Source: a bacterium
GTDB taxonomy: Bacteria > Bacteroidota > Ignavibacteria > Kapaibacteriales > UBA7675
Assembly (NCBI GenBank): GCA_030430495.1
Contig: JAUIKM010000046.1
Location: forward strand, 1 to 34,561
Direction of reading: 5' to 3'
Length of the DNA: 34,561 bases
A program made the translations under genes and the position numbers. This document shows, one piece after another, positions 1 through 34,561 of the stretch. Under the pieces are notes generated by a model that did not search any database, had not been told where the DNA came from, and worked only from the letters and a program-made list of their open reading frames with translations. Position 1 is the stretch's first letter; each line of letters starts with the position of its first letter.

Positions 1-288
1 GGTACGATCAATCGTACGGCGCAGGGGGGCTACGTCTCTAAAACACCGGTCGGGATAAATTCCTTGCTTTTTAACATACCGGCGGCGGGGCGGGCGATGG
101 GGCAGGCGGGCCCCTTGATCTCGCAGGAGTGCGTCTTTTCCGCACCAAACACCCGTCTCCCCCGCCCAAACGGCCCGTCACAACACCGGCCTATACACAC
201 GTTTCCAGCCGGCGCAAAAACCATTTCGTGTTATTTGTTCTGCGATTTGTGCTAATGACCCACCAAGAACCTCTCTAACTTTGCAAGA
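1..288. other. Intergenic DNA upstream of the AraC-type gene
   Basis: No gene is supported here. The first 200 bases are G/C-rich with runs of GGCGGGG type and resemble the base composition of the main locus. From about base 220 the DNA becomes AT-richer and holds the putative regulator sites described separately. Short open frames on both strands are arginine/proline-rich and look like chance frames of GC-rich DNA. Confidence 0.5.
225..283 (+). promoter_or_regulatory. Putative AraC-type operator plus -7 box before the regulator gene
   Basis: Seen: TTCGTGTT (225-232) and TTTGTGCT (246-253) are direct repeats exactly 21 bp apart, and 22 bp later TAACTTTG (276-283) matches the Bacteroidota -7 consensus TAnnTTTG. 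The same arrangement recurs before the first dehydrogenase gene (1248-1306) with identical spacings. AraC-family dimers commonly bind direct half-sites two helical turns apart, so autoregulation is inferred. The box lies only 5 bp before the ATG at 289, implying a leaderless or nearly leaderless mRNA, or use of the ATG at 295. Confidence 0.55.
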
Positions 289-1203
289 ATGACAATGAGC
301 GCCTCCATATTTCATTCAAAGTCTGTCGCAGAAATCCGAGCGGTATTTGGCCTGGACAAGCCGACACACCCTCTAATTACCATTCTTGATACAGAAAAGC
401 TTGCTTATGGAGAAGAAACTGTCGGCAAACGATTTTCGGCTGATTTGTACTGCATCGCTTTAAAAGATTCCCGTTGCGGTATTGATTACGGACGAAATTC
501 CTATGACTTTGACGACGGTGTTTTGATATTCACCGCGCCAAAACAGGTCATTACTGTCAGAAAACCTCAAGCACTGAATGAAGTGAAAGGCTGGATGCTG
601 TATTTTCATCCCGACCTTATCAGAGGAACGACCCTCGGTGCAAAGATCGACTCCTTTAATTTCTTCAACTATGAAGTTAACGAAGCCTTGCATCTTTCCG
701 ATGGCGAGCAAAACACCTTAAATCAAATTGTTCAGCTTATTCAGTCGGAAATCAAAGAGCGAATTGACAATCACAGTCGACAAGTCCTGGTTTCCAATAT
801 CGACTTGTTGCTCAATTACAGTAAACGATTTTACGAAAGGCAGTTCAATACGCGTTCCGCCAGTCATCTTGATGTAGTTTCCAAAGTGGAGTTGCTGCTC
901 AAAAACTACTACGATGCTCAACAACTCATAGAAAAAGGCCAGCCGACCATCCAGTATTTGGCAGACCAATGCAACTTGTCCGCCAGTTATTTAAGTGATC
1001 TTCTGACCAAAGAAACAGGGCGATCCACCAAAGACCACATTAACGAATTTCTGGTTGACAAAGCAAAACACTTGTTGCTGAGCTCTTCCGATTCCATCAG
1101 TGGAATAGCCTACACTTTGGGTTTCAACTATCCACACTATTTCGGCAGGTTGTTCAAGCAAAAGACAGGCAAAACACCACAAGAGTACCGCCAGTTGAAC
1201 TAG
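289..1203 (+). CDS. AraC-family transcriptional regulator
   Basis: A 304-residue DNA-binding regulator. The N-terminal ~190 residues look like the cupin-type sensing region of this family. The C-terminal ~100 residues carry the double helix-turn-helix: a first HTH around the YLADQCNLSASYLSDLL stretch and a second ending in SISGIAYTLGFNYPHYFGRL followed by F-K-x-x-x-G-x-T-P-x-x-Y-R, the AraC signature. It is followed on the same strand by two short-chain dehydrogenase genes, a common pairing in which the regulator controls an oxidoreductase, and similar repeat pairs precede it and the first dehydrogenase. The ligand is unknown. Starts at 289 and 295 are both possible; neither has a clear ribosome binding site. 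The gene is visibly AT-richer than the glycan genes, suggesting a separate origin for this cassette. Confidence 0.9.
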   Translation: MTMSASIFHSKSVAEIRAVFGLDKPTHPLITILDTEKLAYGEETVGKRFSADLYCIALKDSRCGIDYGRNSYDFDDGVLIFTAPKQVITVRKPQALNEVKGWMLYFHPDLIRGTTLGAKIDSFNFFNYEVNEALHLSDGEQNTLNQIVQLIQSEIKERIDNHSRQVLVSNIDLLLNYSKRFYERQFNTRSASHLDVVSKVELLLKNYYDAQQLIEKGQPTIQYLADQCNLSASYLSDLLTKETGRSTKDHINEFLVDKAKHLLLSSSDSISGIAYTLGFNYPHYFGRLFKQKTGKTPQEYRQLN

Positions 1204-1247
1204 GATAAAGGGAGCAAAAACAGCGTCCTTTTTTTGCATTTCCGCGA

Positions 1248-1306
1248 TTTGTGTTCATCCTTCTCGTTTTTGTGTTACCCCGCCCTGTCTATTAGTCGGA
1301 TATTTG
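1248..1306 (+). promoter_or_regulatory. Putative AraC-type operator plus -7 box before the dehydrogenase pair
   Basis: Seen: TTTGTGTT at 1248-1255 and again at 1269-1276, 21 bp apart, then GATATTTG (1299-1306), a 7/8 match to TAnnTTTG, 22 bp after the second half-site. Half-site spacing and distance to the -7 box equal those at 225-283. The leader to the ATG at 1347 would be about 35 bases. Control of the two dehydrogenases by the adjacent AraC-type protein is inferred. Confidence 0.55.
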
Positions 1307-1346
1307 TTTCATCAAATCATTTCCTGTCAAATCATTCTGAAGATCA

Positions 1347-2228
1347 ATGACGATGAAACACAAAATTCTTGTCACAGGGGCAAGTGGAGCTTTTGGACGT
1401 CTTGCTTGCATCCAATTAGCCGAACACGGACATCAAGTTGCAGGAACAATGCGTTCGACTTCAGGTAAAAATGAAGCAGTCGCCAATGAGTTGAAATCGC
1501 ATGGCGTTGCACTGGTTGAAATGGATGTATGCAGTGAAACCAGTGTAAATGCAGGAGTAAAATCAGCCATTGAACTAATGGACGGTCTGGATACTGTCTT
1601 TAACAATGCAGGAATTGGAGCAAATGGAATTCTTGAATGCTTCACATCAAGCGACATCCAAAAAGTGTTTGATGTGAATGTATTTGGAGTTCAACGACTT
1701 ATGAGAGCTGTTTTACCACATTTGAGACAGCAAGGTAAAGGCACAATCATCCATACGTCTTCGTGCATAGGCAGAGTAACAACACCTTTTTTAGCTTCTT
1801 ACTCGGCTTCAAAATACGCATTGGAGTCTTTGGCAGAAGGGTATCGAGCCGAACTTTCAGGGTTTGGAATTGAATCCTGCATTGTCGAACCCGGCGGATT
1901 TCCAACGGGCTTCATGAGTGGAATGATAAACCCAGGTGATAAAGAGCGATTAGCCCAATATGGCGAAATGGCAAACATTCCCGAGGCTGCTCTTAATGGT
2001 TATGTGGCCTATGTGGAATCCATTCCCGAACAACGACCTGAGAGAGTGGCAGAAGCCGTAGTACATTTAGTAAACACCCCGTTTGGTGAAAAACCATTTA
2101 GAACCGTTGTTGATTTTTCAGGATTGAAAGAAGGAATCGAGAACTACAATCGAGTTCTGAACGAGACAACCAAAGCGATCTATACGGCCAACGGAGTCGC
2201 CAACCTGTTAACATTAAACAAAGACTAA
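1347..2228 (+). CDS. Short-chain dehydrogenase/reductase (SDR)
   Basis: A 293-residue classical SDR, probably an NAD(P)-dependent oxidoreductase of the cytoplasm. Visible motifs are the nucleotide-binding TGASGAFG near residue 11, the NNAG motif near residue 87, a catalytic serine in HTSSCIG and the catalytic YSASK pair. The central glycine motif has an A-F in place of the usual G-I. The length, about 290 residues, fits the longer SDRs often annotated as oxidoreductases beside AraC regulators. Met at codon 3 (1353) may be the real start. The gene ends one base before the next SDR, so the two are surely cotranscribed. The substrate cannot be read from sequence. Confidence 0.9.
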   Translation: MTMKHKILVTGASGAFGRLACIQLAEHGHQVAGTMRSTSGKNEAVANELKSHGVALVEMDVCSETSVNAGVKSAIELMDGLDTVFNNAGIGANGILECFTSSDIQKVFDVNVFGVQRLMRAVLPHLRQQGKGTIIHTSSCIGRVTTPFLASYSASKYALESLAEGYRAELSGFGIESCIVEPGGFPTGFMSGMINPGDKERLAQYGEMANIPEAALNGYVAYVESIPEQRPERVAEAVVHLVNTPFGEKPFRTVVDFSGLKEGIENYNRVLNETTKAIYTANGVANLLTLNKD

Positions 2229-2229
2229 G

Positions 2230-3051
2230 ATGCAAAACACAATACTGATTACAGGAGCAAGCAGCGGAATTGGCAAAGCAACTGCGCTGCATTTTCAGCG
2301 GCAGGGGTGGAATGTCATTGCGACCATGCGCTCACCTGAAAAAGACGATACATTGAACTCGCTCGCAAACGTACATCTGGAGAGACTGGATGTCCTGGAT
2401 TTAACGTCCATTGAACGAGCCATTGAAAACGGAATTTCAAAATTTGGAAGAATCGATGCACTTGTAAACAATGCTGGTTATGGAGCGTACGGTCCATTGG
2501 AATCGTTTCCGCGCGAAAACATTATCAGACAGTTCAACACCAATGTGATTGGATTGATGGATGTCACCAGGGCCGTCATACCACATTTCAGAGATAATAT
2601 GAGCGGCGTCATTGTCAACATCTCATCCATTGGCGGGCAAATGACCTTCCCCCTGGGTTCGCTATATCATGGAACGAAATTTGCCGTTGAAGGCATTTCA
2701 GAGTCATTGCACTACGAAATGAAAGAAATTGGAGTTAAAGTTAAAATTGTGGAGCCGGGCTTCATTGCAACTGATTTTGGCGGACGCTCCTTCGACTTTC
2801 AGGCAGGAGAAATCAAAGAATACCGGCCTCTCATTAATGCCTTAATGAAACAATGGCAAAACCCAGACAACACGGCTTCACAAGCAAGTCTGGTTGCGGA
2901 AGTAATCCACAAGGCTGTCACTGATGGAACAGACCAACTGAGATACCGAGCTGGGGACGACGCCAACTTCTTGCTCGATAGCCGCAAAAAAATGACTGAT
3001 GCGGAGTTTTTTGAGATGATGAACGGGCAGCTTGAGAAACAGGAAGGTTAA
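2230..3051 (+). CDS. Short-chain dehydrogenase/reductase (SDR), second of pair
   Basis: A 273-residue classical SDR with all family marks: TGASSGIG near residue 8, NNAGYGAYG near residue 80, catalytic serine in NISSIGG and the YHGTK pair. It starts one base after the stop of the preceding SDR, implying translational coupling; no separate ribosome binding site is seen. The two SDRs are clearly different in sequence, so this is not a recent duplication. It shares the AT-richer composition of the AraC/SDR cassette. The sequence after its stop turns GC-rich at once, marking the right edge of the cassette. Substrate unknown. Confidence 0.9.
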   Translation: MQNTILITGASSGIGKATALHFQRQGWNVIATMRSPEKDDTLNSLANVHLERLDVLDLTSIERAIENGISKFGRIDALVNNAGYGAYGPLESFPRENIIRQFNTNVIGLMDVTRAVIPHFRDNMSGVIVNISSIGGQMTFPLGSLYHGTKFAVEGISESLHYEMKEIGVKVKIVEPGFIATDFGGRSFDFQAGEIKEYRPLINALMKQWQNPDNTASQASLVAEVIHKAVTDGTDQLRYRAGDDANFLLDSRKKMTDAEFFEMMNGQLEKQEG

Positions 3052-3364
3052 CTGATCGGACAAAGTGACGACAAACGGTCTCGTGCTTGCAGAAATGTGA
3101 AAGCCAGATCAGCGTCCTGCGTACGATGCTCTCCAGGCGCGGTAGTCAACACGTGCCTGGAAACGACTTTCTCGATGCGTGTTGGGCCTAATTGTTTAAC
3201 CGTGCGAGCAGGCTCGGTGATTCCGGCCTGCATCTTTTCGCCGGTCGAGAACCGCAGACGTTTGTTGTCGAAGGTTTTGGGGGAAGATCAACACCCGCCT
3301 CCTCTCCCGCCGCCGCGCACACAAAAATACCTCTCACCCGCCGGCGCGACACTCCCGACGCGCC

Positions 3365-3389
3365 GACTAACAAAAGCGGATTGAAAAGA
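3365..3389 (+). repeat. 25-bp inverted repeat flanking tyrS, left copy
   Basis: The 25 bases here match the reverse strand of 4800-4824 at 23 of 25 positions (core ACAAAAGCGGATT). The two copies face each other across tyrS. Shorter or diverged relatives occur at 12733-12744 (12 identical bases) and, inside a coding gene on the minus strand, at 16268-16291. Confidence 0.6.
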
Positions 3390-3452
3390 CGGCGGCGCAG
3401 ACGCCGGATCGGGAATCGCCCATTGCGTGACGCCAAAAAGCGAGGGATTGCG

Positions 3453-3460
3453 TAATTTTG
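3453..3460 (+). promoter_or_regulatory. Putative -7 box for tyrS
   Basis: TAATTTTG fits TAnnTTTG exactly and is the same octamer as at the head of the large minus operon (32572-32579 on the minus strand). It lies 38 bases before the chosen tyrS ATG. No convincing -33 TTTG at the usual distance was seen, so confidence is modest. Confidence 0.4.
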
Positions 3461-3498
3461 CAGCCGAAAGTGATACGTACGTCCCAAACGAGTGCACA

Positions 3499-4719
3499 AT
3501 GAATTTTCCTTCGCTGAACGAACAAATGGACCTCATCCGCTCCGGCGCCGTCGACGTGCTGCCGGAAGAGGAACTGGTCAAAAAAATTGAACAGTCGATT
3601 GCCGCCAAAAAACCGCTCAACGCCAAGCTCGGCGCGGACCCCAGCCGCCCCGACCTGCACATCGGCCACGCCGTCGTGCTCCACAAACTGCGGCAGTTCC
3701 AGGACCTGGGCCACAACGCCATCCTGATCGTCGGCGATTTTACCGCCATGATCGGCGACCCCAGCGGACGCTCCAAAACACGCCCGCCGCTGACAATCGA
3801 AGAAACGCGCGTCAACGGCCAAACCTACTTTGAACAGGCCGGCCGCATCCTCGACGCCGACAAAGTCCAGATTCGCAATAACTCCGAATGGCTCGATAAA
3901 CTCGGCTTTCAGGACGTCGTGCGCCTGGCCGCCAACGCCACCGTGGCGCAACTGCTCGAACGCGACGACTTTACCAAGCGCTTCCGCGGCGGCCAGCCCA
4001 TCAGCCTCCACGAATTCCTCTACCCGCTGGCGCAGGCCTACGACTCCGTCGCCATTCGGGCCGACGTTGAGCTGGGCGGCACCGACCAGACCTTCAACCT
4101 GCTGCTGGGACGCGAAATCCAGAAAGCGCACGGCCTCGAACCGCAGGCCATCGTAACCACGCCGTTGCTGGAAGGCACCGACGGCGTCGAAAAAATGAGC
4201 AAGTCGCTCGACAATTACATCGCGCTGACGGACACGCCCACCGAGATCTTCGGCCGCACGATGTCCATCCCCGACACGATGATCGCGCGTTACTTCCGCT
4301 ATGGCGCATTTGCCGCCGACGCCGAGGTGACCGCCATGGAAAGCGGACTCGCCGACGGCTCCGTGCACCCGCGCAACGCCAAAGTCCGCGTGGCCCAGGC
4401 TATTGTGGAACGCTACCACGACGCTCAGGCCGCCGCCGACGCCCTGGCCGAATTTGAACGCATGTTCGTCAAAAAAGACGTGCCCGACGAAATGCCCGAG
4501 TTCGCGCTGGAACTCGAAGGCAACGAGATAAGTGTGATTGAGGCAATCAGCACCGCCGGCCTGGTGAAATCGCGCAGCGAGGCGCGCCGCATGATTCAGC
4601 AGAACGCCGTCAGCGTCGACGGAGAAAAAGTCGGGGATATCGAAGCAATGCTGGACCTGAGCGCCGAACGGGTGCTGCGCGTCGGTAAACGCCGCTTTGC
4701 GCGGATTAAACGCGCCTGA
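3499..4719 (+). CDS. tyrS: Tyrosyl-tRNA synthetase
   Basis: Charges tRNA-Tyr with tyrosine in the cytoplasm (class I synthetase). The 406-residue protein has the HIGH signature at residues 54-57, the GDFTAMIGDPSGRS loop typical of the TyrRS branch that keeps a lysine-rich KMSKS, the KMSKS motif at 232-236 and a C-terminal S4 RNA-binding domain over the last ~65 residues. The start at 3499 was chosen because the protein then opens with a conserved family-like N-terminus (MNFPSLNEQMDLI); an in-frame ATG at 3427 would add 24 unrelated residues and would include the putative -7 box. GC-rich codon use, unlike the upstream SDR cassette. It is convergent with the glycan operon and separated from it by a shared hairpin. 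Confidence 0.97.
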   Translation: MNFPSLNEQMDLIRSGAVDVLPEEELVKKIEQSIAAKKPLNAKLGADPSRPDLHIGHAVVLHKLRQFQDLGHNAILIVGDFTAMIGDPSGRSKTRPPLTIEETRVNGQTYFEQAGRILDADKVQIRNNSEWLDKLGFQDVVRLAANATVAQLLERDDFTKRFRGGQPISLHEFLYPLAQAYDSVAIRADVELGGTDQTFNLLLGREIQKAHGLEPQAIVTTPLLEGTDGVEKMSKSLDNYIALTDTPTEIFGRTMSIPDTMIARYFRYGAFAADAEVTAMESGLADGSVHPRNAKVRVAQAIVERYHDAQAAADALAEFERMFVKKDVPDEMPEFALELEGNEISVIEAISTAGLVKSRSEARRMIQQNAVSVDGEKVGDIEAMLDLSAERVLRVGKRRFARIKRA

Positions 4720-4757
4720 ACGCCGCAGCGGTGAAAACGCTCTCTCGGTACAATGAC

Positions 4758-4794
4758 AAAGCCCTGTCGATTCAACTCGGCAGGGCTTTCGTTT
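4758..4794 (+). terminator. Rho-independent terminator after tyrS
   Basis: A 9-bp perfect stem AAAGCCCTG / CAGGGCTTT (4758-4766 with 4781-4789), with a 14-base loop, followed by CGTTTT. It sits between the convergent tyrS and sugar-phosphate transferase genes. The A and T flanks could let it work in both directions, though the T-run is better on the plus strand. Confidence 0.75.
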
Positions 4795-4799
4795 TGCGC

Positions 4800-4824
4800 T
4801 CTTTTAAATCCGCTTTTGTTTGTC
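4800..4824 (-). repeat. 25-bp inverted repeat flanking tyrS, right copy
   Basis: Reverse-strand partner of 3365-3389 (23/25 identical). It lies just after the terminator and ends six bases before the stop codon of the convergent gene at 4831. Confidence 0.6.
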
Positions 4825-4830
4825 AGCGGG

Positions 4831-6297
4831 TTATTTGCCGCCGCGGCCAAAAATGACGACGGGGATGGTTTTGATCAGTATTTTGACGTCCAACCAGATC
4901 GTGAAGTTCTCAGCATAATAGACATCCAGCGTCATGGCGTCGTGCAGTGACAGGCCGTCCATCTGCCGGCCGGTGACCTGCCACAAACCGGTGATGCCCG
5001 GCAGCACGTGAAAACGCCGCATGTGCCAGTCGTCAAAAAACTCCATCTCGTACGCCAGGCAGGGCCGCGGCCCGATGACGCTCATATCGCCGATCAGCAC
5101 GTTGATGAACTGCGGAATCTCGTCGATGCTGTACTTGCGCAGGAAAGCGCCGACGGCAAAGATGCGCGGGTCGTTGGCGACCTTGCCCATGTGTTTGCCC
5201 TCCTTCAGCCGTTCGCGCGCGGCGGCCTGGTGCTCCGTTGCATCGTTGACGTGCATCGTTCGGAACTTGATCATCTTGAAGGTCTTGCCGCCGCGGCCGA
5301 CGCGATCTGACAGGTAAAAAATGGGTCCGCGCGAGGAGATTTTGATCAGCGCCGCCGCTATCAGCGCCGGAATCAGGGCAACCAGCAGAAACAGGCTTGC
5401 AAACACAATGTCAAACAGGCGCTTGGCCGCCAGCCCGGGGCGAATAGCCAGCTGCGACGGCATCTCCAGCGCGTTGATCGACTGCGCCGTCGCTCCGTTG
5501 TCGCTGTTGACGATGCGGAAATGGCGCGACAGCACCTTGACGGGCAGGTTGGTTTTTTTACAGGTTTCGATGATTTCCAGCAGGCGGTCCGGCGCGATCG
5601 AGTTGATCACCACGTAGATTTCGTCCGCCGCGCTGGTGATGGCGTGGTTGACGATATTATTGACGCCTTTCATCACCGGAAAACCGAGGATGCGCTTGCC
5701 TTCCTTTTTTTCGTCGTCGTCGACAAAGGTGGCGTCTTCGATATTAAACGCCGGGTCGTTGAGCACCCGCAGCGCGAACTTTTCACCGGCGCGGCCCGCG
5801 CCGACCACCAGAACGCGGCGCTGCGTGTTCGTGCCTATCTGCAACACGCCCTTGCGCACCAGCGTGTGAATCGGCGTGCGCAGCAGCGAGACAAAAACAA
5901 TACCGAAGGCGGTGACGCCGAGCAGGAAACCGCGCGTCGAGTTGATCAACTGCGAGTCCTGCATGAAAAACAAGACAACGATCAGCACCAGGCTGAAGGT
6001 CACATAGGACTTGATGACGCGCGTCGTCTGTTCCGCCCAGTTGACGATCACCTTGTGACGATAGAGCGAATTCCACCAGAACAGCGGAATCAGCATCAGG
6101 CTGGCCACAAGGAAAAACACGAAGTTTTCAAGTTGAAAACGCGCGCCGGCACTGACCGACAGACTTTTGACGAAGTCCGTCTGCCGCAGGAAAAAGATAA
6201 AACTCACCGCACCGGCAATTGCCAGAATATCCAGCAAAACGATTACCAGGCGCGACCAGGTGTTTTTTGTGCTCATGGATTGTGTGTTCAGCTTCAC
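4831..6297 (-). CDS. Polyprenyl-phosphate sugar-1-phosphate transferase (WbaP/EpsL-type initiating enzyme)
   Basis: Starts lipid-linked glycan assembly by moving a sugar-1-phosphate from its nucleotide carrier to undecaprenyl phosphate at the inner membrane. The 488 residues comprise four predicted N-terminal membrane helices (within ~15-140), a Rossmann-like region opening with VLVVGAGRAGEK near 162, a fifth hydrophobic helix at ~295-320 and the catalytic domain with KFRTM (344-348), DEIPQ (392-396), GDMSVIGPRP (403-412) and PGITGLWQVTGR (433-444). Full family length. The start may be Met8 (6276). It is the last gene of the 10668-4831 minus block, behind three glycosyltransferases. The donor sugar cannot be told from the sequence. 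Confidence 0.95.
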   Translation of the reverse strand: MKLNTQSMSTKNTWSRLVIVLLDILAIAGAVSFIFFLRQTDFVKSLSVSAGARFQLENFVFFLVASLMLIPLFWWNSLYRHKVIVNWAEQTTRVIKSYVTFSLVLIVVLFFMQDSQLINSTRGFLLGVTAFGIVFVSLLRTPIHTLVRKGVLQIGTNTQRRVLVVGAGRAGEKFALRVLNDPAFNIEDATFVDDDEKKEGKRILGFPVMKGVNNIVNHAITSAADEIYVVINSIAPDRLLEIIETCKKTNLPVKVLSRHFRIVNSDNGATAQSINALEMPSQLAIRPGLAAKRLFDIVFASLFLLVALIPALIAAALIKISSRGPIFYLSDRVGRGGKTFKMIKFRTMHVNDATEHQAAARERLKEGKHMGKVANDPRIFAVGAFLRKYSIDEIPQFINVLIGDMSVIGPRPCLAYEMEFFDDWHMRRFHVLPGITGLWQVTGRQMDGLSLHDAMTLDVYYAENFTIWLDVKILIKTIPVVIFGRGGK

Positions 6298-6349
6298 GGC
6301 GACGTGTGTGGGCGGCGGCCGCGATAAAATGTTCTGTGCGACGCCGACC

Positions 6350-7531
6350 CTACGAGGCCAGCGCCTCGGTCTTCCCGGCCGGCAGCAGCTTGCCGTAAAA
6401 TTCGAGCAGCTGACGCGCCAGCACGTGCACGTCCAACTCGTCCATCACAAGCGCGCGCGCATTGCGGCCCTTGTCTTCCCACTGGTCGCGCTCGTCGATG
6501 GCCTGCAGCAGAATCTGCGCAAAATCCTGAGCGCCGTCCGAAGCGGACATCCAGCCGACGTCGCGACGCGCAAAAATGTCGGGGAAGTCGCTGACCGGCG
6601 TGCTGACGACGGGTTTGGCCGCGTTGAAATAGTCGGAGACTTTGGAGTGCCAGCGCGCCTTGTTGGTGATATTCACCTTCATCGGCAGCAGGCAGATATC
6701 GCTGGCGCCCAGATAAAGGCGCACTTCTTCGGAGCTGATATAGCCCGTGCGATGAATGTTGTACTCGCGGCAGACTTCTTCCGGAATAGCCGCGTTGCCG
6801 ATCCAGATGATGCGGTAGGCGGCCCGCTGCTTGACGATGTCCAGCGCGCGCAGCAACATCTCGAGGTCGGTTTTGTAGATTGTGCCGATAAAACAGAAGG
6901 TCGGCACATCCGATTCGAGGCCCAGTTGCGCGCGGGCGTAATCGCGCTCGGGAACCGCCGCCTGCGTGTCGACGCCGACGTGCTGCACCATGATATTTTC
7001 GGTCGGGTAATTCATCGACGCCAGGCGTTCGGCCAGATAACTGGTGATGGTCGTGGCCGCATCGGCGTGACGGCGGAAATATTCTTCAAACCAGGTTTCC
7101 ACGTGCCCCAAGGTCGCCGCGTACAGTTTACTGCTGCGTTCCTGCACCAGGCCGCCGCCGCCGAAGAGGTCCCACCAGCTCAGGACCAGCGGAATTTTCT
7201 GGCGGTATTTGATGTGAAGCGCGGTAAAAATGACGTTGGGACGGCAGTCGATGGCGTGTACGAGATCAAATCGTTGCGACTGCGAATACATGCAGCGGCG
7301 CAGGCAGTTCCACAGGTCCGGCCCCTGGCGCAAGCCGCCCCAGAGCAGGTCCGGCGCTTCGTACACGGTCACCCCGTCGCGTTCTTCCACCAACTCGCGC
7401 ATCCTGTGCGTGCGCGAAGTACAGAACAGGGTCACGCGGTGCCCGAAGTCCGTCAAGGCCGCACACTGTTCGAGGACCTTGAAGTATGGGCCGGTGCCGG
7501 CCCGGTTATGAATGACAAATGCGATGTGCAT
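6350..7531 (-). CDS. Glycosyltransferase, GT4-like (GT-B fold)
   Basis: A 393-residue cytoplasmic or membrane-associated glycosyltransferase. The N-terminal domain opens with MHIAFVIHNRAGTGPYFKVL, the glycine-containing acceptor loop typical of GT-B enzymes. The C-terminal domain shows FCFIGTIYKTD, a donor-domain start, and VSDYFNAAKPVVSTP, the helix/loop that binds the nucleotide sugar in GT4 enzymes. The usual E-x7-E pair is not intact in that segment. A WWDLFGGGG segment near residue 130 is unusual. It lies 26 bases downstream of another GT4 and 52 bases upstream of the initiating transferase. Specificity unknown. Confidence 0.85.
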   Translation of the reverse strand: MHIAFVIHNRAGTGPYFKVLEQCAALTDFGHRVTLFCTSRTHRMRELVEERDGVTVYEAPDLLWGGLRQGPDLWNCLRRCMYSQSQRFDLVHAIDCRPNVIFTALHIKYRQKIPLVLSWWDLFGGGGLVQERSSKLYAATLGHVETWFEEYFRRHADAATTITSYLAERLASMNYPTENIMVQHVGVDTQAAVPERDYARAQLGLESDVPTFCFIGTIYKTDLEMLLRALDIVKQRAAYRIIWIGNAAIPEEVCREYNIHRTGYISSEEVRLYLGASDICLLPMKVNITNKARWHSKVSDYFNAAKPVVSTPVSDFPDIFARRDVGWMSASDGAQDFAQILLQAIDERDQWEDKGRNARALVMDELDVHVLARQLLEFYGKLLPAGKTEALAS

Positions 7532-7557
7532 GGCGCTAATTTACAAACGAGAGCGCA

Positions 7558-8682
7558 TTAATCCTCGACGCCGCGCACAAATTCGGTCCAGCGCCGGGCG
7601 AATGCTTCACTGGTGAAATGTTCAAAGAAACGGGCGCGATTGTACCGGCCCTGATTCTGTCTTCTCTCCGGGTCGTCCGCCAGCGCCAGAATCGCCGCCG
7701 CCAGAGCGCTTGGGTCATTTTGGGGTACGACCGCTCCTCCCTGCTCGCCGTCCAGCGCTTCGGCCACCGCGCCCACGTCCGTCGTCACGATCGACAGCCC
7801 CGCATTCATCGCTTCGAGGATGGTCAGAGGGAACGCTTCCGGTGGATACATCGAGGGAAAACAGAAGATATCGGCCGACAGAAAAGCGTCGTTTTTGTCG
7901 GGGCCGTAGACCGGGCCGTGGTAGACGATTGCGTCGCCGCCGCCGGAAGCCGCAAACTCCTCGCGTATTTCCTCAATCGGGCTGTCCGCCATCGGATTGC
8001 CGTAGAAGTGGAATTCGACATTGGCGTTGACGCGTCGCACCTGGCGCGCCGCCCGCAGCAGCACGTGCCAACCCTTGGTGCGCCCCATATTGGACAAATA
8101 CATCACGCGGACTTTTGACTTGTCCTTTTTGTTTGTCTCCGGGTCCAAATGCTCCAGCGGCGGAATGCCGTTGTGAATATACGCCAGTTTGCTGCGGTCC
8201 AGCTGCTGCGGCAATCCGTCGATCAGTTTGCGGCCCACGCACACGCCGCGGTCCAGCATTTTTAACATGCGCACAATAAACCAGCGCTGCACGCCGGCGA
8301 GTTTGTCAAATTCCATCGCCGTGAAGTTCATGTGAAACCAGGCGATGCTTTTAACCGGCAGCAGGCGGCACAGCAGGATGAAAAAGGCGTCTTTAACAAA
8401 TGGACCGGCGTAAAAGGCGGGCTCGAGAATCACGACGTCCACACGGCGCGTTAAAACAGTTGCAAAGGTTTTCCAGAGGTACCCGAGCATCTTAAACACC
8501 TTGCCGGCGCTGAAGCCGCTCAGCTCGCTCACCTTGTTAACATATCGCGCGTCGATGTGCAGCACGTCGAATTCACCGCAGAAGCCGGAGTTAAGCAGCA
8601 GCTGCGTCGCATATGCCGCGCCGTGCATCGGCGGCGGCACCGGCGCAACGACCAGCACGGTAGTGCGTTTGTTGTCAGGCAC
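7558..8682 (-). CDS. Glycosyltransferase, GT4 family
   Basis: A 374-residue GT-B transferase. VLVVAPVPPPMHGAA at the N-terminus is the acceptor-side glycine loop, and EAFPLTILEAMNAG near the C-terminus is a standard GT4 E-x7-E donor motif. The start chosen is GTG at 8682: it overlaps the stop of the upstream gene as GTGCCTGA and has GGAGGAG seven bases before it. A possible ATG at 8724 would add 14 residues with no matching upstream site. The overlap indicates translational coupling with the next glycosyltransferase. Donor and acceptor are unknown; from context it extends the lipid-linked oligosaccharide. Confidence 0.88.
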   Translation of the reverse strand: MPDNKRTTVLVVAPVPPPMHGAAYATQLLLNSGFCGEFDVLHIDARYVNKVSELSGFSAGKVFKMLGYLWKTFATVLTRRVDVVILEPAFYAGPFVKDAFFILLCRLLPVKSIAWFHMNFTAMEFDKLAGVQRWFIVRMLKMLDRGVCVGRKLIDGLPQQLDRSKLAYIHNGIPPLEHLDPETNKKDKSKVRVMYLSNMGRTKGWHVLLRAARQVRRVNANVEFHFYGNPMADSPIEEIREEFAASGGGDAIVYHGPVYGPDKNDAFLSADIFCFPSMYPPEAFPLTILEAMNAGLSIVTTDVGAVAEALDGEQGGAVVPQNDPSALAAAILALADDPERRQNQGRYNRARFFEHFTSEAFARRWTEFVRGVED

Positions 8683-9838
8683 GACTGTTCTCCTCCATTG
8701 CATCAAAGGCTTCCGCAAAACCATCCATCATTTTATCCAGCGACACTTCTTCCAGCGAGGTGCGCCGCGCCGCCGCCGCCATCCCGCGCAGCGCGGCTTC
8801 GTCCGTCAGGAGTTGTTGCAGCGCGCCGGCCAGCGCGTCGACATCCGAAGCCGGCAACAAGCCGTTAACTCCCGGCCGCAGGTAGTCAACTTCGGGACTG
8901 TGAAAAGGGCCGTCCTCCGTCGACAAACAGGAAACGATCGGCGTGCCGAAACAAAAACAGTGCACCAGCGAGAGTCCCAGATAACCGGGATTTAAACAAC
9001 AATCCGCCGCGTACAGAAACGCGCCGCTGCGCCGCTCGTCCCAGATTGCACCGTGACAGATAATTCCGTCGTTCCGCGCGGCGGCGGACTCGACGCGCGC
9101 GCGCTCCGGGCCGTCGCCGATCACGTGCAGTTCGACATCCACTGCGGCGGACAGTTTGCTAAAAGTCTCCAGCAGCAGATCTATGCGTTTGTCGGCGATT
9201 AAACGGCCGATGTACACGAGCTGGAAGCGCCGCCGCATGCCGAGCTCCGCGCGAACAGCATCTTTGCCGCGCGCCTCGAATTCATCGTACAGCGCGTGCT
9301 GCGCGCTCGTGTCGATTGTATTCGGCGCTACAAATAATTGCGGTGCGTTTTCACCGAGCGCGCGGCGCACCATCTCACAGCGGCCGCGGCTGTAGCAGAT
9401 AATCCCGTCCACGCGCTTAAACAGCCACAGCGCCAGGCGGCCGCGACGCGAAACAAAGGGATGGTGAATGTCGTGGTTGTCGACCGCGTGTGTCCACAGC
9501 AAAAGTTTAAAGCCAAAAAAAGGGCGCAGGCAGAGCAGCAACCACATCGTCAGATAAGCAGCCGCAAATTCACTCACGACAATGCGCGGTTTATATCGCC
9601 GCAGCAGCGGCAGCGGGTTCTGCAGCGCCGCCGTCTCCTTGGCGCCGACATAGCGCCGCCCGATGCGCTCCGCCGGAAAGTCCGGTATTTCATCCACGGA
9701 CTTCAGACTCGCCGCCGCGTGCGCCTCGCTGTAGCAGACGCGCGCCGCAAAACGGCGGTACAGTTCGCGGAACACCGCCAGGCGATAGGGAGGTAAAATT
9801 CGCTGAAATATCAAGATGCTCATTGGCAGGATGCTCAT
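8675..9838 (-). CDS. Glycosyltransferase, GT4-like with altered donor motif
   Basis: A 387-residue GT-B protein: LVYIGRLIADKRIDLLLETF marks the start of the donor domain, with VIGDGPER downstream, as in GT4 enzymes. Where family members have E-x7-E, this one reads NPGYLGLSLVHCFCFGTPIVSC, lacking both glutamates. It may bind the nucleotide sugar differently or be weakly active. The start lies in a tandem duplication of about 15 bp holding two in-frame ATGs (9838 and 9823), and neither has a clear ribosome binding site. It overlaps the next gene by 8 bases. Confidence 0.85.
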   Translation of the reverse strand: MSILPMSILIFQRILPPYRLAVFRELYRRFAARVCYSEAHAAASLKSVDEIPDFPAERIGRRYVGAKETAALQNPLPLLRRYKPRIVVSEFAAAYLTMWLLLCLRPFFGFKLLLWTHAVDNHDIHHPFVSRRGRLALWLFKRVDGIICYSRGRCEMVRRALGENAPQLFVAPNTIDTSAQHALYDEFEARGKDAVRAELGMRRRFQLVYIGRLIADKRIDLLLETFSKLSAAVDVELHVIGDGPERARVESAAARNDGIICHGAIWDERRSGAFLYAADCCLNPGYLGLSLVHCFCFGTPIVSCLSTEDGPFHSPEVDYLRPGVNGLLPASDVDALAGALQQLLTDEAALRGMAAAARRTSLEEVSLDKMMDGFAEAFDAMEENSRA

Positions 9839-9867
9839 TGGCGCGGCTGATCGCGGAGAGGCGTGGT

Positions 9868-10668
9868 TCAGGACTCGCCGGAGATGGGCGAAAAACGTTC
9901 GCGCAGGCGTTGATACAGGCGCATTTCCGGCTCGACCATCTCGCGCATGCGATCGATGGCCGACGTGTCGACGTCTTCCTCGATTCGCGATGTGCGCGTG
10001 CGGTTCGGCTCCAGCGTAAAGCCCGTTTTGGCCGAGAGCTGCGCCAGACCGTTGTCAAAATCCTCGGTAAACATCACGTGCTCACAGGAACAAATGCGTT
10101 CGTAAGCCTCATCGACATCAAACTCTTTGGAAAACATAAAAAGCTGGTTGAGGAGGGCGTCCCGCGGAATTTTGTCGAGGAAGTCGTTCATCGAATTGCC
10201 CAGCCAGGCCAACTCCGGCACGATGTTCGGACGCATCGGCCCTTCCTGGCGCGAAAAGTTAACCAGAATTTTGTAGTGCGAAAACGCGCGCTTAAACGGA
10301 TCGCGAATAATCGTAAAACGGAAGGTTTCGCGCGGCAGCTCCAGTTCCCAGTAGGGAATGTGCGAAAATGCAAAGGTGTACAGACCGCCTTCGATGAGGT
10401 ATTTGCGCCAGCCCACATAAACGTATTTGTCGCTGATTGCGCGGTGTTGCGGCTGCTGCACCAGACGCCGGTACACATTCTTCGACTCTTCGCCGCCGGC
10501 CGCCAGAAAAGCCTGGATGATGCTGGACCCGGCCGTCTTGCGGATGTGGTAAAAGTAGATGCGGCGGTAGTTATCCCCGTAATGCGCATCTTTGAGCAGA
10601 TTGCGGCATTCGCGTGTCTGACTGATCGAACGCGACCGCAGCCAAAGATCGTACAATTGTCGTTTCAT
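9868..10668 (-). CDS. Sulfotransferase family protein (PAPS-dependent)
   Basis: A 266-residue P-loop sulfotransferase, expected to move sulfate from PAPS to a sugar hydroxyl. The 5'-phosphosulfate loop is RKTAGSS (residues 43-49, after IYFYHI) and the 3'-phosphate motif is IIRDPFKRAFSHY (120-132, with R122 and S130). The RKTAGSS form resembles the Sulfotransfer_2/carbohydrate group. The ATG at 10668 was chosen: an upstream extension to 10785 adds 39 residues without homology-like character, while a G-rich segment precedes 10668. It is divergent from the sulfotransferase gene at 10798, with 129 bases between them. No PAPS synthesis genes are in the window. Confidence 0.85.
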   Translation of the reverse strand: MKRQLYDLWLRSRSISQTRECRNLLKDAHYGDNYRRIYFYHIRKTAGSSIIQAFLAAGGEESKNVYRRLVQQPQHRAISDKYVYVGWRKYLIEGGLYTFAFSHIPYWELELPRETFRFTIIRDPFKRAFSHYKILVNFSRQEGPMRPNIVPELAWLGNSMNDFLDKIPRDALLNQLFMFSKEFDVDEAYERICSCEHVMFTEDFDNGLAQLSAKTGFTLEPNRTRTSRIEEDVDTSAIDRMREMVEPEMRLYQRLRERFSPISGES

Positions 10669-10797
10669 TGAGCCGCCCCCGGTTCCCTTCACGCGTTCTT
10701 CCCGATTTCGCCGGGCCAAAATCGACCGGACGAACGTCGCATTTTTTCGTAATTTGAACTCCCAGCAAACATTCCGGCACGCCAAAAATAGTATAAA

Positions 10798-11829
10798 ATG
10801 GACTTAGAATCCTCCCGCTCTCCCGATTTCTTCCTGTTCGGCTGCGAACGCAGCGGCAGCACCCTGCTGGCGAACCTGCTCTCGTCCCACCCCAACATCT
10901 ACACCGTCAATGACAGTTTTGTCTATCAGATCTTCGCCAAATCATATCTGGAGCAGTCCTCCGACGGAGCGGACCGCCTGCGACGCCGCTTTGTGCGCTA
11001 CTTCCGCAACACGCTGGCCAACCGCAGCACCTGGCTGTACAACCTGGCCATGAACACACGCGCCAAACTGCGCCACAGCAATCCTGCGGCCTACATTCCC
11101 CCGACGGACGACCTGCCCGGACCGGACTTTGCCGTCGAAACATTGCTCTGCACGAACTACATCAAAAATTTGCTGGCGCACTATCTGCAGCCGCTGCCGG
11201 GTCAGAAGGAACCGACCTGGCTGGCCGAGTACGCCGAGCGCTTTGACCGCGACGGCATTCTGCGGACCTGCGCCGAGGGCGGTTGGAACACACGCCCGCT
11301 GCTCGACGCCTGTTTTGCGCAATGCATTCCGCAGGAGCACCGCGGCGACTCGATTGTCGGCGAAAAAACGCCGGCGCACATCTACTACTCTTCCTGGATT
11401 CGCCACCTCTACCCGCAGGACAAATTCATCGTTCTGATGCGCAGTCCACTCTCCAATATCGCGGCGATCTACAAACGCGCCGGCAAAAACCTGAGCGCGG
11501 CCATCGACCTGTACAAGAGCACATATCATCCGCAGTTTTACTTTCTCTACGACGGCTCTTCTTCACTGCCGGTTCGCTACGAGCAGCTGATCAACCATCC
11601 GCAGGCGGCGATGGAGCGCATCTACCGCTATCTGGGCGTTGAGCCGGCGGAGGCCGACGGCGACGTTCCGCGCCCGACGGCGGACTATATCAAGCAGACC
11701 TACGTCGGCGCGGACATCGACCCGGCGCGCGACCGCAAACTGCGCAAGCTGCTTTCGACGGAAGAGCAAAACACGATCCGCCGCGAGTGCCGCGAGATCA
11801 TGGAACGCTTTTTCCCCGAGGATCTGTAG
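10798..11829 (+). CDS. Sulfotransferase family protein (PAPS-dependent)
   Basis: A 343-residue P-loop sulfotransferase, the only plus-strand gene inside the glycan locus. FFLFGCERSGSTLLANLL (residues 11-28) carries the RSGST phosphosulfate loop. GEKTPAHIYY (188-197) is the conserved acceptor-side segment seen in the Sulfotransfer_3 type, and FIVLMRSPLSNIAAIYK (210-226) is the 3'-phosphate motif with R215 and S219. It is unlike the neighbouring sulfotransferase at 9868 outside these motifs. The 5' flank is AT-rich with no good ribosome binding site. Sulfation of a surface glycan is inferred from context; sulfation of a lipid or small molecule is the alternative. Confidence 0.87.
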   Translation: MDLESSRSPDFFLFGCERSGSTLLANLLSSHPNIYTVNDSFVYQIFAKSYLEQSSDGADRLRRRFVRYFRNTLANRSTWLYNLAMNTRAKLRHSNPAAYIPPTDDLPGPDFAVETLLCTNYIKNLLAHYLQPLPGQKEPTWLAEYAERFDRDGILRTCAEGGWNTRPLLDACFAQCIPQEHRGDSIVGEKTPAHIYYSSWIRHLYPQDKFIVLMRSPLSNIAAIYKRAGKNLSAAIDLYKSTYHPQFYFLYDGSSSLPVRYEQLINHPQAAMERIYRYLGVEPAEADGDVPRPTADYIKQTYVGADIDPARDRKLRKLLSTEEQNTIRRECREIMERFFPEDL

Positions 11830-11880
11830 GCGACTTTGGAGCTTTTTGACTCCGCGCATTGTGTCTACCCATTCATTACT

Positions 11881-11910
11881 CCGACCGTTCAGACGCAAAA
11901 CTTGCCCGCT
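11881..11910 (+). repeat. Short intergenic repeat, copy 1 (partner near 32.7-32.9 kb)
   Basis: CCGACCGTTCA (11881-11891) is identical to 32707-32717. TCAGACGCAAAA with the following GCCCGCT (ending 11910) matches the block ending at 32886 in the same orientation, about 20 of 22 positions with one small offset. Function unknown. Confidence 0.45.
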
Positions 11911-12044
11911 TGACCACGTCCTGCGCTACGTTTGACATTTAGCGCTTGTAATTGGCCGTCGGCGACGGCATGTTGTAATTGCCGAAGCATCCGGAGGGTT
12001 CGGCCGCGCCGCATTAACAGGCCTGAAGAGGGCATGTGTTTTTC

Positions 12045-12073
12045 AAAAAAAACCGCGAAATTCGGGGGCGGTT
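12045..12073 (-). terminator. Rho-independent terminator, minus strand, for the large operon
   Basis: On the minus strand AACCGC and GCGGTT pair around an 11-base loop and run into eight T residues (plus-strand A-run 12045-12052). It points the right way to end transcripts coming from the gene at 12845, though about 770 bases downstream. There is no T-run on the plus strand, so it does not serve the gene ending at 11829. Confidence 0.55.
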
Positions 12074-12602
12074 GGGCTGTGTCCGGGTGATTGAAAAAAA
12101 TGGGAAAATTGGACAGGCGGCGGAGGGGGTGGGGGACCCATTATTGTTTTTCAGCGAGCTCTTTTTTCAGGCTCGAATACTTGAGACTGCGTTTAAGCGC
12201 TCCTCATGATGTTCAACCACCTGAATTTGCATCTGAGAGCTTGAATCTACGCTGAAATCTATCCGCCAGAGCTCGAATTCATCCGAGCGTGTTTAACATC
12301 TTGAGACGTCGCCGCAAGTCCGGCCGCCTGATTTTCCGACTTTCGACTTCGTTCAATTTCTTGCCGCCATGCTGCTTTTCCTCAGGCTGCGCCTCGCTCC
12401 CGAAACCCAGGCTTCGGCATTTGAAGCCTCATGTGGAAATCGAGACTTCACGTTGGCACTGGTTTTACACCTGGAAACTTCCGACTGCGCTGTTGTGCTT
12501 CAAACTCGGCGGCTGGTCGCTTCTCACGCGGTTCGACGCTGCGAAGCATTAAACTGAACGCCTCAAATTAGTTGCCTAAGCAACAAATTTACGCGTGGTT
12601 AA

Positions 12603-12651
12603 CCGATCGCTTTGAGCGCCTCCCTCTGCTCGCCGCTCAGGCTCTTTTGAC
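12603..12651 (+). repeat. Intergenic repeat, copy 1 (partner 32610-32651)
   Basis: Both copies begin with the same 15 bases (CCGATCGCTTTGAGC) and end with CTCAGGCTCT followed by TTTGAC or CCTGAC; the middle differs in length by 7. The copies lie just outside the two ends of the 12845-32524 gene run and have the same orientation. Confidence 0.6.
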
Positions 12652-12754
12652 TATTTTGTTAACAAACGAGTTTCAAACCACAAACCTCTCAACCCGCCGA
12701 CAGAATCAGAGCCTCTAAACTTCAAACCCGGTGACAAACAAAAGAAAAAAGTAA

Positions 12755-12769
12755 GCCTGCCAGGCAGGC
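12755..12769. repeat. Perfect small inverted repeat
   Basis: GCCTGCC A GGCAGGC is a 7-bp perfect palindrome with a one-base centre in the gene-free 1-kb stretch, 75 bases downstream of the last gene of the large minus operon. It could be a dispersed palindromic element; no other copy was noticed in the window. Confidence 0.4.
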
Positions 12770-12844
12770 GAAGCGCTCAGAGCCTCAAGCCGCAAACCGG
12801 CCAAAATCACTTAAACAACATTGTTAAAATCCGGCCTGCAACAC

Positions 12845-14419
12845 TCAGACCCAGCGTTCAGCAAGCAGTCCGTCAACCGTGCGCTCCACCAGAGCGTAGT
12901 CCGCCACGATGTACTGGCGGTCCTGTGCCGGTGGCGCCTCTTCCGCATTGATCGCGTCCAGAATTCCCTCGGCGCTTTCCGTGTACACAAATGCGCCGTT
13001 CTCACAGAACTCGCGCATTAACGTGCGGCCGTTCGGGTGAATAATCACCGGGCGGGCGCCAAAAGCCAGCGCCTCGTACGCCACCGTGGACCACAACGTG
13101 ATGCACACCTTGACGTGGCGCAGCATGCCGTAGAGCGGCATAGAGCCCGCGCGCTCCACCTCGCAGCGCGCGGCCAGATCGCCCAGGCGCTCCACTAACT
13201 CCGGAAGGCGCCTGCGCATGCGCGGATGCGGACGCAGGAACCATTTGACCTTGTCCGGCGACTGTTTAATCGCGCTTAACAAATGATCCGGCAGCGGCTG
13301 GTCGACAGGTTGCAGCGCGACCATGACGTTAACATCGGCATTAAACACGTCGCGGAAGGCGGGCTCGCGCGCCTCGTCCGTTTCAAAATTGCGGTCGCGC
13401 CAGAGCGCCAGCCATGAACTGCCGCCCATGAGAACCTGGTGCCGCGTCGTGCCGCCGCACCAGGCGTCCAGGCGCGCTTTACTCGGCTCGCCCCACATCC
13501 AGAAATGCGTGGGTATCAGTTCATAACCTTCGCGTGGAACGCGCGCCCAGTGTGTGTACATCAAATGGTGATCGCCCTGCTGGCCGTGCTGCAATTCCAC
13601 CGTGTTGACTCCGGCGTCGTTGCAGGCCAGGATTGCGGCAAAGGAAATCTCGTCGTAAAAACAGGTAAAAAACAACGCGCGCGGACGGTACTCGCGCAAA
13701 CAGTCGCTGAAGACTTTTTTGTACGCCAGGATGCGTTCAACCTGGTCGATCACAGCCACGTGCGTGGCGGCAAAAGGAAGCCCGAGTTTGTTTAAAGCGC
13801 GCCGGAAGTCGATCCAGCCCTCAATCTTCGAACTCGCCATGCCGCCGCTCAGCAGCGAGCCCGCGCTGCGGAAGCTCTGTTTAAGCGCCGCCGCCGCCAA
13901 CCTGGAATCGAGGAGTTGCGAAGTGCCGTAGCGCGGCGTCAGGTAGTTGGCGTCGTCCGAATACTCCAGCATCAGCGCGCTGCGCCCGGACTCATTGTTA
14001 AACGGCAGGCTGTTGAAAAAGGGATTAAACAACTTGCCGTCGACGCGGTCGCGCCGCTGGTTGTTCTTGGCGAGGAACAACGCGTCCACGGGGCCGTGCA
14101 TATGCGCTATGCCGCCCGGGTCCTGCTGTTCCACGCGTTCGACCATGCCGCGCCGACGCAGGTACTCGCCCCAGCGGAAAAACACTCCGGGCAGCGGCAT
14201 CAGGTTGTTGGCCGCCGGGTAACGACGTTGAAGCCTCTTGGCAAAACCCACGAGTTTGCCGTATGAGCGCGGCGGCACGACCTCCTGCCACAAAGCGCGC
14301 GTCAGCATTAGTCGCAGCAACGGCCAGATGCGAATCGATTTATACCGCAGCGCGGTCACATCGAATTCGCGCTCCAGCTCGTTCAGGCGCGTCAGGATGG
14401 TTTTATGATGTTCGCTCAT
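12845..14419 (-). CDS. GT-B-like capsule/surface polysaccharide transferase (family not certain)
   Basis: A 524-residue protein resembling the large GT-B-like surface-carbohydrate proteins related to capsule and polysialic-type transferases. Supporting segments are VELQHGQQGDHH near residue 285, RPHPRM near 400, and LWSTVAYEALAFGARPVI near 450, the donor-binding end of such folds. No membrane segment or signal peptide is seen. It is the last gene of the large minus run and overlaps the upstream fusion gene by 17 bases, so both are one transcript. Given the adjacent CMP-sugar module, transfer of the nonulosonate-like sugar is a reasonable but unproven role. A CDP-glycerol-type transferase is an alternative. 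Confidence 0.6.
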   Translation of the reverse strand: MSEHHKTILTRLNELEREFDVTALRYKSIRIWPLLRLMLTRALWQEVVPPRSYGKLVGFAKRLQRRYPAANNLMPLPGVFFRWGEYLRRRGMVERVEQQDPGGIAHMHGPVDALFLAKNNQRRDRVDGKLFNPFFNSLPFNNESGRSALMLEYSDDANYLTPRYGTSQLLDSRLAAAALKQSFRSAGSLLSGGMASSKIEGWIDFRRALNKLGLPFAATHVAVIDQVERILAYKKVFSDCLREYRPRALFFTCFYDEISFAAILACNDAGVNTVELQHGQQGDHHLMYTHWARVPREGYELIPTHFWMWGEPSKARLDAWCGGTTRHQVLMGGSSWLALWRDRNFETDEAREPAFRDVFNADVNVMVALQPVDQPLPDHLLSAIKQSPDKVKWFLRPHPRMRRRLPELVERLGDLAARCEVERAGSMPLYGMLRHVKVCITLWSTVAYEALAFGARPVIIHPNGRTLMREFCENGAFVYTESAEGILDAINAEEAPPAQDRQYIVADYALVERTVDGLLAERWV

Positions 14420-15821
14420 GCTGTAGCGCGGCCGCGACGGCGTCGATTTTGTTCAGATCGATATCCTTGTGCGTAGGCAGGGAAAGTCCGCGTTCCGAAA
14501 TATAGCGGCTCACCTCGGCCGAGCGGCTGTACTCCTTGTACACCGGCATGTCGCTGAGCGAGTAGAACGAGGGACGCGCGTCGATGCCGGCGTTTTTGAG
14601 CCGTTCGATCACGTCCGCACGGTTGTTGCCCGTCACCAGCGCGCTGACGAGCCAGACCACTTTCTCGCGATGTTCCAGATCGCCGCGCTGAAACTCAAAC
14701 AGGCCCGTGTCGGCCAGGGCGCGCTGGTAGGCGCTTTCGATATCGCGGCGTTGCTGAATAATCGATTCGATGCGCTCCAGCTGGGCGCAGCCGATCGCCG
14801 CCTGCAGGTTTGTCATGCGGTAGTTGTAGCCGACTTCGTCGTGCCAGTAGCGCTTTTGTTTGTTCATACCGTGGTCGCGCAGCACGCGCATGCGGTCGTC
14901 CAGCTCCGGCGAGTTTGTCACGCACATGCCGCCTTCGCCCGTGGTGATTACCTTGTTGCCGAAAAAGGAAAAACAGCCAATGTGCCCGATCGAGCCGACG
15001 CGTTTGCCGCGGTAGCGCGCTCCGTGCGCCTCGGCGGCGTCCTCCACCACGTAGAGATTGTGTTCTTCCGCCAGCGCCATGATTGCGTCCATGTTGGCCG
15101 GCTGGCCGTAGATGTGGACCGGCATGATGGCTTTGGTGCGCGGCGAAATGTGCTTGCGCACTTCGTCCGGATCGATGCACCAGGACTCTCGCTCCACGTC
15201 GACAATCACCGGCGTCGCGCCGGCGTGCAGCACCGCGTTGACGGAGGCCGCAAAGGTAAAGTCCGGCACGATCACTTCGTCGCCCGGGCCGATGCGCAGC
15301 GCCGCCAGCGCCAGGTGCAGCGCCACCGTCCCGTTGCTGACCGCCACGCCGTGTTTGCATTCACAGAACTCTGCAAAATCTTCCTCAAATTTCGTCAGGT
15401 ACTTGCCCGAGCTGGAAATCCAGGTCGAGAGCACGGCGTCGGTGACGTAGCGCAGCTCGTTGCCGCCCAGGTCCGGCATCGCCACCGGAATGTGCACGCG
15501 GTGGTCGTAGCGGAAATAGTCCACCACCACGCCATCGTCGTTCACCAGCGGAATGACGCGGATCTTGCGGTTGGTTTTGGCCATCAGCTCGTTGATGTCC
15601 TCGCCCACCTTGCCGTACACGTAGTCGCCGAGCGGCATGTCGCGCAGCATATCGTCCAGCGAGCCGCCGTCCAGCAGTTGACGTCGGACGTCGCCGTCCG
15701 TCAGCACGCCGCAGAGCTTGCCGTTTTCGTCGTTGACGAAGGCTATCCCGACCGGTTGGGCATTGATTGCCGCCAGCGCCTGACGCAGGGAATTGTTCAG
15801 GGTTGTAATGGAATCTTGCAC
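14403..15821 (-). CDS. CBS-domain pair fused to DegT/DnrJ/EryC1 aminotransferase
   Basis: A 472-residue two-part protein. Residues ~1-105 form a CBS-domain pair (VNDENGKLCGVLTDGDVRR near 29-47, then VIPLVNDDGVVVDYF), of the type normally joined to a sugar nucleotidyltransferase in legionaminic-acid clusters. Residues ~110-472 are a PLP-dependent sugar aminotransferase starting VHIPVAMPDLGGNEL, with VSNGTVALHLAL and the PLP lysine K290 in SFFGNKVITTGEGG. It should aminate a keto-sugar, perhaps under nucleotide control through the CBS part. It starts with GTG at 15821, overlapping the preceding stop as TAGTG with GGAGG just upstream, so the fusion start is secure and is not a misread junction. 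Substrate unknown. Confidence 0.88.
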   Translation of the reverse strand: MQDSITTLNNSLRQALAAINAQPVGIAFVNDENGKLCGVLTDGDVRRQLLDGGSLDDMLRDMPLGDYVYGKVGEDINELMAKTNRKIRVIPLVNDDGVVVDYFRYDHRVHIPVAMPDLGGNELRYVTDAVLSTWISSSGKYLTKFEEDFAEFCECKHGVAVSNGTVALHLALAALRIGPGDEVIVPDFTFAASVNAVLHAGATPVIVDVERESWCIDPDEVRKHISPRTKAIMPVHIYGQPANMDAIMALAEEHNLYVVEDAAEAHGARYRGKRVGSIGHIGCFSFFGNKVITTGEGGMCVTNSPELDDRMRVLRDHGMNKQKRYWHDEVGYNYRMTNLQAAIGCAQLERIESIIQQRRDIESAYQRALADTGLFEFQRGDLEHREKVVWLVSALVTGNNRADVIERLKNAGIDARPSFYSLSDMPVYKEYSRSAEVSRYISERGLSLPTHKDIDLNKIDAVAAALQHERTS

Positions 15822-16675
15822 TAATCCTCCAGCAGCGTGGCCAGAACATCATGAGAATGCCGCACCGTTTGCAGGTCGCGGTAGATTTCCAGGGTAAATA
15901 TTTTGCCGCCCAGGTCGGCGCGCTCCAGCAGGCGGTACAGGTCGGAATCGCGTTCCAGCGGACCGTTGCTGTCCACCCTGCCGTCGTTGTCGCTGATGTG
16001 CACGTAGTCGGATTGCGGCAGCAGGAATTGCACTTCTTTCGCCAGATCCAGCCCCAGCGTCGCGCAGCTCACCTTCAGATGCGCCAGGTCCAGCAGCAGA
16101 TTAAAGTCCGCTTCGGCCCGCAGTTCTTCGAATCCGGACCGATCGGCTAAAAAGAAGGGATTTACTCCGCCGTAACTGGCCGCGTTCGGGGCCGAAAAGA
16201 CGTTGTTCTCAATGTAGAGTTCCACGTCCTCCGTTTCCGCATACACTTCCCCGACCGCCTGACAAAACCTTTTAAATCCCTCTTGTTTGTCAAAGAGGGA
16301 CATGCGATCAATCTTTTTGCCAATCTGGTGCAGCGGAATGTCGATCAAAAAGCCGGCGTGGAAGCCGTAGCGCCGCGCACCCAGCAGTTTTGACAGTTCG
16401 ACGGCGCGCCGCACCTGCGCGCGGCTGGCTTTAAACGTCTCGTCATCCAGCGAAGCCAGGTTCAGCACAAAGTGTTTAAGCGGCGGCGGAAAATAATTGT
16501 GGCACAGATATTCGAGTTGAAAGCGCTGTTTAAGGTCGAGCAGATCCTCCGGCAGCGCGTCGTACCACTCCGTCCCGCCGGACAGCTCGATATGGCGGAA
16601 ACCCGCCTCGGCCAGTTGCCTGACGGCATCGCGGATAGTGGCCGCGCGTACGCAGGAAGAGGAGATGTAGATCAT
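15821..16675 (-). CDS. Sugar phosphate isomerase/epimerase-like TIM barrel
   Basis: A 284-residue TIM-barrel protein of the xylose-isomerase-like/AP-endonuclease-2 family. Metal-binding-type residues appear in FHAGF, in YIENNVF (Glu) and in LLLDLAHLKVS and DYVHISDNDG (Asp/His). Members isomerise or epimerise sugars and inositols with a divalent metal. The start chosen is ATG at 16675, which overlaps the stop of the preceding gene as ATGA with GGAGG upstream; a longer frame to 16768 adds Arg-rich filler. It sits between the NeuD-like gene and the CBS/aminotransferase fusion, so it could replace the missing 2-epimerase step, but this is inference. Bases 16268-16291 contain a copy of the dispersed 24-bp word seen around tyrS. 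Confidence 0.8.
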   Translation of the reverse strand: MIYISSSCVRAATIRDAVRQLAEAGFRHIELSGGTEWYDALPEDLLDLKQRFQLEYLCHNYFPPPLKHFVLNLASLDDETFKASRAQVRRAVELSKLLGARRYGFHAGFLIDIPLHQIGKKIDRMSLFDKQEGFKRFCQAVGEVYAETEDVELYIENNVFSAPNAASYGGVNPFFLADRSGFEELRAEADFNLLLDLAHLKVSCATLGLDLAKEVQFLLPQSDYVHISDNDGRVDSNGPLERDSDLYRLLERADLGGKIFTLEIYRDLQTVRHSHDVLATLLED

Positions 16676-17283
16676 GAGCGCCTCCGCGCCGGCATGCCAG
16701 TGTAAACACCGGCTTCCGTGATATTGCGACTTACCACGGCCCCTGAACCGATGACCGCGTCGTCGCACACTTTAACGCCCGGATTGACAACTGCACCCGC
16801 GCCGACCAGAACGCGAGCGCCGATCTGCGTGCGACCGCAGAGCACCGCCCCAACCGCAACATGACTGTGCGCGCCAACCTGCGACTCGTGCTCGACAATG
16901 CTGCCGGAGTTGATGATACAATTGTCGCCTATTTCAACTTCACAGTTAACAAATGCCCGTGCAAAAACCTGCACGCCCGAGCCCAGCCGTACAAAGTTCT
17001 CAACCGTCGCATGCGGATGAATCAGAGGCCGTTCCAGCATTTGCGCCCGAAAACGATCAAAAAGCTGCTGCCGCCTGCGATTGTCGCCTACGGCCAGTGC
17101 AATGTCCGCATCCGCGGGAATATCGTCAGGTACACCCTGCACGGAAATGTTCTGGATAACTTCGTTTCCGTCGGCGTCCCAGGAATCATCGTAGATTCCA
17201 CGCGCGTCCAGGCCGCAGTGTCGCAGCAGTCCCAGCAGAGAACGCGCATGTCCGCCGGCGCCTATGACAACACATTCATTCAT
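16672..17283 (-). CDS. neuD: NeuD/PglD-type sugar O/N-acetyltransferase
   Basis: A 203-residue acetyltransferase of the NeuD/PglD/HpfF family. The N-terminal Rossmann-like part begins VVIGAGGHARSLLGLL. The C-terminal half is a left-handed beta-helix of hexapeptide repeats (about residues 95-190), with the likely catalytic histidine in IVEHES (H132). NeuD enzymes acetylate sialic-acid-type sugars, PglD a UDP-4-amino sugar; the adjacent neuB-like genes favour the first, while the aminotransferase leaves the second open. It overlaps both neighbours with ATGA junctions, so it is translationally coupled. Confidence 0.88.
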   Translation of the reverse strand: MNECVVIGAGGHARSLLGLLRHCGLDARGIYDDSWDADGNEVIQNISVQGVPDDIPADADIALAVGDNRRRQQLFDRFRAQMLERPLIHPHATVENFVRLGSGVQVFARAFVNCEVEIGDNCIINSGSIVEHESQVGAHSHVAVGAVLCGRTQIGARVLVGAGAVVNPGVKVCDDAVIGSGAVVSRNITEAGVYTGMPARRRS

Positions 17284-18329
17284 TGCAATTCGATTATTTC
17301 GTCGCGGGAAAAATCGCGTGGCGCTGCACGCCCGATTACTTCCCGGAAAAACAGAGGCGAGATTCCGCGGCCGCCCGTCCTTTTGGCGATCAGATCATCG
17401 GCCCGAAACGTTGCGCCTTTGCTGATCGGCCGCGTTGCAACGAGGCACTTTTGCAGAGAAGCGCGCGTACCCAACTCCGAGATTGTCGGTTTTTTGACGT
17501 GCGTCCCGAGATACTGCTCTATCGTCCGCACCTGGCGCACAAAGGCCTTGAGCTCTTGCGGATCAAGCGATGCGCGGTGATCCGGCCCTTCGGAATCTTT
17601 GTTTAAAGTAAAGTGTTTTTCGACAACGCAAGCGCCCATCGGCACTGCGTAGGGAGCCGCCCCGATACCGACGGAATGATCCGAATAACCAACCAGAATA
17701 TTAAAGTGCCGTTTAAACGTCTCGATGACGTTGAGGTTGGCCTCACTGTCCAGAATCGGGTAATTGGCCGTGCACTGCAACAGCACGACGTCTCTGTTGT
17801 ATTTCGATATTTCTTTCAACGCCATTTCAACTTCGCTCAAATAGCTCATGCCGGTCGAAAGAAAAATCGGCTTGCCTCTTTGGGCCAGTTTAATAAGAAA
17901 GGGCAGATTAGTCGTATCCGTAGATGCCACTTTGTAGGCATCCAGATCCAGCGCGTCAAGTTCATCCAGACTGACTTCGTCAAAAGGTGTAATCAGGAAT
18001 GTCAGGCCGGCGGTATCGCAGTGCTGTTTAAGTTCGCGGTACTGATCCTGAGCCAGTTCCAGCTTGCGCAGCATATCCGCCTGCGATTCCGCTTTGTCGG
18101 TCGTTTGCTGCTGATACCCCGCCTTGGCAACATCCTCCAGGATCAAATGCGCAGTGCGGAAAGCCTGAAACTTGACTGCGTCGGCGCCGGCTTCCGCCGC
18201 ACAATCGATCAGTCGTTTGGCCAGCTCCATGTCGCCGCCGTGGTTAACCCCCGCCTCGGCAATGATGTACACCGGATCACCGGCAGATATCGAGCGCAAT
18301 CCAAGTGGTATTCTGTGAGAAAACTGCAT
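17280..18329 (-). CDS. neuB: NeuB-family nonulosonic acid synthase (canonical copy)
   Basis: Condenses phosphoenolpyruvate with an N-acyl-mannosamine-type sugar to a nine-carbon keto acid. The 349-residue protein from ATG 18329 has the complete NeuB motif set: IIAEAGVNHGGD with E25, AVKFQAF with K53, AYKVAST, GYSDHSVG and VEKHFTL metal ligands, then a C-terminal antifreeze-like (SAF) domain from about residue 290. Start chosen where family homology begins; the frame is open to 18407 but those 26 residues look unrelated. Whether the substrate gives sialic, legionaminic or another acid cannot be told. It follows a second, divergent NeuB paralogue, separated by 77 bases. Confidence 0.93.
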   Translation of the reverse strand: MQFSHRIPLGLRSISAGDPVYIIAEAGVNHGGDMELAKRLIDCAAEAGADAVKFQAFRTAHLILEDVAKAGYQQQTTDKAESQADMLRKLELAQDQYRELKQHCDTAGLTFLITPFDEVSLDELDALDLDAYKVASTDTTNLPFLIKLAQRGKPIFLSTGMSYLSEVEMALKEISKYNRDVVLLQCTANYPILDSEANLNVIETFKRHFNILVGYSDHSVGIGAAPYAVPMGACVVEKHFTLNKDSEGPDHRASLDPQELKAFVRQVRTIEQYLGTHVKKPTISELGTRASLQKCLVATRPISKGATFRADDLIAKRTGGRGISPLFFREVIGRAAPRDFSRDEIIELQ

Positions 18330-18406
18330 GCGAGTTCCGTAAGTGACTGTTAATTGATCCCGACTACAATGCATTGGACTGAATGCGCGCCGCAGGCGCA
18401 CATGCA

Positions 18407-19453
18407 TCAGTCCTGCACGTCGCTCGTTGCGAGGTTGTCAAACTGTTTAATACTGCGCACGAGGGTTTTGCCTTCCAGTTCTGCAAAAGCACGCGGAGAG
18501 AGTCCGTTAACATCATTGCGGATAAAAAGGACGTCGTCGCGCTTGAGTACCGCACCGGCTTTCAGTTCACGCGCCGCCACGATGCTTTTTTTCTGGAAGG
18601 TCCGATAGCGCAAATCGCTCTCGTCGAAGGGCTTGACGCTTTTGTCGCCCAGCGCGGCGGCGCCGGTGTGCATGCGTTGCACGTAGGCGCTGAACTCTTC
18701 AGGCTGCAGGGCCGCCTGAAAGTCGGTCTTTGTCGTAGCACGATCCATGCAGATATGTTTCTCCAGAATCCCGGCGCCGACGCCCATGGCGAGCAGATCG
18801 GTCTGACCGGCGAATTCGAGTTCCGCATCGGTGTGATCCGCATACCCCACCGGCAGTCCGAACACGTCGCGCAGTAAATTCAGCTTGTTTATGTGCAGAT
18901 TGGCAATCACCGTCGGAAAGTTCTGCACACCGTACATCAGAACCACGTTCTTTGCCCCCTCTTCGGCAACTTCGCGCAGCGCGGCGGCGATCTCTTCCAT
19001 CGTCGAAGCGCCCGTTCCCAGCGTAAAAGGCACGCCCAGGTTAGCCGTGCCCTTCACCACGTCCGGGTTGGACAGGTCGGCAGAGTTAAGTTTAATCCCG
19101 TCGACGCCCAGTTGGCGCGCCAGGTCCACGCTGGGCGCATCATAGACACAGGCCCATACGTCTATCTCCCGCGCGCGCGCGTGATCGTAGAGTTGTTTCC
19201 ACTGTTCGTCGCTGAATTCGATTTCTTTCAGTAGACCGTGGACCGGATGACGCGGCGTGACCACATGGTCGGACCGAAAAAATTGCAGTTGCACGGCATC
19301 CGCTTTTGCGTCCGCCGCCGCATCGATTATCGCGCGCGCCTTGTCGAAATCGCCGTCGTGCGCACATGCCATTTCGGCAATGATATAGGGCCGCAAATAG
19401 GGCGCAATTTTCACAGCGCCGTTCACTTCAATGACCTGATTAAACACGTGCAT
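18407..19453 (-). CDS. NeuB-family synthase, divergent paralogue
   Basis: A 348-residue protein with the NeuB layout: TIM-barrel synthase part, then an SAF-like C-terminal domain (VAARELKAGAVLKRDDVLFIR). Several key positions differ from canonical NeuB: IIAEMACAHDGD replaces the usual E-x-G-x-N-H-x-G, and AVQLQFF has Q55 where the substrate-binding lysine of KFQ is expected. The two metal-type histidines are kept (GYADHTD, LEKHICM). It may use another sugar or partner with the canonical copy. ATG 19453 was chosen because AGGAG lies eight bases upstream. The gene lies between the DapA-like and canonical neuB genes on the same strand. Confidence 0.85.
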   Translation of the reverse strand: MHVFNQVIEVNGAVKIAPYLRPYIIAEMACAHDGDFDKARAIIDAAADAKADAVQLQFFRSDHVVTPRHPVHGLLKEIEFSDEQWKQLYDHARAREIDVWACVYDAPSVDLARQLGVDGIKLNSADLSNPDVVKGTANLGVPFTLGTGASTMEEIAAALREVAEEGAKNVVLMYGVQNFPTVIANLHINKLNLLRDVFGLPVGYADHTDAELEFAGQTDLLAMGVGAGILEKHICMDRATTKTDFQAALQPEEFSAYVQRMHTGAAALGDKSVKPFDESDLRYRTFQKKSIVAARELKAGAVLKRDDVLFIRNDVNGLSPRAFAELEGKTLVRSIKQFDNLATSDVQD

Positions 19454-19479
19454 TGTTAACACTCCTGCTTCAGCCTGGC

Positions 19480-20412
19480 TTACAACCAACCATTGTTTTG
19501 CATGACCGTTTTTAATTGCTCGCGCTGCTCAGGCAGAATGCGGCGCAGCGGCGGACGTTCGTAAGGCGGCATCAGGCCTTTCAGGTGCAACGCCTCCTTG
19601 AGTGAAATGTGCCATCCCATTGGGACAACTGCGCCGAAGTACGGCAATTCAGTATTGTACACAATTTCGTGTGCACCGCCGTAGTCGCCGGATATCATTT
19701 TGTTAAAGAAGTCCAGTTCAATCTCCGGCTGGAAGTTTCCGATTCCGCCCAGGAATGCGCGAGCGCCATTCCAGTGATCGCGCAGATAGCGGCTCATGCC
19801 TCCTCCCGCGCCGACAATCAATGCCCTCTCCGATGTAGCTTTAACGACCTGGTTGCCGTAGTTGATGTCCAGGCTCTCTTCTTTCATTCCGATAACATTG
19901 GGAATGTCGAGCAATCGCTGCAACAGAGGAATTGAATACTGCACCTGACCGCCGCCCTGTCCGTTGCGCATCGGCATTTCGTGCAGCATGATTGCAATGT
20001 CAACCGCCGAAGCAATTGCGTGAATAAATTCGTACAGTGTGTCGTCGCCGTAGTGACGCTCGGGATGATACACGAGCAGAATGTCCGCACCGTTCTCTTT
20101 GGCGTGCTGCGCAAACTGAATACACTGTCGGGTCGACCCTGTCATCGGCGTAGACACAATAGTTTTGGCCTTTCCGGCCGCAGCTTCGATGACGGTTTTG
20201 TTAATCTGCAGCATCTCTTCCGTTGTCAGCAGATTAAAGCGGCTGGTGCCCACAGTAGACATTACAGTCTGAATCCCGTTGTCCGCCAGAAAACGCACAT
20301 ATGTCGCCAGCGCGTTGTAATCGACGTCGAAGTCTGAATTAAAAGGCGTCGGCAGCGGGATCACAGGCCCGGTCACGGCCTGGCGCAAATCATCGTATTT
20401 AGTCTCACTCAT
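19480..20412 (-). CDS. DapA/NanA-family class I aldolase, divergent active site
   Basis: A 310-residue TIM-barrel protein of the dihydrodipicolinate synthase / N-acetylneuraminate lyase family, which makes or splits keto acids through a lysine Schiff base with pyruvate. The lysine is present (VIGMKEES, K177). The tyrosine motif YNxP is replaced by HEMP (H144), and the GTTGE loop is GTSRF (55-59). So proton shuttling and keto-acid carboxylate binding are probably altered and a new substrate is likely. Its ATG overlaps the stop of the CMP-sugar synthetase gene (ATGA). An aldolase inside a synthesis cluster that already has two NeuB enzymes is unusual. Confidence 0.83.
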   Translation of the reverse strand: MSETKYDDLRQAVTGPVIPLPTPFNSDFDVDYNALATYVRFLADNGIQTVMSTVGTSRFNLLTTEEMLQINKTVIEAAAGKAKTIVSTPMTGSTRQCIQFAQHAKENGADILLVYHPERHYGDDTLYEFIHAIASAVDIAIMLHEMPMRNGQGGGQVQYSIPLLQRLLDIPNVIGMKEESLDINYGNQVVKATSERALIVGAGGGMSRYLRDHWNGARAFLGGIGNFQPEIELDFFNKMISGDYGGAHEIVYNTELPYFGAVVPMGWHISLKEALHLKGLMPPYERPPLRRILPEQREQLKTVMQNNGWL

Positions 20413-21125
20413 TTGGATTGTTCCTGGTTTAGTAGTTGCGCCATCATTCCTTCGGCAATTTGGAACTGGTAGGGATAGTCGATGTCAAACGAACGTTCGG
20501 GCGGCATGACGTACGCCAGCATTTTTTCCTGGAAGAACGTCGAGCGCTCGAGAAACTTCGCCACATCGCCGATGTAAATCGAACCATTGGGATGCAGCAA
20601 CGTGCGAATATCCTGACTGCGGGTTGTCATTCCGTATGCGCCGGGGTCAACCATCGTCACATGCGGATCGTCGCCGGAGCCCGGCTCCATCGCGAGTTGC
20701 GGCGGAAAATCGTATTCAACAACTCCGAGCAGAAACGGTTCATCCGGATGTTCATTAAACAACTGCACCGCACTGCGAATATCGTGCGCGGTACGAAACG
20801 GACAGGTTGGCAGCAGGGCGGCGACGTTCTGATACGTGCCGCTGTTTTCCGGCCGTTGCAGAAACTCCTCTACAACCTCGACCATCCGTACTCTGTCGCC
20901 GCACAGATGCTCGGGCCGATGGTCCACCTCAATGCCTTCCGACTTTGCCAGCTCCGCTATCTCGGCATCTTCGGTCGAAACAACGATTCTGTCAAACACA
21001 TCGGCTTCGCGCGCAGAACGGAGGGAATACGCCAGAAGGGGAACGCCCGCCAGGGGGAGCACATTCTTGCGCGGAATCCTCTTTGAACCGCCGCGAGCGG
21101 GAATAATACAGACTGTTGAATTCAT
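20409..21125 (-). CDS. neuA: CMP-nonulosonic acid cytidylyltransferase (NeuA/PseF type)
   Basis: Activates a nine-carbon (or Kdo-like) keto acid with CTP to its CMP-sugar. The 238-residue protein opens with CIIPARGGSKRIPRKNV, the CTP-binding loop of this family (R11, K15, K20), followed by LLPTCPFR, NGSIYI and FDIDYPYQFQIAE, all typical of the PseF/NeuA branch. Single-domain length, with no C-terminal hydrolase extension. The ATG at 21125 is preferred to 21140 because the motif then begins at the usual distance. It is first in the nonulosonate-like block and coupled to the DapA-like gene. The specific acid is not determined. Confidence 0.9.
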   Translation of the reverse strand: MNSTVCIIPARGGSKRIPRKNVLPLAGVPLLAYSLRSAREADVFDRIVVSTEDAEIAELAKSEGIEVDHRPEHLCGDRVRMVEVVEEFLQRPENSGTYQNVAALLPTCPFRTAHDIRSAVQLFNEHPDEPFLLGVVEYDFPPQLAMEPGSGDDPHVTMVDPGAYGMTTRSQDIRTLLHPNGSIYIGDVAKFLERSTFFQEKMLAYVMPPERSFDIDYPYQFQIAEGMMAQLLNQEQSK

Positions 21126-21196
21126 AACTTGAACCTTCAATGTTCGCGGGAGCTCCCAGGAATGACGGCCACGCTGAAAAGCGGAAACTCATGTCG

Positions 21197-22162
21197 TCAT
21201 TTGCTGTCGGCCTGTCCTTCACGAATGTATCCATAACGCTCAAGGCCAAGCCCCGCCAGATTGTTCAGTTGAGCATTTGATTCCGAATAGTACTCACTGA
21301 ATTCAGCCAGCAGTTCATCAAGTTCAGGGCCGTTAAACGCTCGAACTTCACTCTTCTCATTCCTGGAGCGTTTCCCCTGCGGCGGTCGCGTCATGAATCG
21401 CTCTATTTCCGCCGCGCCGGGATTTAACCCCAGAAAGTTAAAATAGCGCTGAAACTCCTGCGCACCGTCTTCAAACAGTCGCTCAAAGACCAGCACAAAT
21501 ACTCTGTCCGCACCAAATCGCTCGGCGTACATGTTGTAGACGCGCAGGAAGTTGTAGTGCTCCAGAAAGATCGCCTTGCCGCCGCGCTGTTCACACAGGC
21601 AGCGGATGCGGCCGTGCTGACAGGCCGGATAGTTGCAGAACAGCGAGCCCTCGCGGTCCAGCACGTCCGCCAGTTTGTACTGCCAGCGTTTAATGTGGAA
21701 GTCGTGTGTGTAACGCGACAGAATCAGCTCGGGCTGACGACGGATCGAAATCACGATCTTCACGTCCAGGCCATCGGCCAGATCCTGAATGCGGTCCGCT
21801 ACCATCTCTTCCAGATAGGGCTTGCACAAACCTTCATGCGAGATCACATTCAACTTGTCGGCCTGCACGACCGCATCAAGTGTTGTTCGGATTTCGTCGC
21901 GATTGTATTCACCGTCGGCCGCATAACCAATTTCCTGTATCCACTGACTGTGCGGCGTCGGCGATTTAATAAGCTTCGTGACCGGCGCGGGTTTCCACGG
22001 CAAACGATGCAACACGCGGTTAAACAACTTTTCGAACCGGCTCTTTTTGTAGTAAGAGCGGCCGAGGTAGTTGACGCCGTCGAGTTCCGGATACACGCCG
22101 CGTTGCAGCCAGGATGTAGCTGTTTTAGGGTATCCGATATGAAAAACGATGCGTTGTTGCAT
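21197..22162 (-). CDS. Sulfotransferase family protein
   Basis: A 321-residue P-loop sulfotransferase. The phosphosulfate loop is FHIGYPKTATSWLQ (residues 7-20), the form typical of carbohydrate sulfotransferases, and the 3'-phosphate motif is VISIRRQPELILSRY (137-151; R141/R142, S149). Between them lie four closely spaced cysteines (CNYPACQHGRIRCLC), perhaps a metal-binding insert, which is uncommon in the family. It is on the same strand as the CMP-sugar module, 71 bases upstream of it. Sulfation of the surface glycan is inferred. Confidence 0.82.
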   Translation of the reverse strand: MQQRIVFHIGYPKTATSWLQRGVYPELDGVNYLGRSYYKKSRFEKLFNRVLHRLPWKPAPVTKLIKSPTPHSQWIQEIGYAADGEYNRDEIRTTLDAVVQADKLNVISHEGLCKPYLEEMVADRIQDLADGLDVKIVISIRRQPELILSRYTHDFHIKRWQYKLADVLDREGSLFCNYPACQHGRIRCLCEQRGGKAIFLEHYNFLRVYNMYAERFGADRVFVLVFERLFEDGAQEFQRYFNFLGLNPGAAEIERFMTRPPQGKRSRNEKSEVRAFNGPELDELLAEFSEYYSESNAQLNNLAGLGLERYGYIREGQADSK

Positions 22163-22209
22163 GATGGTTTGCCGGCGTCAGGTCGGTTTGAAGTGCTCGC
22201 GGATTGCCG

Positions 22210-23019
22210 TTAAACAGATTGTTCGTTCCAGATGCGTTTGGCCGGCACCTTGCCTGAGAAACGCGCGGGGTTCAGAGGCGATTCGTGCCACCACTGCTGC
22301 GTAAACGGCTTGGGTTTATACACCGGCATCGGGTCGGTGTGGCTGTGGCCGCGCATCACCATGCGCTCGCGGCCCGGCCGCACAACGCCGCCGCGATGGT
22401 AACCATCGGTATCAAAAATAATCATTGTACCGGCCGGACCTTCAATCGGTATCGCCTGGTCAATCATTTTCTGCTCCGTCGTGCGGTTGTCGATTGTCTC
22501 CATCCGCCCGCCGTAACGCAAATGTTCATTGGCCAGTTTGCGACCAATCAAATGCGATCTGGGAATAAACTGGAATGCCCCGCTCTCTTCTGTCGTGTCG
22601 AGCAGATAGAGAAAAAACTTCAGCGAGAGAATCTTGTCAAAGTGCAATGGATTAATCGGTTCGGGATTCGGCTTGTCGTGCGTAATATAGATGTCGTTGT
22701 TAACAAGATTCGGCTTGCCGAGGTATTGGTCGGTCAGCAACTTCATCATGTCGTCGTCAAAGGTACGTGCAAATACCGGAAACTTGCTCGTATCAATTCC
22801 TTCGCGGTGGACCGACAGCGCGCGGCCGTGCTCGTAGTTTATAGTCCTTATCCAGCCGACGGACTGCTTGAACAATTCTTCAAATTCTTCGCGCAGGGCG
22901 GCGATATCCTCGGCAGGGATAAAATTGGGAATGTGAACCATGCCGTGCTCGCGCAGAACTGCCAGCGTTTTATCGATGCCCGCATCGCGCGACAGTGTAA
23001 ATTCATATTCAGTTCGCAT
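22210..23019 (-). CDS. Phytanoyl-CoA dioxygenase (PhyH) family Fe(II)/2-oxoglutarate oxygenase
   Basis: A 269-residue double-stranded beta-helix oxygenase. The iron triad is visible as HFD (H126, D128) and the distal histidine in DTDGYHRGG (H208), followed by RPGRERM with the arginine that should bind 2-oxoglutarate. PhyH relatives hydroxylate or epimerise small molecules and secondary metabolites; here a sugar or sugar-lipid is likely from context, but the substrate is unknown. GGAG lies seven bases before the ATG at 23019. It stands between a sulfotransferase and a glycosyltransferase in the large minus run. Confidence 0.83.
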   Translation of the reverse strand: MRTEYEFTLSRDAGIDKTLAVLREHGMVHIPNFIPAEDIAALREEFEELFKQSVGWIRTINYEHGRALSVHREGIDTSKFPVFARTFDDDMMKLLTDQYLGKPNLVNNDIYITHDKPNPEPINPLHFDKILSLKFFLYLLDTTEESGAFQFIPRSHLIGRKLANEHLRYGGRMETIDNRTTEQKMIDQAIPIEGPAGTMIIFDTDGYHRGGVVRPGRERMVMRGHSHTDPMPVYKPKPFTQQWWHESPLNPARFSGKVPAKRIWNEQSV

Positions 23020-23078
23020 TGTTCAACTCCAAAAAAGTCGGTTAAAATGATGAACTGTCAGATGTGAAACATTGCAAT

Positions 23079-24119
23079 TCACTTTGATGAATGAGAAACG
23101 TCATACGATCGGATAAATGATTCAATGCGTTCGAGTTCGCTGCGGCCGGCCTCGTCGTGATACGGAAATCCCGGCGTATTAAGGCTTTCACGGATTTCCT
23201 TGCGACGTTTGAGCTGGTCGACTTTAATGCTGATCTTGCGCGCCACTTTGTGCAGCGCCCCGCCTGCCAGCCCGCTGTTGGCCAGTCGCGGAGCACGCCG
23301 GTTATACCAGGCGCGCATCAACTCCACTGTCTCGTCAACATGCCCGCGTGCCTGGCCGTACGCAATGTTGTCTTTGTCGGCAATATATCGGCTTGAAACA
23401 TCGCGGAATGCCTCAATTTCCTTTGCATACTCGGGATCGTCAATGAACTCGGAAAACCTGCGCGTCGTAGACGAGCCGCTGCCGGGTATAAACTCACGTG
23501 CCGAATAAAACACGGGCAGCACCCTGTGTTTCCCGTGAATCACCGTGAGCATCGCGTCCAGCTTCGGGAAAAAGTTGACATTGCTCAGACCATTGTCAAC
23601 CGCTTCGCGATAGCCGTCGAGGTATGTTTCCGTTTTGCGAATTGCATAGTAGATCGCCACGTTATTTGCAAAGTGTTGTTTAACTCTCTGCGCGGCGGTC
23701 GCACCGTTGACATCCCGATCAACAGCATGCAGATACATCGGGCTGTATTCTATATCGGACTGCTCCGGTCTGAACTGAATGATATGCCCCTGAGCGGCAG
23801 CATAGTCCGGATTGTCCCTCAAAAATGCCAGGCAGGTTCGGAGCCCCGATAAAGTGATAAAATCGTCATCGGCGCACATGACTGTGTACGGCGTTGTCAC
23901 TTTCGAAAGAACGTCGGCTACCTTTTGCGGCAGGCCGACCTTTGGATAATGAAAGTATCGAAGGTCGGCATATTCACCTGCCTGAGTGAACGGATTGTCC
24001 GAAGAGTCCGCCACCAGGGTCGTGAGACCGGAATCGCGAAAATAGTCGAGCAAACGCTTGAGGTACCCATGCCGAAAGTGCGTGGGTATCACGAGCGTAA
24101 GATCGTCGAGTCGCGTCAT
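23079..24119 (-). CDS. Glycosyltransferase, GT2-like (TIGR00180 type)
   Basis: A 346-residue GT-A transferase. It begins LTLVIPTHFRHGYLKRLLDYF, as in TIGR00180-type glycosyltransferases, and carries the metal/nucleotide-binding DDD motif at residues 84-86 (MCADDDF). The C-terminal part is helical and basic. The ATG overlaps the preceding stop as ATGA with GGAGG five bases upstream, so it is tightly coupled to the CmcI-type methyltransferase gene. Donor and acceptor are unknown. Confidence 0.83.
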   Translation of the reverse strand: MTRLDDLTLVIPTHFRHGYLKRLLDYFRDSGLTTLVADSSDNPFTQAGEYADLRYFHYPKVGLPQKVADVLSKVTTPYTVMCADDDFITLSGLRTCLAFLRDNPDYAAAQGHIIQFRPEQSDIEYSPMYLHAVDRDVNGATAAQRVKQHFANNVAIYYAIRKTETYLDGYREAVDNGLSNVNFFPKLDAMLTVIHGKHRVLPVFYSAREFIPGSGSSTTRRFSEFIDDPEYAKEIEAFRDVSSRYIADKDNIAYGQARGHVDETVELMRAWYNRRAPRLANSGLAGGALHKVARKISIKVDQLKRRKEIRESLNTPGFPYHDEAGRSELERIESFIRSYDVSHSSK

Positions 24120-24856
24120 TTAACCCTCCGCAGATAACCGTCGGGCGCAACGGTAATCAGCAGTTTGTTGTTTAATTCCTGGTCGATTTCGAAGTCGTCG
24201 TTGACTTTCATAAACTCTTTCACGGCCGAATAAGGATTGTCACCGTGCCCCCAGGGACGATTGGGGAAAAAGTCGGCGGGCATGTATTCCACGCAGGTAT
24301 CAAAAACGACCAGGTAGGAGCCCACCGTTACCATGTCGGCATATGCCTGCAGTTCGGCGGCAACATGTTCGTGTGTGTGGTTTGAATCCAGAAAGACCAT
24401 GACGCGTTTTTTACCGGCGGCAATGTTGCGCACGCGTTCAACGACATCGTCGGCAACGGATGAGTCTTCTATCATGGTGATGCGCTTGAACATGGGATGC
24501 GATTCAATCGCTTCGCGGTTGTGCTCCCGAATGTCGATATCTATGCCAATGACTTCACCATCGCCGCCGAGCAATTCCAACATCGATGCGCTGAATATTA
24601 TTGAGCCGCCGTGCGCAATTCCCGTCTCGATAATCAGGTCGGGCTTTACGTTCCATATGATCTCCTGCATGGCGACCATATCCTGCGGGAATTGAATAAT
24701 CGGGCGGTCCATCCAGCGAAAATGGTAGGAATATTCGTACTCCGACACCTTGTTGAACCACTGCCACGTCAGATCGCGCACTTCGCTGTCTTCGCCCATT
24801 TTAGCGATATACTCGGCATTGCGCTGCTTGAACTCTTCAACGGGATCGACGCCCAT
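24116..24856 (-). CDS. CmcI-type methyltransferase (rhamnosyl O-methyltransferase/cephalosporin hydroxylase family)
   Basis: A 246-residue SAM-dependent methyltransferase-fold protein of the CmcI family. IIETGIAHGGS (75-85) is the SAM glycine loop, GIDIDIR (104-110) the ribose-binding acid, and MVFLDSNHTHEHV carries the metal-type Asp/His residues of the family. Members in glycan clusters methylate sugar hydroxyls. The start codon overlaps the stop of the formyltransferase gene (TAATG), and the stop overlaps the next start (ATGA). The likely job is capping or decorating a sugar of this glycan. Confidence 0.85.
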   Translation of the reverse strand: MGVDPVEEFKQRNAEYIAKMGEDSEVRDLTWQWFNKVSEYEYSYHFRWMDRPIIQFPQDMVAMQEIIWNVKPDLIIETGIAHGGSIIFSASMLELLGGDGEVIGIDIDIREHNREAIESHPMFKRITMIEDSSVADDVVERVRNIAAGKKRVMVFLDSNHTHEHVAAELQAYADMVTVGSYLVVFDTCVEYMPADFFPNRPWGHGDNPYSAVKEFMKVNDDFEIDQELNNKLLITVAPDGYLRRVK

Positions 24857-25623
24857 TACTTCAACTCCTTGATTTCGATACGTGCTTCGTATACCCGGCC
24901 TTCATCTTCAAAGCGACAGGCCGGGTAACCGGAAAAGGTTCGCGCACGCAGCAGATTCAGCAACTCGCGCGCCGTGTATTGTTTGTCAAGATCAATCCTG
25001 GAAGCGGGATCGAGCTCTTTGCCGTAGTGAAAACTTCCTTTGTCGACTTCCTGCGGGAGGCGCGGGATGTCGCCGGCAACAATGCGCGGATAGACCGACT
25101 TAAACAAGTCAATCATCGCGTCCTGAGCCTTGTAATACAGCGTCCCGCCATTGTCTTCCCAGCTTTTGTCAATTCGCCGCTGGAACGCGATATCCCCCGC
25201 GTCAATGCCTTCATTGACGTAGTGAATCGTCACACCAAAAGGCGTGTCCTCCACTATTGTCCAGAAGCTGTAGCCTTTGCCGCGATTGTACGGCAAATAG
25301 CTCGGATGAAAGTTTAACACACCGCGTGAAGGCAAAGAGATCAGCGGTTCCTTGATGATAAACGGCCACCACGCCAGGAGCAGATGATCCAGTTCCAGGC
25401 CGCGCATTCGCTCCAGCGCCGCGTCGCCGTATATCTCGTCGCTGAACAGCAGGTCCTCGCGTTTAACCCCGAGTGCCGTAATCCGTTCGACAATCTTTGA
25501 GTTTTTGGCCAGGACGACCTGCTTCAGGTGCTGCGGATGTTTCGTTGCGACAAATTCCACCGCGCGAAAACCGATTTCACCTTCTGCAAAAATGGCAAGC
25601 CGTATGTTGTTCTTGTCCGTCAT
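24856..25623 (-). CDS. Sugar N-formyltransferase (methionyl-tRNA formyltransferase-like)
   Basis: A 255-residue formyltransferase that would move a formyl group from N10-formyl-tetrahydrofolate to an amino-sugar. The catalytic triad of the family is visible: N104 and H106 in LNFHPSYLPYNRGKGYSFW, and D141 in GIDAGDI. It is shorter than methionyl-tRNA formyltransferase and lacks that enzyme's tRNA-binding C-terminal domain; the last ~60 residues form a small domain as in sugar formyltransferases. It follows a sugar aminotransferase and the rfbFG genes, so the acceptor is probably a CDP-linked 4-amino-4,6-dideoxyhexose. Confidence 0.85.
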   Translation of the reverse strand: MTDKNNIRLAIFAEGEIGFRAVEFVATKHPQHLKQVVLAKNSKIVERITALGVKREDLLFSDEIYGDAALERMRGLELDHLLLAWWPFIIKEPLISLPSRGVLNFHPSYLPYNRGKGYSFWTIVEDTPFGVTIHYVNEGIDAGDIAFQRRIDKSWEDNGGTLYYKAQDAMIDLFKSVYPRIVAGDIPRLPQEVDKGSFHYGKELDPASRIDLDKQYTARELLNLLRARTFSGYPACRFEDEGRVYEARIEIKELK

Positions 25624-25647
25624 CTTTCAGCGTTGTACACCGTCATT

Positions 25648-26787
25648 TCACATGTTCGCATCAAATTCACGCAACGCGGAGATCACGTAGTCGACTTCGT
25701 CGTTCGTGATTGCGCTGAACAAGGGCAGAGTCATGATGCGGTCGTAAACGTCCATCGCCTGCGGAACATCCGACACCCAGGGACTAAACAAAGGATGCAG
25801 TGTCAGCGGCATGTAGTGCAGTCCCGTTGCAATGCCGCGCTCCTTCAGGAAAACCATCAACTCGTCGCGCTGCTCACAACGCGCGCCGAACACGTGATAG
25901 GTCGACTCGCCGCTCAGATCGTAGGGCAACAAGGGTGTAATATGACGCAGCTCGGACATACCGTCCAGGTAGCGTTTTATTGCACTTAAACGCTGCTCGT
26001 TGAACGTCGGCAGTTTTTGCAATTGCGCCAATCCAATTCCCGCCGCCAGATCGTTCATGTTGTACTTGTAGCCCAGCAAAGCCACTTCGTAGTACCAGTG
26101 CCGCGCGTTTAACGTTGCGTCCGTATAAGCCGCATTGCGCTTCCAGGTATCCTTGTCGATGCCGATCCAGCGCATGGCGCGCGCCGGATGGACCAGTTCT
26201 TCGTCGTCGGAACAGAGCATGCCGCCGTCGCCCGTGGTCATGCACTTTTTTTCCTCGAAGGAAAAACATCCGATGTCGCCCCAGGTGCCGAGTTTGCGGC
26301 CCTTGTACGCACCGCCGGCGGTATGTGCACAGTCCTCGACGACCTTTAAACCCTTTGCGCGCGCAAAGTCCATCAGTCGATCCATTTCAACCGGATGTCC
26401 GGCAAGGTGCACCGGCACGATGGCAACGCAGTCGTCGCTGTACTTGCGCTCCAGATCGTCGAGATCGAGTCCCAGCGTCTCCGGGTTGCAATCGACGAAT
26501 ACAGGTTCGAGGCGGTTGTACAAGGCCGCCGTGGCCGAAGAAACAAATGTCAGCGCCGGAACGAGGACTTTTTTGCCTTCGGGAAAGTTAAACAGGGCCA
26601 GCGCCAGGTGCAGCGCCGCCGTCGCCGAGTTCAAACCGATGGAACTCCTGCAGCCGATGAATTCGCTCCAACGCGTTTCGAATTCACCGACGTTGGGACC
26701 GAGACCGATCCACGAGCGCTCAAATGCGGCGCGAATGTTGGCCAGTTCCTCTTCACCGACGCTGGGTCTGAACAGTCGTACATTCAT
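25648..26787 (-). CDS. DegT/DnrJ/EryC1 sugar aminotransferase
   Basis: A 379-residue PLP-dependent enzyme that converts a keto-sugar nucleotide to an amino sugar. GLNSATAALHLAL is the PLP phosphate region, VVEDCAHTAGG the cofactor-stacking Asp segment, and SFEEKKCMTTGDGG carries the PLP lysine (K181 in this numbering). Presence of that lysine excludes the RfbH-type 3-dehydrase, which has histidine. ATG 26787 is used; an in-frame TTG two codons earlier is less likely. Next to the rfbC-like epimerase, rfbG and rfbF, it most likely acts on CDP-4-keto-6-deoxyhexose, feeding the formyltransferase directly downstream. Confidence 0.9.
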   Translation of the reverse strand: MNVRLFRPSVGEEELANIRAAFERSWIGLGPNVGEFETRWSEFIGCRSSIGLNSATAALHLALALFNFPEGKKVLVPALTFVSSATAALYNRLEPVFVDCNPETLGLDLDDLERKYSDDCVAIVPVHLAGHPVEMDRLMDFARAKGLKVVEDCAHTAGGAYKGRKLGTWGDIGCFSFEEKKCMTTGDGGMLCSDDEELVHPARAMRWIGIDKDTWKRNAAYTDATLNARHWYYEVALLGYKYNMNDLAAGIGLAQLQKLPTFNEQRLSAIKRYLDGMSELRHITPLLPYDLSGESTYHVFGARCEQRDELMVFLKERGIATGLHYMPLTLHPLFSPWVSDVPQAMDVYDRIMTLPLFSAITNDEVDYVISALREFDANM

Positions 26788-26822
26788 TTTCAACTGCGTT
26801 CCTGAATGGTTAATCTCTGTGT

Positions 26823-27353
26823 TTAATGTGCAAAGTCCGGATAGGCTTTGTCCTTGTCGGACATGACCGGCGCATCCGTCGGCCAGTCTATGCCGATGGA
26901 CGGATCGTTCCAGCGAATGCCGCGCTCGCGACCCGGAGCGTAAAAGTTGGACACCTGATAAAAGATGTCGCAGTTGTCGCGCAGGGTAATAAAACCGTGT
27001 GCAAATCCGGGCGGCACGTAGAGCATGCGCATATTGTCTTCGGTCAGCTCCACCTGCACGTATTGTTTAAACGTCGACGAGTCAGGGCGAACATCGACGA
27101 TTGTGTCGAGGATGGCGCCCTGTGTACACCGCACCAGCTTGGCCTCTTCAGCGCCGTCCACCTGGTAGTGCATGCCCCGCAGAGTGTGTTTAAGCGCCGA
27201 ACGCGAAAGGTTGCTCTGCACCATGTGCGTGGCCAGCCCGTGAGCGGCAAATTCATTGGCGCAGTACATGCGCGCAAAAAAGCCGCGGTGATCGCCGTGA
27301 GGCTCGGGTTCGATCACGAACGCACCGCGCAGTTTGGTCTCGCTGAACTTCAT
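26823..27353 (-). CDS. rfbC: dTDP-4-dehydrorhamnose 3,5-epimerase family protein (RfbC/RmlC-like)
   Basis: A 176-residue cupin epimerase that inverts C3 and/or C5 of a 4-keto-6-deoxyhexose nucleotide. Family motifs are FVIEPEPHGDHRGFF, LRGMHYQ with catalytic H62, VDVRPDSSTF, YVPPGFAHGF, and the Tyr pair around 132-138. There is no rmlA, rmlB or rmlD in the window, and the partners are the CDP-glucose genes, so the substrate is probably CDP- rather than dTDP-linked; the symbol denotes family only. GGAG precedes the ATG, which overlaps the sulfotransferase stop (ATGA). Confidence 0.88.
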   Translation of the reverse strand: MKFSETKLRGAFVIEPEPHGDHRGFFARMYCANEFAAHGLATHMVQSNLSRSALKHTLRGMHYQVDGAEEAKLVRCTQGAILDTIVDVRPDSSTFKQYVQVELTEDNMRMLYVPPGFAHGFITLRDNCDIFYQVSNFYAPGRERGIRWNDPSIGIDWPTDAPVMSDKDKAYPDFAH

Positions 27354-28174
27354 CGGGTTTGCTCCTTCATTTCCTGCGGCGCCAGTCCCATCAGGCTGAA
27401 ATCCACCCAGGGATAAAATCGCGTCATCGCCCGTACGCGGTCGCGCTGTGCATCCGTTAACAAAGCCGTGCCGCGACCGGACACGCCTTTGTTGAAGCGC
27501 GAGGCCTTGCGTTTTTCTTCGGCTTCCGCCAGAATGTTTTCAACTTTTGCCTCGTTGACAGGCAAAGAATAAAAAGTAAGTATGCGTCTTATTGCGGCGG
27601 CTTTGTCGGCCATCACTTCTTCGTAGCTGGTCCACAGCAGGTCGATCGCTTGCGTGCGCCGCGCTTCAAACCACGAAACGTAAAAGTTAAAGTACCAGGG
27701 CAATGCCATGTCGATGATCATGTCGTACTGGTCCGATTCCGCCAGTTCGTAGAATCGATCGTCGACAAACAACATCGGCGAGTTCTGCCCCTGTTTGTAA
27801 AAATGATCGCGCAGCGAAATCACGATGTCGAAAATATTGCGCGTCAGAACGACCGGCCGGATGTTAAACTCGTTTAACATCTTCAGGTTCGGCTGCGTGG
27901 CGCGCACGTGCTGCTGCGTCACCGAGTTCTTGCGCGCCGCATCGGCGGCCGTGGGCAGGTACATGTCCTGCTCGTTGCGCTTGCGACGGAATGTCATGCT
28001 CTCGACCTCAAAACCCGTCACCGCATGCAGGGTTTTGTACAGAAAGGTCGATCCGCTTTTGGGAAAACAGGCGATAAAAATATTGGTCGTCGAGGTCGAA
28101 CGACCGCGTGCGAGTCGCTGCCAGACGGCCAGAGTGGCTCGCGCGGGATGCCGCAGGTTGTCGCCGAGTCCCAT
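27350..28174 (-). CDS. Sulfotransferase family protein (Sulfotransfer_1-like)
   Basis: A 274-residue P-loop sulfotransferase. FIACFPKSGSTFLYKTL (33-49) holds the classic PKSGST phosphosulfate loop and VVLTRNIFDIVISLRDHF (108-125) the 3'-phosphate motif with R112 and S120. KGVSGRG near residue 236 resembles the KG-x-x-G-x-W PAPS-binding end of eukaryote-like cytosolic sulfotransferases, with a different last residue. The ATG overlaps the rfbG stop (TGATG) with GGAGG upstream. A sulfotransferase embedded between rfbG and an epimerase gene is unusual and ties sulfation to this sugar pathway. Confidence 0.85.
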   Translation of the reverse strand: MGLGDNLRHPARATLAVWQRLARGRSTSTTNIFIACFPKSGSTFLYKTLHAVTGFEVESMTFRRKRNEQDMYLPTAADAARKNSVTQQHVRATQPNLKMLNEFNIRPVVLTRNIFDIVISLRDHFYKQGQNSPMLFVDDRFYELAESDQYDMIIDMALPWYFNFYVSWFEARRTQAIDLLWTSYEEVMADKAAAIRRILTFYSLPVNEAKVENILAEAEEKRKASRFNKGVSGRGTALLTDAQRDRVRAMTRFYPWVDFSLMGLAPQEMKEQTR

Positions 28175-29259
28175 CAGTCAACCTCCGCCGTCTGCGTGAT
28201 CAAACGCTCGTATTCTTCAATCTGCTGCGTTGTTAACACAGTGCGCTCTTCGTACCAGGCGCGATACCAGCGAATTGTTTCCCGAAATGTGGCATCGGCG
28301 TTCCACTGTGGCCGCCATCCCAGGCGCGTGCGCGCCTTTGCATTGTCGAGGCGCAGCAGCATCGCTTCGTGCGGCGCGTGTTCGTCCTGTTTAATTCTGT
28401 AGTGTACCGCCGGCCAGATCGCCTGCATTGAATGCACCACGCTTATGACGTCGCAGCCTTCAAGGTTGTCCGGTGAAAAATTCCAGGCCGAAGCAAATTC
28501 CCTCTCGCCGTTGATTAACCGCACGCCGAGTTGCAGGTAGCCGGCCAAGGGCTCCAGCACGTGCTGCCAGGGACGCGTCGCCCGCGGATTGCGGATTTCA
28601 ACTTCCTCGCCGCCGACCGTCGCTTTGACAATATCCGGAATCAAACGATCCACGGCCCAGTCGCCGCCGCCGACGACATTGCCCGCGCGCGTGGTCGCCA
28701 GCAGAACGTTGTGATCGCTGCCGTAACCCGCTGGGTTGAAGAAAGACATGCGCCAGGAATTGCAGAGCAATTCCACGCAGGCTTTGGACGAAGAATAGGG
28801 ATCGTGGCCGCCAAGTGCGTCGTTCTCGCGATAAGCCCACTCCCATTCGCGGTTGTCGTACACCTTGTCGGTCGTTATGACAACTATGGCGCGCAGGTCG
28901 TCGCAGGCGCGGCAGGCGTCGAGAACGTTTAAAGTGCCGGTGACGTTGCTCGTGTAAGTTTCATACGGGTCGGCATACGACGCGCGCACCAGCGGCTGCG
29001 CCGCCAGGTGAAAAACAATTTCGGGATCAGCCTGTTTAACAGCGTGCAACAACGCGTCGCGATCGCGTATGTCCAGCAAATGCGATTTCATGCGGGTATT
29101 CAACAGCGCGAAGTGACTCGGCTCCGTGTTCGGCGCCAGCGCTATGCCCGTCACCTCCGCTCCGAGTTTTTCCAGCCACGTGCACAGCCACGAACCCTTA
29201 AAGCCCGTGTGCCCGGTTACGAGAACCCGCTTGCCGCCGTATGCTTCCAGTCCCGTCAT
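28174..29259 (-). CDS. rfbG: CDP-glucose 4,6-dehydratase
   Basis: Converts CDP-glucose to CDP-4-keto-6-deoxyglucose. The 361-residue extended SDR has the NAD loop VLVTGHTGFKGSW, the HLAAQPLVR stretch specific to RfbG, VVITTDKVY and the catalytic YSSSK. The start is ATG 29259: the frame is open to 29418, but that part is Arg-rich and lies inside rfbF, and 29259 is two bases past the rfbF stop. The length equals that of known RfbG proteins. Together with the adjacent rfbF it forms the classic CDP-hexose pair. Confidence 0.95.
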   Translation of the reverse strand: MTGLEAYGGKRVLVTGHTGFKGSWLCTWLEKLGAEVTGIALAPNTEPSHFALLNTRMKSHLLDIRDRDALLHAVKQADPEIVFHLAAQPLVRASYADPYETYTSNVTGTLNVLDACRACDDLRAIVVITTDKVYDNREWEWAYRENDALGGHDPYSSSKACVELLCNSWRMSFFNPAGYGSDHNVLLATTRAGNVVGGGDWAVDRLIPDIVKATVGGEEVEIRNPRATRPWQHVLEPLAGYLQLGVRLINGEREFASAWNFSPDNLEGCDVISVVHSMQAIWPAVHYRIKQDEHAPHEAMLLRLDNAKARTRLGWRPQWNADATFRETIRWYRAWYEERTVLTTQQIEEYERLITQTAEVD

Positions 29260-29261
29260 GG

Positions 29262-30047
29262 TCAGTCCCAGATTTTCCAGCGAGCGTTGCCGCTCTTCCA
29301 CATATCTTCCAGAACTTTTTTGTCGCGCATCGCGTCCATCGCTTTCCAGAAGCCGTCGTGTTTGTACGCCATCAGGTGCCCTTCGTTCGCCAGGTCCGTC
29401 ATCGGCTGATCTTCCCACATGACGTCGTCCGCGTCGTCGGGCAGGTAGTTAAACACCTCGTTGCGCAGTACAAAAAAGCCGCCGTTGATCCAGCCGCCGT
29501 CATCCTTTGGTTTTTCTATAAACTCCACCACCTGGCCCGTCTCTTCGTCGATTGACGCCACGCCGTAGCGACCGCCCGGTTGCACCGACGTCATGCTGGC
29601 AATCTTGCCGTGTGAACGATGGAATTCGAGCAGTTCTTTGACGTTGACGTTTGCAACGCCGTCGCCGTAGGTTAACATGAATTGCTCCTGGTCTTCCAGG
29701 TAGGGCTGCACCCTGCGCAGTCTGCCGGCCGTTTTGGTGTGCAGTCCGGTGTCGACCAGCGTCACTTTGAACGCCTCGGTATTGGTCTCGTGCACTTCAA
29801 TTTCATTGCTGCGGATATCGATCGTCACATCGGAATTGTGCATGAAGTAGTTCATGAAATATTCCTTGATCTGATATCCCCTGTAGCCGAGGCAAATGAT
29901 GAACTCGCTGAATCCCTGGCTCTCGTAGATTTTCATGATGTGCCAGAGAATCGGCTTGGAGCCGATCTCAATCATCGGTTTGGGACGCAGATGCGATTCC
30001 TCGGAAATCCGCGTTCCCAGTCCGCCGGCAAAAATCACTACTTTCAT
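29262..30047 (-). CDS. rfbF: Glucose-1-phosphate cytidylyltransferase
   Basis: Makes CDP-glucose from CTP and glucose-1-phosphate. The 261-residue protein opens VVIFAGGLGTRISEESHLRP (the RfbF form of the nucleotide loop) and continues with KPMIEIG, MLTYGDGVANV with the metal Asp, FIEKPKDDGGWINGG, and FWKAMDAMRDK at the C-terminus, all diagnostic for RfbF rather than RmlA. GGGAG lies seven bases before the ATG. First of the CDP-sugar block, directly followed by rfbG. Confidence 0.96.
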   Translation of the reverse strand: MKVVIFAGGLGTRISEESHLRPKPMIEIGSKPILWHIMKIYESQGFSEFIICLGYRGYQIKEYFMNYFMHNSDVTIDIRSNEIEVHETNTEAFKVTLVDTGLHTKTAGRLRRVQPYLEDQEQFMLTYGDGVANVNVKELLEFHRSHGKIASMTSVQPGGRYGVASIDEETGQVVEFIEKPKDDGGWINGGFFVLRNEVFNYLPDDADDVMWEDQPMTDLANEGHLMAYKHDGFWKAMDAMRDKKVLEDMWKSGNARWKIWD

Positions 30048-30109
30048 TCAACAGCTCCCGGTTTTGTCTTCTGCGACATCAATCGCACGTGTTAATCCCG
30101 CCGCATCCT

Positions 30110-31912
30110 TCAGGCGATATTTTGCAGTTCCACCATCTTGCGGAACTTGGAATCATTCGCATTAACAAGTTCCTGGAACGTCCCGTGCTCGGCAATGCGT
30201 CCGCGGTCCAGCACATAAATATAATCGCTGTTGCGAATAGTGCTCAACCGGTGCGCGATAATCACTACCGTCGTTTTGCCCTTCAGGTCGTCAATGCTTT
30301 TCTGGATTTTCTTTTCCGACTCCGTGTCGAGCGCGCTCGTGGCTTCGTCAAGCAAGAGCAACTCCGGATGGCGGAACAGCTCGCGCGCAATTGTCAGACG
30401 CTGACGCTGACCGCCGGACAGTTTAACGCCGCGGTCGCCAATCGGCGTGTCGTAGGCATCGTCCAGTGCGCGGATGTATTCATCTGCAAAGGCCTGCTGC
30501 GCCGCTTCTTCCACGCGGCGACGGCACTCCGCCGACTCTTCCGCACAGCTCCACAGGCTGATGTTGTTGGCCACGCTGTCGTCAAACACGACGTTCTCCT
30601 GTGCCACGTAGCCGATCTTCTCGCGAAAGGAATTGTAGTCAATCGTGCTGCTGTCGATTCCGTCGACGTCGATCGCGCCCTTCGTCGGACGCAATACACC
30701 CGTTAGCAGGTCGATAATCGTCGACTTGCCCGACCCGGATTCGCCGACGAGCGCTATCGTGCGGTTTTTGGGAATGAACAGTGAAATGTCGCTCAGCACT
30801 TCCTTGTCGTCATAGCTGAAACAGACATTGTCAAGTCGGATACCCTGTTTAAGCTGGTCGATCTGCTGGTCGCCGTGCACCTCTGGTTCGCGCGCCACCG
30901 CGGCAATCGTGCGGTTGACGGAATCGACGCCGCCGAGTAAACCGGAGAATTGCTGCCAGGTCGTCTGGAATCCCATCACGTTCATCATCAGTCTGAAGAG
31001 CAGCAGGATGTTAACCGTTATTTCGCCGATCGGGTGGCCAAGCACACCCACGTAAATGCCGATCAACAGCACAATAAAGTATATCACCAGCGGTTCGGCT
31101 ATCGCCTTGATCGTTGCTCCCGCCTTGTGAATCTCAAACGTATAGGACGAGAGGTCGTCGATATTGCCCGAGGTCTTTGTTGTGAACTTGCCCAGGCTGC
31201 GCGTCGAACGCAGGTACTTGAATGCCTGAAACGCCTGGATCAACAGCGCGTGGAAAACGCCGTGTTCGCGCGAGTAACGAATCGAGAATTTTTTGGAGCG
31301 CGCCGAAAGCGGCTTGAATAAATATAGAATCAGCAGCCCGTACATCAGCGCCAGACCCGTAATCTGCCAGTTGATCAGAAAGGAATACACCAGCAGCGAA
31401 AGGATAGTCGCAATCTGCACCATTGTCAATGAAAAGAAGCGAAAACTCTTGATGCTGCGGTCGACTTCGTGCGTGATCACATTCGTCAACGTGCCCGTGT
31501 TCTGCGCCGTGTAGTACAGGTAACTCATGCCGAAAAAGCGCGCAATCAGATCCTTGCGCATGCCGCTGTACACCACCCGCGTCGTCAGGTGAGCGTTGTA
31601 ATGTCCCTCCACATACTTTACGATTCCCTTAAACGTGAAGATAATCACGATGAAAATCGCCGAGGTCATGTGCGACAGCTCAAAGCCGAAAAACCCGTAG
31701 AATTTGGCCAGCAGCCCCGCCAGGCCGCCCTGGTCCGCTGACATCGTGTCGGCGGACATCAGCGGCAGAAAAAACGCCAGACCAAAGCCCTCCAACTGCG
31801 CCGCAACAACTGCCAGCGCCAGCAAGATGTAAATGCGCTTGCCGACGTACGGCTCGTACACCTTGTAGTAGTTCAGCAGCGTCGATATGATCGGCAGATG
31901 TCGTTTTGCCAT
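30110..31912 (-). CDS. ABC transporter, fused membrane and ATPase domains (MsbA/PglK-type flippase)
   Basis: A 600-residue half-transporter: six predicted membrane helices over ~25-320 and an ATPase domain with Walker A GESGSGKST (390-398), Q-loop Q438, signature LSGGQ (498-502), Walker B LLLLDE (518-523) and switch H554. It works as a homodimer at the inner membrane. Location at the head of a glycan operon with an initiating transferase in the locus suggests it flips a lipid-linked glycan, as PglK does; lipid A-type export is the alternative. No Wzx or Wzy protein is in the window. Confidence 0.9.
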   Translation of the reverse strand: MAKRHLPIISTLLNYYKVYEPYVGKRIYILLALAVVAAQLEGFGLAFFLPLMSADTMSADQGGLAGLLAKFYGFFGFELSHMTSAIFIVIIFTFKGIVKYVEGHYNAHLTTRVVYSGMRKDLIARFFGMSYLYYTAQNTGTLTNVITHEVDRSIKSFRFFSLTMVQIATILSLLVYSFLINWQITGLALMYGLLILYLFKPLSARSKKFSIRYSREHGVFHALLIQAFQAFKYLRSTRSLGKFTTKTSGNIDDLSSYTFEIHKAGATIKAIAEPLVIYFIVLLIGIYVGVLGHPIGEITVNILLLFRLMMNVMGFQTTWQQFSGLLGGVDSVNRTIAAVAREPEVHGDQQIDQLKQGIRLDNVCFSYDDKEVLSDISLFIPKNRTIALVGESGSGKSTIIDLLTGVLRPTKGAIDVDGIDSSTIDYNSFREKIGYVAQENVVFDDSVANNISLWSCAEESAECRRRVEEAAQQAFADEYIRALDDAYDTPIGDRGVKLSGGQRQRLTIARELFRHPELLLLDEATSALDTESEKKIQKSIDDLKGKTTVVIIAHRLSTIRNSDYIYVLDRGRIAEHGTFQELVNANDSKFRKMVELQNIA

Positions 31913-31933
31913 CGTGTTTTCCGCGACTCCTGG

Positions 31934-32524
31934 TCAGCTTCCCGGCGTTTCCGTCGGCGTCGCTTCCGGCTCGTTCACCGCATTTCCGGCTTCGGCGTCG
32001 CTCTTCCACACCACCAAAGCCTGCTCTGTGTTAAAATTGTCCTTCAGGTCCTCAAACTCGGCCCGGCTCAGCACCAGCACCCGCAGTTTGCGCTTGATAA
32101 TTTTCTCCGTCCGCTTCACCAGATGCAGCAAGTATTTTTGCTCGATCTTGCCCACAATCACCAGGTCGATAATGCCCGTGTCTTTGCCCGCCGCGTAGTC
32201 GCCTGTAATCAACGCCAGCTCAACCGATCCGAGCTTGCGCACGATTTCGATCACTTTGTCGATCCCGAGATACTTCTGGACCAGGCTTTGCAGTTCGGGG
32301 AAAAGATTGTGGCTGGTATTGGCGCGGTACAGTTTGGTGCGGCCGTTGCTGGCGCTGTCCAGCAGGCCCGCCTGCGAGAGTCGGTTGAGTTCCACCCGCA
32401 CGGCGTTTGTCGACTCGCCCAGCTCGTCCGCCAGTCCGCGCAAATATGCCTGCGTCTCCGCGTTCGAGAAAAACTTCAGCAGAAGTTTTATCCGGGTCTT
32501 GGATGTAATCAGCGAATCGAGCAA
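31934..32524 (-). CDS. Winged-helix regulator with degenerate nucleotidyltransferase-like domain
   Basis: A 196-residue protein, first gene of the large minus run. Residues ~5-70 are an ArsR/MarR-like winged helix (LADELGESTNAVRVELNRLS as recognition region, then a basic wing). Residues ~95-170 look like a minimal nucleotidyltransferase fold: ITGDYAAGKDTGIIDLVIVG mirrors GS-x-A-x-G-x-x-x-x-SDIDLLV, but the first catalytic Asp of D-I-D is replaced, so catalysis is unlikely. Similar proteins are often found at the head of surface-polysaccharide clusters in Bacteroidota-type genomes. Translation probably starts at TTG 32524; two in-frame stops separate it from ATGs further upstream. It likely controls this operon, with a palindrome overlapping the putative promoter. 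Confidence 0.75.
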   Translation of the reverse strand: MLDSLITSKTRIKLLLKFFSNAETQAYLRGLADELGESTNAVRVELNRLSQAGLLDSASNGRTKLYRANTSHNLFPELQSLVQKYLGIDKVIEIVRKLGSVELALITGDYAAGKDTGIIDLVIVGKIEQKYLLHLVKRTEKIIKRKLRVLVLSRAEFEDLKDNFNTEQALVVWKSDAEAGNAVNEPEATPTETPGS

Positions 32525-32554
32525 AATTTATGCCGCTTCTTGTGTGCGGAAAAC

Positions 32555-32587
32555 TCAGCAATAACGAGTAGCAAAATTACTCGTCAT
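32555..32587 (-). CDS. Possible 10-residue leader peptide upstream of the winged-helix gene
   Basis: On the minus strand GGAGGAG (32600-32594) lies six bases before an ATG at 32587 that opens MTSNFATRYC and stops with TGA at 32555. It is in frame with the winged-helix gene but separated from it by TGA and TAA. It covers the hairpin at 32564-32584. It conflicts with the promoter reading of the same bases, since that promoter would start transcription inside it. Confidence 0.25.
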   Translation of the reverse strand: MTSNFATRYC

Positions 32588-32603
32588 TGACATCTCCTCC
32601 AAA
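32564..32603 (-). promoter_or_regulatory. Putative promoter and overlapping palindromic operator of the large minus operon
   Basis: Minus-strand TTTG (32603-32600), a 20-base spacer and TAATTTTG (32579-32572) fit the Bacteroidota -33/-7 promoter form. The -7 box sits inside a perfect 7-bp inverted repeat, ACGAGTA / TACTCGT with a 7-base centre (32564-32584). A palindrome over the -7 box is the expected place for an autorepressor such as the winged-helix protein encoded just downstream. Transcription would start near 32566-32560, giving a leader of about 40 bases. Confidence 0.5.
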
Positions 32604-32609
32604 TGTTTT

Positions 32610-32651
32610 CCGATCGCTTTGAGCCGCGTCCGCGTCTCAGGCTCTCCTGAC
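32610..32651 (+). repeat. Intergenic repeat, copy 2 (partner 12603-12651)
   Basis: Shares the first 15 bases (CCGATCGCTTTGAGC) and the end CTCAGGCTCT..TGAC with 12603-12651, in the same orientation. It lies directly upstream of the promoter region of the large minus operon. Confidence 0.6.
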
Positions 32652-32860
32652 ATTCTTGCTCGTCAGCGAAATTGAAGCCGCCGCACCGCAGGTATGTGCG
32701 GAGTATCCGACCGTTCAACCACAAAATCCGCCACGCTCAGCGCTGTATCCGTAGCGTTCAGTTTATTACGCTTGATCTGCGGCCGCCGCCGCACATTGCG
32801 ACAAACATGAAGAGGCAAGTCTGCGCGGTGTCCCTGGTGCGGGAACCAGTTGCAAGTTGT

Positions 32861-32887
32861 CCGGTCAGACGCAAAAACTGCCCGCTA
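32861..32887 (+). repeat. Short intergenic repeat, copy 2 (partner 11881-11910)
   Basis: TCAGACGCAAAA followed by the GCCCGCT end matches 11890-11910 at about 20 of 22 positions in the same orientation. The accompanying 11-mer CCGACCGTTCA is found separately at 32707-32717. Confidence 0.45.
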
Positions 32888-33301
32888 GAGAGCCAAGACT
32901 TGACGGTGAAAATAATGTTTTACTTACCGAAGCCAAAGAAGTATGTTCCACTTCAAATTGCATCTGAATGCCGAAACTTGCGGGAGCCACTGGCGATTAT
33001 TGAAATATTAAATTGACTCACAGAATGTCGCAAGGCAACAGTGCAATTGGATAATACGAAGCATATACCTACGACCCACTACAAACTGAGATCGAACTTA
33101 TATGTCGGTAAGGAAGTTGGAAAGTGACGGTGCAAGTGTTACTTTGGGCTTTTTGGACTCAAATCTAGCATAGCCAATTGGCTGTGACTATTCCAAAGAA
33201 AATTCAGGGTCGATAAGATCGTTTTTACAGTGGCAAGTATAAAGTACCCTCTAATTTTCATACTGTAAATCTGCAAGTGCACATAATATCCAAGAAATCA
33301 A

Positions 33302-33601
33302 ATGTCACATATCAACAAATCAACACATTCAATTCCGTACTTAGTAGAGGAACTTCTACTCAAAAATCCACATAGATTTCTCGAGAGTTACTCAGAAAAG
33401 TCTGTGTCTGGCAAACCTGCCAATCTAGACGATGATTTTTCTAGAGATATTAGTATTCTAGCTAAGTCATTGTCCAAGTTGTCTGGATCAGAACGTAAAG
33501 TTTTGGTAATCTTCCTAGCGGCGATCATTGAGCGCTATCTAGAAGAAAAAATCAACCGAGAATTAGAACTAGCAATAAAGAAAATACTCAAGCCGAGCTA
33601 A
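33302..33601 (+). CDS. Small protein of unknown function
   Basis: A 99-residue protein that I do not recognise. Sequence is AT-rich, unlike the glycan genes. The N-terminal half is polar; the C-terminal half is predicted helical and amphipathic with a hydrophobic stretch (VLVIFLAAIIERYL) followed by charged residues (EEKINRELELAIKKILKPS), suggesting a helix that binds a membrane or another protein. No signal peptide, no catalytic motif, no clear ribosome binding site. It is first of a plus-strand group of small genes (33302-34485), 40 bases before the next. Confidence 0.55.
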   Translation: MSHINKSTHSIPYLVEELLLKNPHRFLESYSEKSVSGKPANLDDDFSRDISILAKSLSKLSGSERKVLVIFLAAIIERYLEEKINRELELAIKKILKPS

Positions 33602-33641
33602 TTCTCCACTTTCTTATTATTTTTTTACAGAGTAATATGCC

Positions 33642-34109
33642 ATGGCTAATGAAATTGATCCAATCAGCTATGACGATCGTAGCGATAACGAAAGAGAAGA
33701 TCAGAGAAACAAAAGTTTAGAACAAAATGATCAAGATGAGTCTTCGGTTGGAGATTCACAGACTGAGGAGTTCTTCGAGTCGATTCCAGAACAAGATCGG
33801 GGAAAGGTGTTTAATATTATAGAAGAGAAATTTTTCTCTGGATTTATGCAGCGAAGCAATTCGTTTGCAGACAAACTGACACCTGAACATATCGGCAAAG
33901 TAATTGATCATGCAGATGAGAGAGATAAACGCGATCGCGAAGATTCAGATAAGCAAAAGTCTTTTCACATGAAAATCTTAGTAATAGGTCTTCTGTTTTT
34001 GGGAGGAATAATTTGGTTTCTTCATGCGGACAAGGATCTCTTACTAACCATTTTTACGTCAGTAGCAAGCTTCGTAGGGGGCTATGGTCTGGGTAAGTCT
34101 AAACAATAA
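33642..34109 (+). CDS. Small membrane protein with charged N-terminal region
   Basis: A 155-residue protein. Residues 1-60 are highly acidic and polar (many D, E, N, Q). Residues ~60-105 are helical, ending in the striking charged stretch HADERDKRDREDSDKQ. Two predicted membrane helices follow (MKILVIGLLFLGGIIWFL and LLTIFTSVASFVGGYGLG), separated by a short HADKD turn, with a short basic tail. The layout resembles small two-helix membrane proteins such as DUF2335, but I cannot confirm the family. The middle and first helix are repeated in the product at 34303. AT-rich codon use. Confidence 0.6.
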   Translation: MANEIDPISYDDRSDNEREDQRNKSLEQNDQDESSVGDSQTEEFFESIPEQDRGKVFNIIEEKFFSGFMQRSNSFADKLTPEHIGKVIDHADERDKRDREDSDKQKSFHMKILVIGLLFLGGIIWFLHADKDLLLTIFTSVASFVGGYGLGKSKQ

Positions 34110-34115
34110 CATAAT

Positions 34116-34241
34116 ATGTTTAGCTTGGAACAAATATCCATCATTGTTTTTGCGCTCTCGACAATCGATTTTATCATAATACGACAAAGAGAAAAGTATC
34201 TTAGACATTACGGACCAATTTGCTGTACAATCTGTCGCTAA
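34116..34241 (+). CDS. Possible 41-residue small membrane protein
   Basis: An ATG six bases after the preceding stop opens a 41-codon frame: short polar start (MFSLEQ), a hydrophobic helix (ISIIVFALSTIDFIII), a basic segment (RQREKYLRHYG) and a cysteine-rich end (PICCTICR). The single-helix, positive-inside pattern is typical of small membrane proteins, and it is closely spaced with its upstream neighbour. There is no clear ribosome binding site and chance cannot be excluded in AT-rich DNA. Confidence 0.4.
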   Translation: MFSLEQISIIVFALSTIDFIIIRQREKYLRHYGPICCTICR

Positions 34242-34302
34242 TGTGGTAGTCGAAAGACGCCACGAGTCATAGTTTTCAAAATTTCACCTTACCACTTCAC
34301 TT

Positions 34303-34485
34303 GTGGAAAACCGAATATCCGCAAAACTTATCAGCAATGCCGACGAACGCGACAAACGCGATCGCCGTGACCAGCGCGATCAGCGGATGTACAACCTGAT
34401 TCTGACTTTTACGGGCCTCATCTTTGTTGCTGGAATTGTAAACTTCCCCTTCTTAGCTTCAAGGGAAATTAGAAAAACTTATTAA
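34303..34485 (+). pseudogene. Short paralogue or remnant of the 33642 membrane protein
   Basis: A 60-residue frame starting with GTG. Residues ~7-38 (ISAKLISNADERDKRDR, then a first membrane helix LILTFTGLIFVAGIVNF) align with residues ~83-125 of the protein at 33642. The acidic N-terminus and second membrane helix are missing, and the end (SREIRKTY) does not align, so it looks truncated. The shared NADERDKRDR/HADERDKRDR stretch uses GC-rich codons here and AT-rich codons there, so the two are not a fresh duplication. It may be a remnant, or a functional short form. Confidence 0.45.
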
Positions 34486-34491
34486 CATTTG

Positions 34492-34540
34492 TCCTGTTGG
34501 AATGTGGGAAACTCGCAGAGTTTTCCATATTTCAACAGGA
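34492..34540 (+). repeat. 23-bp hairpin with a three-base loop, paired only with G-U wobbles
   Basis: Arms 34492-34514 and 34518-34540 pair at all 23 positions around the loop GCA. Twenty pairs are Watson-Crick and the other three are G opposite T, i.e. G-U in a plus-strand transcript but A-C mismatches in a minus-strand one. It starts six bases after the stop of the short frame at 34485. No T-run follows, so it is not a standard terminator. A structured RNA end, or a mobile-element inverted repeat, are both possible. Confidence 0.6.
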
Positions 34541-34561
34541 ATTCACGCGGCGTCAAATTTT

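Follow-up and report, generated by a model that had tools for sequence, protein, structure and literature searches.

On balance, we favour the reading that NeuB2, a divergent NeuB-family protein encoded in the window (the whole 34,561-nucleotide stretch of bacterial DNA analysed here), is an active metal-dependent synthase with a changed donor or acceptor, acting in a pathway, so far undescribed, that leads to a ulosonic acid activated with CMP. The protein probably catalyses a different step in the making of a rare surface sugar, in a reaction that we infer from its pocket and its genomic company. Its reading frame starts with the ATG at 19453 (Table 1), and the plus strand of the same interval is broken by stops. 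Matches to Pfam NeuB (PF03102; E 3e-45, 154.9 bits against a cut-off of 22.1) and SAF (E 4e-6, 27.8 bits against a cut-off of 21) bear out the synthase-plus-SAF layout that a first-pass annotation had assigned to this copy. The best structural matches to its AlphaFold model (pLDDT 95.4) were 6ncs (Z 36.5) and meningococcal NeuB (NmNeuB, PDB 1xuu and 2wqp; Z 36.1 for 2wqp), and the two domains and the fold together place NeuB2 in the NeuB structural family. Its scores against the equivalog models for N-acetylneuraminate synthase (TIGR03569; 199.4 bits, cut-off 399.65) and pseudaminic acid synthase (TIGR03586; 168.3 bits, cut-off 340.25) fell below threshold.

NeuB2 is thus a NeuB-family member by fold, and by signature it is outside the NeuB, PseI and SpsE functional groups. 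PseI (TIGR03586, PDB 8h2c) shares the fold and metal site at 24–25% identity over the model but, unlike NeuB2, keeps N29, K53, S154, C182, Y186 and S213 (NmNeuB numbering). Bacillus subtilis SpsE (PDB 1vli) likewise differs from NeuB2 in keeping N29, K53, S154 and S213, and it groups with PseI outside the NeuB2 clade in our tree. DAHP and KDO-8-P synthases belong to the same barrel superfamily (Z 24–28) but, unlike NeuB2, have no SAF domain, and are only 11–20% identical to it.

Two motifs, E27-M-A-C-A31-H32-D-G and D52-A-V-Q55-L-Q57, confirmed the annotation's reading of A-H-D-G for N-H-x-G and of Gln55 for the lysine of KFQ. Because the alignment to NmNeuB is ungapped across residues 22–57, the missing lysine and asparagine are not supplied from shifted positions nearby; the clade alignment contained no conserved lysine near residue 55. 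The changed positions, with the NmNeuB residue first, are N29–A31, K53–Q55, T110–C102, F112–Y104, E134–D126, S154–G146, C182–G175, N184–Q177, Y186–F179 and S213–A205, and the loop around NmNeuB position 74 is shorter. Kept are E25–E27, Q55–Q57, K129–K121, S132–S124, H215–H207, E234–E231, H236–H233, D247–D244 and R314–R312, together with an equivalent of His30; both metal-type histidines are therefore present, as had been claimed.

Genome searches returned 11 further sequences that share this signature, for a total of 12 homologues including the window copy. In this small sample (eleven or twelve sequences from few contexts, mostly metagenome-assembled genomes), Ala at position 29 and Gln at position 53 occurred in 12/12 members, compared with Asn29 in 66/67 and Lys53 in 67/67 other NeuB-type proteins, so the substitutions are not attributable to chance. 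The PEP-side pocket is replaced clade-wide at NmNeuB positions 29, 53, 110, 112, 131, 134, 154, 182, 184, 186 and 213: A29, Q53, N131, D134, G154, G182, Q184 and F186 are found in all 12 members, C110 and Y112 in 11, and position 213 is Ala or His, with S213 absent from every member. Lys53, Ser213 and Tyr186, each present in 67/67 canonical proteins, are all missing from all 12, and the canonical pocket (K53, S154, Y186, S213 and N29; 66–67 of 67 canonical proteins) is accordingly not found in NeuB2. By contrast with these losses, E25, K129, S132, H215, E234, H236, D247 and R314 are retained in the clade, and the canonical set of metal histidines, Lys129, Glu25 and SAF arginine was present in all members with sequence there.

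In NmNeuB numbering, positions 110, 129, 131, 132, 182 and 184 surround PEP; variation among the Campylobacter jejuni enzymes for Neu, Leg and Pse falls on the sugar side, the surroundings of PEP and sugar C1 being conserved, with the region of the position 74 loop tied to sugar C4–C6 specificity (PMC7371886). Judged from its sequence, NeuB2 has the reverse pattern, in that the side usually best conserved across the family, that of PEP, is replaced. The annotation had gone further and stated that the altered residues contact PEP or the amino-sugar. This was not established, as Table 3 of PMC6795526, which tabulates residues close to ligand in NmNeuB, has Gln55 and not Lys53 or Asn29; on alignment evidence, the invariance of Lys53 and Asn29 in canonical NeuBs shows only that both residues matter. 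The rebuilt pocket is under strong constraint and more conserved than the remainder of the protein, with 11 of 15 published pocket positions invariant in the clade versus 49 of 325 positions elsewhere (Fisher p = 1.7e-6). Such constraint on the new pocket residues is better explained by a role in catalysis, or in binding a ligand tightly, with new specificity than by an idle barrel.

A maximum-likelihood tree of 63 proteins placed the NeuB2 sequences on one side of a branch (support 100/98), yielding the separate, 12-member clade for which the annotation had proposed to look. NeuB2 and two sister groups together (support 100/100) stood apart from NmNeuB, PseI, SpsE and Leptospira NeuB, and both groupings persisted when 14 signature columns were removed (SH-aLRT 99). 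Hosts of NeuB2 include Bacteroidota (Bacteroidia, Flavobacteriales, Cytophagales, Saprospiraceae and a Candidatus Kapaibacterium metagenome-assembled genome placed in the window's family) and two Proteobacteria. The gene is rare, occurring in 4/395 sampled genomes of one class and in 1/395 genomes in a sample of the window's phylum. Searches of plasmids and phages yielded no close relative (best identity 26–33%), and searches of viral contigs yielded none. In one contig, NeuB2 lies in frame behind a long, unrelated, secreted-protein-like open reading frame at the contig end (L029:5191-9693), which is probably a chimeric contig or misassembly.

The two sister groups, found in other genomes, carry partial signatures; the second keeps Lys at position 53, with other positions changed. 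In four sister-group loci (L093, L094, L099 and L100), an SpsF-like cytidylyltransferase adjoins the NeuB2-like gene; one is near it in L098, and L101 has only a weak match. Such neighbours are expected of a ulosonate synthase, and the arrangement resembles the synthase–cytidylyltransferase pairing of SpsE and SpsF in the B. subtilis legionaminic acid pathway (PMC7439481). One or two genes from the NeuB2-like gene of the second sister group, we also observed NeuB barrels of about 230 residues without a SAF domain (L093:7793-8488, L094:7496-8191 and L101:12686-13375), which form a deep branch in the tree. Another NeuB-like protein on a long branch (L052:13518-14606, G002:C57), in the relative G002, has T for N29, D for S154, T for H236 and E for D247.

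The pocket and the sister groups bear on a rival possibility, that of a NeuB-type synthase dependent on PEP in the ordinary way and acting on another sugar acceptor, with pocket changes that only adjust PEP binding. The unchanged fold, metal site, K129, S132 and R314 are consistent with this, as are the shortened position 74 loop, in a region tied to acceptor specificity, and a cytidylyltransferase adjoining or close to the NeuB2-like gene, much as NeuA accompanies canonical NeuB. Retention of Lys53 in the second sister group despite its other changes indicates that the change is graded. However, the PEP side is spared where Neu, Leg and Pse enzymes differ in acceptor (PMC7371886), but in NeuB2 it is replaced at many positions, including three that are universal in canonical proteins, and the neighbouring gene already encodes a canonical NeuB. 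We therefore regard an ordinary PEP-dependent enzyme as unlikely. PEP itself may still bind NeuB2, given that it retains the counterparts of two residues close to PEP in NmNeuB, K129 and S132.

The tightest partner of NeuB2 is a DapA-like gene and not the canonical NeuB; CMP-sugar synthetase and PhyH genes come next. The DapA-like gene was present in 11/11 NeuB2 loci where this could be read, and a PhyH gene was near in every NeuB2 locus with flank. NeuB2 and the DapA-like gene occurred in the same 4 of 395 class-mate genomes, both at more than 500 bits, although one of these four, already known as a carrier of both genes, was the centre of the draw, and joint transfer of the whole cluster inflates the co-occurrence. 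The DapA-like protein matches PF00701 (100.8 bits) and has the Schiff-base lysine of the DHDPS/NAL family: Lys177, equivalent to DHDPS Lys161, is invariant in nine aligned copies, and the arginine pattern that follows it is kept. The position of the catalytic Tyr133 is occupied by His144, with His in all nine copies, and the GTTGE motif is absent, so the DapA-like protein is also an off-type member of its family. Its score against the 4-hydroxy-tetrahydrodipicolinate synthase equivalog (TIGR00674) was 89.3 bits, below the cut-off of 206.15. One cluster (L110, genome G447) encodes a DapA-like protein (33% identical) and a CMP transferase but lacks NeuB2 behind DapA; we rejected a contig end as the cause, as the next open reading frame encodes a polysaccharide protein. 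DapA hence does not need NeuB2, and the G447 cluster suggests that DapA belongs to an older pathway to which NeuB2 was a later addition. A search of the open literature for papers that connect NulO clusters with DapA or PhyH found none.

Gene order was largely preserved among relatives. The series DapA-like, NeuB2, NeuB1, NeuD, AP_endonuc_2 and CBS–LegC is common to the window, L023 and L026, preceded by the PseF-like CMP transferase where the contig extends that far; L091 shares the order of the window, L090 shares it up to AP_endonuc_2, and in L092 an MBOAT pair lies between NeuB2 and NeuB1.

Table 1. Features of the NeuB2 locus, in window coordinates.
Feature	Position	Strand	Basis
Unnamed 524-residue protein, candidate transferase	12845..14419	-	No Pfam or NCBIfam match; locus comparison
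CBS domain fused to LegC-type aminotransferase	14403..15821	-	Pfam, NCBIfam
AP_endonuc_2 TIM-barrel (sugar isomerase/epimerase-like)	15821..16768	-	Pfam, locus comparison
NeuD-type acetyltransferase	16672..17283	-	Pfam, NCBIfam
NeuB1, canonical NeuB paralogue; TIGR03569 399.6 bits (cut-off 399.65)	17280..18407	-	ORF, Pfam, NCBIfam, alignment
NeuB2, divergent NeuB-family synthase barrel plus SAF domain, 348 residues	18407..19453	-	ORF, Pfam, alignment, tree, model
Arg312 codon, kept catalytic SAF arginine (NmNeuB Arg314)	18518..18520	-	Alignment; role of Arg314 from PMC6795526
His207 to His233 stretch, two kept metal-type histidines (NmNeuB His215, His236)	18755..18835	-	Alignment
Gln55 codon, replaces Lys53 (invariant in canonical NeuBs)	19289..19291	-	Alignment
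Ala31 codon, replaces Asn29 of N-H-x-G	19361..19363	-	Alignment
DapA-family (PF00701) Schiff-base aldolase relative, constant NeuB2 partner	19480..20412	-	Pfam, alignment, locus comparison
PseF-like CMP-sugar (ulosonate) cytidylyltransferase	20409..21140	-	Pfam, NCBIfam, locus comparison
PhyH-type Fe/2-oxoglutarate oxygenase, co-conserved	22210..23019	-	Pfam, locus comparison

The annotation had offered two interpretations of NeuB2, use of another substrate or service as a non-catalytic partner of the adjacent canonical copy, and had suggested checking whether its clade is always found beside such a copy. NeuB1 did occur in the same cluster in 9/9 NeuB2 loci with enough flank, usually but not always adjacent, at distances of 5 kb in L028 and 3 kb in L030. 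Apparent cases of NeuB2 without any NeuB1 (L024, L025 and G423) were dropped, as these contigs end right after NeuB2 and MBOAT; L092, in which NeuB1 follows an MBOAT insertion of this kind, supports the explanation. A tree in which the nine NeuB1 proteins form one clade by common descent was not rejected (p-AU 0.16). In G002, NeuB1 is 37% identical to that of the window, compared with 57% for NeuB2, 64% for DapA, 51% for the CMP transferase, 61% for PhyH and 67% for CBS–LegC, which suggests, on these identities, that NeuB1 may have diverged or been swapped while the NeuB2 set was kept.

NeuB has been described as a domain-swapped dimer (PMC6795526), and a regulatory NeuB2 could be imagined whose SAF domain caps NeuB1 in a heterodimer; NeuB2 retains its SAF domain and Arg312, and the constant presence of NeuB1 in flanked loci fits such a role. 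The kept metal and general catalytic residues and the nearly invariant altered pocket are unlike an idle barrel, however, and the tightness of that constraint makes a decayed, non-catalytic partner unlikely. The separations in L028 and L030, the G002 identities and the constancy of DapA also speak against it. We accordingly consider the non-catalytic role quite improbable and retain the other half of the annotation's interpretation, another substrate, which the clade-fixed rebuilding of the PEP side favours. Some interplay between NeuB2 and NeuB1 is likely, as NeuB1 shares the cluster in all nine loci, but the two are not a fixed pair. Sequencing or assembly error is a far-fetched source of the substitutions, as is decay into a pseudogene: although many of the sequences come from draft metagenome-assembled genomes and the L029 fusion is suspect, the same residues recur in intact reading frames and conserved operons in 12 independent genomes of Bacteroidota and Proteobacteria.

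We propose that NeuB2, as an active synthase with changed specificity, would use its metal to activate a carbonyl acceptor, to which an enol donor not bound in the manner of PEP would be added. The carbon–carbon bond would thus join this acceptor to a three-carbon or other enol donor, unlike the canonical pair of PEP and a ManNAc-type sugar. DapA-family enzymes form a pyruvate enamine in all studied relatives known to us, and the DapA-like enzyme could act before or after NeuB2 on the same alpha-keto acid. The PseF-like transferase would then activate the resulting ulosonic acid with CMP, and PhyH may hydroxylate something in the pathway. NeuB1, NeuD, AP_endonuc_2 and CBS–LegC would supply a conventional amino-sugar nonulosonate branch for the same glycan locus. 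More tentatively, the NeuB2 clade might represent the first synthases of the NeuB fold to dispense with PEP, working by metal-dependent aldol-type chemistry in tandem with the class I (Schiff-base) DapA relative towards a CMP-activated, PhyH-oxidized ulosonic acid of a new type, a version that we consider doubtful.

Other features of the locus concern the wider glycan. The CBS domain N-terminal to the LegC-type aminotransferase is an arrangement common to most locus relatives. The 524-residue protein, which contains an H-G-x-x-G-like motif, is kept at the cluster end in L026, L028, L030, L051 and L092, with its N-terminus in L110, and may be the sugar transferase of the cluster. In two relatives, the C-terminus of NeuB1 continues into a fused AP_endonuc_2 TIM-barrel (L030:3955-6243 and L110:2883-4796), with an N-terminal CBS domain as well in L030, and there is no NeuC-type epimerase in the window locus; together, these observations raise the possibility that the barrel prepares the NeuB1 substrate. 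The window also contains four sulfotransferase-like genes (9868-10785, 10798-11829, 21197-22162 and 27350-28174) along with CDP-sugar (RfbF/RfbG) and formyltransferase genes, which suggest that the surface glycan is sulfated and formylated.

Sialic-acid-like sugars are created at the NeuB step, and any protein with PF03102 and SAF is labelled 'N-acetylneuraminate synthase' by annotation pipelines. Members of the NeuB2 clade would be miscalled under this practice, and clusters that contain them would receive the wrong product assignment. To our knowledge, only PEP use has been described in the DAHPS/KDO8PS/NeuB superfamily; with its PEP-side pocket replaced, NeuB2 would put this PEP-only rule to a direct test. 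Nonulosonic acids and sulfation have been reported to be common in environmental bacteria (PMC10483923), and the nine-gene locus, with DapA, the CMP transferase and PhyH as its constant set, suggests that such bacteria make a surface sugar not yet characterised.
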